64,000 bases of DNA from Ilumatobacteraceae bacterium (GTDB taxonomy: Bacteria > Actinomycetota > Acidimicrobiia > Acidimicrobiales > Ilumatobacteraceae), in the NCBI GenBank assembly GCA_021299715.1, contig JAJTEL010000002.1:434001-498000 (forward strand), in the 5' to 3' direction. The position numbers were made by a program, and so were the translations under genes. Below are positions 1 to 64,000 of the stretch, piece by piece; positions within the stretch are counted from its first letter, which is position 1, and every line of letters begins with the position of its first letter. The notes below the pieces were generated by a model. It did no database searches and was not told where the DNA came from. It saw only the letters and a program-made list of their open reading frames with translations.

Positions 1-1085
1 GCAAAGCATGCTTGCACAACGCCGAATCCGCGCATGGCACCACACGGTGGATTGTTCGTGCGAACGGCATAACCGTCAACAATTGCATTGTGACAAACGT
101 ATGGACCTTGCGTGTGCGTGACTCCATTAATGAGAACGGCCGATGATGTGGACGCATACGCTCCACCGTCGAAAACAAAACGGGCTTCAATCTTGATGAG
201 TTTTCCGTTTTGGTCTGCGTGATGTCGCATCCATACCTTTGCAGGGTGGCGGTGGACATGGCCGAAGAAACTCTCTTCACGTCCGTACTGCATCTTGACT
301 GGTCGTTTGGTGCGAAGTGCTAACAGCGCAGTGTGCACCTGAAGGCTGATGTCTTCTCGCGCACCAAATGCACCGCCAACGCCGCCGAGAACCAAACGAA
401 CCCTGTTCTCTGGCAAACCAAGACACGCGGCCATTTGTTTTTGGTCCTCATGAAGCCATTGGGTGGCTACATGAACTTCTACGCCGTGTCCATCATGGTC
501 GGGAAATCCGAGAGCGGCTTCAGTACCAAGAAACGCCTGATCTTGCATTCCGATGTCATAGGTTCCTTCAACAACAATCGGACCAGTAGCACTGACGTCG
601 CCTGCAACAATTCGTTGATGACGTATGAGATTTCCATCGGGATGTATTGCGGGAACTGTTCCTGAGATGGCATCTTCTGGCTCTGACAGAACCGGCAACA
701 ACTCATATTCAACTTTTATTGCAGCCAATGCTCGGCGACAAGTTTCTGGATGATCGGCGGCAACAGCAGCTATTGGCTCACCCATATAACGAACGATGTC
801 GCGGGCAAAGACGGGTTGGTCTTGGCTGATGAGTCCGTACGTGGGAAGTCCCGGAACATCGTCGGCGGTAATGATGGTTTCGACACCCGTGATCTTCCAT
901 GCTTCGCTGTAGTCAATAGAGATGATTCGCGCGTGAGCGTGTGGAGATCGCAGAGTCGCACCCCACAGCATATTTTCTGCATTGAGGTCTGATGTGAACG
1001 AGAAGTCGCCGCGTACCTTGGCTGCTCCGTCCGGGCGAAGCGCACTATTCCCAAGTACATCTCTTCGTGTTTTGGTAATTGTCAT
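1..1085 (-). CDS. Xanthine dehydrogenase-type molybdopterin-binding subunit (partial)
   Basis: Large catalytic subunit of a xanthine oxidase family molybdenum hydroxylase; such enzymes hydroxylate purines or other N-heterocycles. Translating the reverse strand from the ATG at 1085 gives about 361 residues, starting MTITKTRRDVLGNSALRPDG, before the gene leaves the window; the family is usually near 750 residues, so the C-terminal half is missing. The visible part has the cofactor-contacting signatures GGVGGAFGARED (near residues 237-248) and GAMRGFG close to the edge. The start overlaps the stop of the 2Fe-2S subunit gene by four bases (ATGA), so it is translationally coupled and last in the visible operon. 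Substrate cannot be fixed from sequence; neighbours favour a purine-like or related ring. Confidence 0.9.
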   Translation of the reverse strand, partial: MTITKTRRDVLGNSALRPDGAAKVRGDFSFTSDLNAENMLWGATLRSPHAHARIISIDYSEAWKITGVETIITADDVPGLPTYGLISQDQPVFARDIVRYMGEPIAAVAADHPETCRRALAAIKVEYELLPVLSEPEDAISGTVPAIHPDGNLIRHQRIVAGDVSATGPIVVEGTYDIGMQDQAFLGTEAALGFPDHDGHGVEVHVATQWLHEDQKQMAACLGLPENRVRLVLGGVGGAFGAREDISLQVHTALLALRTKRPVKMQYGREESFFGHVHRHPAKVWMRHHADQNGKLIKIEARFVFDGGAYASTSSAVLINGVTHTQGPYVCHNAIVDGYAVRTNNPPCGAMRGFGVVQACF

Positions 1086-1570
1086 GACTCAACTCCGTTG
1101 CGAGAGGCGATGACTGCGTCGACGGCAGCAAAAATTCGTCCGTAGCCGGTGCAACGACAAATATTTCCTGACAACGCTTCTTTTACTTCTAGTTCTGATG
1201 GTGAATGGTTCTGGTCGAGCAAGTGATGAACTGCCATGACAAGTCCAGGAGTGCAAAACCCGCACTGAACTGCGCCTTCTGTAATGAATGCTTCTTGGAC
1301 ATCTGTAAGCGTGCCATCTGAATTTAGACCCTCAACGGTTGCAATCTCACAATTCACTGCACTTGCGGCCATCACTAAACAACTACAAACTGACTCACCG
1401 TTAACAAAAACAGTGCAACTTCCACATTCGCCTTGCTCACAAGCACCTTTTGCACCTGGAAGACCGAGTCGTTCACGCAATACGTACAGCAGGCTCTCAC
1501 CAATCCACGCATCTGCTACCTGATGTTCAACTCCATTTACTGTGAGTGAATAGAACTCGGCTGAACTCAT
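1082..1570 (-). CDS. Xanthine dehydrogenase-type 2Fe-2S subunit
   Basis: Small iron-sulfur subunit that passes electrons from the molybdenum centre to FAD. The 162-residue length is normal for the family. The plant-type ferredoxin cluster ligands are C44, C49, C52 and C62 or C64 (CEQGECGSC region), and the helical second-cluster domain has CGFC (103-106) and CRC (138-140). It sits between the FAD and molybdenum subunit genes with four-base overlaps on both sides, the order expected for a three-gene xdh-type operon. The related CoxS-type subunits share the same layout, so family is certain but substrate is not. Confidence 0.93.
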   Translation of the reverse strand: MSSAEFYSLTVNGVEHQVADAWIGESLLYVLRERLGLPGAKGACEQGECGSCTVFVNGESVCSCLVMAASAVNCEIATVEGLNSDGTLTDVQEAFITEGAVQCGFCTPGLVMAVHHLLDQNHSPSELEVKEALSGNICRCTGYGRIFAAVDAVIASRNGVES

Positions 1571-2406
1571 GACTGAACTCCTCTTTGTACCAAACGTTGC
1601 GCAAGAACACCCACAGCATGACGTCGGTAGACCGCTGTAGAACGATGATCATCGATTGGCTTCGACTCTTGCGACACAAGTCGTCCAAACTCTTTTGCTA
1701 CGTCGTCAGAAACTGACCCGTCGGCTGCAAGATTTTGAGAAAGAAACTGCTCAGCATGTGGACACCGCAACACCGTGGGACCAACGCTGCCGAGAGCAAT
1801 TCGTGGGGATCCGTCTTGTAACGCAAAACAGGCAGAAGCAACGGAAATAACCATTGCATTGCGTACGCCCACCTTGGCGTACCCCTGTCGGCCATTACGG
1901 ATGGGGAGTGTGACGCCAAGAATGATTTCGTTTTGTTCTCGCGAATTCCTCTTTGGTCCCACCATGAAGTCCGAAACAGGTACATCTCGTGTTGTGTTCA
2001 CTGAGGCTAAATGCACGATTGCATCTAAAGCTGATAGCACTGGTAGAGAGTCTCCTGCAGGCGAACAAGTTCCTAAGTTTCCGCCAATTGAACCTGCGGC
2101 ACGAATCTGAGGTGAGCCCACCGTTCGCGCAGCCTGAGCAAGCGCAGGTACCAGTTGTGCGAGTTCGCCAGACTCCATGTGTTTATAGGGGACCGCAGAA
2201 CCAATGAAGACTGTGCCCGCCACCTTGTTCAGTGACCATTGAGATAATTCGGGTACGTGACGAAGGGCGATGACATCGTTTGGCTTGCGATGGTTGAAGT
2301 TGACTTCCACCATCAGATCGGTGCCACCGGCCAGCAGCGTTGCACCAGGCGTATCGGACAACATTTGCGTTGCTTCTGAAAGACTTGTAGGAAGAAGAAC
2401 AGGCAC
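1567..2406 (-). CDS. Xanthine dehydrogenase-type FAD-binding subunit
   Basis: FAD-binding subunit (CoxM/XdhB type) of the molybdenum hydroxylase, 279 residues. The two flavin-contact motifs are visible: LLAGGTDLMVE near residues 24-34 and GSIGGNLGTCSPAGD near 104-118, and the C-terminal CO_deh_flav_C domain follows. The start lies two bases after the stop of the amidohydrolase gene, so it belongs to the same leftward operon. Together with the next two genes it makes a complete three-subunit enzyme; in established systems electrons leave through this FAD to NAD or another acceptor. Confidence 0.92.
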   Translation of the reverse strand: MPVLLPTSLSEATQMLSDTPGATLLAGGTDLMVEVNFNHRKPNDVIALRHVPELSQWSLNKVAGTVFIGSAVPYKHMESGELAQLVPALAQAARTVGSPQIRAAGSIGGNLGTCSPAGDSLPVLSALDAIVHLASVNTTRDVPVSDFMVGPKRNSREQNEIILGVTLPIRNGRQGYAKVGVRNAMVISVASACFALQDGSPRIALGSVGPTVLRCPHAEQFLSQNLAADGSVSDDVAKEFGRLVSQESKPIDDHRSTAVYRRHAVGVLAQRLVQRGVQS

Positions 2407-2408
2407 GG

Positions 2409-3470
2409 CTACAACCTTTCGTGCAGTTTCTTGGCTGCTTCCGCAGCCTTCATGGTGATTTCGTGAAAATCGAAAGATGTGGGGACTCCATCGTGAACAA
2501 CAGATTTCCCATCAATCGTCACGTGTGTTGCGCGAACTCCGGGAGTAAAAGCCAAATGCCATGGACTGTCAACGTCTGCATACGTCCATGTCACCGTGTC
2601 GTTAACAACTTCCGGGAAGAAGTGCTGACCATTAGACAGCCACTGCCACGCGGTGTCCGGCGAAGCAGTGATGTCGTCCTCACGATGTCGAACATAGGCC
2701 AGTCGGAATTCCTCCAACATGTCTGCACCAATTCCATCTGTTCCAAGAATGATGCGGTTTTCTCTACGAGCCGGTTGTGCATAGCCCACCGAGTTGTTCA
2801 TGTTTGAACGAGGATTGTGTGCAATGGTGCCGGGGAGTGATTGGGTGAGATGCACAGCATGGACGAGTAGCCAGTTGTCTGTAGCCAAGGATTGAAGACG
2901 TTCTCCAGCATCTGCGTCGTCGGAACCTTCAGCAACATGAATGTGAACGCCGGTGTTGTATCGCGCTGCCAGATCGGCGGCGGCTTCAAGAGTCTCGTTG
3001 GAACATGTGAATGCGGCATGGACTCCGACCATTCCACGACCTCCCGAAGCGAGATACCTCTCATTTTCAGTAAGTCCGCGCCGCGCGGCATCGGTCATGC
3101 GTGAATTGGGGTCAACAACTGACGACAAATCGTTGTGGTTCCAGCGGTCCGTTACTCCGTAACTCAAGTTGTATCGAATGCCCACGAAATCGCAAGCGGC
3201 CGCTATGGCATCGAGTGATCCTTCAATAGCAGTGGGACTTTCGTGATGATCGATGATGGCTGTTGTGCCATTGAGCAGTGCTTCGGCGGCCCCTAGAGCT
3301 GCTGACCAATAAATGATGTCGAGATCTAGAGCCGCGTCGAGTCGCCACCAAACATTTTCAAGAATTGACATGAAGTTCGTTGGTGTCTGCGGTGGAGCCG
3401 GCATACCCCGTGCGAGAGATGAATACAGGTGGTGATGCCCGCATACAAGACCAGATGTTGTAAAAGACAT
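2409..3470 (-). CDS. SsnA-like amidohydrolase, N-terminally short
   Basis: Metal-dependent amidohydrolase of the SsnA / guanine-deaminase-like branch, 353 residues from the ATG at 3470. Metal and active-site elements are in order: HxH at residues 12-14, a DHH segment at 75-77, HVAE at 178-181, a conserved histidine at 204 and the D of GTDG at 245. Family members are usually about 440 residues with 50-60 residues before HxH that form part of the beta-sandwich; here only 11 are present, because the upstream carbamoylase gene ends one base before this start. The C-terminal beta segment is kept. SsnA sits beside xdh genes in the E. coli purine-related cluster, which supports a role on a purine-like substrate. 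Catalysis and substrate remain inferred. Confidence 0.85.
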   Translation of the reverse strand: MSFTTSGLVCGHHHLYSSLARGMPAPPQTPTNFMSILENVWWRLDAALDLDIIYWSAALGAAEALLNGTTAIIDHHESPTAIEGSLDAIAAACDFVGIRYNLSYGVTDRWNHNDLSSVVDPNSRMTDAARRGLTENERYLASGGRGMVGVHAAFTCSNETLEAAADLAARYNTGVHIHVAEGSDDADAGERLQSLATDNWLLVHAVHLTQSLPGTIAHNPRSNMNNSVGYAQPARRENRIILGTDGIGADMLEEFRLAYVRHREDDITASPDTAWQWLSNGQHFFPEVVNDTVTWTYADVDSPWHLAFTPGVRATHVTIDGKSVVHDGVPTSFDFHEITMKAAEAAKKLHERL

Positions 3471-3471
3471 A

Positions 3472-4395
3472 TCAGTCAATGACCACGCCGCGTTGCGATG
3501 TAATTCGCCCGTACACCTCAGGACGTCGATACTTATCGAAATCAAAGAGTGTTCCCGTGTAACGGCGGCACCAATCAAGATCACATCGAGCAGTAATCAG
3601 TTCATCGTCGGTGGTGAAAGCTTGAGCAACTATTTGGCCAGATGGGGCAACAATCATGCTTTGTCCCAGTGAGTCGACGCCTTCTTCTACACCACCTTTA
3701 GCAACACCAATAACCCATGTTCCGTTCTGATAGGCACCCGACTGCATGACGAGTGCATTGTGAAAGCCTTGAAGAATGTCTTGGCTTGGATCGGGCACGT
3801 AATGGATAGGGGTGTTGTAGCCACACAAAATCATCTCTACGCCTTGAAGACCCATGACGCGGTATGTCTCTGGCCAGCGGCGATCGTTGCAAATCATCAT
3901 GCCCATACGACTACCGAATGCATTCCACACTCCGAAACCTTCCATTGACGGCTCGAAGTAATAACGCTCGGCATGTTGGAAAGGACGATCAGGTTCATTT
4001 GTCTCGTGGCCGGGAATGTGCACCTTGCGATACTTGGCAACCACGGATCCATCTTTTTCTACGAGAATTTGAGTGTTGAATCTGCGTCCATCGTCAGTGA
4101 GTTCGGCGTATCCCAGACAGAACCCAATACCTAACTTCTTTGCTTCGTCAAATAACGGCTGAGTAACCGGTGATGGCATCGCAGTTTCATACCAATGGTC
4201 GGCGTCAGTGATGTTGTCAAGAAACCAGCGCGGAAAAAAGGTTGTGAGTGCCAATTCGGGGAACACAACGAGATCGCAATTAGATGTGTGGGCCTGACGT
4301 AAGAGAGCCAGTAACCGCTGAACAACTTCTTCTCGTGTGTGTTCTTTTTGAATGGGGCCTAACTGCGCGGCCCCCACTGTTATGACGCGGCTCAT
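3472..4395 (-). CDS. N-carbamoyl-D-amino-acid amidohydrolase family (nitrilase fold)
   Basis: Carbon-nitrogen hydrolase that removes a carbamoyl group, releasing ammonia and CO2 from N-carbamoyl amino acids or ureido acids. The 307-residue length and the segments VFPELALTTFFPRW, YRKVHIPGH and MICNDRRWPE closely follow the Agrobacterium D-carbamoylase family; the Glu-Lys-Cys triad is E47, K124 and C169. The ATG at 4395 overlaps the upstream stop by four bases, which decides the start over an in-frame ATG seven codons earlier. Stereospecificity cannot be read from sequence, and beta-ureidopropionase-like use is possible. It lies in the operon with a second carbamoylase of unrelated fold. Confidence 0.9.
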   Translation of the reverse strand: MSRVITVGAAQLGPIQKEHTREEVVQRLLALLRQAHTSNCDLVVFPELALTTFFPRWFLDNITDADHWYETAMPSPVTQPLFDEAKKLGIGFCLGYAELTDDGRRFNTQILVEKDGSVVAKYRKVHIPGHETNEPDRPFQHAERYYFEPSMEGFGVWNAFGSRMGMMICNDRRWPETYRVMGLQGVEMILCGYNTPIHYVPDPSQDILQGFHNALVMQSGAYQNGTWVIGVAKGGVEEGVDSLGQSMIVAPSGQIVAQAFTTDDELITARCDLDWCRRYTGTLFDFDKYRRPEVYGRITSQRGVVID

Positions 4396-5648
4396 GCAAT
4401 TGTCTCCATTGTGCAAAGGGTCAGCATTGTGTGGAGCAACAAGTTGGCTCCAGCTTCGAGATCTTTGTCGTCGGTGTGTTCGGCGGGATTGTGGCTAATT
4501 CCGGAGACGCTGGGAACAAAAATCATGGCGGTCGGGCAGACGCGGGCCAGCATTTGTGCGTCGTGACCTGCTCCGCTAGGAAGTCGCATCACACTGTGAT
4601 TGTTCTCTTTTGCGAGATTCTCTATCAGCGACACAATTGATTCATCAAAGACCACTGGTTCGAAGCGTGCCAACTGGCGCGAAGTGATGGTGACTCCTTC
4701 GCTCACTTCCAACATGTGCATGTGCTCTTTAATTTCCGCTTCAGCTTTCTGTAGCAAGGCCTCGTCGGTATTACGTACATCAAGCGTGAGCACGGCTTTT
4801 GCTGGCACAACATTGATGAGGTTTGGATGAAGATCGATTTTGCCCACTGTGCACACTTGGTTCCCTCCATACCGAGAGGCAAGATCTCGAAGGAAGACCG
4901 CAATGTTTGCAGCAACGTAGGCCGGGTCGTGACGCAATGCCATTGGTGTGGTGCCCGCGTGGTTGGATTGGCCAGAAATAGTGACCTCTTGCCAAGAGAT
5001 TCCTTGTACGCCAGTTACTGCGCCAATGGTGATGTTTTGTTGTTCAAGAACGGGGCCCTGTTCGATGTGTAGTTCTACGAAGGCATGAGGAGCATGAGCG
5101 GGACACGGAGTAGCACCGTTGTAACCAATTCGTTCTAACTCGTCGCCAACCCGGGCGCCATCTATTCCAATAGTGTCCAGTGCAGTTTCAACATCTAAGC
5201 CGCCAACAAACACCAGAGATCCAAACATGTCGGGTGCGAAACGTGCACCTTCTTCGTTCGTGTAAAAAGCAACTGCAAGTGGTCGCTGGGGAGTGATGTT
5301 GTTGTCCTGGCAGGTTTGTATTACTTCAAGACCAGCGAGAACACCTAGGTTGCCGTCGTACTTGCCGCCAGTGCGAACGGTGTCGATGTGGGAGCCGGTC
5401 ATCACAGGAGTTCCTGAGCCCACGTTCCAAGTGCCCACAACGTTGCCTACAACATCAATGGAGATCTCTAGACCGAGCTCGGACATCCACGCGACAACGA
5501 GGTCTCGACCAAATTTGTCGTCGTCGGTAAGAGCCAGACGAGCACACCCTCCACCGTCAATGGCTCCGATGCTGGCTAAGTCCATGAGGCGCTGCTTCAG
5601 ACGGGGATAGTTGACCGAGTAGGTCCGAAGGTCCGTCGTCGTGGGCAT
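4392..5648 (-). CDS. M20 amidase: N-carbamoyl-L-amino-acid hydrolase / allantoate amidohydrolase family
   Basis: Binuclear metal amidohydrolase of the HyuC/AllC branch of peptidase family M20, 418 residues. Metal ligands are visible as H87 and D98 (GSHIDTVRTGGKYDG), the NEEG at 131-134, H194 in HIEQGP and the late histidine of GISHNPAE; a GAGHDAQ motif precedes it. The family cleaves ureido groups of N-carbamoyl-L-amino acids, allantoate or ureidoglycolate. It is the first gene of the leftward catabolic operon. The ATG at 5648 is chosen because a TACACT hexamer ends six bases upstream; an in-frame ATG 27 codons earlier would add an unconserved tail. Confidence 0.92.
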   Translation of the reverse strand: MPTTTDLRTYSVNYPRLKQRLMDLASIGAIDGGGCARLALTDDDKFGRDLVVAWMSELGLEISIDVVGNVVGTWNVGSGTPVMTGSHIDTVRTGGKYDGNLGVLAGLEVIQTCQDNNITPQRPLAVAFYTNEEGARFAPDMFGSLVFVGGLDVETALDTIGIDGARVGDELERIGYNGATPCPAHAPHAFVELHIEQGPVLEQQNITIGAVTGVQGISWQEVTISGQSNHAGTTPMALRHDPAYVAANIAVFLRDLASRYGGNQVCTVGKIDLHPNLINVVPAKAVLTLDVRNTDEALLQKAEAEIKEHMHMLEVSEGVTITSRQLARFEPVVFDESIVSLIENLAKENNHSVMRLPSGAGHDAQMLARVCPTAMIFVPSVSGISHNPAEHTDDKDLEAGANLLLHTMLTLCTMETIA

Positions 5649-5654
5649 AGGCAA

Positions 5655-5660
5655 AGTGTA
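5655..5660 (-). promoter_or_regulatory. -10 element TACACT of the catabolic operon
   Basis: TACACT on the reverse strand ends six bases before the ATG at 5648, with no Shine-Dalgarno sequence, consistent with a leaderless transcript for the carbamoylase-xdh operon. Confidence 0.55.
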
Positions 5661-5759
5661 CGAAATGTAAAAGGGAAAAGGCTGAACTATTGGGTCTAGG
5701 CAAATGTCGGGCCCACAGGTGGTCGCCACCGTAGGGTTTCAGAAGCCTAGGGAGGTGCT
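5661..5759. promoter_or_regulatory. Divergent control region with small dyad
   Basis: Intergenic stretch between the leftward catabolic operon and the rightward aminotransferase gene. It holds a dyad GGTGG-TCG-CCACC at 5718-5730, a possible operator, and CTAGGC at 5696-5701 that can pair with GCCTAG at 5745-5750 next to the GGGAGG ribosome site at 5750-5755. No -35 element is obvious. Function is inferred from position only. Confidence 0.35.
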
Positions 5760-7103
5760 ATGAATCGCGTGCGTTTACGTGAACAGATGGACCGAGAAGT
5801 GCAGTTGTTTGAATCACGGAATCCGCGTTCGCGCGATTTGGCCCAGTTGGCGCAACAGAACTTGGTGTCGGGGGTACCCATGCCGTGGATGGCGCGATGG
5901 CCCGGACCCTTTCCGGTGTTCTTTCAGCACGCAGCAGGGGCAACATTCCACGATGTAGATGGCCACGAGTACGTGGACTTCTGCCTGGGGGATACAGGCG
6001 CCATGACGGGCCATGCATTGCCCCAGGTAGCTGAAGCACTTCACCGACAGGCCAGTGCGGGCATCACCACCATGTTGCCAAATGATGATTCTGTGTGGGT
6101 GGCCCAGGAACTCAGTCGTCGATTCGGGCTACCGAAGTGGCAGTTTGCAATGACAGCCACCGACGCCAACAGGTTCGTTCTGCGTTTTTCGCGGCACCTG
6201 ACGAAGCGGCCAAAAATTGCTGTGATTGATTGGTGCTATCACGGAACGGTTGATGAAACACTCGCAGTTCTCGATCACGATGGTTCGGTGATTCCGCGGC
6301 CGGGAGCACTTGGCCCCGCGTTTCATCCCCGAGACACCACGGTGGTCATTCCATTCAATGATCTCGTTGCGCTTGAAAAAGCGTTAGCGGTCGGTGATGT
6401 GGCATGCCTGTTGATGGAACCTGCGCTAACGAATATCGGCATCGTTCTCCCTGAAGATGGGTACCTCGCTTCAGTGCGGGACATCACTCGCCGTCACGGA
6501 GTGCTTCTCATTATCGATGAGACGCACACCATTTGCGCGGGTCCCGGCGGTTGCACTCGTGAATGGAATTTGGAGCCTGATTTCTTCGTGATTGGAAAAC
6601 CTATTGGTGGGGGAATGCCAGCCGCGGTGTACGGAATGAGTGCAGACGTGGCGGAACGCTTAGAAAAATCTCTTGTTGTAGACGATGTGGATGTCTCTGG
6701 TGTTGGGGGAACGCTTACGGGAAACGCATTGGCGATGGCGGCTATTAGAGCCACGCTGTCGAGCACACTCTTGCAATCTGATTTCGACTACATGATTCCG
6801 CTAGCCACCGAGTGGACGAAGGGCGTACGAGATGCGTACACGCGAGTGGGATTTGAATGGCATGTTCAGCAGTTGGGTTGCAGAGCCGAGTACTGGTTTT
6901 GTCCACCGCCTAAGAATGGACGGCAGGCAGCAGAAAGCATTGATCATGACCTTGACGCTTATCTCCATCTGTTCTGTCTGAACCGCGGAATTCTTTTAAC
7001 TCCATTTCATAACATGGCGTTGATGTCGCCTAGCCATAACAAACAACATGTCCATATCCACACTGAGGTGTTTAACCAGGCAATGGACACTTTGGTTCCA
7101 TAA
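5760..7103 (+). CDS. Class III PLP-dependent aminotransferase
   Basis: Fold-type I aminotransferase, class III (glutamate-1-semialdehyde-aminomutase-like branch), 447 residues. IIDETH (251-256) carries the pyridine-nitrogen aspartate D253, and VIGKPIGGG carries the Schiff-base lysine K280; a GGTLTGNALAMAA segment follows. The ATG is preceded four bases away by a strong GGGAGG ribosome site, unlike the leaderless-looking genes around it. It faces the leftward carbamoylase-xdh operon, so it may transaminate the amino acid or beta-amino acid freed there; that is inference. It is not the heme-pathway HemL, because the sequence diverges around the active site and there are no tetrapyrrole neighbours. 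Confidence 0.85.
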   Translation: MNRVRLREQMDREVQLFESRNPRSRDLAQLAQQNLVSGVPMPWMARWPGPFPVFFQHAAGATFHDVDGHEYVDFCLGDTGAMTGHALPQVAEALHRQASAGITTMLPNDDSVWVAQELSRRFGLPKWQFAMTATDANRFVLRFSRHLTKRPKIAVIDWCYHGTVDETLAVLDHDGSVIPRPGALGPAFHPRDTTVVIPFNDLVALEKALAVGDVACLLMEPALTNIGIVLPEDGYLASVRDITRRHGVLLIIDETHTICAGPGGCTREWNLEPDFFVIGKPIGGGMPAAVYGMSADVAERLEKSLVVDDVDVSGVGGTLTGNALAMAAIRATLSSTLLQSDFDYMIPLATEWTKGVRDAYTRVGFEWHVQQLGCRAEYWFCPPPKNGRQAAESIDHDLDAYLHLFCLNRGILLTPFHNMALMSPSHNKQHVHIHTEVFNQAMDTLVP

Positions 7104-7105
7104 TT

Positions 7106-7834
7106 ATGGAAGGCATCGAGATTATTTGGATTATTGCTGTAGTAGCGGTGTCTGCTTTTGCACAGTCGTTAGCTGGTTTTGGTTTTGGCTTGCTGGCCGT
7201 TCCGCTTATGACGCTGTTCGTCGATGCACACGACGCCGTCATCGTTGCAACAATGATTGGTGCAGTATCAACAATTGCGCAAGCAATTCTTGATAGAGAA
7301 CATTGTGAATGGCCAACGGCTCGCCGTCTATCAATTGCGGCGTACGCAGGAATGCCCCTTGGTCTCTTCGCATTCGTGATTGTTTCGGAATCGGCAATGC
7401 GTCTTGTTTTGGGCATTGTTGTACTTCTTGCCACTCTTGTTCTCGCACGAGGATTTACTTTCACAGGACAATCACGGTTCGTGGAATGGATAATGGGAGT
7501 AATGAGCGGAGTTCTCTCCACGTCCACATCAACGAACGGCCCACCGTTGGTGTTTCTCCTGCAGGCGAGACAAATGGAAGCACACACATTTCGTGCGACC
7601 ATTAACACCGTCTTTGCGTTATCAAATTTTGGTGCGATTTCTTTATTTGCTATTTCTGGAAATGTGGAGGCAAACGGAATAGTGGCAGCCGCGGCATCTC
7701 TGCCTATTTTGTTTCTTGCGCTTCGCGCGGGTTACGCATTACGTCCACGTGTGGACGGAGCAGTGTTCAAAAAACTGGTTCTTGTCATGCTTGTGTTGTC
7801 GGGAGTCAGTGTTTTAACTTCTGCGTTTGCGTAG
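7106..7834 (+). CDS. TauE/SafE family membrane permease
   Basis: Predicted inner-membrane transporter of the sulfite exporter TauE/SafE family, 242 residues with about seven or eight hydrophobic segments. It starts with the family-typical SLAGFGFGLLAVPLM stretch (near residues 20-34), and a second half begins around GVLSTSTSTNGPPLVF, matching the family's internal duplication and its conserved NGPP motif. It begins two bases after the aminotransferase stop, so both are probably on one transcript. Family members export small anions such as sulfite or sulfoacetate; in this context it may move a product or substrate of the catabolic block, but the sequence does not show which. Confidence 0.85.
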   Translation: MEGIEIIWIIAVVAVSAFAQSLAGFGFGLLAVPLMTLFVDAHDAVIVATMIGAVSTIAQAILDREHCEWPTARRLSIAAYAGMPLGLFAFVIVSESAMRLVLGIVVLLATLVLARGFTFTGQSRFVEWIMGVMSGVLSTSTSTNGPPLVFLLQARQMEAHTFRATINTVFALSNFGAISLFAISGNVEANGIVAAAASLPILFLALRAGYALRPRVDGAVFKKLVLVMLVLSGVSVLTSAFA

Positions 7835-8560
7835 TTAATCGTGTCCGAACATTGTGAGCCAGGCTTCTTTGGTCTTAGGTTTAAAGACATAGTTATGCGC
7901 CTTCACATCGCTGAGTCGGGCAGCGGGTGGTTCGGAGTACCTATGTCCAGGCAAGACAACTGTCTCGTCGGGAAGTGTCGCTAGACGTGACAAACTCTCG
8001 TACATCTGCCCAACATCTGATCCGGGCAAATCGGTGCGACCACAACCGTCCAAAAACAGAGTGTCGCCCGATACGAGACATCCGTTCACCAGAAAGCATT
8101 GGCTACCAGGAGTATGGCCCGGAGTGTGAACGAGAACTATTTCAAGTTCCCCAACTGTGACGATGTCACCCGATGCGTGGGCCACTAGGTCCTTTTCACT
8201 CAAGCCTGTCGTTCTGACCACCCAGGGAACTTCATTTTCATTGACATGTATGGGGACATTGCATTCCTCAAGAAGAGATGAAATTCCCTGAATTGTGTGC
8301 CCCATCATGCTGCCGCCAATGTGGTCTGCGTGATAGTGGCTAGCGAGAGCTCCAACGACTTTCATTCCATCGTCTTCTGCAATTGCAACAAGGTCGTGCA
8401 CTGCATAGGCCGGGTCCACAATCACGCACTCACCAGAATCTCGATCTCCGAGCAAATAGGCGAAGTTGACCATCTGCGTAGCCATCATGTCGCCCTGTGC
8501 GAAATCCTGACCACTTAACAATTGGCGAAAGTAGAAGCGATGGCTCTCTGTGGTGCTCAT
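7835..8560 (-). CDS. Metallo-beta-lactamase-fold hydrolase, glyoxalase II-like
   Basis: MBL-fold enzyme of 241 residues. The metal motif SHYHADHIGG gives H75, H77, D79 and H80; further ligands lie in HTPGHTPGS, SGDTLF (bridging Asp) and PGHRYSEP. The GCGRTDLPGSD segment is typical of the glyoxalase II / persulfide dioxygenase-like branch, so it may act on a thioester or persulfide, but the exact substrate is not determined. Its stop abuts the stop of the permease gene, and its start lies 18 bases from the divergent ProA-like gene. Reverse-strand TATTCT ends seven bases upstream of the ATG. Confidence 0.88.
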   Translation of the reverse strand: MSTTESHRFYFRQLLSGQDFAQGDMMATQMVNFAYLLGDRDSGECVIVDPAYAVHDLVAIAEDDGMKVVGALASHYHADHIGGSMMGHTIQGISSLLEECNVPIHVNENEVPWVVRTTGLSEKDLVAHASGDIVTVGELEIVLVHTPGHTPGSQCFLVNGCLVSGDTLFLDGCGRTDLPGSDVGQMYESLSRLATLPDETVVLPGHRYSEPPAARLSDVKAHNYVFKPKTKEAWLTMFGHD

Positions 8561-8566
8561 TCAGAG

Positions 8567-8573
8567 CAGAATA
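8567..8573. promoter_or_regulatory. Overlapping bidirectional -10 elements
   Basis: Reverse-strand TATTCT (8568-8573) ends seven bases before the ATG at 8560, and forward CAGAAT (8567-8572) ends six bases before the ATG at 8579. The two predicted -10 hexamers occupy nearly the same base pairs, so the genes would compete for polymerase. Confidence 0.45.
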
Positions 8574-8578
8574 GAGCA

Positions 8579-10066
8579 ATGGAACAGGCGCGAAGGCTTC
8601 AGGCGGGAGATTCTGTGTTGGTGGGGGACGCTCTCATCTCGGTCACCGAGGAATTTGCGCAGTCTCTGAAGGACGGGGACACCGTTCTCGGAATTGCATC
8701 GTCGGCTGCTCTACGGCGAATCCCGCTCAATATCCGCGAGATGGTCACGGATGCGGTGTCGTCATCGCTGCAATCATTTCAACGACTCTCAGATGCATCA
8801 CCTGCACAAATTGATGCCTTCTTCGACACGGCAGCGCGCCTGTTGGCGGACCATTCAGTCTTTGACGCAATTGCCGTCGCCAATGCTGAAGATGTGTCAT
8901 CAGCTCGTAGTCGGGGGCGTTCCACAACACGGCTGTTGTTGTCGTCCAAAATGCGCACTGACATGGTGTCTGCATTTCGAATGTGGCGTGATTTAGAGAT
9001 GAAGACTGAAGAACTTGTCGAGTCTGTAAAACATGACGGGTGGACTGTTGAGCAGTGGCGTTCGCCGCTTGGCGTCATTGGCTTTGTTTTTGAAGGTCGG
9101 CCGAATGTCTTCGCCGATGCAACCGGAGTCCTAAAGGGTGGAAACACTGTTGTTTTTCGTATAGGCAGTGATGCCCTGCGTACTGCGCGCGCAATTATGC
9201 ACAACGTTGTTACTCCAGCGCTGCTTCAATCGGGGCTACCTGTCGAATGTGTGCAGTTGCTCGACTCTGCGGAGCACTCGGCTGGTTGGGCTTTGTTTTC
9301 CGACAAACGTCTCGCACTTGCCGTCGCACGCGGGTCAGGCCAGGCAGTTGCCGAACTTGGCTCAATTGCACAGCAATCAGGGCTCTCGGTCAGTTTGCAC
9401 GGAACTGGTGGTGCGTGGATTCTTGTTGGTGAATCGTGTGATGAGAAGGAGCTGTCCCTTCATGTTGAACATTCTCTGGACAGAAAAGTGTGCAACACGT
9501 TAAACACCATTTGTGTGCCGCTTCATCGAGCCGAAGAGTTGGTACCTGTCATTTTCGATGCTGCGCGAAGAGCAGGCCGTAAACGGGGAACAGAACCGCG
9601 AATTCACGCCGTGTTGGGTTCTGAGAAATATCTGTTGGCATCTACTGACATAGTTGTTCAACGGGCCGAAGGCCCAGTTTCTGAACCACAGGTCACGGTG
9701 AGCGACGTGTCGTCCCTGGGTCATGAGTTCGAATGGGAAGAAAATCCCGAGTTTCACATCGTGTTGGTGGAATCTCTTCAGCATGCAGTGGACTTGTTCA
9801 ATACATACTCCCCACAATTTGTGGTGTCTACATGTTCACAGTCCGCCGATGAGCAGACATTTGTTTGGCGAAGGGCTAATGCTCCGTTTGTGGGGGATGG
9901 TTTTACCCGTTGGGTTGATGGCCAGTTCGCTCTCTTGCGACCAGAACTGGGTTTGAGCAACTGGGAGGGCGGTCGACTCTTTGCTCGGGGTGGAATTTTG
10001 TCAGGGGATTCCGCATTCACGGTACGACTGCGAGTCACGCAGACCGATCCCCATTTACACCGCTGA
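8579..10066 (+). CDS. Glutamate-5-semialdehyde dehydrogenase-like protein with N-terminal extension
   Basis: Aldehyde dehydrogenase of the ProA (gamma-glutamyl phosphate reductase) family. The ProA core is visible from about residue 65: SPLGVIGFVFEGRPNVFADA matches the nucleotide-binding region, and KVCNTLNTICV holds the catalytic cysteine. At 495 residues it exceeds the usual about 417, because about 65 residues precede the core and do not resemble standard ProA; no proB lies nearby. The ATG at 8579 is preferred because it clears the divergent gene; in-frame ATG 8540 or TTG 8522 would overlap it. It could be the housekeeping ProA or a paralogue acting on another acyl phosphate. The end overlaps panC by 12 bases, convergently. 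Confidence 0.8.
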   Translation: MEQARRLQAGDSVLVGDALISVTEEFAQSLKDGDTVLGIASSAALRRIPLNIREMVTDAVSSSLQSFQRLSDASPAQIDAFFDTAARLLADHSVFDAIAVANAEDVSSARSRGRSTTRLLLSSKMRTDMVSAFRMWRDLEMKTEELVESVKHDGWTVEQWRSPLGVIGFVFEGRPNVFADATGVLKGGNTVVFRIGSDALRTARAIMHNVVTPALLQSGLPVECVQLLDSAEHSAGWALFSDKRLALAVARGSGQAVAELGSIAQQSGLSVSLHGTGGAWILVGESCDEKELSLHVEHSLDRKVCNTLNTICVPLHRAEELVPVIFDAARRAGRKRGTEPRIHAVLGSEKYLLASTDIVVQRAEGPVSEPQVTVSDVSSLGHEFEWEENPEFHIVLVESLQHAVDLFNTYSPQFVVSTCSQSADEQTFVWRRANAPFVGDGFTRWVDGQFALLRPELGLSNWEGGRLFARGGILSGDSAFTVRLRVTQTDPHLHR

Positions 10067-10921
10067 GCGGGACGAAAGTTCGATGTTGTCTATGAGGCGA
10101 ACATCGCCAAACCACGCAGCAACACAGATGACTGCGCCATTACGTGTATTTTCTAAGGGTTCAAGGTTCTCTTGGTGACACACGTTGACGTATTCAATTG
10201 TGGCGACGTGTGTAGCGAGTATTTCATTGAGAACTATCTTCTGTAGTTCTTGTGAAGAGTGCTGGCCGTATGCATGCGCTTCTTTCGCCTTTTGAAGTCC
10301 AGTAGAGATAGACACCGAAAGAGCACGATTCTCGCTGGTGAGACGAACGTTGCGGCTAGACAACGCAAGACCATCCGATTCTCGAACCGTATCTACTCCA
10401 ACAATTGAAATCGGAAAGTTGAGATCTTTCACTAGCTGTTTGATGACGGCGAGTTGTTGGTAGTCCTTCTTGCCGAAATAGGCGTAGTGGGGAAGAACTG
10501 CATGAAATAGTTTGCTCACGACAGTAACGACACCCGCGAAATGTCCGGGGCGCATAGCACCTTCCATTGGAATGGCCGCAGTTCCTGGGTGTACAGAAAC
10601 GCTCGTGCCTTCGGGATACATGGTCTCTACAGACGGCAGATAGACAGAAGACACACCATGTGTCTCGGCTAATGCGAGGTCTTCATCCACCGTGCGCGGA
10701 TAGGTATCGAAATCAGATGAAGCGTTGAACTGAGTGGGGTTGACAAAAATGGACAGAACTGTTCGATTGCAGTGACGAAGACTGTTTTCAAGAAGTTCGC
10801 CATGGCCCCTGTGCAAAGCACCCATGGTGGGTACGAAACCTATTGTGTGACCCTGATGCTGTTGTTCCCGAGACCAAGATTGCATCTCGAATGGCGTGGT
10901 GAGAATTTCCACGTCAATCAA
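10055..10921 (-). CDS. panC: Pantoate--beta-alanine ligase
   Basis: Last step of pantothenate synthesis: ATP-dependent joining of pantoate and beta-alanine in the cytoplasm. The 288-residue length is normal. VPTMGALHRGHGELL (residues 30-44) carries the ATP-binding H37 and H40 of the HxGH-type motif, and FGKKDYQQL plus SDGLALSSRN are family hallmarks. The start overlaps panB by eight bases, so panB-panC form a coupled operon. If the catabolic cluster yields beta-alanine through a ureido acid it could feed this enzyme, but that link is speculative. Confidence 0.96.
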   Translation of the reverse strand: MIDVEILTTPFEMQSWSREQQHQGHTIGFVPTMGALHRGHGELLENSLRHCNRTVLSIFVNPTQFNASSDFDTYPRTVDEDLALAETHGVSSVYLPSVETMYPEGTSVSVHPGTAAIPMEGAMRPGHFAGVVTVVSKLFHAVLPHYAYFGKKDYQQLAVIKQLVKDLNFPISIVGVDTVRESDGLALSSRNVRLTSENRALSVSISTGLQKAKEAHAYGQHSSQELQKIVLNEILATHVATIEYVNVCHQENLEPLENTRNGAVICVAAWFGDVRLIDNIELSSRSAV

Positions 10922-11750
10922 AACTGTGGTCAGCGTCGGGCCACGTCTTATTTCTCACTTCGTCTACGTACTCAGATACCGCGGACAATGCAGCAGATCT
11001 TAAATTTGCGTATGCCTTTGTAAACGTAAAGCTTCGTGAAGAGAGACCGAGAAGATCGTGCATCACCAGAACTTGACCTGAACACGAAGCGCCGGCTCCG
11101 ATTCCGATAGTGGGACACGACACTTTCTGGGTGATTTCAGCGGCGAGTGAACTAGGTACGCCTTCAATAACCATGGCGCTTGCACCAGCGCGGTCTACGG
11201 CATGAGCATCTTCTAATAGTCGTTCTCGTGTTCCGGCCGATTCGCCAGATGTGCGGCCTTGAACTTTGTTGCCACCCATGCGGTGATAACTCTGCGGCGT
11301 GAGTCCTATGTGTCCCATAACGGGAATGTCTGCGTTAGCAATCGCTGCAATTCGATCGGCGGCGTGAACTCCGCCTTCAAGCTTCACAATTTCCGCACCA
11401 GCCTTAATGAGACGAACAGCATTTTTCACTGCGTCTTCCACCGATGTTTGATAAGAACCAAATGGCATGTCACCAACAATGAGAGCGTGTGGCTTCACAG
11501 AGGCCACCATGTGGACGTGATATTCCATGTGGTCCATTGAGACACCCAACGTTGTCTTTTGACCCTGCATAACAGTTGCCACGGAGTCTCCAACCAGAAT
11601 CATGTCGACGCCTGCTTCGTCCACAATGCTGGCAAACGTTGAGTCGTATGCAGTCACCATCGACATGGGAATACCCGCGGCCATGCGTTCGGCCATCATG
11701 GGGACAGTGAATTTCTTCTTCGGGGTAGCGCTCATACTTGCTCCGTTCAC
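10914..11750 (-). CDS. panB: 3-methyl-2-oxobutanoate hydroxymethyltransferase
   Basis: Ketopantoate hydroxymethyltransferase, first committed step of pantothenate synthesis, transferring a one-carbon unit from methylene-tetrahydrofolate to 2-oxoisovalerate. Family segments are complete: MVTAYDSTFASIVDEAG, DMILVGDSVATVMQG (metal-binding Asp), VKLEGG and GHIGLTPQ. The usual length is about 270; this is 278 from the GTG at 11750, which has TAGCCT ending seven bases upstream. An ATG at 11735 with a GGAG ribosome site is a real alternative start. panC follows with an eight-base overlap. Confidence 0.96.
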   Translation of the reverse strand: MNGASMSATPKKKFTVPMMAERMAAGIPMSMVTAYDSTFASIVDEAGVDMILVGDSVATVMQGQKTTLGVSMDHMEYHVHMVASVKPHALIVGDMPFGSYQTSVEDAVKNAVRLIKAGAEIVKLEGGVHAADRIAAIANADIPVMGHIGLTPQSYHRMGGNKVQGRTSGESAGTRERLLEDAHAVDRAGASAMVIEGVPSSLAAEITQKVSCPTIGIGAGASCSGQVLVMHDLLGLSSRSFTFTKAYANLRSAALSAVSEYVDEVRNKTWPDADHSFD

Positions 11751-11757
11751 CCGCTAA

Positions 11758-11763
11758 AGGCTA
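11758..11763 (-). promoter_or_regulatory. -10 element TAGCCT of panBC
   Basis: TAGCCT on the reverse strand ends seven bases before the GTG at 11750. If the ATG at 11735 is the true start, this element would give a short leader instead. Confidence 0.5.
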
Positions 11764-11769
11764 CGGCGA

Positions 11770-11791
11770 TTACAGAGACACTTACCTGTAA
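11770..11791. promoter_or_regulatory. Dyad TTACAG-N10-CTGTAA upstream of panB
   Basis: Inverted repeat with six-base arms (11770-11775 and 11786-11791) placed just upstream of the predicted panB -10 hexamer and just downstream of the esterase stop. It could be an operator or a weak hairpin; no T-tract follows on the reverse strand, so a terminator is less likely. Confidence 0.3.
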
Positions 11792-11798
11792 CGACGCA

Positions 11799-13229
11799 TT
11801 ACTGGGCGGTAAAAAGCTCTCGGATGGCGCTCTCGGGGTCTTGCACGAGCGTAACTTCAGCGTCTAGTTGAAGAGTTGGTCGCGAGGTGATGTTGTACTG
11901 CTGCCACGACGGGTGGCATTGTGTGGCAAAGTGCACAACCTCATCAGCAAAACGCTTGGCCAATGGAATTCTTTCTGCACCATTTCCCGTAAACATTTCG
12001 CCGCCAGGGGCATCCAAGTTGTCGAAGGCAAAGGGGATGTCTAGTGCATGACAACTGCCCAATAGGCCGCCGAATGCTGGTGTAGCCCACGTGAACCAAT
12101 ACATCCACGTTGGGTTGGCTTGACGACAACGTTGGTCTACCAAAGACCAAGCGCGTGCGCGGAAGGCAACATCTGTATCGACCGCAGACATTAAGAAGTG
12201 CGGAGATTCTCCTGGGCGATGTTCCGCATACACAGTCTGAGCACGAGTTGCATTTTGCTGGAAAATCTTTGTTGCGTGTTGAGTCCAGTCTTGTTGCGTG
12301 ACGGTAGACGCAGAAGGATTAAAGGCCGCCCACAGTTTGTTTTCATCTTTGTTGGTTCCGATGACAAAAGGTCTCGGATCCGCCGATGCTGTCTCCAAGA
12401 GGTTTGACGCAATTGTGTTACATGAAGATGCCGGTGCAAACCAATCGAACTCTCGCGATGGGCGAGAAAGTAGTGCGGTTTGAACATCTAGAAGACGTTG
12501 AAGAGGAAGTTCTGCAAGTTCAGATGTTGTGCGAACGTTTGCTTCGGTAAAAATCTCTGTCTGTACGTCTAAGGCTCGTTCACGAGTGCGAAGTTGTCCG
12601 ATTGACGGACTCATTGCCCATGCCTTATGAAACAGAGTGTCTGCTTCTGATGCGGCCATCAAGGAGACAACCGCAGAACCACCAGCCGATTCTCCAAAGA
12701 TGGTGATGTTGTTGGGATTTCCCCCGAAAGAAGCAATGTGTTCTCGAGTCCATCGAAGGGCAGACATCATGTCTTCAGTGCCAAAATTCTCTTCGCCAAG
12801 AAAGCCAAGAATCCCGAGTCGGTAGTTGATTGAGACAACAACAGTGTGTCGATTCGCTAAAGAACTGCCGTGATACCAATCAAGAGACCCAGCGCCGTTG
12901 GTGTATGCACCACCGTGAATCCAAAACAACACCGGTAGGGAACTTGAATCGCTCACATCTTGCGGGGTGTAGACATTGAGAAAGAAGCAGTCTTCATCCA
13001 TCGATGAAGCATCTAGTCCCAAGGTTTGCTCGAGAAATCCGGGTACCTGCGGACAGATGGGTCCGTATTCGAGCGCCGAAACCGAACCCTGGAGTGCGAC
13101 GTCTACCGGATGTTCGTATCGAGCTCCTGTTGCATAACGAATTCCACGAAACTCCGACCCACCGTCGGCGCGGCGTCTGCCAGTGACGGTTGCTCGTGGA
13201 GTGGTGACAACGGAAAGTTCCTGATTCAT
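11799..13229 (-). CDS. Type B carboxylesterase
   Basis: Alpha/beta-hydrolase of the carboxylesterase/lipase type B family, 476 residues, normal for bacterial members. The oxyanion-hole motif HGGAYTNGAGS is near residues 105-115, and the nucleophile is S181 in FGESAGG. The acid is probably the Glu of NKDENKLW and the base the His of GSCHALDIPF. No signal peptide is seen, so it should be cytoplasmic. Substrates are likely medium carboxylic esters, with no more detail available from sequence. The ATG at 13229 has reverse-strand TACGGT ending six bases upstream and faces an acyltransferase gene. Confidence 0.92.
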   Translation of the reverse strand: MNQELSVVTTPRATVTGRRRADGGSEFRGIRYATGARYEHPVDVALQGSVSALEYGPICPQVPGFLEQTLGLDASSMDEDCFFLNVYTPQDVSDSSSLPVLFWIHGGAYTNGAGSLDWYHGSSLANRHTVVVSINYRLGILGFLGEENFGTEDMMSALRWTREHIASFGGNPNNITIFGESAGGSAVVSLMAASEADTLFHKAWAMSPSIGQLRTRERALDVQTEIFTEANVRTTSELAELPLQRLLDVQTALLSRPSREFDWFAPASSCNTIASNLLETASADPRPFVIGTNKDENKLWAAFNPSASTVTQQDWTQHATKIFQQNATRAQTVYAEHRPGESPHFLMSAVDTDVAFRARAWSLVDQRCRQANPTWMYWFTWATPAFGGLLGSCHALDIPFAFDNLDAPGGEMFTGNGAERIPLAKRFADEVVHFATQCHPSWQQYNITSRPTLQLDAEVTLVQDPESAIRELFTAQ

Positions 13230-13235
13230 AGTGAC

Positions 13236-13241
13236 ACCGTA
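13236..13241 (-). promoter_or_regulatory. -10 element TACGGT of the carboxylesterase gene
   Basis: Reverse-strand TACGGT ends six bases before the ATG at 13229; no Shine-Dalgarno sequence is present. Confidence 0.55.
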
Positions 13242-13264
13242 GTGTTTGCGACGGCATCAATAAC

Positions 13265-13270
13265 TAGCGT
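13265..13270 (+). promoter_or_regulatory. -10 element TAGCGT of the acyltransferase gene
   Basis: TAGCGT ends seven bases before the GTG at 13278 and was used to choose that start over the GTG at 13242. Confidence 0.5.
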
Positions 13271-13277
13271 GAATTCC

Positions 13278-13898
13278 GTGCTTGGGAGACTCGTCGCCAA
13301 TTTGTATGTCCGCTTCAGCTCTTGGGTGTCGTTACATGCTTCGCTGTCACCCAGCAATTTGCACGGCAAGGCTTTCCATTATTTCGGGCAGGGGAGTTTG
13401 ATTATGTGGAAGCCCACCACAATCTTTAATGAGCAATTCATCTCAATCGGCGACAACACTCTGATTGGTCCAGGTGTTGCGCTTTCGGCCGGAATGGTCC
13501 CAGGCCAAGAGTGCATCACCAACCCCGTCGTCACTATTGGAGACAGATGCCTTATTGGTAAGGGCAGCGGCATCGTGGGACATTTCTCTATCACCATTGG
13601 TAACGATGTGTGGACCGGTCATCACGTGTACATCACCGACCAAAACCACGGTTATGAGGACGTGACACGCCCCATTTCTGAGCAGTCACAGCCAGAGCGT
13701 GCAGTATCGATAGGGAACGGTTCGTGGTTGGGTCACGGGTCAATTGTTTTGCCTGGTGTCACTATTGGAGAGCACGTCGTAGTGGGGGCGAACTCAGTTG
13801 TCACCAAAGACATTCCGTCTTTCTCTGTCGCAGTTGGTTCGCCTGCTCGCGTTATTCGTCGCTATGTGGATGGTGATGGATGGGTTGATGTGCCCTAG
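13278..13898 (+). CDS. Hexapeptide-repeat (LbH) acyltransferase
   Basis: Left-handed beta-helix acyltransferase of the maltose/galactoside O-acetyltransferase type, about 206 residues. Hexapeptide turns run through ISIGDNTLIGPGVAL, VTIGDRCLIGKGSGI, ITIGNDVWTGHHVYI and VTIGEHVVVGANSVV. DQNHGYED holds the likely catalytic His, and the closing GSPARVIRRY is typical of these transferases. The acceptor may be a sugar or envelope glycan; nothing nearby specifies it. The open frame extends upstream into the antisense of the esterase gene, so the GTG at 13278 (TAGCGT seven bases upstream) is chosen; GTG 13242 is possible. Its stop interlocks with that of the next gene (CTAG). Confidence 0.85.
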   Translation: MLGRLVANLYVRFSSWVSLHASLSPSNLHGKAFHYFGQGSLIMWKPTTIFNEQFISIGDNTLIGPGVALSAGMVPGQECITNPVVTIGDRCLIGKGSGIVGHFSITIGNDVWTGHHVYITDQNHGYEDVTRPISEQSQPERAVSIGNGSWLGHGSIVLPGVTIGEHVVVGANSVVTKDIPSFSVAVGSPARVIRRYVDGDGWVDVP

Positions 13899-14410
13899 AC
13901 CGAAAGGTCTAACGGTGGTTGACAAGTCTTCATATCGTTTTCGCGCGCGAACTTTCCAATTCGTTCGCTAATAGGTACGCCCTCAACCTCGGTCTCTGCG
14001 AAGAAGGGACGCCTATCACTGGTGCGTAATGCCTGAATAAAGTCTCGACGGTTTTGTATGTATTTGCGGTAATCCGCAATCCATTGTGGAACGAGTTCTT
14101 TTCCTTTGGCGTCGCTTGGCGAGTCTTGAGCAATCTTGTCAATGGCTCGCTCTAGGGAATCAGTTGCCTTTTCTACAATGTCCGCTTTTTTCTTCAACGC
14201 ATTGACATCTTCGGGATTCATTTGGGTGAGATCTTCAAGCGCAAACCGTTCATTTTCGGCGACCTGGCAGTGTGCTTCAGATCTTGCTTTCCAAGCGTCG
14301 TCTCCAATTTTGTTGAAACTTTCGCGGGAGGCGAAACCGAATGCGTAGATCCACATTGCAGCAATAGCAGAACAAACCACAACCAGGATGACACGAACGA
14401 TTTTTTGCAT
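13895..14410 (-). CDS. Membrane-anchored hypothetical protein
   Basis: 171-residue protein I do not recognise. A single N-terminal hydrophobic segment (about residues 5-27) is followed by a charged, mostly helical domain with two cysteines (about C48 and C164), which suggests a short anchor with the rest outside the cytoplasm. The middle (residues 60-120) is Lys/Glu/Asp-rich and could be coiled coil. The ATG at 14410 has reverse-strand TAGCCT ending eight bases upstream, inside the end of the neighbouring DoxX gene. The stop codon interlocks with the acyltransferase stop. Confidence 0.7.
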   Translation of the reverse strand: MQKIVRVILVVVCSAIAAMWIYAFGFASRESFNKIGDDAWKARSEAHCQVAENERFALEDLTQMNPEDVNALKKKADIVEKATDSLERAIDKIAQDSPSDAKGKELVPQWIADYRKYIQNRRDFIQALRTSDRRPFFAETEVEGVPISERIGKFARENDMKTCQPPLDLSV

Positions 14411-14418
14411 ACCGTCTC

Positions 14419-14424
14419 AGGCTA
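14419..14424 (-). promoter_or_regulatory. -10 element TAGCCT of the membrane-anchored protein gene
   Basis: Reverse-strand TAGCCT ends eight bases before the ATG at 14410 and overlaps the last codons of the DoxX-family gene. Confidence 0.45.
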
Positions 14425-14925
14425 TTGCGATGACGTCTGTGATGTTGGTCGGTAACAGATAGCCAAATGACACACGGCAACGAGGACGCCAACGGGAAAT
14501 GCGATAGTACCGATAGTGGAATCAATTCCGAAGAGGTTGTCTAGTGAAAAGGAACCCGGGCCCAAGATAGACAAAGCGGTCGCAGCCACAGCGATGGCTG
14601 CACAATATTCCCATCCGCCATTGGGAAGAAAGATGAAGTAGCCCACTTTCCAATGAACTGTCGCTATCGCAACAATCATCAGAGAAATGAATGCCATCGA
14701 CGCCAGGCCGGTAAGAAGCCCCACCGTCAGCAGCAATCCGGCGATCAGTTCTGTGCCCGCTGCGATTCGTGCTTGTATGCGGGGCCATCTCATTCCAATG
14801 GACTCAAACCACCCGGCTGTACCGCGCAATCCCGATGGCGAAAAGACCTTGTTCCACCCATGGGCCATCATCGATAGTCCAAATCCGACTCGGAGGATGA
14901 GTGATGCTGCGTCAATTTTGTTCAT
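14422..14925 (-). CDS. DoxX family membrane protein
   Basis: Four-helix membrane protein of the DoxX/TQO small-subunit-like family, 167 residues from the ATG at 14925. The family start LRVGFGLSMMAHGWNKVF is clear, followed by a GWFESIGM loop and hydrophobic segments at about residues 50-70, 75-95 and 100-125. These proteins are often linked to redox or thiol metabolism of the membrane, but a specific function is not known here. An extended open frame upstream to 15114 is rejected because it overlaps the divergent lipoprotein gene; reverse-strand TATTGT ends eight bases before the chosen ATG. Confidence 0.85.
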   Translation of the reverse strand: MNKIDAASLILRVGFGLSMMAHGWNKVFSPSGLRGTAGWFESIGMRWPRIQARIAAGTELIAGLLLTVGLLTGLASMAFISLMIVAIATVHWKVGYFIFLPNGGWEYCAAIAVAATALSILGPGSFSLDNLFGIDSTIGTIAFPVGVLVAVCHLAICYRPTSQTSSQ

Positions 14926-14933
14926 GATGACAA

Positions 14934-14939
14934 ACAATA
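14934..14939 (-). promoter_or_regulatory. -10 element TATTGT of the doxX-like gene
   Basis: Reverse-strand TATTGT ends eight bases before the ATG at 14925, in the 15-base gap to the divergent lipoprotein gene. Confidence 0.5.
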
Positions 14940-14940
14940 G

Positions 14941-15708
14941 GTGACGTCCGTGAAAACTAAGAGATGGCAGACTGTTGTGGTGTTTGGAATACCGAAAACT
15001 TGTGCGACTGTGCTTGTTTTTTTCGCGCTGGTACTTACGGGGTGTTCTGCAGACGAAGAAAGTTTGTGTTCGTATGCGCTCTCTGTTCCTAGTTATACGA
15101 CACGCTTTAGTCAAGGGTTAGACAACTTCTCAGAAGACCAATACGAGCAACTTCGCCTCGACTCTTTAGATGCCAGGGCTACTGTCAATGCAATAGCCGT
15201 GTCGCCGAATGCACCAACTGAGGCTGCTGAACTAGCGATCAAAATCAATGAGTTCATCAGTGCCATGGACGATTCCCTATGGGACGTGTCAATAGCTATT
15301 CAGAGCACAGGTGCGGTCGAAGCTGCAGCAGAACTTGGTTCTACCGAGACTCTTGCTCTGGCAAACGTTGTTGACGCTGCTGTTATTTCAGAATGTGGAC
15401 TACCAAGTACTTTGGCCCCGATAGGCGGAGTGGTTGACACGCTGCCCTCCCCAAGTATTCCGTCTCCCACGCAGACCGACCCGCCAGCGACTCCTCCTAA
15501 TGATGAATCTGATGCTCTCGAGTCAGCCCGCACGGTGGCGAATATTTTCGGCTTGTCACTGTCCGATGCAGAGTTGAAATGTTTGGGATCGGCACTTGAC
15601 GGAATTGTTGACGTCAGTTCTGCAACTGCGAATCTTGCGCAGTATCAGGGCCAATTTCAGAAAGCATTCGATTCGTGCGGCATTAAATTTCAAGTGCCGG
15701 TGGAGTAG
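14941..15708 (+). CDS. Putative lipoprotein of unknown function
   Basis: 255-residue secreted protein. A hydrophobic signal segment (residues 22-34) ends in the lipobox LTGC with C35 as the lipidation site, so it should be tethered to the outer face of the membrane. A first helical region (40-150) is followed by a Pro/Ser/Thr-rich linker (about 160-185) and a small C-terminal domain with two cysteines (about C216 and C248). I do not recognise a family. It starts with GTG, and a second in-frame GTG three codons later is equally possible. The histidine phosphatase gene begins two bases after its stop. Confidence 0.72.
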   Translation: MTSVKTKRWQTVVVFGIPKTCATVLVFFALVLTGCSADEESLCSYALSVPSYTTRFSQGLDNFSEDQYEQLRLDSLDARATVNAIAVSPNAPTEAAELAIKINEFISAMDDSLWDVSIAIQSTGAVEAAAELGSTETLALANVVDAAVISECGLPSTLAPIGGVVDTLPSPSIPSPTQTDPPATPPNDESDALESARTVANIFGLSLSDAELKCLGSALDGIVDVSSATANLAQYQGQFQKAFDSCGIKFQVPVE

Positions 15709-15710
15709 CT

Positions 15711-16397
15711 ATGGAAATTGTCATTATTCGTCACGCACAACCGGAATGGGTTCGTGATGGCCTCAATGTTGTGAATCCTCCGTTAACAGAGTTAGGACAC
15801 AAACAAGCGGAAGCTGTTGCCCAATCTCTGCAGTCGGAGCACTTCGATGACATTTACGTATCTCCATTGACGCGTGCGTTACAGACTGCTGATCCGATTC
15901 TGAAGGTTTTGAATCGCGATCTTGTCGTTGCTGACTGGCTTGAAGAGATTCGCGACCCCATGTGGCACGGCACGCCAGAGGAGCGTGCGCAAGCCGCATG
16001 GAAGGCGGAAAAACAAAAAGCGTCGCATGATCGTTGGAGTGGTCTGGAAGGTGGCGAAAATGTCAACGATTTCGTCAACCGAATTAATGACGGCACGTCA
16101 CAGTTCCTGCGGGAATGTGGGCTTGAACGATCTGACAAGTCTCTCCCTGTGTGGCACGAATCTTCGTCGTACCAGCACGGGCGACGCATAGCGCTGGTGT
16201 GTCATGCAGGAACGGGAAGCGTCGCAATTTGCCACATGCTGGGATTGCAACCCACACCATGGGAATGGGAGAGGTTTGTCATTGGGCACGCAACCATCAA
16301 CATCGTGTCTGCCATGAAATTGGGTGATGGAATCACTTTTGGTCTTTCTTTGCTCTCGGGAAATGACCACTTACAACCACAACTGCGCACTTACTAA
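15711..16397 (+). CDS. Histidine phosphatase superfamily protein
   Basis: Phosphoglycerate-mutase-like fold, 228 residues. The catalytic motif is IIRHAQP (H8), where the usual RHG is RHA, a change seen in branches of the superfamily; the second histidine lies in ALVCHAGTG. Family members remove phosphate from sugars, nucleotides or cofactors; sequence does not settle which. It follows the lipoprotein gene by two bases and is probably co-transcribed. It is one of three superfamily members within about 14 kb. Confidence 0.88.
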   Translation: MEIVIIRHAQPEWVRDGLNVVNPPLTELGHKQAEAVAQSLQSEHFDDIYVSPLTRALQTADPILKVLNRDLVVADWLEEIRDPMWHGTPEERAQAAWKAEKQKASHDRWSGLEGGENVNDFVNRINDGTSQFLRECGLERSDKSLPVWHESSSYQHGRRIALVCHAGTGSVAICHMLGLQPTPWEWERFVIGHATINIVSAMKLGDGITFGLSLLSGNDHLQPQLRTY

Positions 16398-16420
16398 CCA
16401 GAGCGCAACACAATCGTGCC

Positions 16421-16426
16421 TAATGT
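16421..16426 (+). promoter_or_regulatory. -10 element TAATGT of the methyltransferase gene
   Basis: TAATGT ends six bases before the ATG at 16433. Confidence 0.5.
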
Positions 16427-16432
16427 GTGGTG

Positions 16433-17521
16433 ATGGCTGATCAACGTCCTCTCAATCCCGATGCTCTCAAGATGTTCTCTTTCGTGGTGTTCTCGAAACT
16501 TGAGGGAGCGGTTACAGCCGGAATGATTCATCTTGGTGACACCTTGGGTCTGTATTCCACTTTGGCCGAGCGTCCCGACGGTGAAACAACCGCTAGTTTG
16601 GCTGCACGGTCTGGTTTGCACGAACGTTGGGTGCGCGAATGGATTCACAACCAAGTGGCGGCAAACATTGTGTCGTGCGTCGATCTATCCGCCGATGAGC
16701 CGTTGTTCTATCTCACTCCCGAAGCAGTTGCCGTTTTAGCTACTCCTCAACATCCTGCATACGGAATGGGAATGTTTCATCGCTTGCCCCAGACAATGGG
16801 TGCACTGCACCAAATGCCTGAATCCTTTCGCACAGGAATTGGACACGACTATGACTCTCATGGTCCCGAAGGTGCAGTGGGAATTGAACGCAGTTTTGAA
16901 CCCTGGAATCAGAATTTTCTCATTCCAAAGGTCATCCCGGCCTTGTCAGGAATGCACCAGAAGCTTTCTGCTGGCGCACGAGTGGCCGATATCGGATGCG
17001 GTGCTGGTGGTCTCGCAATTTTGCTTGCCAAGACCTACCCAAATTCAGAGATCATTGGGTACGACATCTCGCGTCACGCTCTAGACCGAGCACATGAACG
17101 CTTGCGTGAAGAACGGCTGAGCAACGTTTCTTTTGCAGACCCACGCGACACCCCTATAGACGGAACATTCGATTTGATATGTACGTTCGATTGCATTCAC
17201 GACATGACTCATCCAACAGAAATGATGAAGACAATTCGTCGCTCATTATCCGAAGACGGAACATGGTTACTTGTGGACATTAAAGCCCACGACTCTCTGG
17301 AATTGAATGTCACGAAAAATCCAATGGCGTCTCTGTTGTACGGGATCAGTGTTTTGAGCTGCATGTCTTCCGCTATGTCTGCCCCGGACGCAGAGGGGCT
17401 CGGCACGCTCGGCCTGTCTGCGACACGTGCTGAAGACATGGCTCGTTCTGCTGGATTCTCGTCTTTTCAGCGTCTAGATATAGATCACAACGTGAACGCC
17501 TTTTACGAAATTCGGCCATAA
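16433..17521 (+). CDS. SAM-dependent class I methyltransferase
   Basis: 362-residue methyltransferase. An N-terminal winged-helix-like part (residues 1-110; TLAERPDGETTASLAARSGL and a WVREW segment) resembles the dimerisation domain of O-methyltransferase families. The SAM-binding motif I is VADIGCGAGGLA near residues 183-194, followed by IIGYDIS and a CTFDCIHDM motif. The substrate is unknown. Two in-frame GTG codons lie just before the ATG at 16433; the ATG is preferred because TAATGT ends six bases upstream. It converges on the M23 peptidase gene across a terminator hairpin. Confidence 0.87.
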   Translation: MADQRPLNPDALKMFSFVVFSKLEGAVTAGMIHLGDTLGLYSTLAERPDGETTASLAARSGLHERWVREWIHNQVAANIVSCVDLSADEPLFYLTPEAVAVLATPQHPAYGMGMFHRLPQTMGALHQMPESFRTGIGHDYDSHGPEGAVGIERSFEPWNQNFLIPKVIPALSGMHQKLSAGARVADIGCGAGGLAILLAKTYPNSEIIGYDISRHALDRAHERLREERLSNVSFADPRDTPIDGTFDLICTFDCIHDMTHPTEMMKTIRRSLSEDGTWLLVDIKAHDSLELNVTKNPMASLLYGISVLSCMSSAMSAPDAEGLGTLGLSATRAEDMARSAGFSSFQRLDIDHNVNAFYEIRP

Positions 17522-17525
17522 ACAC

Positions 17526-17569
17526 AAAACTCCCGGCTTGCCGTGGATCAGTGGCAAACCGGGAGCGAT
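17526..17569 (-). terminator. Rho-independent terminator of the M23 peptidase gene
   Basis: Thirteen-base inverted repeat, CTCCCGGCTTGCC at 17530-17542 and GGCAAACCGGGAG at 17553-17565, with one mismatch and a ten-base loop. On the reverse strand the stem is followed by TTTTGTGTT, so it best terminates the leftward gene; rightward transcripts would form the same stem without a U-tract. It is the only clear terminator between convergent genes in the window. Confidence 0.85.
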
Positions 17570-17581
17570 TGTGTGGATCAA

Positions 17582-18976
17582 CTAGGGGATAGGAAGTGGT
17601 GTAGTCACGTTGCAAGCGTCTACTGCAGCAACGATTGATGTTGGATCAATTGCTTCTCCACCACGTGGATGAACTTCGAAGTGCAAGTGTGGTGTGTTTG
17701 TTCCACCGGTCTTGCCGTTGTATCCAATGACCTGGCCGGCCTTCACTTTGGTTCCAACGGTGATGCCTTCTGCAATGGCCTTGAAGTGCCCGTAGAAGAA
17801 ATATGTTCCATCGGCAGTTGTTAAACGAACACCGTTACCGGCGAGGCGATCTGTAGCAGTGCTGTATGTCTTTGTAATGGTTCCATCAGCGACGGCGTAG
17901 ATGAGGTTTCCTTCGTTGGCAATGATGTCAACACCAAGGTGAAGTCGGCCACCGCCACGTGGTGCGTGCCAGGTGTTTTCAAATGAACATGGGCCTTGAA
18001 CAGGGAACACGTTGATCTGAACTGCTGGAGGAGCAACAACACCAAGAGCAATTCCGGTGCGTGTGTCAAGGCGACCCGTTACGGCGAGACCCTTGGACGT
18101 TTGGAAAGCCTGAATGGCAACAGTGGTTGCACCACCAAAGATTCCGTCAGCTCCACCTTTCACTGTGATGCCTGCAGCAATTAACGCGTTCTGAACGAGA
18201 CGAACTGAGTCACCGCGGTTTCCGCGAACAGGAAGTTTTGTGAGGAAATTTGCTGGTGCAGGTGCTGCGACAGGCGCGGCAACTGGTGCAGCCACAGGAA
18301 CTGCGACGGGAGCTGGTGCGATGAGGCCAAGTGCAGAAGCGGTAGCCACGTCGAGAAGGCCGTTCACCGGAAGTCCCTTAGCGGTTTGGAATGCCTGAAG
18401 AGTTGCTGTTGTTCCGGATCCGAACATGCCGTCAATTCCTCCACGGACTGTCATTCCGGCGCTCTTCAACGCGTTCTGAACGAGACGAACTGAGTCACCG
18501 CGGTTTCCGCGAACAGGAAGAGTTTGTGCTGTGAGTGGGTATGTGACTGCTGGAATAGTTGTAGTTGGTGCAGCAGTTGTTGTGGGCGCAGCAGTCGTGG
18601 CAGGGGCCTGAGTTGTTGTGGATGGAGCCGCAACCTTCAGTACTCGTGCGGTTGCAACGTCGACAACGCCAGTCACCTTCAGGCCAACAACTTTTTGAAA
18701 GGTTTTCAAGGCTGCAAGAGTGCGCTTGTCGAAAATTCCGGTTGCTCCGCCACGCAATGTGAAGCCGTTACGCATGATTGCTTGTTGAACTGCAACGACA
18801 TGAGGGCCCTGTTCTCCAAATTTCGGCTGGCCAGGTGCGGTTCGAGTTGCGGCAACGTTCGAGATGGCTTGACCTGTAGAGGCCTGAGCGACTCCTGGAA
18901 CTGCGATGAGTGCCATGCCGGCTACTGCTGTAGCCAAGGCAATGCGGGTGATGAAGTGTGAACGGTTGTGAGACAT
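17582..18976 (-). CDS. Secreted peptidoglycan-binding M23 metallopeptidase
   Basis: 464-residue exported protein. A signal peptide (residues 1-32, ending AQA) is followed by three peptidoglycan-binding type 1 domains at about 50-112, 153-216 and 248-312, separated by Thr/Ala/Pro-rich linkers, and a C-terminal M23/LytM domain (about 335-455) with HLGVD and HLHFEVHP zinc motifs. It should cleave peptide cross-links in the wall outside the cell. Domains two and three each open with LPVRGNRGDSVRLVQNAL, encoded by a nearly identical DNA repeat. AAGGGAG lies seven bases before the ATG, a proper ribosome site, and a strong terminator follows the gene. Confidence 0.93.
   Translation of the reverse strand: MSHNRSHFITRIALATAVAGMALIAVPGVAQASTGQAISNVAATRTAPGQPKFGEQGPHVVAVQQAIMRNGFTLRGGATGIFDKRTLAALKTFQKVVGLKVTGVVDVATARVLKVAAPSTTTQAPATTAAPTTTAAPTTTIPAVTYPLTAQTLPVRGNRGDSVRLVQNALKSAGMTVRGGIDGMFGSGTTATLQAFQTAKGLPVNGLLDVATASALGLIAPAPVAVPVAAPVAAPVAAPAPANFLTKLPVRGNRGDSVRLVQNALIAAGITVKGGADGIFGGATTVAIQAFQTSKGLAVTGRLDTRTGIALGVVAPPAVQINVFPVQGPCSFENTWHAPRGGGRLHLGVDIIANEGNLIYAVADGTITKTYSTATDRLAGNGVRLTTADGTYFFYGHFKAIAEGITVGTKVKAGQVIGYNGKTGGTNTPHLHFEVHPRGGEAIDPTSIVAAVDACNVTTPLPIP
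18183..18235 (-). repeat. 53-base direct repeat, copy in PG-binding domain 3
   Basis: Identical over 53 bases to 18468-18520, 285 bases away. It codes for the start of the third peptidoglycan-binding domain; flanking domain sequence has diverged much more. Confidence 0.95.
18468..18520 (-). repeat. 53-base direct repeat, copy in PG-binding domain 2
   Basis: Second copy of the perfect repeat, at the start of the second peptidoglycan-binding domain of the M23 peptidase gene. Confidence 0.95.
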
Positions 18977-18983
18977 CTGTCTG

Positions 18984-18990
18984 CTCCCTT
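18984..18990 (-). promoter_or_regulatory. Shine-Dalgarno site of the M23 peptidase gene
   Basis: AAGGGAG on the reverse strand, seven bases before the ATG at 18976. It supports that start and a transcript with a real leader, unlike most first genes here. Confidence 0.7.
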
Positions 18991-19149
18991 GTTGATCCGC
19001 AATAGGGATCGGCAGGGCTGGACAGAACTTGAGAGATTTCTCACGGAAAATGTTTAACTAACCACGGAGAGTGGTTTAGGTGTTCGTGTGACTACAGAAA
19101 GTGACGGGAAACGGGATGACGCCGCTGTTAGGTAGTGGCTCTGGAGCGG
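18991..19149 (-). promoter_or_regulatory. Leader and promoter region of the M23 peptidase gene
   Basis: The longest non-coding stretch of the window. On the reverse strand it holds an inverted repeat AACCAC-TCTCC-GTGGTT (19060-19076) and, nearer the gene, a GATCC-CTATTGC-GGATC hairpin. It does not match the conserved core of the c-di-AMP riboswitch often found before actinobacterial wall hydrolases. Whether the hairpins regulate is unknown. Confidence 0.35.
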
Positions 19150-20256
19150 TTAGGCGCTGAAGCCGTCGGCGACGCCAGAGAAGCCCGAAGGCTGGTGTGC
19201 ACCAAGAACAAGGGTCTCAAGAACCCCAATCCCTTCATGGTGCTCGCCAGAAGATGACGAAAAGGCGACCCGACTCAATGTTTGTACGTGCAGATGGTGC
19301 ATGGCTGTGGGGTCTGGCACCGGAAGCGAAAACCTGTCTGAGTCGACGACTAATTCACCCTTCCATGTGCCGTGGCTCCATTCAGGATGGAGATAGCCCA
19401 AACCGAACATCTGGAAATGAAGGATTGGCTCAAAGACCAATGTTGCAGACGACGAAGCAAATTCGTAGTTCAACGTGAACCGTTGAGCACGCCGAGTACC
19501 TGGTTCCCACTCGAAGTCATATGTCAATCCATGCGCATGTTGGATGGTGTCTGGCCCAGTCAGGAGTGCACCGGATTCGTGCCACCGTTCACCGCTAGAA
19601 AACTCGTTGACGTCGAACATTGTGCCGAATGTGTCGAAGCACACCGGAGCCCACAGCCAATAGAACTGCGGTGCACTAACAACAGGAGCGCCCATTTGCA
19701 CTCTTTCGCCAATCCCACGAATACCCCACGACCTGTCGCGAGATCCCACAACATCGTGATGTATTTCGGTTCGTTGGCCGTCTATTTCTATGTATCCATT
19801 CCACGATCCAAGCTGCGTAAGGCGGGTGTAGTGCATGGTTGTTCTGTTGCCAGTACTGACGTGAAACGGCGGTTCTTCGTATGGAAGAGACGACGCAGTG
19901 AAATGCAAGTCCGCCGTTATTCCGTGTTCAGGAGATGACACAGATATGTGGTGGCGTTTCAGGGGTTCAACAATGTCAATCGTGATAGGTCCAACGGACA
20001 TGCACTGCATGCGATCAAAAGGAGCTCGGGCGGAAGAGTGAAGATTAATTTGTTCACCATTCTTGATGACGCTGAACGAACTGTCCATCACATGACGATT
20101 GGGATACAGACCCATTGCTAAGGCAAAGAAGATAGAACCGTCTTTTGAGTAACCATTGAAGAAGTACCTGTCGTAGTGATTCGGATCACCAGATTCCGGA
20201 TGCGCCACGGGCTGCCAGGTTTGGTGAATCGGGTAGTCATCGAACGAGGTAATCAT
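19150..20256 (-). CDS. Conserved hypothetical protein
   Basis: 368-residue soluble protein without signal peptide or membrane segment. The opening, YPIHQTWQPVAHPESGDPNH, and a central HHDVVGSRDRSWGIR motif are features I associate with a beta-rich family of unknown function common in actinobacteria (possibly the DUF7064/7065 group); this assignment is from memory and unverified. Many aromatic residues and alternating strands suggest a lipocalin-like or CrtC-like beta-barrel. The ATG at 20256 is chosen because reverse-strand TACGGT ends seven bases upstream; GTG 20274 would add six residues. It is divergent from ctaA. Confidence 0.75.
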   Translation of the reverse strand: MITSFDDYPIHQTWQPVAHPESGDPNHYDRYFFNGYSKDGSIFFALAMGLYPNRHVMDSSFSVIKNGEQINLHSSARAPFDRMQCMSVGPITIDIVEPLKRHHISVSSPEHGITADLHFTASSLPYEEPPFHVSTGNRTTMHYTRLTQLGSWNGYIEIDGQRTEIHHDVVGSRDRSWGIRGIGERVQMGAPVVSAPQFYWLWAPVCFDTFGTMFDVNEFSSGERWHESGALLTGPDTIQHAHGLTYDFEWEPGTRRAQRFTLNYEFASSSATLVFEPILHFQMFGLGYLHPEWSHGTWKGELVVDSDRFSLPVPDPTAMHHLHVQTLSRVAFSSSSGEHHEGIGVLETLVLGAHQPSGFSGVADGFSA

Positions 20257-20263
20257 GACTGTG

Positions 20264-20269
20264 ACCGTA
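20264..20269 (-). promoter_or_regulatory. -10 element TACGGT of the conserved hypothetical gene
   Basis: Reverse-strand TACGGT ends seven bases before the ATG at 20256. Confidence 0.5.
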
Positions 20270-20319
20270 GCCACTTTCCATTGATTGTCAGAAAGTGGGA
20301 CACATTGGTCGCCGAGCCC

Positions 20320-20325
20320 TACAGT
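20320..20325 (+). promoter_or_regulatory. -10 element TACAGT of ctaA
   Basis: TACAGT ends six bases before the GTG at 20332 and decides that start among several in-frame alternatives. Confidence 0.5.
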
Positions 20326-20331
20326 TTTGGC

Positions 20332-21213
20332 GTGGCTCGTGTGTCGGAAAAATCGTTTCGCGTTGTCACTGGCGCCGCACTTGGTTCGCTCTGCGTCATT
20401 GTTTTCACTGGTGCGCTAGTTCGATTAACGGGATCGGGACTGGGTTGTAGTGATTGGCCACGTTGCAACGAGGAAAAATTCGTCGATGTTTCTTCGGGCC
20501 ACACATTTATTGAACAAGCCAACCGGTTGTTCACGGGGGTGGTATCGGCCAGCGTTATTGCTGCGGTGTTGCTGGCACACCTTCGTCGTCCATACAGAAG
20601 AGACCTCGTGCTTTTGGCATGGAGTCTGGTGATTGGTGTGCTTGCTCAGGTCATCATTGGTGGAATTGTGGTTCTCACCGGACTAAACCCGTACGCCAAT
20701 ATGGCGCACTTCTTAGTCTCGCTCGTGCTTATTGCTTCTGCATTACTGCTGTATCGACGTGCGGCTGTCCCGAATGATTTTTCTTGGTGGCGTTCGGTTC
20801 CACGCGAATATCACCTACGACACGGCATTCTTGTTGTTGCGTCACTTGTGGCCATCGTGACTGGCACTGTTGTTACCGCCACCGGACCTCATGCTGGCGG
20901 CGAAGACGCTGTTCGATTCGGATTCGATTTGGTGACAGTTGCTCGAATTCACAGCATTTCGGTTCTTACAACCGTTGCCACCTTGTTGTTTTTTATGTTT
21001 TCTGTCAGAAAAACTAACGAGATTGATTTGCGTGAGTCACTGAACACACTTGCATTTGTGGCCGTGACTCAAGGGGGCGTTGGCTACTTGCAATATTTCA
21101 CAGGGGTACCAGTTGTCCTTGTGGCAGCACACATAGTCGGCGCTGTCAGTTTTTTCATTGCCGTTCTCAATACATTTTTTGTTCCGCTACCGAAGAACAT
21201 TGGGGCGTCTTAG
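20332..21213 (+). CDS. ctaA: Heme A synthase (COX15/CtaA family)
   Basis: Membrane enzyme that oxidises the C8 methyl group of heme O to give heme A for aa3-type cytochrome oxidase. 293 residues with eight hydrophobic segments arranged as two similar halves. RLTGSGLGCSDWPRC near the first helix is diagnostic, and histidines in NMAHFLVS, RIHSISV and AAHIVGA match heme-ligand positions; the first-half position usually written EHxHR reads EQANR, a change I recall from actinobacterial forms. The open frame runs upstream into the neighbouring gene; GTG 20332 is chosen from the TACAGT signal. Its TAG stop interlocks with the convergent phosphatase stop (TTAG). Confidence 0.93.
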   Translation: MARVSEKSFRVVTGAALGSLCVIVFTGALVRLTGSGLGCSDWPRCNEEKFVDVSSGHTFIEQANRLFTGVVSASVIAAVLLAHLRRPYRRDLVLLAWSLVIGVLAQVIIGGIVVLTGLNPYANMAHFLVSLVLIASALLLYRRAAVPNDFSWWRSVPREYHLRHGILVVASLVAIVTGTVVTATGPHAGGEDAVRFGFDLVTVARIHSISVLTTVATLLFFMFSVRKTNEIDLRESLNTLAFVAVTQGGVGYLQYFTGVPVVLVAAHIVGAVSFFIAVLNTFFVPLPKNIGAS

Positions 21214-21905
21214 CGAGGCACAGTGTGAATAATGTCGTAAAGGTGGGAACAATCGTTCACTCCAATGACATTGAATGTGTCTGAAATATTGACGGTTGTA
21301 ATGCTGGTGTTCTCAACCATCATCCACAGAGATCGTTCAGTGCCAAGAATGTGCGCCAAAAATGCATTGATGACACCACCGTGACATACAACTGCGATTG
21401 ATTGGCCGCGATGATTGCGCGCTAGATCATGAATTCGTTGTGATACTCGAACACGAAACGCTTCGTCACCTTCACCATTTGGAATCCCGTCCCATGTTCC
21501 CCGTAAACGCCATTCAAGAAACTCTGGGTCAGAGGTGGCAGCCCTACGGCGAAACTCTCCGTGACTCCAATCGCCAAGTCGCACCTCTTCAAGATCTTCA
21601 TAAATGACGGGGGAGAGGTTGTGGTGAGTCGACACGGCCTGGGCAGTGTCGACCGCACGTTTGAGATGACTGGAGTACACGGCGTCCAACCGCGTGCGAG
21701 ATAAACGCTCACCAAGAAGAAGGGCCTGCCGGTTCCCTTCGTCATGGAGTGGTGGATCTGCACTGTCTGTACTACCAGGCACGATGTCTGCACTTCGCCC
21801 GTGACGGATGAGTAGTACTCGACAGGCGTCTCCCACGCTTGGATCAAGCGTGGGTTGAGGAACGCTGGTTGAGTCGGGATTCTGGGTGCCTGATGCTGCT
21901 GTCAC
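21210..21905 (-). CDS. Histidine phosphatase superfamily protein
   Basis: 231-residue phosphoglycerate-mutase-like protein. The catalytic LLIRHGRS motif and second histidine AVVCHGGVINAF are both present, with a DAVYSSHLKRAVDTA segment typical of broad phosphatases. About 30 low-complexity residues precede the core. The GTG at 21905 is chosen so the gene does not run into the divergent enoyl-CoA hydratase gene 18 bases away; reverse-strand CAAACT ends seven bases upstream, a weak -10. The C-terminal part resembles that of the phosphatase at 28916-29530. Substrate unknown. Confidence 0.87.
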   Translation of the reverse strand: MTAASGTQNPDSTSVPQPTLDPSVGDACRVLLIRHGRSADIVPGSTDSADPPLHDEGNRQALLLGERLSRTRLDAVYSSHLKRAVDTAQAVSTHHNLSPVIYEDLEEVRLGDWSHGEFRRRAATSDPEFLEWRLRGTWDGIPNGEGDEAFRVRVSQRIHDLARNHRGQSIAVVCHGGVINAFLAHILGTERSLWMMVENTSITTVNISDTFNVIGVNDCSHLYDIIHTVPR

Positions 21906-21911
21906 GCTTGC

Positions 21912-21917
21912 TAGTTT
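21912..21917 (+). promoter_or_regulatory. -10 element TAGTTT of the enoyl-CoA hydratase gene
   Basis: TAGTTT ends six bases before the ATG at 21924. Confidence 0.55.
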
Positions 21918-21923
21918 GCCCGC

Positions 21924-22730
21924 ATGGCTCAAGAAGATGAAGTACTGCTGGAAATATCCGACCACATCGGAACAATCACCCTGAATGCTCCTGGTCGAAT
22001 GAACACGATCTCTGGGAAAATGCTGGATCAACTGTCTCAAAAGTTTCTTGAAGCAGACAAGAACCCCGATGTTCGTTGCATCATTCTGACGGGAGCAGGT
22101 CGAGCATTTTGTGCAGGACTCGACTTGGGGTCACAGGCTGGAAAGACCGAATCTCTCGGAGTACTCGATGACACCGGCGCCAACATGGTCGAGTTCAACA
22201 TTCGCGACACTCCGCCCATTGTCTTGCATGGAATCGATACTCCAGTTGTATGCGCACTCAACGGAGGTGCAGCCGGATACGGACTCGACATTGCCTTGGG
22301 CTGCGATATACGAATTGCTGCCGACACCGCCAAGATGGCGCCGGGATTTGCCAAGCGTGGAATTTTGCCAGAGAGCGGCGGAACGTGGCTTCTTCCAAGA
22401 ATTGTCGGATATGCACGTGCAGCCGAAATTGCGTTTACTGGTCGCACACTGAATGCGAACGAGTGCCTTGAACTGGGCTTGGTTAACGATGTTGTGCCTG
22501 CCGACCAACTCATTGATAGAGCGCGAGAAATGGCTGGCGAGATTGCTTCAAACGCACCTCTTGCCGTGCGGGCCATCAAGAGAATGATGCGAGCAGCAGA
22601 AACTGAAACATTTGAGCAGAATGTCCACCACGTATTTCTTCAATTGTTGCCGTTGTTCCGAACACAAGACTTCAAAGAAGGTGTGGCAGCTTTCATTGAG
22701 AAGCGCCAACCGAATTTCAAAGGTCGTTAA
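21924..22730 (+). CDS. Enoyl-CoA hydratase/isomerase family protein
   Basis: Crotonase-fold enzyme of 268 residues, probably acting on acyl-CoA in beta-oxidation or a related pathway. GAGRAFCAGLDLGSQ is the first oxyanion-hole segment, and ALNGGAAGYGLDIALGCD the second. The catalytic glutamate expected in the RGILPESGGTWLLPR segment is present (PESGG), favouring hydratase activity. The C-terminal helix region (FKEGVAAFIEKRQPNFKGR) is typical of the family. The J-domain gene starts five bases after its stop. The exact substrate chain length cannot be read. Confidence 0.92.
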   Translation: MAQEDEVLLEISDHIGTITLNAPGRMNTISGKMLDQLSQKFLEADKNPDVRCIILTGAGRAFCAGLDLGSQAGKTESLGVLDDTGANMVEFNIRDTPPIVLHGIDTPVVCALNGGAAGYGLDIALGCDIRIAADTAKMAPGFAKRGILPESGGTWLLPRIVGYARAAEIAFTGRTLNANECLELGLVNDVVPADQLIDRAREMAGEIASNAPLAVRAIKRMMRAAETETFEQNVHHVFLQLLPLFRTQDFKEGVAAFIEKRQPNFKGR

Positions 22731-22735
22731 CCCTT

Positions 22736-23278
22736 GTGACCGAGCGCTCCGCATTTGACATATTGGGAGTGCCATCTACTGCAACTGAAGCAACCATTCG
22801 GTCGGCGTGGAAGAAGTTGGCCGCACAACATCATCCTGACGTTGGTGGCAAGCACGAAACAATGTTGGCAATTAACGAGGCCTTTGAAACTGCATTGCGT
22901 CTCATTCGTGCGGGGGTTGAGCCTTCGATCAACAAAAGAACACCACCACCTCCTCCAAAGAATCGTGTGTCCTACGCACTGCGAGACATGTCTAGCTTCA
23001 CCGTTTCCTGTCTTCCCGTAGAGGCGTGGCACTTACTGGAAATTGCTGCAGCACATTGTGGACAAACCATCGACGAAGAACCTCCATACGTGATGGAATT
23101 CTTCCTACATGACGCTCCCTTCGATGACGTTCAGGATGCATGGTGTCGCTGCGAACTTTCTCCGGAGGCTGGCGCAACCACGGTGCACCTCGCCTTGATA
23201 AACGCCCCGCGACATTTTGGCGTGGAGGACCTACGAGATTTCCTCGTTGACACCATCAACGAAGTATCCGACGACTAA
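22736..23278 (+). CDS. J-domain (DnaJ-like) protein
   Basis: 180-residue protein with an N-terminal J-domain (residues 5-60): FDILGVPSTATEATIRSAWK followed by the HPD motif in QHHPDVGG, the site that stimulates DnaK ATPase. The Gly/Phe and zinc-finger regions of DnaJ are missing; instead there is a roughly 110-residue acidic C-terminal domain that I do not recognise, beginning after a Pro-rich link (PPPPPK). It is probably a specialised DnaK co-chaperone. Starts with GTG, coupled to the hydratase gene, and converges on the Sua5-type gene with one base between the stops. Confidence 0.87.
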   Translation: MTERSAFDILGVPSTATEATIRSAWKKLAAQHHPDVGGKHETMLAINEAFETALRLIRAGVEPSINKRTPPPPPKNRVSYALRDMSSFTVSCLPVEAWHLLEIAAAHCGQTIDEEPPYVMEFFLHDAPFDDVQDAWCRCELSPEAGATTVHLALINAPRHFGVEDLRDFLVDTINEVSDD

Positions 23279-23279
23279 T

Positions 23280-24203
23280 TCAGTCGTGGTGTGCAGCCTT
23301 GGTGAGACGGTCGCGAATGGCAAGCCCGACACCATCTGACTGGGGGAGAACCGCAATCACAACTTGGCATCCATCTGTGTCTGCTTGTCGCAAGTCTGAA
23401 TACAACTGTTCTGCGTATTCAATGACATCCTCGTGCCAAACAATGCGAGCGATAAGGCCTTGGGATCTGATGTTCTCTAGTTGTTCTTTGGCGTCTTCTA
23501 ATTCACTACACAGGAGAACTTGAGCATTGGGCGAATAATGAGACGCCAACATCCCAGGCGCACGGGAATTCGAAGAATCAAGAAATGGCAAATCGCCCAC
23601 CACTGATGCAACATCGGTTGCTGTAATGGCTCCCGGCCGAAGAATTTTCACACTGGAACCAATGCACTCAACAATGGTTGATTCAAGTCCAACATCACAG
23701 ATACCACCGTCAAGTATGAGATCTACATCGTCTCCAAGATCGGCCAAAACATGTTCAGCCGTTGTGGGGCTTACTTTTCCGAATTTGTTCGCCGACGGCG
23801 CAACAACTCCTGTATCTACTAGGCGTAGCAACTGAAGAGTTAACTCATGTCGAGGAACGCGTAAAGCAACAGTGTCCCTGTTGCCCGTAACCCAGTTCGG
23901 CACTAACTGTGTGCGCTCAACAAGGAGAGTCAGTGGGCCTGGCCAAAATGCAGTTGCCAAGGCATGGGCACTGGGTGGGAACACACCCCAATCAAGACAC
24001 TGTTCTAAAGATGCCAAATGAACTATCAGCGGATGATCTTTGGGTCGGCCCTTCGTTGTAAACACTTTGTTGACTGCACTTTCATTCAGCGCAACAGCAG
24101 CTAAGCCATACACAGTTTCTGTGGGCATGCCAATAATTCCGCCATCACGTAAGACTTCTGCTGCGCGAACGACGTTCGTTGTGATGATTTCAGAATCTGT
24201 CAT
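23280..24203 (-). CDS. L-threonylcarbamoyladenylate synthase (Sua5/YrdC type)
   Basis: Makes threonylcarbamoyl-AMP, the precursor of the t6A base of ANN-decoding tRNAs. The YrdC domain covers about residues 10-200: GMPTETVYGLAA, the basic KGRPKDHPL segment and VAPSANKFGKVSPT are diagnostic. At 307 residues it is the long Sua5 form with a C-terminal Rossmann-like domain (about 210-300) that starts after RAPGMLASHYSPNA, the conserved Sua5 linker. Its start overlaps the stop of the hydrolase gene by four bases, so the two are coupled. Confidence 0.94.
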   Translation of the reverse strand: MTDSEIITTNVVRAAEVLRDGGIIGMPTETVYGLAAVALNESAVNKVFTTKGRPKDHPLIVHLASLEQCLDWGVFPPSAHALATAFWPGPLTLLVERTQLVPNWVTGNRDTVALRVPRHELTLQLLRLVDTGVVAPSANKFGKVSPTTAEHVLADLGDDVDLILDGGICDVGLESTIVECIGSSVKILRPGAITATDVASVVGDLPFLDSSNSRAPGMLASHYSPNAQVLLCSELEDAKEQLENIRSQGLIARIVWHEDVIEYAEQLYSDLRQADTDGCQVVIAVLPQSDGVGLAIRDRLTKAAHHD

Positions 24204-24895
24204 GCAAGAAAGTCAAGAAGAGCGTCGATAAATGCAAAAGATTCTGGGGTAGCGAAGTGATCTGTATTTTTCAAAACAACCAATCGGCCGTTAGGAAATG
24301 CTTTTGCAAGTTGTTCTGCCGGAGCCGTGAAGTCTGCGTCACCAAGAACCACAAGCACTTCGTTATTAAGTGACGCAAGATCGTCCGCACTCACTGGCTC
24401 TGCTGGTGGACGTTTCATAATTGCAGCAAGTGCCGTGATGTCATTGCCTGGTTGGTTTCCGTAATGAGCAAACATTCGGGCAAATGTGTCGTCTTCCGGT
24501 GCGCGTCCTTCAAGCGCATCAATAATGCGTTTGTTCCCGTTTGGGTCAGACTTTTGGAACACACCATCTCCAATTCCTGCAAGCACCACGCGGCGGAATC
24601 TGTGGGGCTCGGCGATGAACGCTCGCAAAATGGTGAGAGCGCCAAGCGAAAATCCGACCGCGTCGACGACCGGGGCGTCATGTGGCAGTTCATTGAGGAA
24701 CCACTGAGGCAAATCGGCGTATGCGTCGGGTTCGTGTGGCTTGTCTTGGTCACCGTGGCCGAGCAAGGTGATTCCCACAACAGAGCGGCCAATGTCCTCT
24801 AGGAGAGCATCAATTCCGGGCTTTTGCCAGGTGTCTCGAAAGGAGCCTGCCCACCCATGAACTAGGACGACGGGGATGTTCTCTGAAGCAGCCAT
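24200..24895 (-). CDS. Alpha/beta hydrolase
   Basis: 231-residue alpha/beta-hydrolase. The oxyanion segment is VLVHGWAGSF, the nucleophile lies in VGFSLGA, and the acid and base are probably in DADFTAP and NTDHFATP. There is no signal peptide. The compact size and a lid rich in Glu/Pro suggest a small-ester or lactone hydrolase; the substrate is unknown. It heads a two-gene leftward unit with the Sua5-type gene. Reverse-strand TACCGT ends six bases before the ATG at 24895. Confidence 0.88.
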   Translation of the reverse strand: MAASENIPVVLVHGWAGSFRDTWQKPGIDALLEDIGRSVVGITLLGHGDQDKPHEPDAYADLPQWFLNELPHDAPVVDAVGFSLGALTILRAFIAEPHRFRRVVLAGIGDGVFQKSDPNGNKRIIDALEGRAPEDDTFARMFAHYGNQPGNDITALAAIMKRPPAEPVSADDLASLNNEVLVVLGDADFTAPAEQLAKAFPNGRLVVLKNTDHFATPESFAFIDALLDFLA

Positions 24896-24901
24896 ACGAA
24901 C

Positions 24902-24907
24902 ACGGTA
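24902..24907 (-). promoter_or_regulatory. -10 element TACCGT of the hydrolase-sua5 unit
   Basis: Reverse-strand TACCGT ends six bases before the ATG at 24895; forward TAGTCT at 24906-24911 overlaps it and could serve guaB1. Confidence 0.55.
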
Positions 24908-24922
24908 GTCTCGTAACGCCCT

Positions 24923-26359
24923 ATGCGCTTCCTACAGCAGCTTCCAGCACACGACCTGACCTACAACGACGTCTTCATGGTTCCCAGCATGTCGCACGTC
25001 GCTTCCCGTCTCGATGTCGATTTGCGAACCTCAGACAACATCGGAACCAACATTCCCATCGTGGTGTCAAACATGACAGCCGTTGCTGGTCGCCGAATGG
25101 CTGAAACCGTTGCACGGCGCGGAGGCCTTGTTGTACTTCCTCAAGATATTCCCCTCGACATCATCAAGATCGTTGTTGATTATGTGAAGTCCCGCCACGC
25201 CATTTTTGAGACTCCCATCACGCTTGCCCCTGAGGACACCCTCGGTGAAGCCATCAGCCTCATTCACAAGAGAGCCCACGGCGCCGTAGTGGTTGTCGAC
25301 GAGGCAAATAGACCATTAGGCATCTTTACCGAACATGACGGAGCCGGGTACGACCGCTTCACGCAGTTAAAGAACGTCATGAATTTAGACATGGTGTGTT
25401 TTACAGATTCACAGTCTGTTGTCGACATACACGACGCTCTTGTGGAACAACGCCTGAACTTCGCACCTGTGATTGACTCTGAAGGCGTTTTGGTGGGAGC
25501 CGTCACTCGCAAAGGTTCGCTTCGTTCCACCATCTATCAACCTGCACTAAATGCAGATGGTCAATTCCTCACCTCTGTGGCAGTGGGAATTAATGGCGAC
25601 CCTGCGGCTCGTGCCAAGGAGTTGGTCGCACTTGGCGTCGATGTATTGGTGATTGACACCGCTCACGGCCACCAAGCAAGCATGATTCGGGCTTTAGAAG
25701 CAGTTCGTAAAGCAGCGCCACACTCAACCGTCGTTGCCGGCAACGTGGTGACACGCGAAGGAACCCGAGACCTCGTTAACGCTGGTGCCGACATCATCAA
25801 AGTTGGTGTAGGACCAGGTGCTATGTGCACCACACGAATGATGACTGGTGTCGGACGGCCCCAGTTTTCCGCTGTATTAGAAAGTGCCGAAGTTGCTCGA
25901 TCAATGGGCAAGCATGTGTGGGCAGATGGTGGAGTGCGTTATCCACGGGATGTGGCGTTAGCTATTGCTGCAGGCGCTGCAAGCGTCATGTTTGGTTCTT
26001 GGTTAGCGGGAACATACGAATCAGCAGCAGATACATTGCGCGACACAGAGGGTCGTCTCTACAAAGAAAGTTTCGGAATGGCTTCCAATAGGGCTGTTCG
26101 AAACCGCACCCGCACAGAATCTGCATTTGAGCGAGCAAAAAAGGAACTTTTTGAAGAGGGAATCAGTACGTCTCGTATGTACCTCGACCCCCATCGACCT
26201 GGCGTTGAAGACATCATCGATCAAATTGTGGCTGGGCTTCGTTCCTCGTGCACATACGCCGGGGCGGCAACCTTGGAAGAGTTCCATGAACGAGCAGTCG
26301 TTGGTGTGCAAAGTTCGGCTGGCTACGACGAAGGTCGTCCACTCGGCACAAGTTGGTAG
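24923..26359 (+). CDS. guaB1: GuaB1 family IMP dehydrogenase-like protein (GMP reductase type)
   Basis: 478-residue TIM-barrel enzyme of the IMPDH/GMPR family. The start, with YNDVFMVPSMSHVASRLDVD, and a pair of CBS domains at about residues 95-210 mark the actinobacterial GuaB1 group; mycobacterial GuaB1 has been characterised as a CBS-containing GMP reductase rather than an IMP dehydrogenase. The catalytic cysteine is C302 in GPGAMCTTRMMTGVG, and the phosphate-binding WADGGVRYPRD segment follows. It would convert GMP to IMP in purine salvage. It leads a unit with cmk and plsC. Confidence 0.93.
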   Translation: MRFLQQLPAHDLTYNDVFMVPSMSHVASRLDVDLRTSDNIGTNIPIVVSNMTAVAGRRMAETVARRGGLVVLPQDIPLDIIKIVVDYVKSRHAIFETPITLAPEDTLGEAISLIHKRAHGAVVVVDEANRPLGIFTEHDGAGYDRFTQLKNVMNLDMVCFTDSQSVVDIHDALVEQRLNFAPVIDSEGVLVGAVTRKGSLRSTIYQPALNADGQFLTSVAVGINGDPAARAKELVALGVDVLVIDTAHGHQASMIRALEAVRKAAPHSTVVAGNVVTREGTRDLVNAGADIIKVGVGPGAMCTTRMMTGVGRPQFSAVLESAEVARSMGKHVWADGGVRYPRDVALAIAAGAASVMFGSWLAGTYESAADTLRDTEGRLYKESFGMASNRAVRNRTRTESAFERAKKELFEEGISTSRMYLDPHRPGVEDIIDQIVAGLRSSCTYAGAATLEEFHERAVVGVQSSAGYDEGRPLGTSW

Positions 26360-26361
26360 AT

Positions 26362-27003
26362 GTGCCCGTCATTGCAATAGACGGCCCGGCTGGCGCTGGA
26401 AAGTCAACGGTTGCACGTCTTGTTGCTGAAGCCACCAATCTTCCTTATCTCGACACCGGTGCGATGTATCGCTGTGTAGCCCTGCACGCCCTGCGAAACA
26501 GCGTTGACCCACGCAGTGAAGAAGAGATTGCTCGAGTTGCCACAGACATAAAGATCGTTCTTGACGGAGCATCGACGTTCTTGAACGGGGAAAACGTCAG
26601 CGATCACATTCGTACACCAGAAGTTGCTGCTGTCGTCAGTGTGATTGCAGCACTCTCGCCAGTGCGAGATGCAATGCGTTACCAACAACGAGAGTGGATA
26701 TCGCAACACGGTGGAGGTGTAGTAGAGGGACGAGACATTGGAACGGTGGTATTTCCCGATGCAGATGTCAAAGTGTTCCTCACAGCCTCTCCGGAAGAAC
26801 GTGCACGCCGACGTGTCGCACAGGTGGGAGGCGACATTCACGAAGTTGCCGCTGGAATTGCAGAACGAGACCGAATTGATTCAACACGACATGACTCACC
26901 ATTGCGTGCAGCTGACGGCTCGGTCATTGTCGATTCATCGGGAAAGACAATCGCTGACGTTGTGACGGAAATAGTGAACGCATACGAAGCAACACGAAGG
27001 TGA
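26362..27003 (+). CDS. cmk: Cytidylate kinase
   Basis: Phosphorylates CMP and dCMP for nucleotide salvage and RNA turnover. 213 residues, close to the usual length. The P-loop IDGPAGAGKST is at residues 6-16, followed by YLDTGAMYR, EGRDIGTVVFPDADVK and the lid RRVAQ region. The GTG at 26362, two bases after the guaB1 stop, is preferred; a TTG at 26353 would overlap guaB1. plsC follows after four bases, giving the unit guaB1-cmk-plsC. Confidence 0.95.
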   Translation: MPVIAIDGPAGAGKSTVARLVAEATNLPYLDTGAMYRCVALHALRNSVDPRSEEEIARVATDIKIVLDGASTFLNGENVSDHIRTPEVAAVVSVIAALSPVRDAMRYQQREWISQHGGGVVEGRDIGTVVFPDADVKVFLTASPEERARRRVAQVGGDIHEVAAGIAERDRIDSTRHDSPLRAADGSVIVDSSGKTIADVVTEIVNAYEATRR

Positions 27004-27007
27004 AGTG

Positions 27008-27694
27008 ATGGCCGAAGTAGACACGCGATTAATTGGACAATCCCGTACAAGCAAAATGTTGTACACACTGATTCGTGGCTTGGTTGTGGGATTGTGCGTC
27101 GGGTACACCCGCACCAAGGTTGTAGGCAAACACAACATTCCATCCACCGGTGCCTTTTTGCTTGCGCCCATTCATCGATCAAACATCGATACTCCCTTGG
27201 CAGCTGCCGTCACACGTCGCCGTTTGCGCTTCATGGGCAAGGACACAATTTGGAAAATCAAACCAATTGGCTGGATCATCTCGGCATTAGGTGCTTTCCC
27301 CGTCACACGCGGAACAGCGGACAGAGAAGCACTGAAGCGATGTGTCGCCGTATTGGAGGCGGGCGAGCCACTTGTTCTTTTCCCAGAGGGAACTCGTCAG
27401 TCTGGACCCATTGTGCAACCACTATTTGACGGCGCCGCTTACGTGGCGGTCAAGGCAGGAGTTCCCATCATTCCTGTTGGAATTGGTGGCTCAGAGGGCG
27501 TTATGCCGAAGGGTTCGAAGATGATTTATCCGCGCAAATGTGTCGTTGTGGTGGGCGAGCCGATTCTTGCTCCGCTCGATGCTTCAGGAAAAGTTCCACG
27601 TAGTGCGGTGAAGGACGTAACAGAAATGTTGTCTCAAGAACTGCAACGTCTTTTCAATGAGGCACAGTCGTTAGCTGGCACTCCAAATTCTTAG
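27008..27694 (+). CDS. 1-acyl-sn-glycerol-3-phosphate acyltransferase (PlsC family)
   Basis: Acyltransferase of phospholipid synthesis, 228 residues, probably bound to the inner face of the membrane by its hydrophobic first segment (about 18-36). The catalytic HX4D motif is HRSNID, the glycerol-phosphate binding motif is FPEGTRQSG, and VPIIPVGIGG follows. cmk-plsC linkage is common in bacteria. The ATG at 27008 is used rather than the GTG one codon earlier. The stop interlocks with the convergent M18 peptidase stop (TTAG). Confidence 0.93.
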   Translation: MAEVDTRLIGQSRTSKMLYTLIRGLVVGLCVGYTRTKVVGKHNIPSTGAFLLAPIHRSNIDTPLAAAVTRRRLRFMGKDTIWKIKPIGWIISALGAFPVTRGTADREALKRCVAVLEAGEPLVLFPEGTRQSGPIVQPLFDGAAYVAVKAGVPIIPVGIGGSEGVMPKGSKMIYPRKCVVVVGEPILAPLDASGKVPRSAVKDVTEMLSQELQRLFNEAQSLAGTPNS

Positions 27695-28923
27695 AACGCC
27701 AGAAAGGCTTGGACGAGATTCAAGAGATGCCCCGGATCTTCGGCGCCACACATTTCTCTAATTGAATGCATAGATAACTGCGGCACGCCAACGTCGATGG
27801 CATCAATTCCGAGTCGTGTGGCCGTGATTGGTCCAATGGTTGAGCCGCAGGGCATGTTGTTTCGAGAAACGAATGTTTGTAGCGGTACGTCTTTAGACTC
27901 GGCCACGTTTCGTATATGCGATGCGCCTCTCGCCGAAGTTGCGTATCGCTGATTACCGTTGAGTTTGAGCGCCACACCGTTGTTGGGCAGGGGAGCATGA
28001 CGAGGCTCATGACGTTCGCGATAATTCGGGTGAATGGCGTGAGCATTATCTGCAGACAAACACCACGATGCCAGTCTTCTGTCGTGAGATTGTCCGACAG
28101 ACGCGTCTTGTTGTGAATCAATAATTGCCAACAGACTGTCCAGCAAAGGTCCGCCGGCTCCGGTTGTACTCTCGGACCCCACTTCTTCATGGTCATTCAA
28201 TACCGCAATACATGCGTACGAAGACTGCGAATGAATAAGTCCGTGAATGGCAGCCCAGCACGACAACTGATTGTCTAAGCGAGCACTGGCGATGAGCGAA
28301 GAATCGACACCGAGACATGCTGCTTTTTGAATATCGAATAAATGGGCATCAAAAGCCGAGATGCTGGTTACTCCGACGACATCCTGCAACCACTCCGAGA
28401 ACACAGGCGTTTGAACGCCCCAGACAGGAACAGTGTGCTGATGGCGGTCGAGTTGCAAACCACGATCGTTAATTTCTCGATCTAAATGAATTGCCAACTG
28501 AGGAATTCGGGCAAGAGGTTCGTTAATCGAAAACAATGTTGTTGAACCATCTGACGAAACAACGCGTCCGGCGATTCCGAGATCTCTGTCGAGCCAGGAG
28601 TTCAATAAGACTCCGCCATAGATTTCAATGCCAAGTTGCGCCCACCCATGAGACACAACGTCCGGATTGGGTTGAATGCGAAGGTTCGGAGAATCGGTAT
28701 GGGCACCAACGATGCGGAATGGGGCATGTGTATCGCCTAGCGACCAGGCAACAAGTGCACCATCACGAATGAAGTACCCGCGTGACGCAAGGGAGTTACT
28801 GAGACCGTCGTGAAGCACGAACCCAGCATCGTGAAGTGCCGCTTGCGCAGTATTCACCACATGGAAGGGGGTGGGTGATGAATCGAGCCAATGAAACAGT
28901 GAATCGATGTGTGGGTTAACCAT
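27691..28923 (-). CDS. M18 family aminopeptidase
   Basis: Aspartyl-aminopeptidase-type metallopeptidase, 410 residues. GAHTDSPNLRIQP holds the first zinc His/Asp, NDHEEVGSESTTGAGG the catalytic and metal Glu pair, DNAHAIHPNY the next ligand, and GSTIGPITATRLGIDAIDVG-type and QLSMHSIREM segments the remaining active site. It trims N-terminal acidic or neutral residues from peptides in the cytoplasm, forming large complexes in known members. The ATG at 28923 overlaps the preceding phosphatase gene by eight bases; an earlier in-frame ATG at 28971 is less likely. Confidence 0.94.
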   Translation of the reverse strand: MVNPHIDSLFHWLDSSPTPFHVVNTAQAALHDAGFVLHDGLSNSLASRGYFIRDGALVAWSLGDTHAPFRIVGAHTDSPNLRIQPNPDVVSHGWAQLGIEIYGGVLLNSWLDRDLGIAGRVVSSDGSTTLFSINEPLARIPQLAIHLDREINDRGLQLDRHQHTVPVWGVQTPVFSEWLQDVVGVTSISAFDAHLFDIQKAACLGVDSSLIASARLDNQLSCWAAIHGLIHSQSSYACIAVLNDHEEVGSESTTGAGGPLLDSLLAIIDSQQDASVGQSHDRRLASWCLSADNAHAIHPNYRERHEPRHAPLPNNGVALKLNGNQRYATSARGASHIRNVAESKDVPLQTFVSRNNMPCGSTIGPITATRLGIDAIDVGVPQLSMHSIREMCGAEDPGHLLNLVQAFLAF

Positions 28924-29530
28924 GAAAGAGTCCAATGGGTAGCCCTGTTCCACGTAAGTGCGAAGTTTCATTCACCGAAAGAATGCTGCGGTGTCCCTGA
29001 GATGATGCAGCAATGCGATGAATAGACGTGTAGTTCGGATAGAAGAACTGACCACGATCTATTCCGATGACGTGGGAAACAAACTGATTGATGACTCCAC
29101 CATGACACGTGACAACCACTGTTTGGCCGCGATGTTGATCGATAATTCGATCAAGAGCAGCGATGACGCGAGCAGTGAATAGTGCAGGGTCCTCTTCCGA
29201 TGTCCAGGCACCACTCGCTAATTCTTTCCATCGCGGATCATTCGCCGCTTTTAATTCTTCAATGGGGATGTATTCGTTTGAGTGTTGATCCCATTCAGCA
29301 ACATCTGGTTCAACAATGGGAGTGAGTCCCTTTATCTTTGACAAAGGCAATGCGGTCTGATGCGCACGCTTCATGGGGCTTGTGTAAATGGCATCTATGT
29401 GCTCAAGTGCCAGATAGTCGGCAAGGTGTTGGGCTTGAGCATGACCTTCCACCGACAGTTCGGGGTCTGCTGGGCCGTCGACAACTTCTCGTCTGATGGG
29501 TAGTCCGTGTCGTACAAGTATTAGTTCCAC
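28916..29530 (-). CDS. Histidine phosphatase superfamily protein
   Basis: 204-residue phosphoglycerate-mutase-like protein starting directly with the catalytic strand, VELILVRHGLP; the second histidine is in VVVTCHGGVINQFVSHV. AIYTSPMKRAHQTA is the usual phosphate-pocket helix. Sequence around the second histidine is close to that of the protein at 21210-21905, suggesting the two are paralogues. GTG 29530 is chosen because reverse-strand TATCAT ends nine bases upstream and it avoids overlap with the divergent hydrolase gene. The M18 peptidase gene follows with an eight-base overlap. Confidence 0.88.
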   Translation of the reverse strand: MELILVRHGLPIRREVVDGPADPELSVEGHAQAQHLADYLALEHIDAIYTSPMKRAHQTALPLSKIKGLTPIVEPDVAEWDQHSNEYIPIEELKAANDPRWKELASGAWTSEEDPALFTARVIAALDRIIDQHRGQTVVVTCHGGVINQFVSHVIGIDRGQFFYPNYTSIHRIAASSQGHRSILSVNETSHLRGTGLPIGLFHG

Positions 29531-29539
29531 TGCTGTGAG

Positions 29540-29545
29540 ATGATA
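29540..29545 (-). promoter_or_regulatory. -10 element TATCAT of the phosphatase-peptidase unit
   Basis: Reverse-strand TATCAT ends nine bases before the GTG at 29530. Forward GATGAT (29539-29544), ending six bases before the GTG at 29551, may serve the divergent hydrolase gene. Confidence 0.45.
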
Positions 29546-29550
29546 AGGGC

Positions 29551-30345
29551 GTGAGCGACCTGCCGGCGTATTCATCCCACAGGTTGGGCTTCACCGTCGA
29601 TATCTCAGGCCCGCCAAGTGATGTGGTGGTTGTGTTCATCCATGGCTCGCTCGACCGTTCTGCCGGTATGTCACGACTGAGCCGCTTGGCTGCTGTCACC
29701 CACACCACACTTCGCTACGACCGACGTGGGTATGGCCGCCAAAGACAACATGGCGGTCCGTTTACGGTTGCGGGGAACGTTGACGATCTCGAAGAGATAC
29801 TGCAGGGGCGAACCGCAGTGCTAGTCGGGCATAGCTACGGGGGAAATATTGCGTTGGCTGCGGCCGAGCGATTGGGAGAACAGATTGTGGGGGTCTCTAC
29901 CTATGAGACACCATTGGCGTGGTCTGAGTGGTGGCCGCAAAACTCCGCTGGAGGTACGGCGCTCACCCTCTCTGACCCCTCTGAAGCGGCCGAGGCTTTC
30001 ATGATTCGAATGATTGGTGAAGGTCGCTGGAATCAACTGCCACAAAAGACTCGAGATGAACGACGCGAAGAAGGTCGGGCACTAACGGGGGAGCTGTCAC
30101 ATTTGCGAATAGCGGCCCCGTGGAACGGTGTCAACATCACGTGTCGCGTTTTGTGTGGACACGGAACAAAAGGTTCTCAACATCACATTGACGGCACACC
30201 TCGACTAGCAGCAATGGTGAAAGGCGACGTTGTCGTCATTGCCAATGCAGGACACGGAGCTCCAATAAGCCACCCGCGCGAATTTCACCAACTATTGGTG
30301 CAACCTCACTTGGTGGGTAACGGAACCTTGATGGTGACGTCCTGA
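29551..30345 (+). CDS. Alpha/beta hydrolase
   Basis: 264-residue alpha/beta-hydrolase. VVVVFIHGSLDRS is the oxyanion strand, LVGHSYGGNIA holds the nucleophilic serine, and GHGAPISHP near the end holds the catalytic histidine. The YDRRGYGRQ segment is typical of the family. No transmembrane segment or signal is seen. Substrate unknown. The start is GTG 29551, 20 bases from the divergent phosphatase start. The 3' end overlaps a convergent small membrane-protein gene by 40 bases. Confidence 0.88.
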   Translation: MSDLPAYSSHRLGFTVDISGPPSDVVVVFIHGSLDRSAGMSRLSRLAAVTHTTLRYDRRGYGRQRQHGGPFTVAGNVDDLEEILQGRTAVLVGHSYGGNIALAAAERLGEQIVGVSTYETPLAWSEWWPQNSAGGTALTLSDPSEAAEAFMIRMIGEGRWNQLPQKTRDERREEGRALTGELSHLRIAAPWNGVNITCRVLCGHGTKGSQHHIDGTPRLAAMVKGDVVVIANAGHGAPISHPREFHQLLVQPHLVGNGTLMVTS

Positions 30346-30605
30346 CCAAAAAATGTGCACGAGGTGTCTACCGAGGCGCTTGATGTTGCCTGTGCCTTCA
30401 CTTTGTCGACGCAATCGGTGATTTCTGCGCGTTGGGAGTAGCCGGCGAGCGCTATGGCAACGAACACTGCAGTTGATATCACTTTGCCCACAATTGATGA
30501 GACCACTTTCATCAAGACAATGGCAACCACCACCGACACAACCGACGTGCCCAAGGCAAGGTTTTTCAGGGTTTCTGGATCTGTTGCTGCAAAGATCATG
30601 CTCAT
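30306..30605 (-). CDS. Small membrane protein of unknown function
   Basis: 99 residues with two adjacent hydrophobic stretches (about 16-33 and 38-56) and a small polar C-terminal part holding two cysteines (about C64 and C82), probably outside the membrane. I do not recognise it. The call rests on the long open frame, credible topology, and reverse-strand TATGGT ending six bases before the ATG at 30605, the same promoter-start spacing seen at known genes. The last 40 bases overlap the convergent hydrolase gene. Confidence 0.65.
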   Translation of the reverse strand: MSMIFAATDPETLKNLALGTSVVSVVVAIVLMKVVSSIVGKVISTAVFVAIALAGYSQRAEITDCVDKVKAQATSSASVDTSCTFFGQDVTIKVPLPTK

Positions 30606-30611
30606 GAGGCA

Positions 30612-30617
30612 ACCATA
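30612..30617 (-). promoter_or_regulatory. -10 element TATGGT of the small membrane protein gene
   Basis: Reverse-strand TATGGT ends six bases before the ATG at 30605. Confidence 0.5.
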
Positions 30618-30633
30618 GATGCCCAGATGCCCG

Positions 30634-30639
30634 TACCCT
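30634..30639 (+). promoter_or_regulatory. -10 element TACCCT of mobA
   Basis: TACCCT ends seven bases before the ATG at 30647. Confidence 0.5.
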
Positions 30640-30646
30640 TGTCATT

Positions 30647-31225
30647 ATGTCGGGCGCCGATTTCACCGTTGCCATCCTCATTGGCGGAGATAGTTCCCGC
30701 ATGGGGTCCGATAAAGCCACCTTTGAAGTCGATGGCCTTCCCATGGCTACTCGAGTGGCTCAAGCCGCCAAGGCCGCAGGCGCCGCTGAAATTCTGCTGG
30801 TGGGCTCTACACAAGCCAAAGCAAAGAAGCTGTCAGGAACATGGAAGAAGGACTCATTTCCTGGCGAGGGACCTCTTGGCGGTGTCATAACCGCGTTGAA
30901 GTCGGCATCACACGACTCTGTCGTGGTGCTGTCATGTGACATGCCCTTTATTACCGATGCGGTCATAACAAGTTTGGTGCGGGGACTAAATGATGCGCAA
31001 GCGTCTGTAGGTCGAACCGATCGTCTGAATTGGTTATGCGCTGCGTGGTCGAAAGAAGAGTGTCTACAATCACTTCAGGGTGTGTGGAAGAGAAATGAAC
31101 GTGCTGTTCACCGTGCGGCAGTCTTGCTTGATGTTGCCGAAGTACCTGTACCAGCAGTCGCTGTACGCAACATCAACACCCCGGCAGATCTCCTCGCCCC
31201 CGACGATTCAACTACTCTGAAGTAA
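30647..31225 (+). CDS. mobA: Molybdenum cofactor guanylyltransferase
   Basis: MobA-type nucleotidyltransferase, 192 residues, attaching GMP (or CMP in MocA-like enzymes) to molybdopterin. The signature ILIGGDSSRMGSDKATFEVDG (residues 8-28) is a slightly altered form of the usual LAGGxSxRMGxDK, with an isoleucine-glycine start. LSCDMPFIT supplies the metal-binding Asp. A molybdenum hydroxylase of the xanthine dehydrogenase family lies at the left edge of the window and is a plausible client, though such enzymes often use the CMP form. The rhodanese ATG overlaps its last base. Confidence 0.88.
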   Translation: MSGADFTVAILIGGDSSRMGSDKATFEVDGLPMATRVAQAAKAAGAAEILLVGSTQAKAKKLSGTWKKDSFPGEGPLGGVITALKSASHDSVVVLSCDMPFITDAVITSLVRGLNDAQASVGRTDRLNWLCAAWSKEECLQSLQGVWKRNERAVHRAAVLLDVAEVPVPAVAVRNINTPADLLAPDDSTTLK

Positions 31226-31554
31226 TGACGTGGTCTGAAACCGATGTGGCATCGCTTGCCAGCATCTCGGAAAAAATAGTGATTGATGTGCGCGAAGAAG
31301 ATGAGTATGTCTCTGGCCATATTCCCGGAGCACTCAATATTCCCCTCAGTGTTTTTACAGAACTGTTTCACAACATTCCTCAGGCGCCAACAGTTTTCGT
31401 TGTATGTCAAGCAGGCGGGCGTAGTGCGCGCGCGTGTGAATTCGTCTCGCAACAGCCCGATTATGAGTCAACTCAGTTTGTCAATGTGACAGGGGGGACA
31501 GGTGCCTGGATTCTCGAGGGATACGACATCGTCGTCGGCAACCAACCACGTTGA
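31225..31554 (+). CDS. Rhodanese-like domain protein
   Basis: Single-domain rhodanese, 109 residues, that should carry a persulfide on its active cysteine. VIDVREEDEYVSGHIPGALNIP is the N-terminal signature, and the active loop is CQAGGRSAR. Partnered with mobA, it may supply sulfur for molybdopterin maturation or tRNA thiolation; that is inference. The ATG shares its A with the mobA stop codon (TAATG), so the genes are coupled. The next gene starts inside its 3' end. Confidence 0.9.
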   Translation: MTWSETDVASLASISEKIVIDVREEDEYVSGHIPGALNIPLSVFTELFHNIPQAPTVFVVCQAGGRSARACEFVSQQPDYESTQFVNVTGGTGAWILEGYDIVVGNQPR

Positions 31555-32725
31555 CATTGACTTCACGTGGGTTGATACCAATCGTGATGTAGACGCAGTT
31601 CTTGCTGAGATTTCCGGTGTTGAGTTTTATTTCCTCGACACAGAGTTCCATCGGGAAAAGACGTATTTTCCGCAGTTGGCACTCATTCAAATTGCAGCTC
31701 GTCAGTGCGTCTTTGTCATCGATCCACTCACCATTGACCTAGACAAGTTTCATCCGCTCTTTGCCAGTGACTCGGTATGCGTTCTACATGCAGCGCAACA
31801 AGATCTCGATGTGATGTCCCAAAGTATTGGTGCTGTCCCATCGCGGATTCTCGACACGCAACTCCTTGCAGGTTTCTTGGGCTATTCACAACCATCTTTG
31901 GCGTCTCTCGTGCAGTCGTTCTTAAAAATTGTTGTTCCCAAAGGTGACCGACTCACTGACTGGCTTCGCCGGCCGCTGACAAAAGATCAACTTTCATACG
32001 CAGCCTCCGACGTTGTGTATTTGGAAGAATTACTCAGTCTCTTACTGGCGAGACTGCATGAAAAAGGCCGAACCCAATGGGCGTTCGACGCATGTGAAGA
32101 ACTGCGAACAAAGAGAACGGGTCCCCAGCCTGCAGAAGACGCATGGCTACGCGTGAAAGATGTCCGAACTTTGAAGGGGCGTGCGCGTTGGGTGGCTCAA
32201 AGTGTTGCGTACTGGCGGGAAGAACGCGCGATGGACCTCGACATTCCACCACGTCATGTTCTTTCAGATATCGCTGTGTTGGGTATTGCCCAGCGAGCAC
32301 CTAGGTCACCGGACGATTTATTGCAATGTCGTGGCGTTGATAATCGTCACGTCAATGGCTCAACAGGAAAGGCGTTACTTGCCTCAATTGCCGTAGGTGT
32401 CGACAACGCAAAACAAGGCGACCTTGCATTTCCGTCTAGTGACACCGACGATCTCGACAAGTCTCTTCGCTCTGCAGCCACGTTGGTGTCTGCTTGGATT
32501 ACCGAACTAGCGCGCCAGAGCGAGCTAGACGCAGGGCTGCTGGGAACCCGCAAAGACATCAACGAATTGTTGTCAGGCCTCGCCACTGCTCGGTTGCGTC
32601 ATGGCTGGCGTGCAGAGATTGTGGGACGAGATATTGAAGATCTCGTTTCCGGCCGTAAAGCACTCACATTCACCCAGAATGGACCAGATATTGGTCTGAG
32701 ATTGGTCGATGTTGCCCCAGAGTGA
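31502..32725 (+). CDS. rnd: Ribonuclease D
   Basis: 3'-to-5' exoribonuclease of RNA processing, 407 residues. The DEDD exonuclease domain (about 20-190) has DTEFHREKTYFPQLALIQ, LHAAQQDLDVM and YAASDVVYLEELL with its catalytic acidic residues; HRDC-like helical domains follow from about residue 200. The only usable start codon upstream of the conserved part is GTG 31502, which puts the first 53 bases inside the rhodanese gene in another frame; the first about 18 residues are therefore uncertain. Confidence 0.92.
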   Translation: MPGFSRDTTSSSATNHVDIDFTWVDTNRDVDAVLAEISGVEFYFLDTEFHREKTYFPQLALIQIAARQCVFVIDPLTIDLDKFHPLFASDSVCVLHAAQQDLDVMSQSIGAVPSRILDTQLLAGFLGYSQPSLASLVQSFLKIVVPKGDRLTDWLRRPLTKDQLSYAASDVVYLEELLSLLLARLHEKGRTQWAFDACEELRTKRTGPQPAEDAWLRVKDVRTLKGRARWVAQSVAYWREERAMDLDIPPRHVLSDIAVLGIAQRAPRSPDDLLQCRGVDNRHVNGSTGKALLASIAVGVDNAKQGDLAFPSSDTDDLDKSLRSAATLVSAWITELARQSELDAGLLGTRKDINELLSGLATARLRHGWRAEIVGRDIEDLVSGRKALTFTQNGPDIGLRLVDVAPE

Positions 32726-32781
32726 GGCAATTCCCACTCATCCGTCTCATCGGGCTGTAGAGTATTCAGGATTGTCCATAC

Positions 32782-32793
32782 GGCACATGTGCC
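32782..32793. promoter_or_regulatory. Perfect 12-base palindrome before the small gene and typA
   Basis: GGCACATGTGCC is fully self-complementary and lies in the 90-base gap after rnd, 22 bases before the next start. A possible -10, TAGAGT (32758-32763), lies upstream, so the palindrome would be in the leader or act as an operator. Confidence 0.35.
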
Positions 32794-32804
32794 ACACACT
32801 GTTC

Positions 32805-32808
32805 GGAG
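32805..32808 (+). promoter_or_regulatory. Shine-Dalgarno site deciding a small-gene start
   Basis: GGAG seven bases before the GTG at 32816 favours that start over an in-frame ATG at 32789. Confidence 0.5.
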
Positions 32809-32815
32809 ACCGACC

Positions 32816-33007
32816 GTGAAAAAGGGTCGACATCGCCGGTTCGAAGAAGCGCGCAAATTAAAGCAAGCGGGTCCTTCTGCCGCAGATTTAGGTTTTGGAG
32901 ATTCTCCACGTTCCTCTTCAGCCGAGGATGACGAATACGCAGCAATCGCTGAACGTTACGGCGTCACATTCGACGACGATGACGAGTCGGAAGACGACGC
33001 CGACTAA
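32816..33007 (+). CDS. Small acidic-tailed hypothetical protein
   Basis: 63-residue protein with a basic start (KKGRHRRFEEARKLKQ), a Ser/Pro middle and a strongly acidic tail ending in a run of Asp and Glu. I do not recognise a family. The charge split and size suggest a nucleic-acid- or ribosome-associated partner. It lies 32 bases upstream of typA, a ribosome-associated GTPase, and is probably on the same transcript. GTG 32816 is chosen from the ribosome site. Confidence 0.68.
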   Translation: MKKGRHRRFEEARKLKQAGPSAADLGFGDSPRSSSAEDDEYAAIAERYGVTFDDDDESEDDAD

Positions 33008-33039
33008 CTACGTCCCTTGGACAGAAATTTGAACCCCTC

Positions 33040-34863
33040 ATGACTGCCTCTCTTCGTAATGTCGCCATGGTGGCGCACGTTGACCATGGAAAGACCACAT
33101 TGGTCGACACCTTGTTGCGCTCTACCGGAGCTTTTGCCGCTCACCAGCAGGTGGTGGACCGAGTCATGGACTCTGACGCCCAGGAACGTGAACGCGGTAT
33201 CACCATTTTGGCCAAAGCCGCTCGCATCACATTCAAGGAAACGCTCATCAACTTGGTGGACACACCGGGACACGCCGACTTCGGTGGGGAAGTTGAACGA
33301 GCACTTGCACTGGTGGACGGCGTGGTGCTACTCGTTGACGCTGCCGAGGGTCCGCTTCCGCAAACCCGTTATGTGCTTTCAAAGGCTCTCGGACTTGGTC
33401 TTCCCACAATTTTGGTGATTAACAAAGTGGACCGAAGTGACGCCCGCCCTCAGGAAGTTCTTGAAGAAGTAGAACAACTGTTTCTCGATCTTGCTACGAA
33501 TGACGACCAACTTACGTTCCCCGTCATTTCTGCGGTTGCACGCGAAGGCCGAGCAATGCGTGGCATTGGCATGCCGCCAGACGACGCCGATCTTTCGTGC
33601 CTCTTAGAAACCATTTTGGATACGGTTCCCGCTCCAACTCACGATGCAACAGCTCCATTGACCGCTCTCGTTACCAACTTGGACGTTTCTGACTACTTGG
33701 GTCGTCTCGCCATTGGTCGCGTCCACAGCGGTGTCATGCACAAAGGTGACACCGTGGCTTTGTGGGGCAAAGATTCAAACGGAACCCCTATTCGTCGTCG
33801 CATAGTTCAGCTCAGTGTGTTCGACGGAATTGGACGCACCGAAGTAGACGAAATCTCAGCTGGAGATCTCTTCGTGCTTGCTGGTATTCCAGAAGTTGAA
33901 GTAGGAGACACTGTTGCCGCAATAGATGTCACCACTCCGTTGCCACGCCTTGAAGTTGACGAACCCGTTATTCGAATGGCGTTCGGAGTTAATACATCTC
34001 CGTATGCCGGACGAGAAGGCAAATTTGTTACGAGCCGCCACCTAAAGGAACGACTCGCAAAAGAGATTCTTGGCAACGTGTCTATTCGTATCGCAGACAC
34101 AGATTCACCCGATGTCACCAGTGTTGCTGGGCGTGGCGAATTACAGCTGGCTGTCCTCATTGAGAACATGCGTCGTGAAGGCTTCGAACTTCAGGTTGGT
34201 CGCCCAGAAGTTATTACGAAGGAGATCAACGGAAAGAAGCATGAGCCGTTGGAATCCGGAACATGTGATGTTCCCGATGAATTCGTGGGAGTTATCACCC
34301 AAACGCTCGCTCCGCGTAAGGGCCGAGTGACCGAACTGCGCGCCGGCGACCCAGGTCGCACAATCGTCCATTTCGAAGCACCTTCTCGTGGCCTTATCGG
34401 ATTCCGTTCCATGCTGATGACGTCAACACGTGGCACCGCTCTACTGAACCAAACTCACGCAGGCTGGATGCCATGGGCAGGCGAGCTTCCACACCGCACA
34501 AACGGAGCTCTTATTTCCGACCGCATGGGAACCACAACTTCTTATGCTCTCGACAATCTTCAAAAGAGTGGAGAGTTCTTCTTGGACCCTGGCACCGAAG
34601 TGTACGAGGGAATGGTTGTAGGCCAAGCAGCACGTAATGAAGAGATGGTTCTCAACGTTGTTCGTGCGAAGGAAAAAAACAACATTCGTACACATAGCCA
34701 CGACGACGGCCCCAAATTGGCAGCTCCCATTATTCACACGCTGGAAACCGCCATTGAATGGATTGGTGATGACGAGCTCGTTGAAGTGACTCCAAATAGC
34801 ATTCGAATTCGCAAGCGCTTCCTCACATTGGAAGATCGCCGACGTCAATCAAAAGGCAAGTAG
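33040..34863 (+). CDS. typA: Ribosome-associated GTPase TypA/BipA
   Basis: Translational GTPase of 607 residues, the normal length. G1 is [10 protein letters not shown] (residues 11-20), G3 DTPGHADF, G4 NKVDR; the EF-G-like domains and the specific C-terminal domain (about 380-600) follow, including [20 protein letters not shown] and the [10 protein letters not shown] region. It binds the ribosome and helps 50S assembly and growth at low temperature or under stress in studied bacteria. It converges closely on the Cys-rich protein gene. Confidence 0.97.
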
Positions 34864-34871
34864 ACGTACTT

Positions 34872-35609
34872 CTACTTCTGTGTACGAGATCGCACTGCTG
34901 GATGGGGAAGCGGTACTGCTGTGGGTCTAGTGAGTTGCTCGACCATCACTTTGTAGGCCTTCGCTCCCATCATCTCTGTTAATTCGTCTTTGAAAAACAC
35001 ATAAGCGGGGTCTTTGCCGACAAATGCGTCTGCAGATTCGGTACACCACCAGTGGAAGTCATCTCCGCCTTCGCCCCAGTCGCGGCGTTTCCATTCACGG
35101 ATCGTGGAAATGACATAACCGCCATCTTCGGTGTAGTCCTCATGTCGAACGGGGACTTGCCAGCACACATCGGGTTTCCAATCCATATGTCGTTCGCCCG
35201 CCTCAACTGCAGCGATATGAAACGCGCACCCAGTGCCACCTTCAAATCCTGGCGGGTTATGGAAAATGCAGGCACCATTCACCACACGGGTTTTCATGTC
35301 GTCGCCTTTACCAACAAGCCACTTGCCGTCTTTGCCCTTGTCGAAATTCTTCCAGTGCTTGCGCTTTAGGCGCTTGACATACTTCTTCACCGACTTCATG
35401 TCGTCTTCATCTAAGAAGTGAGCGCCGTACGAGCAGCAACCCTGCATCAGTTCTGGAGTTGGGTCATCGTGCACGCCCTTGCAACCTTCGCCATAAATGC
35501 ACTTGTAATTAGAACGCAAGAACGTTGCGTCAATCATCCATGTGCGTAATTCATCGGGATCTTCAAAACTGACCCACTCGCGTGGCTGCTCTTCTCTCAA
35601 CACAGTCAT
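34872..35609 (-). CDS. Cysteine-rich conserved protein of unknown function
   Basis: 245-residue soluble protein with ten cysteines, several in spaced pairs: YKCIYGEGCKG, QGCCSYGAHF, ACIFHNP, GTGCAFH, DVCWQVP and WWCTES. This pattern suggests a bound metal or iron-sulfur cluster, in the manner of YkgJ/DUF3109-like proteins, but I cannot confirm the family. A Lys-rich segment (about residues 75-105) may contact nucleic acid. Eight bases separate its stop from typA, and its start faces a small gene. No catalytic residues are recognisable. Confidence 0.72.
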   Translation of the reverse strand: MTVLREEQPREWVSFEDPDELRTWMIDATFLRSNYKCIYGEGCKGVHDDPTPELMQGCCSYGAHFLDEDDMKSVKKYVKRLKRKHWKNFDKGKDGKWLVGKGDDMKTRVVNGACIFHNPPGFEGGTGCAFHIAAVEAGERHMDWKPDVCWQVPVRHEDYTEDGGYVISTIREWKRRDWGEGGDDFHWWCTESADAFVGKDPAYVFFKDELTEMMGAKAYKVMVEQLTRPTAVPLPHPAVRSRTQK

Positions 35610-35653
35610 TTACTCTAGGTGATAACGCACCACCAACGTGTATGAACTGAAGA

Positions 35654-35670
35654 TGTACCATCGATGTACA
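35654..35670. promoter_or_regulatory. Imperfect palindrome TGTAC-CATCGAT-GTACA
   Basis: 17-base near-palindrome between two divergent genes, upstream of the ribosome site of the small gene at 35698. It is a possible operator; no regulator is linked. Confidence 0.3.
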
Positions 35671-35686
35671 CACGACGCGCTTCGAT

Positions 35687-35691
35687 GGAGG
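35687..35691 (+). promoter_or_regulatory. Shine-Dalgarno site deciding a small-gene start
   Basis: GGAGG six bases before GTG 35698 is the strongest ribosome site of the area and supports the short form of the gene over ATG starts at 35638 or 35653. Confidence 0.65.
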
Positions 35692-35697
35692 ACCAGG

Positions 35698-35883
35698 GTG
35701 AAAGACCGCGAAACCATTGCCTCGGAACTTCAGACAATTGCTGAAGATCTCAATGACCTGTCAATGCGTCTTCTCTCCGATGCAATTGAGGCTGGGCAAA
35801 CCACACGACCACCGGAAGAAAAGAACGTCTCCCAGGCGCGGCGAGCAGTGGAGAAAGCGATCCACCATCTCACCTCTCTCTAA
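35698..35883 (+). CDS. Small helical hypothetical protein
   Basis: 61 residues, predicted to be mostly alpha-helical: an amphipathic start (KDRETIASELQTIAEDLNDL) and a second helix (SQARRAVEKAIHHLTSL) joined by a Pro/Glu linker. I do not recognise it; the shape suits a small homodimer or regulator. A clear GGAGG site marks the GTG start, which supports real translation. The stop interlocks with the LOG-family gene stop (CTAA). Confidence 0.65.
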   Translation: MKDRETIASELQTIAEDLNDLSMRLLSDAIEAGQTTRPPEEKNVSQARRAVEKAIHHLTSL

Positions 35884-36905
35884 TATTCGTTCAACGCATC
35901 AATCAGTGGTCGAAGGTCGGCAAATCCTTTTGCTGTGTAATTGAATGAAATTCTTGTGAGATTCTCATTGTCGTTGTCTCGAACTTCTTCCGGTGTTGGA
36001 CCGCCTTGCAGAAACGCTTCACCATCTCCGATATGAGAGAACTGCTGCGACAACGCAAGAACATCGGGGGAGGGAAGTGGCCTCTGAACTCGTATGTACA
36101 GGCGGTTGTCAACAAATCGAATGGAGTGGTAGTTCCGATAGAAACCAACCACTTCACTGACTGCCTCGTGGATGTTGTCTGTGATCTTGTACAACGAGAT
36201 GTCAGACGGACTAATCAATCCGTGGGCCAGAAGCAAAGGTTCCATAGTTGCCATTAGGGGAGTCCAGAAAGGGTCGCCTGGCACTTCAAGAAACACGATG
36301 GGAACAGGAACTGATTTTGCAGTTTGTGCCAGTGTGAGAAGTTCAAAGGTCTCGTCGAGTGTTCCGAAGCCGCCAGGTAAACACAGAAATGCGTGTGATT
36401 CTTTAACCAACATGAGTTTGCGTGTAAAGAAATATCGCATGCTCACATATTTTTCGTCGCCTGCAATGACCGAATTGGCCCCAGTTTCAAACGGCAGACG
36501 TATAGATACGCCTATAGAGCGTTCGCGCCCAGCACCTTTCATACCAGCTTCCATGATTCCTGGACCGGCACCCGTGACCACCATAAATCCGGCATCTGCC
36601 AACTCTTTTGCGGTGTTAACGGTTAACGAATAGATGGGGTTATCGGGGGTGGTACGTGCCGAACCGAATATAGACACCTTCCGCACGTCTCTATACGGAG
36701 CAAACATGTCGAAAGCACGAGTCATTTCTTCGAGAGCAGTACTTGCAATCTTGACATCAAGTGACGAACCGTCGCCGTCGTAGAGATCGGCCGACGCCTT
36801 GAGAAGACGCTGAAAGAACCGACGGTCCGCTGGTGTACGTGATCCTGCAGAATACGCAGCCTCTATCTGTTTCACAGCCGCGTGAAAATCTTCTTGAAGA
36901 CCCAT
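35880..36905 (-). CDS. LOG family (TIGR00730-type) nucleotide phosphoribohydrolase-like protein
   Basis: Rossmann-fold protein of the LOG/YgdH group, 341 residues. The signature VVTGAGPGIMEAGMKGAG and the GGFGTLDETFE motif (active-site Glu) are both present. Small LOG proteins release cytokinin bases from nucleotide monophosphates; the longer bacterial forms like this one are linked to nucleotide hydrolysis with less defined roles. It has about 65 extra N-terminal and 80 extra C-terminal residues compared with the about 190-residue forms. It is the last gene of the leftward operon with tal. Confidence 0.87.
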   Translation of the reverse strand: MGLQEDFHAAVKQIEAAYSAGSRTPADRRFFQRLLKASADLYDGDGSSLDVKIASTALEEMTRAFDMFAPYRDVRKVSIFGSARTTPDNPIYSLTVNTAKELADAGFMVVTGAGPGIMEAGMKGAGRERSIGVSIRLPFETGANSVIAGDEKYVSMRYFFTRKLMLVKESHAFLCLPGGFGTLDETFELLTLAQTAKSVPVPIVFLEVPGDPFWTPLMATMEPLLLAHGLISPSDISLYKITDNIHEAVSEVVGFYRNYHSIRFVDNRLYIRVQRPLPSPDVLALSQQFSHIGDGEAFLQGGPTPEEVRDNDNENLTRISFNYTAKGFADLRPLIDALNEY

Positions 36906-36919
36906 GCTTGGAGGTTACT

Positions 36920-38023
36920 TCAGGACAACGACGCTGCCTTGTCGCGTAATGCATCGAGGAGTTCTTGAAAACTCTTTATGAAAGAGGAAACTCCTTCTTG
37001 CTCTAATTTTGTTGACACCGCGGTCATATCTACACCCAAAGAATGAAGTCGTTCCCAAATGCGGTGCGCTTCTGAAATATTTGCATCAATAGTGCGAGAC
37101 ACGTTTCCATGATGTGCAAAAGCACTCAATGTTGCGTCTGGCAACGTATTGACTGTGTGCGGTCCAATCAGCTCGTCTACATACAGCGTGTCTGGGTATG
37201 CAGGATTCTTTGTAGAAGTTGACGCCCACAGCGGACGCTGAACATGTGCACCCGCGTTAGCCAAGGCCTGCCATCTCGGACCAGAGAACACCTGCGTGAA
37301 CAATTCGTAGGCCAACTTTGCCTGAGCAATTGCCGCCTTGCCTTTTAGAGCCAAGGCCTCTGGCGATTTAATGTGATCGAGTAACTGATCGACTTCGTTA
37401 TCGACTCGACTAATGAAAAAACTGGCCACACTGTGAACTGAACGCAGTGGGTGACCGGCATTCATGCGATCCTCTAGGCCTGCCACGTACGCCTCCATCA
37501 CCTCTGCATAACGCTGAAGGCTGAAGATAAGGGTGACATTCACACTGCGACCCTCGGCAATCATTGTTCGGATTGCTGGCAGACCCTCTGGAGTACCTGG
37601 GATTTTGATCATGACATTCGCGCGATTGATCTTGTTATGAAGATCGCGAGCAGCACGTAATGTTGCATCTCCGTCGTGAGCAAGTGTTGGGTCGACTTCT
37701 ACGCTGACAAACCCGTCCACTCCCGCAGATGATTCATAGAGTTCGCTGAATTCGTCGAGGGCTCCGTTGATGTCGGCAACCACCATCTCCCAGTACGCCT
37801 GTTCAGGAGTAAGACCGCGCTCGATTTCTGTGGCGAACTGTTCGTCATAGTCCTGCGAACCTTGAATCGCTTTCTGGAAAATAGTGGGATTTGATGTCAG
37901 ACCACGCACACCATCAGCAATGAGATTTCGAAGTGTGCCATGAACGAGATAGCCGCGCTGCAAATTGTCTAGCCACGGACTTTGTCCCTGTTGGCTAAAG
38001 ACCGATTGCAGGGGAGTGTTCAT
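36920..38023 (-). CDS. tal: Transaldolase
   Basis: Moves a three-carbon unit between sugar phosphates in the non-oxidative pentose phosphate pathway. 367 residues, the long actinobacterial form. Signatures are GLTSNPTIFQKAI, FVSVEVDPTLAHD and VMIKIPGTPEGLPAI, the last holding the Schiff-base lysine. The start overlaps the stop of tkt by four bases, giving a coupled tkt-tal pair. Confidence 0.96.
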   Translation of the reverse strand: MNTPLQSVFSQQGQSPWLDNLQRGYLVHGTLRNLIADGVRGLTSNPTIFQKAIQGSQDYDEQFATEIERGLTPEQAYWEMVVADINGALDEFSELYESSAGVDGFVSVEVDPTLAHDGDATLRAARDLHNKINRANVMIKIPGTPEGLPAIRTMIAEGRSVNVTLIFSLQRYAEVMEAYVAGLEDRMNAGHPLRSVHSVASFFISRVDNEVDQLLDHIKSPEALALKGKAAIAQAKLAYELFTQVFSGPRWQALANAGAHVQRPLWASTSTKNPAYPDTLYVDELIGPHTVNTLPDATLSAFAHHGNVSRTIDANISEAHRIWERLHSLGVDMTAVSTKLEQEGVSSFIKSFQELLDALRDKAASLS

Positions 38024-39975
38024 CCGAGCACGGCCGCTTTTGTAGTTTCAGCGACGTGCGCGGCAGTAATTCCTAGTTTCTCCATCACCACGTTGCCCGG
38101 AGCGCTGGCGCCAAAACGGTCAATACCTACGCAGTGAGTGGCAATGTGATGCCAGCCGAATGTTGATCCAGCCTCCACACTGATTCGTGGCAAGGTGCGA
38201 GGAATGATTGCTTCTTGTTGGGCCGACGTTAAGGATGCGAATCTTTCCCATGACGGCATTGAAACCACATTGACGTCGATGCCGTCGTTCTGCAAGATGC
38301 GTGATGCATCCATTGCAACAGAGAGTTCACTTCCCGTAGCGATAAGAGTGGCCTTAGGAGACGCGGTTGAATGGATAATGGCTGCACCCGGATGAACAGC
38401 AGAACCATCGGTGAGTGCTGGCACATTCTGGCGAGACAAAATGATTGCAGTAGGTCCGTCATGCGTGACAGCCGCTAACCACGCAGCAGATGTTTCATTG
38501 GGGTCAGCGGGTCGTATGACTTGAAGTCCGGGAATTGCTCGAAGAGAGGCCAGGTGCTCCACCGGCTGATGTGTTGGTCCGTCTTCACCAACTCCAACGG
38601 AGTCATGACTAAAGACGAAAACACACCGAGCCTTTGACAGTGCGGCAAGTCGAATGCTGGGGCGCATATAGTCGGCGAACACGAAAAACGTGCCGCCCAC
38701 CGGGATGACTCCACCGTGGAGAGCCATACCAACAAGTGCTGCACCCATCGCATGTTCACGAATGCCGTAATACACCTGCTTGCCAGATCGGTTGGTGGCA
38801 GAAAATGCAGAAGTTCCCGCAAGTTTTGCTCCGGTGTTTCCCGTGAGATCTGCAGCACCGGCTAGGACATGGGGCAAGGCGTCGTTCGTGGCTTCCAACA
38901 CCTTTTGAAATGCTTGTCGAGTAGCGAGGTTGGTATCGGGAGTGAACACCGGCAGTGCGGGAGCGATGTTTGATGCGAGCGGAAGTTCGTGCTGGGTTTT
39001 CAGTGCTGTGCGAACTTCTTCAGAGTTCAGTGACACCCACTCAGACACACATTGCTGACCTCGAGTTGCCATATGGTTTCGATACGCAGCAACCACATCG
39101 TCGGGTGCCCAAAATGGTTCATCGGGAATTCCCATCACCTTTTTGGTAGACGACACAAGTTCTGCAGTAAACGGATTGCCGTGTGCTTCGTGTTTATCGG
39201 TGAGCTCGGGCGAAGGATGACCTATGTGGGAACGCAGTACCACAAGAGTTGGTGACCCAACGTTCTGCCGCGCTTGCAACAAGACTCGTTCAAGTGCATC
39301 ACAATCATCGGCTATTTCGCCTGCCTCAATGACATTCCAACCGTACGAGCGGAAACGGGCTGGCACATCGTCGGTACAGGTGAGGTCTGTTGAACCGTCA
39401 ATGGTGATTTTGTTGTCGTCAAAAATGCAAATTAAATGGTCCAAGTTGAGATGACCGGCAAGCGATGCAGCCTCGTGGCTGATTCCTTCCATTAAGCAAC
39501 CATCACCCGCAATGACGAATGTGTGGTGGTTAATGGCTACAGGCCCATGCTCGGCTCGCAAATGTTCTTCGGCGATAGCCATTCCAACAGCATTGGCAAA
39601 ACCCTGTCCGAGAGGCCCCGTTGTTACTTCGACACCTGCAGTATGTCCAGCCTCGGGGTGACCTGGCGTTGCCGAATCCCACTGTCGGAAATTCTTCAGG
39701 TCGTCCAGCGTGAGGCCCCATCCACCAAGGAACAACATGGCGTACTGAAGTATCGATGCATGGCCGTTGGACAAAATGATGCGGTCGCGATTGACCCATG
39801 TGGGATCACCTGGATGATGTTGAAGAACTCTGCTGTACAGCACATGAGCTAGCGGTGCAAGAGACATTGCTGTTCCTTGATGCCCGCTCTTTGCCTTTAG
39901 CGGTGCATCCATCGCTAGACCGCGTATGAGCGAAATGGAGAGCGCGTCTTGTTCTGCCGTCAGTTTGTTAGCCAC
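38020..39975 (-). CDS. tkt: Transketolase
   Basis: TPP-dependent enzyme of the pentose phosphate pathway, 651 residues. GPLGQGFANAVGMA, the TPP motif IAGDGCLMEGISHEA through DDNKITIDG, and the C-terminal HDSVGVGEDGPTHQPVEHLA segment are all present. It exchanges two-carbon units between ketoses and aldoses. It overlaps nagA upstream by eight bases and tal downstream by four, so sugar-phosphate flow and amino-sugar entry are joined in one operon. Confidence 0.97.
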   Translation of the reverse strand: MANKLTAEQDALSISLIRGLAMDAPLKAKSGHQGTAMSLAPLAHVLYSRVLQHHPGDPTWVNRDRIILSNGHASILQYAMLFLGGWGLTLDDLKNFRQWDSATPGHPEAGHTAGVEVTTGPLGQGFANAVGMAIAEEHLRAEHGPVAINHHTFVIAGDGCLMEGISHEAASLAGHLNLDHLICIFDDNKITIDGSTDLTCTDDVPARFRSYGWNVIEAGEIADDCDALERVLLQARQNVGSPTLVVLRSHIGHPSPELTDKHEAHGNPFTAELVSSTKKVMGIPDEPFWAPDDVVAAYRNHMATRGQQCVSEWVSLNSEEVRTALKTQHELPLASNIAPALPVFTPDTNLATRQAFQKVLEATNDALPHVLAGAADLTGNTGAKLAGTSAFSATNRSGKQVYYGIREHAMGAALVGMALHGGVIPVGGTFFVFADYMRPSIRLAALSKARCVFVFSHDSVGVGEDGPTHQPVEHLASLRAIPGLQVIRPADPNETSAAWLAAVTHDGPTAIILSRQNVPALTDGSAVHPGAAIIHSTASPKATLIATGSELSVAMDASRILQNDGIDVNVVSMPSWERFASLTSAQQEAIIPRTLPRISVEAGSTFGWHHIATHCVGIDRFGASAPGNVVMEKLGITAAHVAETTKAAVLG

Positions 39976-41059
39976 GTTGGAACACTAATCGGCGATGTGT
40001 CTGAGAGACGTGAAGAGCTTCGTCGAAAGACACGAGCGAGACATCGTGACCGGCCGAGACGAGACCAAACTGTGGATAACCCACCAAGCGAGCAGGTGTA
40101 GATGTTGCTGCTCGGAGTGCGTCGGCGAGAGGCACGCCGCAGTGCACAACGGCACGGCGTACACATTCGGCTAGTGGCGTACATGAGCCAGCCAATGTTC
40201 CATCGGGGAGGCGAGGTGAGCCGTCGTCAATTGAGATACCCCGACGAAGAGCCCAATCGGAGTTCCAGGCGACCGAGTCGGATACCAGTGCAAGCGATTC
40301 TTGCCCTTTTACTTTGAATGCGAGCGCGACTGCGTCTGGCGACACGTGTACTAAATCTGCGATAAGACCAGCAACAACAGAATCGGTCAAGAGCGACGAG
40401 AGTGCCACACCACCATCACGATGATGAATGCCACTCATTCCATTAAATAAGTGAGTCACCATGGACGCCCCTGCAGTGACAGCAGCGTTGAATTGAGACG
40501 ACGTAGATCGCGTATGACCCAACGACACGGTGATTCCTTTGCGGGAGCACAATTGAATTGCTTGTACGGCATCTTTTTGCTCGGGCGCAATAGTGATGAG
40601 CCTCACACAGTTAGGGAGTGCATCGATCCAATCAAGATCGATGGGAACAATCCAGTCGGGCCTGTGCGCCCCAGGAGCGTCACCAAGAAATGGCCCTTCA
40701 ACATGTACACCCATACATCCTGTTGTGGTGTTTCGTAATGCGAGAGACAACCTGTTCAATGTCTCCATCATCGAGTCAAGCGGACCAGTAACAATTGTTC
40801 CCAACCACCACGATGTCCCTGCAGCCATCAAGAGAGAATCAAGACGTTCAAGATCTTCGGATGTTGCTGTCGCTACATCGACAGTGTCGAACCCGTTCAT
40901 TTGAACATCTATTAAGCCCGGACTCACCAAATAAACATCGGGCGAGTCAGACGTCAGTTCAATTGACTGAACAACTCCGTCATCGGAGAAGCAAAGAGCA
41001 GTTGGCCCGTGCAAAACATGGCCGTCAAAGAAATTTTCGGCGACTAGTCGTGACTGCAC
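39968..41059 (-). CDS. nagA: N-acetylglucosamine-6-phosphate deacetylase
   Basis: Amidohydrolase that deacetylates GlcNAc-6-phosphate, 363 residues. VSPGLIDVQMNGFDTVD is the family start of the barrel, GVHVEGPFLGDAPGAHRPD the metal-binding Glu segment, and VTHLFNGMSGIHHRDGG a further metal site; SDSVAW holds the catalytic Asp. It feeds cell-wall or chitin-derived amino sugars toward fructose-6-phosphate, which fits the tkt and tal genes that follow. No nagB is visible in the window. It begins nine bases after the desaturase stop. Confidence 0.93.
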   Translation of the reverse strand: MQSRLVAENFFDGHVLHGPTALCFSDDGVVQSIELTSDSPDVYLVSPGLIDVQMNGFDTVDVATATSEDLERLDSLLMAAGTSWWLGTIVTGPLDSMMETLNRLSLALRNTTTGCMGVHVEGPFLGDAPGAHRPDWIVPIDLDWIDALPNCVRLITIAPEQKDAVQAIQLCSRKGITVSLGHTRSTSSQFNAAVTAGASMVTHLFNGMSGIHHRDGGVALSSLLTDSVVAGLIADLVHVSPDAVALAFKVKGQESLALVSDSVAWNSDWALRRGISIDDGSPRLPDGTLAGSCTPLAECVRRAVVHCGVPLADALRAATSTPARLVGYPQFGLVSAGHDVSLVSFDEALHVSQTHRRLVFQRG

Positions 41060-41068
41060 ACCAAAAAA

Positions 41069-41842
41069 CTAGTTCGCTGTCGCTCCCGACGCCGACTGCG
41101 CCTTGGAAGTCAGACGAACATCACTAAAACGAAGAGTCGCAAGGCGAGTGGCCTTCAATGTCCGAATCACCCACCAACCAAAATCAATTTGACCTCGCTG
41201 GTGCGAGAGTCGTGGCGACGACGGAGCAGCGTGATGATTGTTGTGAAGTCCTTCGCCCATGGTGAAAAAAGCAAGCCATTGAAGATTCGTTGCTTCATTC
41301 GGATATGGACGCTTTCCGAAGTGATGTCCTAATGCATTAACGGCTGCGTTACCTGCAAGGTACACATTGGCGTGAATAAACGCCGCAAGTAAGCCCGTCC
41401 ACGGTCCAAGCACGACCATCAGGATGACTATTCCCAACCCCAGACCTGTTTTGTTGTGTCCAAAGAACCAGCGATCCCACTTATCGTCCGGTAGGTCACG
41501 CGCATATTTCGAGATAAGTGACGGGTCAGAAAGGGCTTTGCGATACAGCGCAACGTTCATCTTCTGAACAGTCCACCAACCCAACAGAACTGGCGAGTGC
41601 GGGTCACCTTCTTCATCTGTGTAGGCGTGGTGCTTGCGGTGCACTGCCACCCATTCTTTTGGCTTAATTCCCGTTGTGAGCCAGATAACGAGACGAAATA
41701 CCCACGCGACTGCTGGTCGAACAGTAAGAGCCCTATGACTGAGCGCTCGATGCAAATATACAGTGGTTCCCGTGTTCGCAAGCGTTGTGACGATGGCCGC
41801 GGCAATTACGGCGGCGAGTAGCGACGTCAAGATGGTGTCCAT
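41069..41842 (-). CDS. Acyl-CoA delta-9-type fatty acid desaturase
   Basis: Integral-membrane di-iron desaturase, 257 residues with about four membrane segments. The three histidine boxes are HRALSH (near 31-36), HRKHH (near 68-72) and HNNHH (near 199-203), the pattern of the SCD1-like class. It introduces a cis double bond to tune membrane fluidity. It is the first gene of the leftward operon with nagA, tkt, tal and the LOG-family gene. Reverse-strand TAGGGT ends six bases before the ATG, and a TetR-type palindrome lies directly upstream. Confidence 0.94.
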   Translation of the reverse strand: MDTILTSLLAAVIAAAIVTTLANTGTTVYLHRALSHRALTVRPAVAWVFRLVIWLTTGIKPKEWVAVHRKHHAYTDEEGDPHSPVLLGWWTVQKMNVALYRKALSDPSLISKYARDLPDDKWDRWFFGHNKTGLGLGIVILMVVLGPWTGLLAAFIHANVYLAGNAAVNALGHHFGKRPYPNEATNLQWLAFFTMGEGLHNNHHAAPSSPRLSHQRGQIDFGWWVIRTLKATRLATLRFSDVRLTSKAQSASGATAN

Positions 41843-41848
41843 GTGACA

Positions 41849-41854
41849 ACCCTA
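41849..41854 (-). promoter_or_regulatory. -10 element TAGGGT of the desaturase operon
   Basis: Reverse-strand TAGGGT ends six bases before the ATG at 41842; the palindrome at 41860-41877 begins five bases upstream. Confidence 0.55.
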
Positions 41855-41859
41855 GCCCA

Positions 41860-41877
41860 CTACCTACTAGTCGGTAG
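41860..41877. promoter_or_regulatory. TetR-type operator
   Basis: CTACCTACTAGTCGGTAG is an 18-base palindrome with a single mismatched pair, centred on ACTAGT. It lies between the divergent desaturase and TetR genes, next to the -10 of the first and about 14 bases upstream of the -10 of the second, so one bound dimer could control both. The arms follow the ACCGAC/GTCGGT style common for TetR proteins. Confidence 0.72.
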
Positions 41878-41890
41878 GGCGGAGCGCCGA

Positions 41891-41896
41891 TAAGTT
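41891..41896 (+). promoter_or_regulatory. -10 element TAAGTT of the tetR gene
   Basis: TAAGTT ends six bases before the GTG at 41903. Confidence 0.55.
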
Positions 41897-41902
41897 TTAG
41901 TT

Positions 41903-42523
41903 GTGGCCGACAATGAGTTTCCAGACCTTGCTCGAAGCACACGGGACCAGATACTCGATGAAGCCCTTCGATGCTTTGCCGAGCGAGGCTATGAAGGCAC
42001 GTCACTAAATGACATTGCGGCCGGGGTAGGTATTCGTAGACCGAGCCTTCTTCATCATTTCCCCAGCAAAGAAGCCCTCTACGGAGATGTCTTTGAACGA
42101 TTGCTGTCTGAATGGCTGGAGCGTTTGGAATTAGCCATCGCATCTCCCGCCTACGGATGGGACAAAGCAGAGTTGGTCTTACGTGCGGGCCTCGATTTGT
42201 TCGCTGATACACCTGACTACGTACGAATCATGCGACGAGAAGCCCTTGATGGAGGAGTACATCTGGGGATTGATCTCTCTGGCGTGCTGCGTCCCTTATT
42301 TGATGGAGCAGCTTCGTATTTGGACGCGCAGATGGATGCTGGTGTTTTCCATCGCCACGATTCACGTCACCTACTCATTACGGGTTACGGAGCCATCTTG
42401 AGTTATTTCTCTGATGCACCCTTTATTGACGGACTCTTCGACGACAATGCCATGACTCGCACCAACGTTGAACGACATCGCGAACACGTCATCTCGTTCT
42501 TCAAAGCCGCGTTATTGAAATAG
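41903..42523 (+). CDS. TetR family transcriptional regulator
   Basis: 206-residue repressor. The N-terminal helix-turn-helix covers about residues 12-58, with ILDEALRCFAERGYEGTSLNDIAAGVGI and the closing HHFPSKEALY turn. The C-terminal ligand domain (about 75-200) is of the type found in lipid- or acyl-CoA-responsive members, but the effector is not readable. Position, divergence and the palindrome between the genes argue that it controls itself and the desaturase operon. It starts with GTG without a ribosome site. Confidence 0.92.
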   Translation: MADNEFPDLARSTRDQILDEALRCFAERGYEGTSLNDIAAGVGIRRPSLLHHFPSKEALYGDVFERLLSEWLERLELAIASPAYGWDKAELVLRAGLDLFADTPDYVRIMRREALDGGVHLGIDLSGVLRPLFDGAASYLDAQMDAGVFHRHDSRHLLITGYGAILSYFSDAPFIDGLFDDNAMTRTNVERHREHVISFFKAALLK

Positions 42524-42545
42524 TCAACCCAACGCGCCGTTGGTC

Positions 42546-42551
42546 TACGGT
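42546..42551 (+). promoter_or_regulatory. -10 element TACGGT of the hydrolase gene
   Basis: TACGGT ends six bases before the ATG at 42558 and decides this start over TTG 42540. Confidence 0.55.
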
Positions 42552-42557
42552 TCTCTC

Positions 42558-43331
42558 ATGGCAGTTTTTGAACACAACGGAAGAAAAATTGGCTATTCAA
42601 TTGAAGGCACTGGATCTCCAGTTTTGGCATTTCACGGCACAACACAAGCTGCCAATGCATGGGATCAGGTGAAAGCGTCATGTAGCGAGTCTCGTACTTG
42701 GGTTGTCTTTGAATTTCCTGGTTCAGGCGAATCGGAGATGCCGACCGCACCGATTGAACTAGACAACCTCGTTGACGATGCTGTGGCGTTGATGAATCAC
42801 TTGGGATTTTCGCAATTTCATGTAGTCGGTTATTCACTAGGTGCAGTTGCTGCATTGAAGACCGCTGCACAACATCCGTCTTCGGTTCTCACTGTTACAT
42901 CATTGTGTGGTTGGTCTCAGAGCGATGCGCGAATGCGAATAACTTTCGATCTCTGGAGACGCCTCATTGCCATTGGTCCCGATCTCTTTATGCGGTACGC
43001 CATTGCCGATGGGTACAGCGCAGACACGATTGCGATGTTGGAACCAATGATTGATGGGGTAGCCGCCATGGCTTCGTCTGCGGTGCAACCAGGGTCAGAT
43101 GCGCACCTGGAATTGGATATCAGAGTGGATATTGAAGCCGACCTGTCAGGCATCTCAGTTCCATGTCTTGTGCTCGGTGGACGCGACGATCGATGGGTCG
43201 ATATCAGCAAGTCGAGGCATATTGCTTCTGTGGTTCCAGGAGCAGAACTGGTGGAACTTCCAGCAGGCCATTTGGTCATTGGCGAACTTCCGGCAGAAAT
43301 TGCTCAACACATCATTCGCCACACCGCCTAG
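42558..43331 (+). CDS. Alpha/beta hydrolase
   Basis: 257-residue alpha/beta-hydrolase of the 3-oxoadipate-lactonase-like kind. VLAFHGTTQ is the oxyanion strand, VVGYSLGAVAAL carries the serine, GGRDDRWVD the aspartate and LPAGHLVIGE the histidine. The N-terminal strand (FEHNGRKIGYSIEG) is typical. The substrate is unknown. It lies between tetR and the acyl-CoA synthetase gene, each with its own -10 hexamer. Confidence 0.9.
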   Translation: MAVFEHNGRKIGYSIEGTGSPVLAFHGTTQAANAWDQVKASCSESRTWVVFEFPGSGESEMPTAPIELDNLVDDAVALMNHLGFSQFHVVGYSLGAVAALKTAAQHPSSVLTVTSLCGWSQSDARMRITFDLWRRLIAIGPDLFMRYAIADGYSADTIAMLEPMIDGVAAMASSAVQPGSDAHLELDIRVDIEADLSGISVPCLVLGGRDDRWVDISKSRHIASVVPGAELVELPAGHLVIGELPAEIAQHIIRHTA

Positions 43332-43358
43332 CAATCACCACAGTGTGCTCAGGATGAG

Positions 43359-43364
43359 TACCGT
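43359..43364 (+). promoter_or_regulatory. -10 element TACCGT of the acyl-CoA synthetase gene
   Basis: TACCGT ends eight bases before the GTG at 43373. Confidence 0.5.
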
Positions 43365-43372
43365 ATAGAGCC

Positions 43373-45526
43373 GTGTCCACATCTCGTACCCTCTCCGAAT
43401 CCGACTCGAAAGAACTCCTCTCCGCCTACGGAGTTCCTTTTGCCCCAGAGAAGAGGGTCGGTACGGCTGCCGAGGCTGTAGCCGCCGCCGAAGAGATTGG
43501 TTTTCCTGTTGTCGCAAAGCTGGGCGGTGACTCCATTGCCCATAAAACCGAACGGGGTCTCGTAAAGCTTCGTCTTGCCAACGCCGATGCAGTGCAGAAT
43601 GCGGCAACCGAGTTGTTCAATGCAGCCACGCCGGAAGACGGTGACGTGCATGTTCTCATCGCACCCATGGTGTCTGGGTCGCGAGAACTCATTGTTGGTC
43701 TTCTGGTTGATCAACAATTTGGTCCAACGGTCATGTTGGGCATTGGCGGAATCATGGCTGAAGTTCTGAAAGACGTTGCCTTCCGACCCGCACCCATCAC
43801 TGAAGAGATGGCTCATTCAATGTTGGCTTCGTTGCGAACACAAGGACTTCTTGAGGAATTTCGCGGCGAAGCAGCCGTGAATGCAGTTGAAATTGTGAAG
43901 TGTCTTGTTGGTTTATCACAGGTCTCCATCGACAGAACTGACATCGTGTCGGTGGACATCAACCCCCTTATCGTGAAGCCCGACGGCCACGTTGTTGCGG
44001 TCGATGCCCTCGTTGAACTTGGTGACCGCCCATCTCCGGTTACGAAGAAACGGTCTGCCTATAGCAACGACCAGTTCATGGCGCTCTTTGAGCCCAAAGG
44101 CGTCTTGGTCACTGGTGCTTCAACTCATCCCGGAAAATTCGGATTTGTTTCGCTGCACAATATTTTGGCCAGTGGCTATGCAGGTGGGGTATTCGGAACC
44201 AATCTGCAAGGTGAAGAAGTGTTGGGTGTTCGCACAGTTGCAGACATTGCAGAGTTGCCCGACAATGCCATTGACCTTGTGTTCGTTTGCACACCAGCGT
44301 CTGCTAATCCGGACTTGCTACGCGCGTGTGCAAAAAAGGGGATTAAGGCTGCTTTCCTCACGTCAGCCGGATACGGAGAAGCGGGCGAAGAAGGCCGCGT
44401 CCTTGAAGACGAACTTATTGCACTTGCTGACGAACTCGGAATTTTGTTGGCGGGACCAAATGGTCAGGGAGTGGTGTCTACGCCTGCCCACTTGTGCGCA
44501 CAGATTGTCGCGCCGTATCCACCCGCTGGGTTTATTGGAGTTGCTAGTCAAAGCGGAAACTTTGTCTCTAGTTTCATGAACTACTCACGTCAAACAGGTG
44601 TTGGCATCAGTCGAGCAGTATCGGCTGGTAACGCCGCCGCCCTCGGAGTTGCTGACCTTATTGAGTGGTACAGCACCGATGCCGCAACGAAAGTTTCTCT
44701 TGCCTATGTGGAGGGCATTAGCGACGGGGCCGGTCTCATGTCTCGCCTCACAACTGCCGCTCGAACAAAACCGGTAGTGGTCGTCAAGGGTGGCGCAACC
44801 GAAAAGGGTGCTCGCGCCGCTGCCAGCCACACAGGTGCGCTTGCGGCAAACGATGCAATTTTCGATGGGGCTTGTAAGGCCGGTGGCATCACACGGGCGG
44901 CCACCGTTGAAGAAGCGTTTGAAGCGGCTGCAACATTTGCAACCCAACCGCTTCCGAAGGGTCCAAACGTTGTCATCCTGACAACAGCTGGCGGGTGGGG
45001 CGTTGTCACGAGTGACGCAATCGCGCAAGACGGATCGCTGCAGTTGATGCAACTGCCCGAAGACCTTAAGTCATTGATTGATACCAAACTCCCACCGCGA
45101 TGGAGCCGCAACAATCCGGTTGACTGCGCTGGAGGCGAGACGCGTGACACCATTCCTGAAGTGATGGAAATGATTGCCACGCATCCCGATGTAGATGCGG
45201 TCATCTACCTAGGTATTGGCATTCAGGCAAACCAAGCGCGCCTGATGCGAGAAGGTCATTTTCATCCTGATCATGGACTAGAGCGAATTGTTGAGTACCA
45301 CGAACGTCAAGATGCGCGTTTCGCTCAAGCAGCACACGATCTCTCGCTACACACTGGAAAACCAATCTTGGTTGCGACCGAACTTGCAGTTGCCGATCCC
45401 AATAATCCAGGAGTCTCCACAGTTCGAGACACTGGCCGACTGTGTTACGCAAGTGGCAATCGTGCTGTTGTTGCTCTTGGTCACCTGTACAGATACGCGG
45501 TACATACTGGTGTTGCCAAGAGATAA
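43373..45526 (+). CDS. ADP-forming acyl-CoA synthetase (acetate--CoA ligase type)
   Basis: NDP-forming acyl-CoA synthetase of 717 residues, interconverting acyl-CoA plus ADP and phosphate with acid, CoA and ATP. Domain order is ATP-grasp (about 1-220; FPVVAKLGGDSIAHKTE), CoA-binding Rossmann (about 225-350; GVLVTGASTHPGKFG) and succinyl-CoA-ligase-like (about 360-700) with the phosphorylated histidine in the ASHTGALA motif. The order with ATP-grasp first is one of several known arrangements. The acid substrate is not known. The start is GTG 43373. The PBP4-type gene begins inside its last codons. Confidence 0.92.
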   Translation: MSTSRTLSESDSKELLSAYGVPFAPEKRVGTAAEAVAAAEEIGFPVVAKLGGDSIAHKTERGLVKLRLANADAVQNAATELFNAATPEDGDVHVLIAPMVSGSRELIVGLLVDQQFGPTVMLGIGGIMAEVLKDVAFRPAPITEEMAHSMLASLRTQGLLEEFRGEAAVNAVEIVKCLVGLSQVSIDRTDIVSVDINPLIVKPDGHVVAVDALVELGDRPSPVTKKRSAYSNDQFMALFEPKGVLVTGASTHPGKFGFVSLHNILASGYAGGVFGTNLQGEEVLGVRTVADIAELPDNAIDLVFVCTPASANPDLLRACAKKGIKAAFLTSAGYGEAGEEGRVLEDELIALADELGILLAGPNGQGVVSTPAHLCAQIVAPYPPAGFIGVASQSGNFVSSFMNYSRQTGVGISRAVSAGNAAALGVADLIEWYSTDAATKVSLAYVEGISDGAGLMSRLTTAARTKPVVVVKGGATEKGARAAASHTGALAANDAIFDGACKAGGITRAATVEEAFEAAATFATQPLPKGPNVVILTTAGGWGVVTSDAIAQDGSLQLMQLPEDLKSLIDTKLPPRWSRNNPVDCAGGETRDTIPEVMEMIATHPDVDAVIYLGIGIQANQARLMREGHFHPDHGLERIVEYHERQDARFAQAAHDLSLHTGKPILVATELAVADPNNPGVSTVRDTGRLCYASGNRAVVALGHLYRYAVHTGVAKR

Positions 45527-46928
45527 TCAACGGGTTCGCAGAGCGAAAGATCCGGTTCGCTTTCTGGTGATTGTCGGGACCCTCGGTGCGCTGGTGCTGG
45601 GTGCGGGCTATTTCATTACCGACGCCATTGCTCAGCAGGTCGTTCCTCTGAAATCTGGCAACCTCGCCACGCCAGCCGCTGTAAAAGTGCTTTCAGTGCG
45701 TCGTGCACCAACAACTCTGTCAACCATCTCACGTTCGGGAGCACTTCGTCGCGGTGTTGCCAATGTGTCTTCTCAACTTCCAAGTGGTTCATGCTTCACG
45801 GTGGAATGGCTTGGTGATCAACAAGCATCTCTGCGTAGCACAGACAGTTTTATTCCTGCATCCGCGCAAAAAGTTGTCACCGCAGCGGTAGCACTTGATG
45901 TTCTTGGGGCACAACACACTTTTGAAACTGCCGTTTTTGGGACTGGGCAGATTGACACTGGAATTGTTCAAGATCTCTATTTCGTTGGTGGGGGAGACCC
46001 GCTCTTGGTGCGCAGGGAATACATGGCAACCGAGAAGTACCCAACGTTCAATGAAACATCACTTGAGACCTTGGCCGATTCAATTGTCTCAGCAGGAGTT
46101 CGTTCAATTACAGGGTCAATTGTGGGCGTTGACGCCCGCTATGACGCCGTTCGATTCCTCGATGCATGGCCCGCTGAATTCAATGTGGTGGAAGCGGGAC
46201 CACTGGGAGCTCTCACCGTAAATGACGGCGCCGTTGTGGGACAGCCGATGAAACTCGATAATCCGGCGATTGCCGCGTCAAACGAGCTGCGCTCACTGCT
46301 TGGTGCACGTGGTGTTTCCGTGGCCTTCGACTCTCGTTATGAACTCTCTGTCCCATCTACAGCGCAAAAGGTTGCATCCATTACATCTGCGCCGCTCTCA
46401 AAGATTGTTCAGGAGATGCTCGTCAATAGCGACAACAACACTGCAGAGATGTTGCTGAAAGAAATTGGTTTTGCACAGTCAAAACTGGGTACTACCGCTG
46501 CGGGCATCGCGGTTGTTCAGGAATTCATAACGAAGTGGAAACTCCCCACCACAGCAACTGTTGCGGACGGCTCTGGGTTGTCATCGAACAATCGTATGAG
46601 TTGTGCCAATTTTATGACGTTGCTAAAGAGCAACGAGGAGATACTTCCTCAATTACTTCCGGTAGCAGGGCAAACGGGCACCCTTCGATCTGTCTTTGAA
46701 GATTCTCCTGTGAAAAATCGATTAGTGGGAAAGACCGGCACTCTCACTGGCGTAAAAGCGTTAGTGGGTTATTTACCACTTGAAGGAAATTCTCCCGTTC
46801 GCTTTGCGTTGTTGATGAATGCCAGTGGAATAGACAACCAAGGCTCGTACCGTCCCATTTGGAATTCGTTGGGCTCTGCACTGAACAGAGCACGTGCCGT
46901 ACCAACACCCGATCAGTTAGCACCGTGA
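45510..46928 (+). CDS. D-alanyl-D-alanine carboxypeptidase (PBP4/DacB, S13 family)
   Basis: Wall enzyme that removes terminal D-Ala from peptidoglycan stems or cleaves cross-links. About 472 residues with an N-terminal membrane segment (about 18-41), so the catalytic part is outside. SXXK is S118-K121 (SAQK), SXN lies in NSDNNTAE and KTG in GKTGTLTG. The S13 inserted domain between SXXK and SXN is present. The open frame extends far into the preceding gene; GTG 45510 or TTG 45513 are the plausible starts, both overlapping that gene by under 20 bases. Confidence 0.9.
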   Translation: MLPRDNQRVRRAKDPVRFLVIVGTLGALVLGAGYFITDAIAQQVVPLKSGNLATPAAVKVLSVRRAPTTLSTISRSGALRRGVANVSSQLPSGSCFTVEWLGDQQASLRSTDSFIPASAQKVVTAAVALDVLGAQHTFETAVFGTGQIDTGIVQDLYFVGGGDPLLVRREYMATEKYPTFNETSLETLADSIVSAGVRSITGSIVGVDARYDAVRFLDAWPAEFNVVEAGPLGALTVNDGAVVGQPMKLDNPAIAASNELRSLLGARGVSVAFDSRYELSVPSTAQKVASITSAPLSKIVQEMLVNSDNNTAEMLLKEIGFAQSKLGTTAAGIAVVQEFITKWKLPTTATVADGSGLSSNNRMSCANFMTLLKSNEEILPQLLPVAGQTGTLRSVFEDSPVKNRLVGKTGTLTGVKALVGYLPLEGNSPVRFALLMNASGIDNQGSYRPIWNSLGSALNRARAVPTPDQLAP

Positions 46929-47572
46929 GTTTCGTCGCCGCGTTTCCCGTTGGAGCGGCATACATTCCTGGAGATGCCGTCATTTTGCGCGTCTTCGAAG
47001 AGCGTTACTTGCTCATGATGGAACATGTCCTGGAAAGCACACGTCAGTTTGTGTCGGTGCTCATCGCGGCCGGCTCCGAAGTCGGTGGCGAAGATCAGCG
47101 TTTCAATACTGGCGTACTTGTTGAAGTTGACCATGTGGAACCTTCAGATTTTGGTGTCATGGTGTACGCCCATGTGGCACACGCAGTAACTATTACGAAT
47201 TGGAACAACGAGTTCATCTATCCACGCGCCCAAGTAGTTCAGCACCACCTCGATACAACCCTGAGTGAAAGCGACGAAGTCAAGAAGAGTCTTCGGGATA
47301 TCGCTTCCCAGATTGATTCACTCTTTGCCTTGATGGACTCTCACAACATCGCCCACCCCCATGTGCCGGGTGGAGCGGAGTCTGTGTTGTTTTTTGGAGA
47401 CGAGGACGCAAATTCTGAGGCAGTTTTATGGTCGCTCTTGCGACTTCTTCCATGTGGACCGTTGGCGAGATTCGAAGTTCTGGCATTGACATCGTTGACA
47501 TCCCGTGCATCTCGCATAGTGGAAGAGATAACGCACCTGCGGGAGATCATTACTTTTCGCTTTGGGCCGTAA
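46925..47572 (+). CDS. LON N-terminal (substrate-binding) domain protein
   Basis: 215-residue stand-alone LON-domain protein without the AAA or protease parts. FPVGAAYIPGDAVILRVFEERY is the domain signature; a helical C-terminal half follows (about 115-215). Such proteins are thought to bind unfolded or modified substrates, but their role is not established. GTG 46925 overlaps the PBP4 stop as GTGA, so it is coupled. The three small proteins and trmI follow, and the Pup-proteasome locus is close, making a role in protein quality control attractive but unproven. Confidence 0.83.
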   Translation: MSFVAAFPVGAAYIPGDAVILRVFEERYLLMMEHVLESTRQFVSVLIAAGSEVGGEDQRFNTGVLVEVDHVEPSDFGVMVYAHVAHAVTITNWNNEFIYPRAQVVQHHLDTTLSESDEVKKSLRDIASQIDSLFALMDSHNIAHPHVPGGAESVLFFGDEDANSEAVLWSLLRLLPCGPLARFEVLALTSLTSRASRIVEEITHLREIITFRFGP

Positions 47573-47602
47573 TTGCCTGTGGATAACACCACAATTCAGC
47601 CG

Positions 47603-47608
47603 TAGGAT
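47603..47608 (+). promoter_or_regulatory. -10 element TAGGAT of the small-protein unit
   Basis: TAGGAT ends nine bases before the ATG at 47618. Confidence 0.4.
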
Positions 47609-47617
47609 TCTCTGTCC

Positions 47618-47959
47618 ATGGCAGATACAACCTCTCGCTTTCGCCGCCGCGCCACGCCGAGCGACCAGGTCACCGACATTGTCGATTCTGTCAAGGCGTA
47701 TGCACGGCAGGAAACTCTTGAGCCACTAAAGGGAGCCGCCCGATGGGTGGCCGTAGGCACTGTCGCTGCTGTCAGCCTGGGACTTGCCATGGTGTTTCTC
47801 TCTTTGGCTGTACTACGTCTTAGCCAAGACCTTGGTGGAACAGCACTTGATGGTGCCTGGTCATTCGTTCATTACCTCCTCACACTTGTTGTGGTGTCGG
47901 CCCTCGTGGCACTGTCTTTCAGTCGAATTTCTCAACGAAGCCTCGCGAAGGGGGAGTGA
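47618..47959 (+). CDS. Holin-like small membrane protein
   Basis: 113 residues with two membrane segments (about 45-68 and 83-103) joined by a short loop, after a charged N-terminal helix (about 15-35). The layout is that of the actinobacterial holin-X / DUF1469-like group, but no lysis genes are nearby, so a housekeeping envelope role is more likely. The next small gene begins one base after its stop. Its ATG has TAGGAT upstream. Confidence 0.78.
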   Translation: MADTTSRFRRRATPSDQVTDIVDSVKAYARQETLEPLKGAARWVAVGTVAAVSLGLAMVFLSLAVLRLSQDLGGTALDGAWSFVHYLLTLVVVSALVALSFSRISQRSLAKGE

Positions 47960-47960
47960 T

Positions 47961-48170
47961 ATGTCCGATACACCACACATCTCGCGTGAAGATCTGGAGT
48001 CAAAGTTTCGTGCACTGCAAGCCGATATCCAAGGTCGTGCATCAGACAAGAAACAATCATTAATCGCAGCCGGTTCGGCTGTCGCAGCAATTGTTGTCAT
48101 CTTGGCCTACATCGTTGGTCGTCGCGGCGGTCGTCGGCGCAGTGGTCGCGTTGAATTTCGTCGGTTCTAA
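47961..48170 (+). CDS. Small single-pass membrane protein
   Basis: 69 residues: a polar helical start (SREDLESKFRALQADIQGRA), one membrane segment (about 33-51) and a strongly basic Arg/Gly tail. GGGGGAG just upstream is a good ribosome site, supporting ATG 47961. Together with the preceding holin-like gene it makes a paired unit that I recall as commonly adjacent in related actinobacteria; function unknown. The basic tail would face the cytoplasm if the N-terminus is outside. Confidence 0.78.
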   Translation: MSDTPHISREDLESKFRALQADIQGRASDKKQSLIAAGSAVAAIVVILAYIVGRRGGRRRSGRVEFRRF

Positions 48171-48175
48171 CGAAC

Positions 48176-48379
48176 GTGTACTCACTTCTTCGTTTCATCG
48201 CACGCAGACTTCTTAACGGACCAGTTGCCAAGAGTCCATTCCTTCGTCGTTTTCTGTTTCTCGTAGCCGTACTTCGCTGGCTGAACAAACGATTCGGTGG
48301 TTCTCCACAACAGATAAAGCTGCGCCGTGGTGAAACCCTCGTGGTGTCGGTGATAAAGGATAAAGAGGCAAGGTTGTGA
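48176..48379 (+). CDS. Small basic hypothetical protein
   Basis: 67 residues, Arg/Lys-rich, with one moderately hydrophobic helix (about 18-36) and a short beta-prone tail. I do not recognise it. GTG 48176 lies five bases after the preceding stop, and its own stop overlaps the trmI start by four bases, so it is translated as part of the unit running into trmI. It may be a peripheral membrane or RNA-binding partner. Confidence 0.68.
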   Translation: MYSLLRFIARRLLNGPVAKSPFLRRFLFLVAVLRWLNKRFGGSPQQIKLRRGETLVVSVIKDKEARL

Positions 48380-49149
48380 GCAGTGTTTTTCAAGAGGGCG
48401 AAAAAGCGCTTTTCATCGACTCGAAACAACGCCGATATCTCGTCACATTGAATGTCGAGGGCGAGTTTCACAGTCACGCGGGTTTCATTCCTCACACATC
48501 AGTAATCGGCACAATTCCAGGTCGAATTCTTGAATCCACCAAGGGAGCGAGATACACAGTTCTCCGACCAACGCTTGAGGATTTCGTTGTCGAAATGCCG
48601 CGTGGCGCACAGGTTATTTATCCGAAAGACCTCGCGCCTATGTGCATGTTGGGAGACATCTTTCCGGGCGTCCGCGTATTTGAAACAGGAATTGGCTCTG
48701 GTGCTCTTTCGATGACCATGTTGCGTTGGGGTGCACACATCACTGGTTTTGAATTGCGCGAAGATTTCCTTAATCGCGCTACGTCCAATGTGCGCTCGTT
48801 CCTGGGCGAAGAAGCACTGCAGCGATACAACGTTTCTCTTGGCGATAGTTACGAGGACGTTCCCGAAGGTTCATTTGACCGAGTCATGCTTGACCTCCCA
48901 GAACCATGGCGCGTTACGGGAACTGCAGAGAAGATTCTTGTTCCCGGAGGACTTCTTGTTGCTTACACACCATCAATAACGCAGGCCGTACAGGTGAGAG
49001 AGTCGCTTGGAAAAGGTTGGGTAGATCAACGCACGCTCGAAGTACTTCACAGAACGTGGCACATTGAGGGCATGGCTGTTCGCCCAGACCATCGAATGGT
49101 TGCGCATACAGCCTTCTTAACTGTTGCGCGTTTTATTGGCGTCGAGTGA
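48376..49149 (+). CDS. trmI: tRNA (adenine-58-N1)-methyltransferase TrmI
   Basis: Methylates A58 of the tRNA T-loop. 257 residues. The N-terminal beta domain precedes the SAM fold; motif I is VFETGIGSGALSMTML (about 95-110) and DRVMLDLPEPWRV (about 170-182) carries the catalytic Asp. TrmI next to the proteasomal ATPase gene is a common actinobacterial arrangement. It starts with GTG overlapping the previous stop and converges on the ferredoxin gene with three bases between. Confidence 0.95.
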   Translation: MSSVFQEGEKALFIDSKQRRYLVTLNVEGEFHSHAGFIPHTSVIGTIPGRILESTKGARYTVLRPTLEDFVVEMPRGAQVIYPKDLAPMCMLGDIFPGVRVFETGIGSGALSMTMLRWGAHITGFELREDFLNRATSNVRSFLGEEALQRYNVSLGDSYEDVPEGSFDRVMLDLPEPWRVTGTAEKILVPGGLLVAYTPSITQAVQVRESLGKGWVDQRTLEVLHRTWHIEGMAVRPDHRMVAHTAFLTVARFIGVE

Positions 49150-49152
49150 TAC

Positions 49153-49398
49153 TCAGGGCTCAATAAAGATGCATTCGCCAGGACATTCCTCGGCGGATTC
49201 AACTACTGCATCAATACGGTTATCTGCGAAGTTTGCGAGACCTTCTGCGCCTTGAGGATTGCCCTTAGCGGTAGCGAACACTTTGTCGCCTTCCTTCACA
49301 TAGGCAAGGCCGTCATCGAGGAGTGTGAACACGTCGGGTGCGATTTCTTCGCAGAGTCCGTCGCCTGTGCACAAGTCCTGGTCGATCCATACCTTCAT
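49153..49398 (-). CDS. Ferredoxin, 3Fe-4S/4Fe-4S single-cluster type
   Basis: 81-codon gene for a small acidic ferredoxin. CTGDGLC and the later ECPGECI give the cluster cysteines; the pattern suits a 3Fe-4S cluster, as in ferredoxins that serve cytochromes P450, although a 4Fe-4S form cannot be excluded. ATG 49398 is used; the in-frame start at 49437 would add 13 unlikely residues. It is encoded on the opposite strand between trmI and arc. No P450 is in the window. Confidence 0.9.
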   Translation of the reverse strand: MKVWIDQDLCTGDGLCEEIAPDVFTLLDDGLAYVKEGDKVFATAKGNPQGAEGLANFADNRIDAVVESAEECPGECIFIEP

Positions 49399-49545
49399 GT
49401 GGGGAGTCCCTTCGCTACAACGTCGTACTGACGCCACTACCTGAACCCGACTTGGGCTCTAGAGAGATATTACACGGGGAATGGCTGCAGTCCCTGTTGC
49501 ACTCGGCACTGCCAGTCGGTGGGTGCCAACGGCATGTTTGGGCAA

Positions 49546-49551
49546 TAAGGT
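49546..49551 (+). promoter_or_regulatory. -10 element TAAGGT of the arc-dop unit
   Basis: TAAGGT ends six bases before the GTG at 49558, in the 159-base gap between the divergent ferredoxin and arc genes. Nothing else recognisable is in that gap. Confidence 0.55.
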
Positions 49552-49557
49552 TCAGGC

Positions 49558-51273
49558 GTGGCTGACATCGAAAGAGATGCACTTCTCGCCGAGATTGAAC
49601 AATTACGTGCCCGGTTGTCTGAACTGCCAGCACGGTCACGGGAACTTGAAGAAAAATTACTTGCCACAAAGGGTCAGCTCTCTCAAACTGAGATGCAACG
49701 AGATCGTCTGACGGCAGCCGTACGAGATATGCGAGACCAACTTGAATCTCTCAAACAGGAGGTCAGCCAATTGTCTGCTCCTCCGTCGGGATACGGAGTG
49801 TTGCTGGAATCTAATGACGATGGCACATTCGACATCATGTCTGGTGGACGCAAGATGCGAGTGCGCGCCACGCCTGACATCAATATTGAAGAATTACACC
49901 GAGGTGCAGAAGTTCTTCTGAACGAGAGCCTCAACATCATTTTGGTGAGGCCGTCTGAAACAGTTGGCGAAGTTGTCACCATCGTAGAAGTTCTGGAAGA
50001 TGGAATTCGGGCCATTGTCTCAACGCGTGGAGACGAGAACCGTGTGGTGGAACTTGGTGATTTGCTTCGCGGTACTCACATACGTTCTGGGGACACCTAC
50101 CGCCTGGACCTACGCGCCAACATTCTTCTTGAGCGGTTACCACAACCAGAGGTAGAAGACCTCTTGCTAGAGGAAGTTCCCGATGTTCGATATAGCGACA
50201 TTGGTGGTCTCGATTCTCAAATTGAGCAAATAGCAGACGCGGTCGAACTTCCGTTCTTGCATCAAGATCTGTTCAGTGAGTTCCGTCTTCCAGCACCAAA
50301 GGGAATTTTGCTGTACGGACCGCCAGGTTGCGGTAAGACGCTGATTGCTAAAGCCGTTGCAAACAGCCTTGCCCAAAAGGTTGCGCTTCGTACAGGAGCA
50401 GACAAAGGGCGCTCGTACTTCATCAACATCAAGGGACCAGAACTTTTAAACAAGTACGTCGGTGAAACAGAACGACAAATTCGCTTGGTCTTTCAACGTG
50501 CTCGTGAAAAGAGCGAAGAGGGTTGGCCCGTCATCGTCTTCTTCGATGAAATGGACTCCATGTTTCGTGCCCGCGGGACTGGCGTGTCATCCGACATGGA
50601 ATCAACAATCGTTCCTCAGTTGCTGGCCGAACTCGACGGAGTTGAGGGATTATCAAATGTCATCGTTATTGGGGCCACCAATAGAGAAGACCTCATCGAC
50701 CCCGCAATCCTTCGTCCCGGACGTCTGGATGTGAAAATCAAGATTGATCGACCAAATCGCGACTCCGCAGAACGCATCATGGGCATGTATCTCAATAACG
50801 AAATTCCCATCGATGCCGACGAAATTGCAAAACACAGCGGATCAGTAGACGAATGCATTGCAGAAATGGTCGCCACTGCAGTTGATTCCATGTACACGGA
50901 CGTAGAAGAGAACGAGTTTTTAGAAGTCACCTATCAGAACGGCGATAAAGAAATTCTGTATTACAAAGATTTTGCTAGCGGTGCAATGATTGAGAACATT
51001 GTTCGTCGTGCCAAGAAGACAGCAATTAAGCGAATACTTTCCGGAGGAACTCGCGGCCTGCGCACCAGCGACTTAGTTGATGCCATTCGACTCGAGTTTC
51101 ATGAAAATGATGATCTTCCCAACACCACCAACCCTGACGACTGGGCGCGCATCTCTGGCCGAAAGGGTGAACGAATTGTTTTCATTCGCACCTTGGTGCG
51201 ATCGAATGACGGATCTACGGAAGCAACGGGTGCGAAAGCTATCGAGCGCACCGTGTCTGGCCAGTACCTGTAG
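49558..51273 (+). CDS. arc: Proteasomal AAA ATPase ARC/Mpa
   Basis: Ring ATPase that recognises pupylated proteins, unfolds them and threads them into the 20S proteasome. 571 residues: coiled coil that binds Pup (about 5-70), OB domains (about 75-200), AAA module with Walker A GPPGCGKT (about 254-261) and Walker B VIVFFDE. The C-terminus is GQYL, with the penultimate Tyr that docks in the proteasome alpha ring. GTG start after TAAGGT. dop begins two bases after the stop. Confidence 0.97.
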
Positions 51274-51275
51274 TT

Positions 51276-52793
51276 ATGCCAACACCAAAGATTTGCGGTA
51301 TTGAAACCGAATACGGAATCTTTGTACGTGGCGCCGACATCACACCGATGATGGCGTCATCACTCATTGTGAATGCATATTCAGATGAGGGTCTCTCGTT
51401 GAGAGCCTGGGATTTCACGGGAGAGCAGCCCAGTTTTGATGCCAGAGACGGTTGGAGACCCGAAGCTGACTACCCAGAAGTTGAGGTGTTAATGGCGAAC
51501 ACTGTTCTCACTAATGGTGCCCGCTACTACGTAGATCATGCTCATCCAGAGATTTCAACACCCGAATGCCGTTCTATCTCTGATGTTGTTCTTTATGACC
51601 GCGCAGGGGAAGAAATTCTTCGCCGGTCGATGGAGCGCGCCAATGCTCGACTTCCGGACGGTGTCGAGATAGTTCTGCACAAGAATAATTCCGACGGAAA
51701 AGGAAACAGCTACGGATGCCACGAGAACTATCTCGTCTCTCGCGACACACCATTTGGAAAGCTTGCCGCTCAACTCACTAGCCATTTCGTCACTCGACAG
51801 ATTTATACAGGTGCTGGAAAGGTGGGTACAGAATGCACCCGTGAGGGGGAGACCCCTGTGCTTTTTCAGATGTCTCAACGAGCAGATTTCTTTGAAGAAG
51901 AAATTGGTCTTGAAACCACCGTTCGGCGACCAATTATCAATACGCGCGATGAACCTCACTGCGACCCAGAAAGGTGGCGTCGCTTACACGTCATTGCTGG
52001 CGATGCCAATATGTCGGAGAACGCGACATTCTTGAAAGTTGGCACAACTGCGCTGTTGCTGGGCCTTATTGAGGACAACCAGTTTCCCGAACATTTGCTC
52101 ATTGCCGACCCTGTCACTGAAATTCGACGAGTTAGCCACGACACGTCATTGCAACACAGGGTGACTTTGGCGAACGGCGACACTGTGACGGCGGCAGAGA
52201 TTCAGGCTGAATTATTCGAGGCAACGCGCAAGTGGTTCAATACCCTGAACAACGACCCCACGCATGGTGATGGAGAAGAGATTCTGAATCTGTGGGAGAC
52301 GGTGTTGCGGGCTTTGTCATCTGATCCAACTGAAGTAGCGCACATCATCGATTGGGTGGCGAAGAAACGTGTCATTGACGGAATGATGGTGCGCCATTCC
52401 AACAACATTGGTTTAGACCGGCTTCGAGCAATAGATCTCCAGTACCACGATATGCAACGAGATCGCTGTCTTGCATATCGAATGGGCCTCCACACACGCG
52501 TCACAAATGAAGATGTCCAACGGGCTATGACCGAGGCTCCAACAGACACGCGAGCATTCTTCAGAGGTGAATGCATTCGAAAATGGCCGAAACAAGTATC
52601 TGCTGCCAATTGGGACAGCATGGTGTTTGACACAGGAGGACCACTTCTACAGCGGGTTCCCATGATGGACCCCTTGAAGGGGACACACTCACATGTTGCG
52701 GGATTACTGAACTCTTGTGAGACCGTTACTGCGTTGCTTGACGCGCTCGGACACGACGCAGTTGAGCCTGTGGCAGACGACCCAGGCTGGTAG
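51276..52793 (+). CDS. dop: Pup deamidase/depupylase Dop
   Basis: Carboxylate-amine-ligase-like enzyme that removes Pup from substrates and, in species whose Pup ends in Gln, deamidates it. 505 residues. GIETEYGIFVRG at the start binds ATP-Mg, YYVDHAHPEISTPEC carries the conserved Asp, and the insertion after residue 35 (loop with SLRAWDF) separates Dop from PafA. Because Pup here already ends in Glu, depupylation is probably the main role. It lies between arc and pup. Confidence 0.96.
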   Translation: MPTPKICGIETEYGIFVRGADITPMMASSLIVNAYSDEGLSLRAWDFTGEQPSFDARDGWRPEADYPEVEVLMANTVLTNGARYYVDHAHPEISTPECRSISDVVLYDRAGEEILRRSMERANARLPDGVEIVLHKNNSDGKGNSYGCHENYLVSRDTPFGKLAAQLTSHFVTRQIYTGAGKVGTECTREGETPVLFQMSQRADFFEEEIGLETTVRRPIINTRDEPHCDPERWRRLHVIAGDANMSENATFLKVGTTALLLGLIEDNQFPEHLLIADPVTEIRRVSHDTSLQHRVTLANGDTVTAAEIQAELFEATRKWFNTLNNDPTHGDGEEILNLWETVLRALSSDPTEVAHIIDWVAKKRVIDGMMVRHSNNIGLDRLRAIDLQYHDMQRDRCLAYRMGLHTRVTNEDVQRAMTEAPTDTRAFFRGECIRKWPKQVSAANWDSMVFDTGGPLLQRVPMMDPLKGTHSHVAGLLNSCETVTALLDALGHDAVEPVADDPGW

Positions 52794-52815
52794 CGCAACC
52801 TGCCACAGACCTCTG

Positions 52816-52821
52816 TACCGT
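52816..52821 (+). promoter_or_regulatory. -10 element TACCGT of the pup-prcBA-pafA unit
   Basis: TACCGT ends seven bases before the pup ATG at 52829, suggesting an internal promoter separate from that of arc-dop. Confidence 0.55.
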
Positions 52822-52828
52822 AGAGACC

Positions 52829-53026
52829 ATGCAGGAACGGATTCGTCAGCAGAAGTCCACCGGGTCAGAACACGAGGCTCCCACCGAAGAGCGTCACGCC
52901 TCCGCCACAGACTCTTCCAGCAAACTGCAGGCAGACATTGACGATCTCCTCGATGAAATAGATGAAGTTCTCGAGTCAAACGCCGAAGAGTTTGTGAAGA
53001 ATTACGTTCAAAAAGGTGGTGAGTGA
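52829..53026 (+). CDS. pup: Prokaryotic ubiquitin-like protein Pup
   Basis: 65-residue intrinsically disordered tag that PafA attaches to lysines of target proteins. The conserved C-terminal helix DIDDLLDEIDEVLESNAEEF and the ending VQKGGE are clear. The last residue is Glu, not Gln, so the tag is ready for ligation without deamidation. It is followed three bases later by prcB. Confidence 0.97.
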   Translation: MQERIRQQKSTGSEHEAPTEERHASATDSSSKLQADIDDLLDEIDEVLESNAEEFVKNYVQKGGE

Positions 53027-53029
53027 ACG

Positions 53030-53812
53030 ATGAGCATGCCTGTCTTCTCTGCCGCCAACGATCCGGGAGCTAACTTTCTCGAGCTTGTACGACGTGTCGG
53101 ACTTTCGCCAGACATGTCTCAGTGGAGTGAATCGCTCGGCGTTCCACATGCCACAACCTGTGTAGCCCTGCGTTATTCAAACGGTGTTCTCATTGCAGGT
53201 GACCGTCGCGCCACCTCTGGCAACTGGATTAGCCATCGTGGTATGGAAAAAGTTGTTCAGACAGACCGCCACAGTGCGGTAGCCATCTCCGGCGCTGCAG
53301 GTCCCGCCATGGAGATGATCAAATTGTTTGCTCTTCAGTTAGAGCACTACGAAAAGATGGAAGGTCGCTCTCTTTCGCTTGAAGGCAAGGCCAATCAATT
53401 GTCGTCCATGGTGCGCAACAACCTTCCAGCCGCGATGCAAGGAATGGTTGTCATGCCACTGTTTGCCGGATACGACCTATTGGCATCGCAAGGGCGATTG
53501 TGGGACTACGACGCCACTGGCGGTCGTTATGAAGAACGTGAGTATGTCGCTATTGGCAGCGGAAGCATGCATGCAGGAACAGTCGTGAAAGTGGGTTGGA
53601 AGTCAGATTTGTCTGCCAGCGATGCAATCACATTGGCGTGTCGTTCATTGTGGGAAGCAGCAGATGCAGATTCGGCCACCGGCGGGCCAGATGCATTGCG
53701 AGGTGTGTATCCCATTGTTGCAACTATCGATGAATCTGGGTGGAACAAAGTGTCCGACGACACGCTCGCAACAATTTTTGAAACCATCGCACAGGAGGTT
53801 CGTTCACGATGA
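53030..53812 (+). CDS. prcB: Proteasome beta subunit
   Basis: Catalytic subunit of the 20S core, 260 residues. A propeptide of 41 residues is removed autocatalytically before T42 (VPHA followed by TTCVALRY), exposing the nucleophilic threonine. GDRRAT and the conserved lysine/aspartate framework follow. The ATG lies in a 15-base stretch identical to that around the prcA start. It overlaps prcA by four bases. Confidence 0.97.
   Translation: MSMPVFSAANDPGANFLELVRRVGLSPDMSQWSESLGVPHATTCVALRYSNGVLIAGDRRATSGNWISHRGMEKVVQTDRHSAVAISGAAGPAMEMIKLFALQLEHYEKMEGRSLSLEGKANQLSSMVRNNLPAAMQGMVVMPLFAGYDLLASQGRLWDYDATGGRYEEREYVAIGSGSMHAGTVVKVGWKSDLSASDAITLACRSLWEAADADSATGGPDALRGVYPIVATIDESGWNKVSDDTLATIFETIAQEVRSR
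53793..53798 (+). promoter_or_regulatory. Ribosome site of prcA
   Basis: AGGAGG ten bases before the prcA ATG at 53809, lying inside the end of prcB. Confidence 0.6.
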
Positions 53813-54489
53813 GCATGCCTTTCTATGTACCGCCAGAACAGATGATGAAGGAGAAGGCGGACTTTGCACGTAAGGGAATCGCTAGAGGCCGAGCACTCAT
53901 CGCTCTCCAGTACATCAATGGCATCGTTCTTGTAGCCGAGAATCCATCAAACAATCTTCGAAAAATCTCAGAAATCTACGACCGCATCGCTTTTGCTGGT
54001 GTTGGCAAGTACAACGAGTTTGACCAGTTGCGACAGATGGGAGTTCGCGCCGCCGATCTCACCGGCTACCAATTTTCTCGCGCGGATGTTGAGGGCAGAG
54101 GTTTAGCCAATCAATACGCCCAAATCATGGGGCAGGCTTTCACGCACGAATCAAAGCCTCTAGAAGTTGAGATTCTGATTGCAGAAGTCGGACTTACAGC
54201 GTCAGCAGATCGTTTATTCCATGTCACCTATGACGGAACTGTCGTTGATGAATCTCAAAGTTGCATTCTTGGTGGCGACACCGAAGCAATTAGTGCTCGA
54301 CTCTTGCCAACACTCGACCCCAATGCCGAGTTATCAGTGGCTGTACAGAAGGCCGCAGTTGCACTTGCCGGCCCGGACAGATCGCTCACCGCTGAAGATC
54401 TAGAGGTTGCAACTCTTGCGCGCGGCACCGAGCGACGCTGTTTCGTACGAGTAGACGAAGCACAAGTTGCGCTGTTTCTTCAGGCCTAG
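53809..54489 (+). CDS. prcA: Proteasome alpha subunit
   Basis: Alpha subunit that forms the gated outer rings of the 20S core, 226 residues. The N-terminal gate segment MSMPFYVPPEQMMKEKADFARKG is followed by the helix and RGRALIALQYINGIVLVAEN sheet strands; no catalytic Thr is present, as expected. ATG overlaps the prcB stop (ATGA). pafA follows after three bases. Confidence 0.96.
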   Translation: MSMPFYVPPEQMMKEKADFARKGIARGRALIALQYINGIVLVAENPSNNLRKISEIYDRIAFAGVGKYNEFDQLRQMGVRAADLTGYQFSRADVEGRGLANQYAQIMGQAFTHESKPLEVEILIAEVGLTASADRLFHVTYDGTVVDESQSCILGGDTEAISARLLPTLDPNAELSVAVQKAAVALAGPDRSLTAEDLEVATLARGTERRCFVRVDEAQVALFLQA

Positions 54490-54492
54490 TTG

Positions 54493-55851
54493 ATGCAACG
54501 TCGTATCTTCGGGTTAGAAACCGAATACGGCATCACGTGCACTCTGCGCGGGCAACGACGACTTACGCCAGACGAAGTTGCACGCTATTTGTTTCGCAGT
54601 GTTGTTGCGTGGGGTCGAAGTTCGAATGTGTTTCTAGAAAATGGTGGTCGTCTGTATCTAGACGTGGGTTCGCATCCCGAATTTGCAACTCCAGAATGCG
54701 ATTCCATTGCGGATGTGGTCACCTTTGATAGGGCGGGGGACTACATATTGAACGATTTGGTGGCCAATGCAGAAGCTCGACTGAGAGACGAAGGTATTCG
54801 CGGCACCATCTATCTGTTCAAAAACAACACTGACTCGGCGGGAAATAGCTACGGATGCCACGAAAACTACCTGGTTCGTCGATCTACCGAACCTGAGGAC
54901 TATCAAAACTCGTTCATTCCATTTCTGGTGTCACGTCAGATTTATTCAGGAGCGGGGAAAATCTTGTCTACCCCAAAAGGTCCTGTCTATGCACTGTCAC
55001 AAAGGGCGGAACATATTTGGGAAGACGTGTCGTCGGCAACTACTCGATCTCGTCCCATCATTAATACTCGTGACGAACCACATGCCGATGCCGAGGAATT
55101 CAAACGACTTCACGTGATTGTGGGCGACTCCAACATGTCGGAGTACTCCACATTCCTAAAAGTTGGAACTGCCGCGTGTGTTTTGCGAATGCTAGAAGAG
55201 CCGTCACTTGTTTTTCGAGACTTCACACTTGAGAATCCCATTCGCGCTATCAGAGAGATTTCTAGTGACATCACATGTCGACGACCAGTTCGACTAAAAA
55301 ACGGTAAAGAGATGTCCGCACTTGACATGCAGGCCTACTTCCTTGAAATGGCATTGGCATTTGAGACAAGTCACGGGTTTGACGAGCACGAAACACGAGC
55401 GCTTCGCGAATGGGAAAATGTCATGCAATCGCTGGAGACCGACCCCATGACTTTGGACGACAGAATTGACTGGGTTATCAAGAAACGTCTGCTCGACAGA
55501 TACTGCGAGCGACACAACGTCCCTCTTGATAACCCACAATCGCTTGCCATCGATCTGCAGTACCACGACATTGATCCACATCGTGGTTTATTCCAAAAGT
55601 TGGCACAACGCAACATGGTGAGAACCTTGGTTGAACCAGACACAATTCGACATGCTCAGAACGTCGCACCGACAACTACACGTGCACATTTGCGGGGCCA
55701 ATTCATACGGGAAGCGAAAGCAAAGAACCGCGACTTCACAGTTGACTGGGTACATCTGAAGCTCAATGAGCAGATACAGAGAACAGTTGTCTGTAAAGAC
55801 CCTTTTCTGAACACGGACGAACGGGTAGAACGCCTCATCGCTGGGCTGTAA
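54493..55851 (+). CDS. pafA: Pup--protein ligase PafA
   Basis: Ligates the C-terminal Glu of Pup to substrate lysines with ATP. 452 residues. [11 protein letters not shown] starts the ATP-grasp-like fold, [16 protein letters not shown] carries the catalytic Asp, and [11 protein letters not shown] and [14 protein letters not shown] are shared with Dop, its paralogue two genes upstream. ATG 54493 is preferred over TTG 54490. The DNA-damage regulators pafB and pafC, which follow pafA in mycobacteria, are not here. Confidence 0.97.
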
Positions 55852-55861
55852 GCATTACCCA

Positions 55862-55885
55862 CACCCCAGGCAGTAGGTTGGGGTG
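55862..55885 (+). promoter_or_regulatory. Seven-base hairpin before lepB
   Basis: CACCCCA (55862-55868) and TGGGGTG (55879-55885) form a perfect stem over a ten-base loop. No T-tract follows, so a classical terminator is unlikely. The stem includes part of the predicted lepB -10 hexamer TAGGTT (55874-55879). Confidence 0.4.
55874..55879 (+). promoter_or_regulatory. -10 element TAGGTT of lepB
   Basis: TAGGTT ends nine bases before the ATG at 55889. Confidence 0.4.
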
Positions 55886-55888
55886 CCC

Positions 55889-56491
55889 ATGGTTGATAGT
55901 GATATTCAGCAGGAAAACGAGGAACCAACGCCACATTCGGCATCCCGTATGTTGCGCGACTGGGTTCTTGTCGTTCTCATGGCTCTCGGAGCCGCAATGC
56001 TGGTGCGCGTTTACGTTCTGCAGCAGTTTTATATCAGTGGCCCTTCCATGGAAATGACCTTGCTTGAAAATGACCGTGTTTTAGTGAACAAGCTCAGTTA
56101 TCGCTTGCACGATATTCGCCGCGGCGATGTGGTGGTCTTTGACCGTGTCACCACCAACGGCGGGGTAGTTGCACATGACGATCTCATTAAGCGAGTAATC
56201 GGCATAGAGAACGACACCGTAGAGATTCAAAAATGCAAAGTGCTAGTCAACGGAACCGTTATTGACGAGCCGTATCTTGATAAAGACATACTTGCGCTAC
56301 CCACTCCAGAAGACATTTGTCGGATTGTGGACATGAAAAAGGTGACTGTTCCCAAAGGCCAAGTCTTTGTCATGGGAGATAATCGGGGTCAATCTTTTGA
56401 CAGCCGTAGTTTTGGAACCATTCCGGCGAAACTTGTCATTGGTCGTGCATTTGCAGTGGTGTGGCCATTTGGCAGTATTCGCGGGCTTTAG
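55889..56491 (+). CDS. lepB: Signal peptidase I
   Basis: Membrane serine protease that removes signal peptides outside the membrane. 200 residues with one N-terminal anchor (about 24-45). The catalytic serine is S53 in ISGPSMEMTL and the lysine base K101 in LIKRVIG; FVMGDNRGQSFDSRSFG is the late conserved box. It would process the M23 peptidase seen at 17.6 kb, among others. Placed before the tat genes, it gives a secretion theme. The stop interlocks with the GDPD stop (TTAG). Confidence 0.95.
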   Translation: MVDSDIQQENEEPTPHSASRMLRDWVLVVLMALGAAMLVRVYVLQQFYISGPSMEMTLLENDRVLVNKLSYRLHDIRRGDVVVFDRVTTNGGVVAHDDLIKRVIGIENDTVEIQKCKVLVNGTVIDEPYLDKDILALPTPEDICRIVDMKKVTVPKGQVFVMGDNRGQSFDSRSFGTIPAKLVIGRAFAVVWPFGSIRGL

Positions 56492-57222
56492 GTCTGGGGT
56501 ACACAACCAATTTCGGATGTATAGACATCGACCATGCGATCCACATAGTCGCTGTACACGCCGTCCAGTCCCATTCGAAACGCCGACGTTAAAACTGGCT
56601 CAAACTGTGCGTCCCATCCGAATGCAAAAAGATTGAAACGATGCACCAGCGTCACCAGGCCGCCATTCCAATCGCTGATGTGCATGTTCAATGCATCAAT
56701 TCCGTGCTCCGAAAGTAAGGCGGCTCGTTTTTCGGGTCCGTCTTTCAATTTGTGCAAGCGAGTGGAATCAACGATGCGAACATCGTCATGAAGCTTTCGC
56801 ATGGCCAAGACGTGAGAAATATCGAAGTGACACAGCCATAAATTGTGAAGCGGAAATCCAACTGACATGGCGTCCGTCACTAAAGTTTTTGCCGCCGACA
56901 CATCTTTTACATCGACACTGACATGAACACCGGCGGGACAGAGCTCCAAGAATTGGATAAAAGTAGGAATATGTGGCTCTAGTTGCTGTCGTGGCACTTG
57001 CGAGAGAGGTTTCTTGCGCAGCCCTTTGCGATGCACGCCGTCATGATCAAGGACAGCCACACCGTCAGATGTGAGCCATGCATCGGTTTCAAGACCATTC
57101 GCACCCAACTTAAGTGCCAACTGAAACGCTTCGACCGTGTTCTCCGCAGCGTGGGCACGGGCCCCACGATGGGCAAAAGCAATGGGCACATCACGCAGAG
57201 AGGGGAGTCGTTGTTGCACCAT
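56488..57222 (-). CDS. Glycerophosphodiester phosphodiesterase
   Basis: GDPD-family enzyme, 244 residues, hydrolysing glycerophosphodiesters to glycerol-3-phosphate and an alcohol. FAHRGARAHAAENTVEAF (His-Arg and Glu of the active site) and GLETDAWLTSDGVAVLDHD (metal Glu/Asp and second His) are diagnostic. No signal peptide is seen, so it is likely cytoplasmic, recycling lipid headgroups. It is encoded against the surrounding secretion genes. A tatB start lies 34 bases from its own start. Confidence 0.93.
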   Translation of the reverse strand: MVQQRLPSLRDVPIAFAHRGARAHAAENTVEAFQLALKLGANGLETDAWLTSDGVAVLDHDGVHRKGLRKKPLSQVPRQQLEPHIPTFIQFLELCPAGVHVSVDVKDVSAAKTLVTDAMSVGFPLHNLWLCHFDISHVLAMRKLHDDVRIVDSTRLHKLKDGPEKRAALLSEHGIDALNMHISDWNGGLVTLVHRFNLFAFGWDAQFEPVLTSAFRMGLDGVYSDYVDRMVDVYTSEIGCVPQT

Positions 57223-57243
57223 CGAAGATTAGGTGGACAGTTC

Positions 57244-57249
57244 TATGCT
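57244..57249 (+). promoter_or_regulatory. -10 element TATGCT of the tat-helY operon
   Basis: TATGCT ends six bases before the GTG at 57256 and decides the tatB start. Confidence 0.55.
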
Positions 57250-57255
57250 GGAAGA

Positions 57256-57579
57256 GTGTTCAACCTCACTGGGAGCGAAATTGTCTTTCTTCTCCTGGCT
57301 GGCTTAGTTGTCCTAGGCCCAGAGCGACTACCAGGAGTCCTTCGAACCGTGGGACGCGTCTACGGAGAAGTCCGGAAAATGGCTCAGGGACTAGAGCGAG
57401 AAATCAAGGACACGTTTGCAGAGCCCGTTTCCGACTTACGTAAGACTGCCGATCAGATAAAGACTGGCTTCGGCGAAGTGGACACCGAACCATCTCCGCC
57501 AATGCGGCCAGAAAAGTCCGCCACACCCGAAGAGTTGGCAGCAATAGAGGACCAACCGCAGCCAGGTAACGACCAATGA
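57256..57579 (+). CDS. Twin-arginine translocase subunit TatA/TatB
   Basis: Sec-independent translocase subunit, 107 residues. One N-terminal membrane helix (SEIVFLLLAGLVVLGPERLPG) with the acidic Glu near its start leads into an amphipathic helix (VLRTVGRVYGEVRKMAQGLE) and a charged, Pro-rich tail. The EIVFLL...VLGPERLP form is closer to TatB than TatA. GTG 57256 is chosen; the open frame upstream overlaps the divergent GDPD gene. It overlaps tatC by four bases. Confidence 0.9.
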   Translation: MFNLTGSEIVFLLLAGLVVLGPERLPGVLRTVGRVYGEVRKMAQGLEREIKDTFAEPVSDLRKTADQIKTGFGEVDTEPSPPMRPEKSATPEELAAIEDQPQPGNDQ

Positions 57580-58340
57580 GTGCATCAACGCCCGACGGCT
57601 CCATGAGCGTGATGGACCATCTTCGCGAACTTCGTCAGCGCGTCATTCGCGCACTCTTGGCGGTTGCCGTTGGAACAATGGTGATGCTTGCTGCGTACGA
57701 CCCTGTAAAGAATTGGCTCACACTCCCATACCGAAATTTGTGCTCGTCGCGCCCCGAATTCAAATGTGATGGTTCGCTCTTTGCCCTTGGACCACTTGAT
57801 GGATTCACGGCGCGTTTACGGGTGTGTGCGTACGGCGGACTTGTTTTGGCGCTCCCCGTCGTGCTGTGGCAAATCTGGCGATTTATTGTTCCGGCATTGA
57901 ACAAAACAGAGAAGCGCTATGCAGTCCCGTTTATTTTGTCGTCTGTTGTTTTGTTCGCTGCCGGATGTTCCATTGCGTATTGGACTTTAGATAAGGCACT
58001 CGAATTCCTTATCACGTGGTCTGGTTCGGATATCACCGAGGCATACAGAATCACTGACTACATCATGTTGGTCGTCATGATGATGCTTGCATTCGGCGTT
58101 GGTTTCTTAAGTCCTGTGTTATTGGTCTTTTTGCAATTAGTAAATGCCGTTCGACCACAGACCCTCATTAAGCAATGGCGCTATGCGCTGGTCAGCATCT
58201 TTGTCCTCGCAGCAGTTATTACACCCTCCGGAGACCCCGTCAGCCTGCTCGCTTTGGCTGTGCCGCTCTCCGTGTTGTTTCTTATTTCAATTCTCGTTGG
58301 CTGGCTACTAACGCGTAAACGTCCGGCCACCGCAATATGA
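57576..58340 (+). CDS. tatC: Twin-arginine translocase subunit TatC
   Basis: Receptor of the Tat export pathway for folded proteins, 254 residues with six membrane segments. The conserved start HLRELRQRVIRALLA, the first periplasmic loop with DGFTARLRV, and a C-terminal membrane pair with the VITPSGDPVS motif are all present. It overlaps the helicase gene by four bases, so tatB-tatC-helY are coupled, an order also found in mycobacteria. Confidence 0.96.
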   Translation: MSASTPDGSMSVMDHLRELRQRVIRALLAVAVGTMVMLAAYDPVKNWLTLPYRNLCSSRPEFKCDGSLFALGPLDGFTARLRVCAYGGLVLALPVVLWQIWRFIVPALNKTEKRYAVPFILSSVVLFAAGCSIAYWTLDKALEFLITWSGSDITEAYRITDYIMLVVMMMLAFGVGFLSPVLLVFLQLVNAVRPQTLIKQWRYALVSIFVLAAVITPSGDPVSLLALAVPLSVLFLISILVGWLLTRKRPATAI

Positions 58341-60874
58341 GCACATTGAGAGATCAGTTCCTCTCTCAACTTTCGTATCAGCCAGACGCCTTTCAAGTAA
58401 AGGCCATGGACTCAATCGATGCAGATGCTTCGGTACTTGTTGCGGCACCAACAGGTTCAGGAAAGACCCTTATTGCCGAGTATGGCATTGCACGCGCTCA
58501 ATCATTGAAACGCAGAGCGTTCTACACAACACCCATCAAGGCCTTGTCGAACCAGAAGTTTCGCGACCTTGGTGAGCTATACGGCGCACACAACGTTGGG
58601 TTAGTAACGGGAGATAACGCCATTAACGCTGACGCACCGGTAGTGGTCATGACCACAGAAGTGTTGCGCAACATGATCTATGCGTCGTCGCACAGATTGA
58701 ATGATCTTGGAGTTGTCATTCTCGACGAAGTTCATTATTTGCAAGACGCATATCGCGGTCCAGTCTGGGAAGAAGTCATCATTCAACTTGACCCAGAGGT
58801 ACAACTGGTCTGCCTCTCGGCCACCGTGTCGAATGCGGACGAAGTATGCGAGTGGCTATCTACAGTGCGGGGAAGAACAGACGTGGTGGTCGAGACCACT
58901 CGACCAATTGAACTTGTTAATCATTTCGCGGTACACGACAAAGCATCTGACAAGACTGAAATGTTCCACACCATTGTTGGTGGAGAACCTAATCGCCACG
59001 TTCAACGACTTCTCTCCGGAGGACGACCTAACGGTGGACGTCAAGGCCAGTCCAAGAAGGCTCGACGATTTTCTCCGCCCACTCGACCCGAAACCGTTGA
59101 GTTGCTTGAAGACAACGCGATGTTGCCAGCGATTGTGTTTATTTTTAGTAGAGCTCAGTGTGAAGATGCCGTTGCATCATGCATGCGTGCGGGAATCATC
59201 CTCACAAGTGCAGATGAAGAATCTCAAATTATTGAGATTGTGGAGCGACACTGCGAATCTCTCAGCGATGACGATCGAGTTGCGCTGGAATATTCACACT
59301 TTCTTGACGACATTGGAACTGGCGTGTCATGTCATCACGCGGGAATGATTCCAATGTTTAAAGAAGCAGTTGAAGAGTGCTTTGTTAAGGGGCTTGTAAA
59401 AGTGGTTTTCGCCACAGAAACCTTGGCAGTCGGAATCAATATGCCAGCGCGTGCTGTCGTTATTGAGAAACTTACGAAGTACACCGGAGACCATCATCAA
59501 CTGCTGCGCGCCTCGGAGTTCACCCAACTCACCGGACGTGCCGGGCGTCGCGGACTAGACGACATCGGTCATGCCATCTCCCTATGGAACCCATTTGTGA
59601 CTTTTGAACAAGTTGCTGGTCTTGCTCTCAGTAAAAGCTTCCGATTGACATCTGCTTTTCGACCAACGTTCAATATGGCCGTGAACATGGTGCGAAATCA
59701 TTCCGAGGACGGAGCCCATCACATTCTGAATTTATCTTTTGCTCAGTTTCAGGCAGACCGAGATGTTGTGACGTCCGAGGCATTGCTAGAGAAGAAACGC
59801 CGCGAATTGGCTCTACTAGAACGCAGTGCTCCGCTTGAGTACGAAGCAGAAAGCACTCCTACCGGGGCTTCCTCTGTGGAAGCCGAAATAGCTCTCAGAG
59901 CGCTTCGTCCAGGAGATGTCGTGATGTTTGACGCGTCGAACATTCGAGGACGGGGACTGGTGCTCTCTACTGCTGCACGTCGCGCTGGAATTCGCCTCAC
60001 CGTACTCACTCCGTCCAAGAAAACGCTTGAGGTGATGGCCAAAGACTTGCGTTCGCTACCACTGAAAGGCGCACACGTAGATTTACCCATTCCTTTTGAA
60101 CCAACCCGAACAGAATTCATAAAAGAGGCTGTTTCACGTTTGGTGAAGGCAAAGGTTGACGACACCGCCACACGTGCAATTGAATTTTCCGGCGAGAGCC
60201 GTATTGCTGATTCTCCTATCAGTGCAAAGAGCATCAAGCGACTTCGACGCGAAATTGACCAAATGGAAGATCGCTCTCGCAACAGAGCAGGTTCTGTTAG
60301 TGCTCGATTCATGGATGTAGTGGAACTTCTCGAAGACCTTGGCTATATCGATGATTGGAGCCTCACACCCAAGGGGGAAACCTTGTCGGGTATTTTTCAT
60401 GAGAGCGACTTGTTAGTTGTTGAAGTGATGGACAAAGGAATCCTGAATGGCCTGTCCGTTAACGATTTGGTTGCGGTGCTCTCCACGCTCATTTACGAGC
60501 CACGAGGTGGCGATTCGGGCGGTCCAACACGATGGCCATCAGACATCATTCGTCAGAGATTCAAGAGGATTGAAAAACTCAGTCAGCGACTACAAGACGC
60601 ACAGCGCGAAAGAGGATTACACGTTCATCGCTCTCCACACGGAGGACTTGCGTTTGAATGTGCTGGTTGGGCGTCAGGTAAACCGTTGTCCAAGATTCTC
60701 GATCCAGAACTCACTCCCGGTGACTTTGTGCGTTCAATTCGCCAACTTATTGATTTGCTTCGCCAGATTGTTACAACGTCAAACAACGAGGAGCTGCGAA
60801 CAACAGCCGAGTTAGCGATTAGATCTATCGACAGGGGAGTTGTTGCTGCTGCACAAGGAGCCAACGCATCATGA
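58337..60874 (+). CDS. helY: DEAD/DEAH RNA helicase of the Ski2-like HelY type
   Basis: 845-residue superfamily 2 helicase. Walker A APTGSGKT is at 37-44, DEVH near 131, SATVSN follows, and QLTGRAGRRGLDDIGHA is motif VI. A long C-terminal part (about 420-845) includes helix-rich Ski2-like and DSHCT-type regions. It likely unwinds structured RNA for turnover. Overlaps of four bases link it to tatC upstream and the next gene downstream. Confidence 0.94.
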   Translation: MSTLRDQFLSQLSYQPDAFQVKAMDSIDADASVLVAAPTGSGKTLIAEYGIARAQSLKRRAFYTTPIKALSNQKFRDLGELYGAHNVGLVTGDNAINADAPVVVMTTEVLRNMIYASSHRLNDLGVVILDEVHYLQDAYRGPVWEEVIIQLDPEVQLVCLSATVSNADEVCEWLSTVRGRTDVVVETTRPIELVNHFAVHDKASDKTEMFHTIVGGEPNRHVQRLLSGGRPNGGRQGQSKKARRFSPPTRPETVELLEDNAMLPAIVFIFSRAQCEDAVASCMRAGIILTSADEESQIIEIVERHCESLSDDDRVALEYSHFLDDIGTGVSCHHAGMIPMFKEAVEECFVKGLVKVVFATETLAVGINMPARAVVIEKLTKYTGDHHQLLRASEFTQLTGRAGRRGLDDIGHAISLWNPFVTFEQVAGLALSKSFRLTSAFRPTFNMAVNMVRNHSEDGAHHILNLSFAQFQADRDVVTSEALLEKKRRELALLERSAPLEYEAESTPTGASSVEAEIALRALRPGDVVMFDASNIRGRGLVLSTAARRAGIRLTVLTPSKKTLEVMAKDLRSLPLKGAHVDLPIPFEPTRTEFIKEAVSRLVKAKVDDTATRAIEFSGESRIADSPISAKSIKRLRREIDQMEDRSRNRAGSVSARFMDVVELLEDLGYIDDWSLTPKGETLSGIFHESDLLVVEVMDKGILNGLSVNDLVAVLSTLIYEPRGGDSGGPTRWPSDIIRQRFKRIEKLSQRLQDAQRERGLHVHRSPHGGLAFECAGWASGKPLSKILDPELTPGDFVRSIRQLIDLLRQIVTTSNNEELRTTAELAIRSIDRGVVAAAQGANAS

Positions 60875-61473
60875 CCATTCGTAAGGGTGAAGAATGGGGA
60901 GTGCGAGTGATGTGCCCAGAAGAACGCGAGATTGCAGAAGACGACTTCGATGCTTCACGCCACGATTCATCGTCTGTTTTCTCAGTGATTCGTGGAGACC
61001 TGCACTTGTCTCTTGGGTCACCAAAGGTTCCCATCATTGGCCACGAGTGCACAGCGGTTCCCATTGATGCACTCCGATGCACGGTGACCGCACCTTCTGG
61101 CGAACAACGTGATCTCTTTGCCATCTCGTCAATCACACTTGGCTCGTGGTGGCGGGGGTCATTCGTCGTTCTATCGAATAGCGGCTTCTACAACGGACTC
61201 AACATTGCCCCTCGGTCGCATCCCAATGACGGTGAGTGTGATGTGATGGTCATGGAACGAAATCTTCCCTTCCGTCAGCGCGTCTTAGCCCGTCAAAAAG
61301 CAAAGACGGGAACTCATGTTCCTCATCCACTCATTTCGCTTCGTCGTAGTACTGAGTTTTCTCATTCAAAACAGTCTCCACGAGAACGATTAGTCCTCGA
61401 CGGCCGCGCTGTTGATAATTGGGTACAACTAGACGTTTCTGTGCTTCCCGATTATTGGACTGTGCTGTTGTAG
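60871..61473 (+). CDS. Orphan lipid-kinase C-terminal (YegS/DAGK-like) domain protein
   Basis: 200-residue soluble protein. SSITLGSWWRGSFVVLSNSG followed by the NIAPRSHPNDGECDVMVMER segment resembles the C-terminal beta-sandwich of YegS/DgkB lipid kinases. The N-terminal ATP-binding domain with its GGDGT motif is absent. It overlaps helY by four bases and is the last gene of that operon. It may bind lipid or serve as a partner for a separate kinase domain; the family call is from motif memory. Confidence 0.7.
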   Translation: MTIRKGEEWGVRVMCPEEREIAEDDFDASRHDSSSVFSVIRGDLHLSLGSPKVPIIGHECTAVPIDALRCTVTAPSGEQRDLFAISSITLGSWWRGSFVVLSNSGFYNGLNIAPRSHPNDGECDVMVMERNLPFRQRVLARQKAKTGTHVPHPLISLRRSTEFSHSKQSPRERLVLDGRAVDNWVQLDVSVLPDYWTVLL

Positions 61474-61519
61474 ACCTCAACATGCACGGCTGATTCGTTC
61501 GTCCGTCATAATGGAGACC

Positions 61520-62719
61520 ATGGACACCGCCGTGGATGAACTGAAGCAACAGGCCTGTGAGCGAATTGACGCAGTCGCGCAGCAACTCATTGATGTCAGC
61601 CACAGCATTCACGCACGTCCTGAACAGAATTTCGCGGAGGTCTATGCATCTGAACTCCTCACACGTACGGCCAACGAATTAGGACTTCCCACCGAACTCA
61701 ATATGTACGGTTGCGACACCGGTTTTTCGGGTGAGGCAGGCAACGGACCCACCGTGTGCATCATGAGTGAATACGACGCTTTACCCGATATTGGACACGG
61801 ATGTGGTCACAACATCATTGCTGCCGCTGGTTTAGGAGCAGCACTCGCACTCGCAGTGGTAGCACCGCAGGCAGGTGGTCGTCTTCGATACCTGGGCACA
61901 CCCGCAGAAGAAGGCGGAGGTGGAAAACTTGTGATGGCACGTAACGGTGCTCTCAACGGAGTTGACGTGGCCATGATGGTTCATTCCGCCGATGCCGATC
62001 TCACCACTATTGACGCAATCGCCCTTCAACAACTTGTCGTTGAATACACGGGCGAGTCAGCACATGCAGCAGCCGCACCCGAAAAAGGTCGGAATGCTCT
62101 TGATGCGGCAGTTTTGGGGTACATGGCAGTCGCTGCATTGCGCCAGCACATACTTCCCACAGAACGAATCCATGGAATCTTCACACGGGCGGGAGAGAAG
62201 CCAAACATTGTTCCGCGAGATGCAGCAATGGAGTGGTACGTACGTTCAGACACTGTGACAACCCTTTCTGCATTAAAGCCTCGCGTTCTCAATGCTCTGC
62301 AATCAGGCGCATCTGCTTGTGGCTGTGGTTTTTCTCATGAGTGGGTCGATACTCCGTACGCCGACATGGTGACAAACAACAACTTGTCGGCAATGTACGT
62401 TGCTAATGCATCACGTATTGGTCGAAGTGTCACAGTGCCGGGAAGTAACGGACGTCGCGTCGTGGGTAGTACCGACATGGGCAACATCAGCCACCTTGTT
62501 CCATCAATTCACCCCATGATTGCCTCGGCTCCAACGGGAACATCAATTCACACGGTGGACTTTGCGCGTGAATCAATTACACCAATGGCAGGCAAAGCAG
62601 TCATTGATGGTGCCAAAGCTATGGCCATGACGGCCATCGATTTTTGGACGTCTCCCGACCAGCAGCGCGCCATTGCCAAAGAATTTTCCGAAGCCAATGC
62701 GGACAAGGATGTTCTGTAG
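61520..62719 (+). CDS. M20 family amidohydrolase
   Basis: 399-residue metal-dependent amidohydrolase of the M20D type that acts on amide-linked conjugates such as acyl-amino acids or p-aminobenzoyl-glutamate. IGHGCGHNIIAAAG carries metal ligands, GTPAEEGGGGK the catalytic Glu, and AAAAPEKGRNALDA the dimerisation region, with a late SHLVPSIHPM metal histidine. ATG 61520 is chosen because CATAAT ends seven bases upstream; ATG 61511 would add three residues. Distinct from the carbamoylase of the same fold class at 4392-5648. Substrate unknown. Confidence 0.9.
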   Translation: MDTAVDELKQQACERIDAVAQQLIDVSHSIHARPEQNFAEVYASELLTRTANELGLPTELNMYGCDTGFSGEAGNGPTVCIMSEYDALPDIGHGCGHNIIAAAGLGAALALAVVAPQAGGRLRYLGTPAEEGGGGKLVMARNGALNGVDVAMMVHSADADLTTIDAIALQQLVVEYTGESAHAAAAPEKGRNALDAAVLGYMAVAALRQHILPTERIHGIFTRAGEKPNIVPRDAAMEWYVRSDTVTTLSALKPRVLNALQSGASACGCGFSHEWVDTPYADMVTNNNLSAMYVANASRIGRSVTVPGSNGRRVVGSTDMGNISHLVPSIHPMIASAPTGTSIHTVDFARESITPMAGKAVIDGAKAMAMTAIDFWTSPDQQRAIAKEFSEANADKDVL

Positions 62720-62751
62720 TCGGTATCCACGGGGGAGACCAGCGCGACTCC

Positions 62752-62757
62752 TAGGCT
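62752..62757 (+). promoter_or_regulatory. -10 element TAGGCT of the thyX-like gene
   Basis: TAGGCT ends eight bases before the GTG at 62766. Confidence 0.5.
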
Positions 62758-62765
62758 GACTACTT

Positions 62766-64000
62766 GTGACGGTTTACGTTCCCGAGGAATTCACACAGGC
62801 AGAGTCGGACATTCTCCGACGTTATTTCACCAATCTCGATCAGCCTGTTTTCGCTCTGGTGAACTTGCCAGAAGTGGTGAAAGGCGCGCTGTTCGCTCGT
62901 TACAGCCGTAGTCCGCGTAGTTTGCGTCGGCTTTTCCTTGACGAGTTCGTCAACGATTTAGAGATTGCCGGAGATGTTGCTGTCGATGCCACCGTGGGTG
63001 TTGATCGCGCTGAATCTCTCTACGAGAAGGTCTTCGTCGAGTACGGCGACGATTCGGTGGCTCAGTTAGGTGGAGTTCACCTTGCGTGTGAGCAGGCATC
63101 CAACATTCTCACCAAAATTCTCGAGTGGGGTCGCCTGATGAGTTACCTCGAACAGAGCACTCGCTACATCGCTTATGACGAGCGCCTCGGTGGTCGCTAT
63201 CGCTACTACCGTGACCCCGACCTACTGGAAGGCAAGTTCGGCACTCGCTATGTGGGGGACATGGACCGCATGTTCGATTCTTACAGCGTTCTGGCCGAGA
63301 CCGTGACCCAACATGTTCGCTCCAGCGTTCCAAAGCAGGCAGGCGACAGCGATTTTGTCTACCGCCAAGCAACTCGTGCAAAAGCACTTGATGCTGTACG
63401 TGGCTTGTTGCCAGCGTCGTCATTATCAAATGTTGGAATTTACGGAAGCGGTCAGGCGTTTGAGGCACTGCTGTTACGAATGCGCGCACACGCACTGCCC
63501 GAAGCTCGTGTCTACGCAGACATGATGCTCACAGAACTTCGAAAAGTAATTCCGTCATTCTTGCGCCGCGTAGATGTCGCAGAACGTGGTGGACAATGGT
63601 CGAATTACTTGGCCACAAATGCAGCCAATATGAATTCTCTAGTGGATGATCTGTTCGGAGACTCCATTGCGTCTGATGTCGACGAAGTAACCCTTGTTGA
63701 TTTCGATCCCGATGGTGAGAACAAAATTGTTGCAGCGGCCTGCTACGCCTATTCACACCTTTCCGAATCGCAGATTCTTGCGCGCGTAGAGAAAATGTCG
63801 GTAGAGCAAAAGACCGACATTCTGCGCAATTACGTTGGAGACAGAGAGAATCGCCGCCACCGGCCTGGTCGCGCATTTGAACGAACCGACTACCGATTCG
63901 ATGTGCTGTCCGATTACGGCGCATTCCGAGACATGCAACGCCACCGCCTGTTAACCATCGAGTGGCAACCACTGACTCCGTATCACGGCTACACCCGTCC
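62766..64000 (+). CDS. ThyX-like flavin-dependent thymidylate synthase homologue (partial)
   Basis: 411 residues are visible from GTG 62766 before the window ends; there is no stop. The protein looks like two ThyX-type halves. The first has VEYGDDSVAQLGGVHLACE and a SYLEQSTRY motif near residues 125-133, but the RHR normally before it reads as LEWGR. The second, near the edge, has RDMQRHRLLTIEWQ with RHR intact, but not the QSxRY part. Canonical ThyX is about 220-250 residues with both on one segment (RHRX7S). It could make dTMP as a two-domain enzyme or have another flavin-dependent role. Confidence 0.82.
   Translation, partial: MTVYVPEEFTQAESDILRRYFTNLDQPVFALVNLPEVVKGALFARYSRSPRSLRRLFLDEFVNDLEIAGDVAVDATVGVDRAESLYEKVFVEYGDDSVAQLGGVHLACEQASNILTKILEWGRLMSYLEQSTRYIAYDERLGGRYRYYRDPDLLEGKFGTRYVGDMDRMFDSYSVLAETVTQHVRSSVPKQAGDSDFVYRQATRAKALDAVRGLLPASSLSNVGIYGSGQAFEALLLRMRAHALPEARVYADMMLTELRKVIPSFLRRVDVAERGGQWSNYLATNAANMNSLVDDLFGDSIASDVDEVTLVDFDPDGENKIVAAACYAYSHLSESQILARVEKMSVEQKTDILRNYVGDRENRRHRPGRAFERTDYRFDVLSDYGAFRDMQRHRLLTIEWQPLTPYHGYTR

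Follow-up and report, generated by a model that had tools for sequence, protein, structure and literature searches.

Architecture of the thyX gene

The window analyzed here, a stretch of 64,000 nucleotides from an Ilumatobacteraceae bacterium, ends inside a thyX gene on the forward strand. This gene starts with a GTG codon at position 62766 and continues past the window end (64000) to a stop at 64367. In the contig record (L003, where it spans 6767-8368), it forms a single open frame of 533 amino acids that is neither cut nor frameshifted. The encoded protein contains two Pfam Thy1 (PF02511) domains, both over the curated cutoff (124.9 bits versus 24.8). The N-half domain (residues 80-264, 63003..63557) was placed by the Pfam stretch and by the match of an N-half profile to residues 57-229 of the Mycobacterium tuberculosis ThyX structure 3gwc, while the C-half domain (residues 309-497, 63690..64000 and on to 64256) was placed by Pfam and by the match of a C-half profile to the Thermotoga maritima and Helicobacter pylori ThyX structures.

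The original prediction, made from the window, stated that the two parts of the ThyX signature are divided between the halves of one protein, and the complete frame confirms it. SYLEQSTRY (residues 126-134, 63141-63167) lies in the first half and QRHRLL (residues 391-396, 63936-63953) in the second. The contiguous RHR(x)nSxR that canonical ThyX carries on one segment is missing, RHR being found in the C-half only and SxRY in the N-half only. The 122 residues past the window end contain NAREAMHMLELR; a second SxNExSxRY, which would have restored an intact motif downstream of 64000, was sought in them and is absent, and the split stands for that reason. The protein also misses the cutoff of the NCBIfam thyX equivalog TIGR02170 (46.9 versus 87.9 bits).

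Upstream of thyX (57576-62719) lie tatC and genes for a DSHCT-domain DEAD-box helicase, a YegS_C-domain protein, and an M20 amidohydrolase. The helicase/YegS/M20 order is repeated at many Acidimicrobiia loci, where the recurrent neighborhood comprises a DSHCT helicase, a YegS-like protein, an M20 amidohydrolase, an acidic protein, a GNAT-like protein, and an enoyl-CoA hydratase-like protein. This neighborhood offers no clue to function.

Occurrence of the tandem form

Matches to tandem ThyX were found in about 95 of the 296 sampled Actinomycetota genomes, and the best 80 loci of the contig scan were all titled Acidimicrobiia or other Actinomycetota. The tandem form also occurs on plasmids assigned to Parabacteroides, Euzebya, Miltoncostaea, Paenibacillus, and Bacillus, whose copies RefSeq names FAD-dependent thymidylate synthase, as well as in phages Tunturi_5, Vibrio Yong, BONAISHI, and Ma-LMM01 and in many viral contigs, several of them longer than 200 kb. 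The copy on plasmid NZ_OY725790.1 (labeled Parabacteroides distasonis; L147) is 48% identical to the window protein, which is unexpected in Bacteroidota.

The location of the gene at the window end, and nothing else, would speak for a split created by misassembly, a frameshift, or a spurious alignment to an unrelated motif. The contig contains one unbroken 533-amino-acid frame, and the same architecture recurs in so many Actinomycetota genomes, plasmids and phages with named records, and viral contigs that such an explanation is hardly credible. The independent records rule out an assembly artifact, and reading the gene as a pseudogene was also rejected.

Division of the active-site residues between the halves

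In homotetrameric ThyX, three subunits build each active site: subunit A contributes RHR and R199, subunit B contributes S71 and R190, and subunit C contributes R87, S105, R107, and Y108 (PMC6514825). R199 of M. tuberculosis ThyX corresponds to R174 of the T. maritima enzyme, and S105, R107, and Y108 correspond to S88, R90, and Y91. S88 and Y91 are critical, and R174 activates dUMP (PMC8316439); H53 is supplied by a third monomer (PMC11940539). Docking places R172 in contact with the dUMP phosphate (PMC9571937); the subunit that supplies it is one that we infer.

A single-sequence PDB search with the full tandem protein gave no match, and profiles of the separate halves were needed. Mapping of the N-half rests on its profile match to 3gwc (E value, 3e-9) and that of the C-half on its profile match to the T. 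maritima and H. pylori structures. For conservation, an alignment of 144 tandem proteins, picked for their general resemblance to the window protein, was enlarged with viral members to 175 proteins from Acidimicrobiia, other Actinomycetota, plasmids of three phyla, and jumbo phages.

In the N-half, the canonical RHR position is occupied by WGR (residues 121-123, 63126..63134), and RHR has been lost here from every protein aligned (0/175). In the SYLEQSTRY segment, the dUMP/catalytic loop, E129, S131, R133, and Y134 are the counterparts of T. maritima E86, S88, R90, and Y91 (the last three also of M. tuberculosis S105, R107, and Y108). R212 (63399..63401) matches M. tuberculosis R172, the dUMP-phosphate arginine at the R147 position of T. 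maritima, and occurs in the N-half only. M. tuberculosis R190 is replaced by Q230, and R199 aligns with R238, which is still Arg in 139/175 N-halves and is thereby the exception to the loss, from each half, of the active-site residues kept by the other. In GDDS (residues 94-97, 63045..63056), D95 stands in place of T. maritima H53 and S97 keeps the position of M. tuberculosis S71; residue 95 is Asp in 138 of the 175 proteins and His in the other 37. Near the N terminus, ARYSRS (residues 44-49, 62895..62912) takes what, judged by eye, is the place of the N-terminal ThyX "ARxS" (T. maritima S30). Eight N-half residues, S47, R48, S97, E129, S131, R133, Y134, and R212, are invariant (175/175).

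The C-half presents the complementary picture. R78-H79-R80 of T. maritima correspond to R392-R394, the FAD-binding RHR motif within QRHRLL; N163 and R165 correspond to N463 and R465, and R174 corresponds to R474. The ExSxRY that should follow RHR is replaced by IEWQPLTP, SxRY is found in none of the 175 C-halves, and residue 447, at the R147 position, is not Arg (Q, S, P, or A). R392, R474, and R484 are invariant, and H393 is retained in 173/175. RHR is altered in four proteins, to RQR in two viral ones (contigs L178 and L211) and to RHNR in two encoded on Bacilli plasmids. A conserved loop, RRHRPGR (residues 363-369, 63852..63872), lies at or near the HxxP segment (H365, 131/175; P367, 164/175), its equivalence to H53 being uncertain owing to an insertion.

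The same partition was seen in all 144 proteins of the first alignment and in the enlarged set of 175. N-half invariance among the viral members is somewhat biased, because the viral set was partly picked by an ExS[TQ]RY motif; visual inspection of two further, more distant proteins of viruses showed STRA or STRK instead of STRY. Judged from these alignments, the allocation of the motif halves to different domains is far beyond chance. It also extends past the single motif to the R147, R174, H53, and NxR positions, and is thus wider than originally predicted. The polypeptide as a whole contains all FAD- and dUMP-binding residues: the C-half holds R78/H79/R80, R165, and R174, the N-half holds E86/S88/R90/Y91 and the R147 position, and D95 occupies the H53 position in the bacterial type. 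As far as residue mapping can tell, the roles of subunits A and C of the homotetramer are cleanly divided, the C-half taking that of A and the N-half that of C.

Origin by duplication

A tree with long branches, built by a quick method from 33 halves of each kind and 11 canonical ThyX proteins, placed all N-halves in one clade (support, 100) and all C-halves in another (support, 91). Since each kind of half forms a single clade, one ancient duplication fits, in agreement with the internal duplication that had been suspected from the window. Direct comparison of the N-half with the C-half gave a score of 32, no higher than that of shuffled sequences (mean, 33.9), and their profiles matched weakly (12.9%). 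The case for duplication is therefore made from the match of both halves to Thy1 and from the tree, and not from identity between them.

Thymidylate synthases in Acidimicrobiia genomes

A family search of the window's genome (92.8% complete) revealed no other Thy1 protein, canonical or tandem, and no ThyA, thymidine kinase (tdk), or dihydrofolate reductase (DHFR; folA), and a dUTPase is present. ThyA and thymidine kinase are also absent from two genomes of the same genus (96 to 97% complete). Across the class, Thy1 was found in 109/119 genomes. All 10 genomes without Thy1 have ThyA, which was matched in just 3 of the 109 with Thy1 (Fisher P of ~3e-12, with genomes counted as if unrelated). DHFR occurs in 9/12 ThyA genomes versus 2/107 of the others, and thymidine kinase occurs in about half of the Acidimicrobiia genomes and in none of the three from the window's genus. 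With the exception of one genus, nearly all Thy1 genomes encode two Thy1 domains, and tandem ThyX appears, on the basis of gene content, to be the sole thymidylate synthase candidate in most of the class.

The exception is a genus represented by eight genomes of ~1 Mb (L004-L011; 8/109), which have a single canonical ThyX of 220 amino acids in place of the tandem form; this suggests that the tandem form was replaced there. In an Acidimicrobiia relative with tandem ThyX (G009, contig C39, 1968-3886), thyA lies in two open frames ~1 kb apart, covering model positions 1-176 and 172-266, with DHFR downstream. This looks like an insertion (an intron, intein, or mobile element).

That ThyA is nearly always absent where tandem ThyX is present argues that the latter replaces it. 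The original prediction had also allowed for a new flavin- or RNA-linked function, a proposal that this complementary distribution does not support; a new RNA-linked function was rejected on these grounds. A broader form of the idea, in which the protein is a degenerate ThyX paralog that makes no dTMP and has taken another role (e.g., in other pyrimidine or RNA methylation or in flavin storage), draws on the lack of a complete canonical motif in either half, on the score far under the NCBIfam thyX cutoff, and on the fact that we found no assay of a tandem ThyX in the literature. Such a paralog would nevertheless be the sole candidate thymidylate synthase in its own genome and in nearly all tandem-carrying Acidimicrobiia genomes, in strict alternation with ThyA and with DHFR absent, as expected of ThyX users. 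The residues of one full site are moreover all retained under strong constraint, divided between the halves, and we consider a degenerate paralog improbable. Our preferred reading, to which we assign a probability of roughly 0.8, is that tandem ThyX acts as a true flavin-dependent thymidylate synthase and arose by ancient duplication and fusion followed by complementary loss. It lacks one defining feature of canonical ThyX, the contiguous motif, and yet very probably works like ThyX.

A proposed model for a shared active site

We modeled a 99% identical relative (L034) as a single chain with AlphaFold2, using 59 tandem sequences (pLDDT, 89.8; pTM, 0.88). The confident model is ThyX-like: in the PDB, it is matched best by structures of T. 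maritima ThyX, with TM-scores by target length of up to 0.74, and the PDB matches listed are all single-domain proteins. In a viral library, the Ma-LMM01 protein matches over nearly the full length.

On these grounds, we propose how a duplicated ThyX could assemble its active sites. The reaction would be that of ThyX, the conversion of dUMP, CH2-THF, and NAD(P)H to dTMP via FAD. The N-half would provide the dUMP-phosphate cradle and the mobile catalytic loop (S131, R133, Y134, E129, and R212), and the C-half would provide the FAD-gripping RHR and the dUMP-activating R474. In the homotetramer, one subunit supplies each site with RHR and R174, another with S88/R90/Y91, and yet another with H53/S71/R165. 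By the same logic, a pair of tandem chains would rebuild the tetramer, such that a C-half (RHR and R474) faces an N-half (S131, R133, Y134, and R212). Two sites would then be complete, and two others would be without both RHR and SxRY. An active site formed from both halves, already envisaged in the original prediction, is thus the most plausible arrangement for a catalytic motif that has been shared out in this way; we infer that the live sites form between unlike halves, and a two-chain pseudo-tetramer probably has two live and two dead sites.

Alternatively, a single half might build working sites, for instance, homotypic sites of the C-half, leaving the other half as a scaffold. Most bacterial-type C-halves do hold RHR, NAR, and R174 together, and R238 at the R174 position of the N-half is mostly Arg. 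Against this, S88-R90-Y91, two of whose residues are those reported as critical (PMC8316439), is missing from every C-half (175/175) and the R147 equivalent from nearly all, whereas the N-halves always hold S88-R90-Y91 and the R147 equivalent and are without RHR. Sites built from one half are accordingly quite improbable.

Beyond the residues that are shared out between unlike halves in our model, tandem proteins partition a third sub-site, the FAD contact made by H53 and NxR from a neighboring subunit, in more than one way. In the bacterial type (136 proteins), the N-half has D95 and no Arg at position 230, and N.R is kept in the C-half; in the phage/Bacilli type (32 proteins), H95 and R230 occur in the N-half, and N.R has been lost from the C-half. 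Five further proteins have H95 only, and two viral ones (L144 and L145) have NxR in both halves; S97 is found in the N-half throughout. Asp at position 53 need not be fatal, because an engineered H53D T. maritima ThyX was crystallized with FAD and dUMP (4kas). Tentatively, and at somewhat less than even odds, tandem ThyX might form an obligately hetero-domain pseudo-tetramer in which two sites are live, two are vestigial, and the third sub-site has moved between the halves, residing in the N-half in phages and Bacilli and in the C-half in the bacterial type. A single gene family would then hold two solutions for dividing a three-subunit active site. The differing partition, as read from the alignment, counts against the proposed quaternary wiring.

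Acidimicrobiia are common in lake, ocean, and soil communities. If our reading is correct, tandem ThyX is the essential thymidylate synthase of most of them and of many jumbo phages. Motif-based ThyX annotation gives too low a score to a large lineage. The family would also constitute a natural experiment in which a three-subunit site has been divided by duplication. Half-site number, interdomain communication, and the roles of the sub-sites could be addressed with mutations confined to a single half, an approach that is not available in homotetrameric ThyX.

Comparison with known ThyX proteins

The tandem form resembles canonical ThyX/FDTS (T. maritima TM0449, M. tuberculosis ThyX, and PBCV-1 ThyX) in its Thy1 fold, in its catalytic residues overall, and in its niche, the genomes carrying it being likewise those in which ThyA is replaced and DHFR is usually absent. 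Canonical proteins of ~220 to 260 amino acids form homotetramers with four identical sites and carry the whole motif on one segment, whereas tandem proteins of ~430 to 580 amino acids have two unlike halves, with the motif and its partner residues divided between them. Thermus thermophilus Thy1 (PDB 6j61) has an extra C-terminal domain and is longer than usual ThyX, but at 270 amino acids its length does not accommodate a second Thy1 domain, and it gave a single-domain match only.

Searching full texts for a ThyX in tandem or duplicated form gave one paper only, that of Valas and Bourne from 2009 (PMC3224940), which mentions a duplicated ThyX of Chloroflexi as uncharacterized. Compared by description only, that protein has an internal domain duplication like that of tandem ThyX, and the duplication has thus been in print since 2009; the matching passage gives no account of a complementary active-site split, of Acidimicrobiia-wide use, or of phage members. 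We found no biochemical study or solved structure of a tandem ThyX in the literature, nor any account of how the site is divided in a complementary manner, of the invariance of this division, or of its spread through the class and among phages. That the partition is the norm in a whole class and in jumbo phages goes beyond what was originally predicted.

Among named phage proteins, the thymidylate synthase of Microcystis phage Ma-LMM01 (gp020) and the thymidilate synthase-like protein of Vibrio phage BONAISHI, members of PHROG 36506 (thymidylate synthase), are likewise tandem; their N-halves contain ExSTRY, and their C-halves contain RHR. They differ from the window protein in their low identity (~20 to 25%), in having His at position 95, and in having lost NxR from the C-half. 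A dCMP deaminase gene adjoins tandem thyX in Tunturi_5, and a dCTP deaminase gene lies three genes upstream of it on the Euzebya plasmid; a divergent ribonucleotide reductase, an NT5C nucleotidase, and an adenylosuccinate synthetase were each seen once as phage neighbors. The deaminase neighbors speak for the enzyme reading, and the single cases are no more than suggestive. In one viral contig (L177:3-2177), the frame upstream of tandem thyX encodes a viral DNA polymerase A with an intein splicing domain and an HNH domain.
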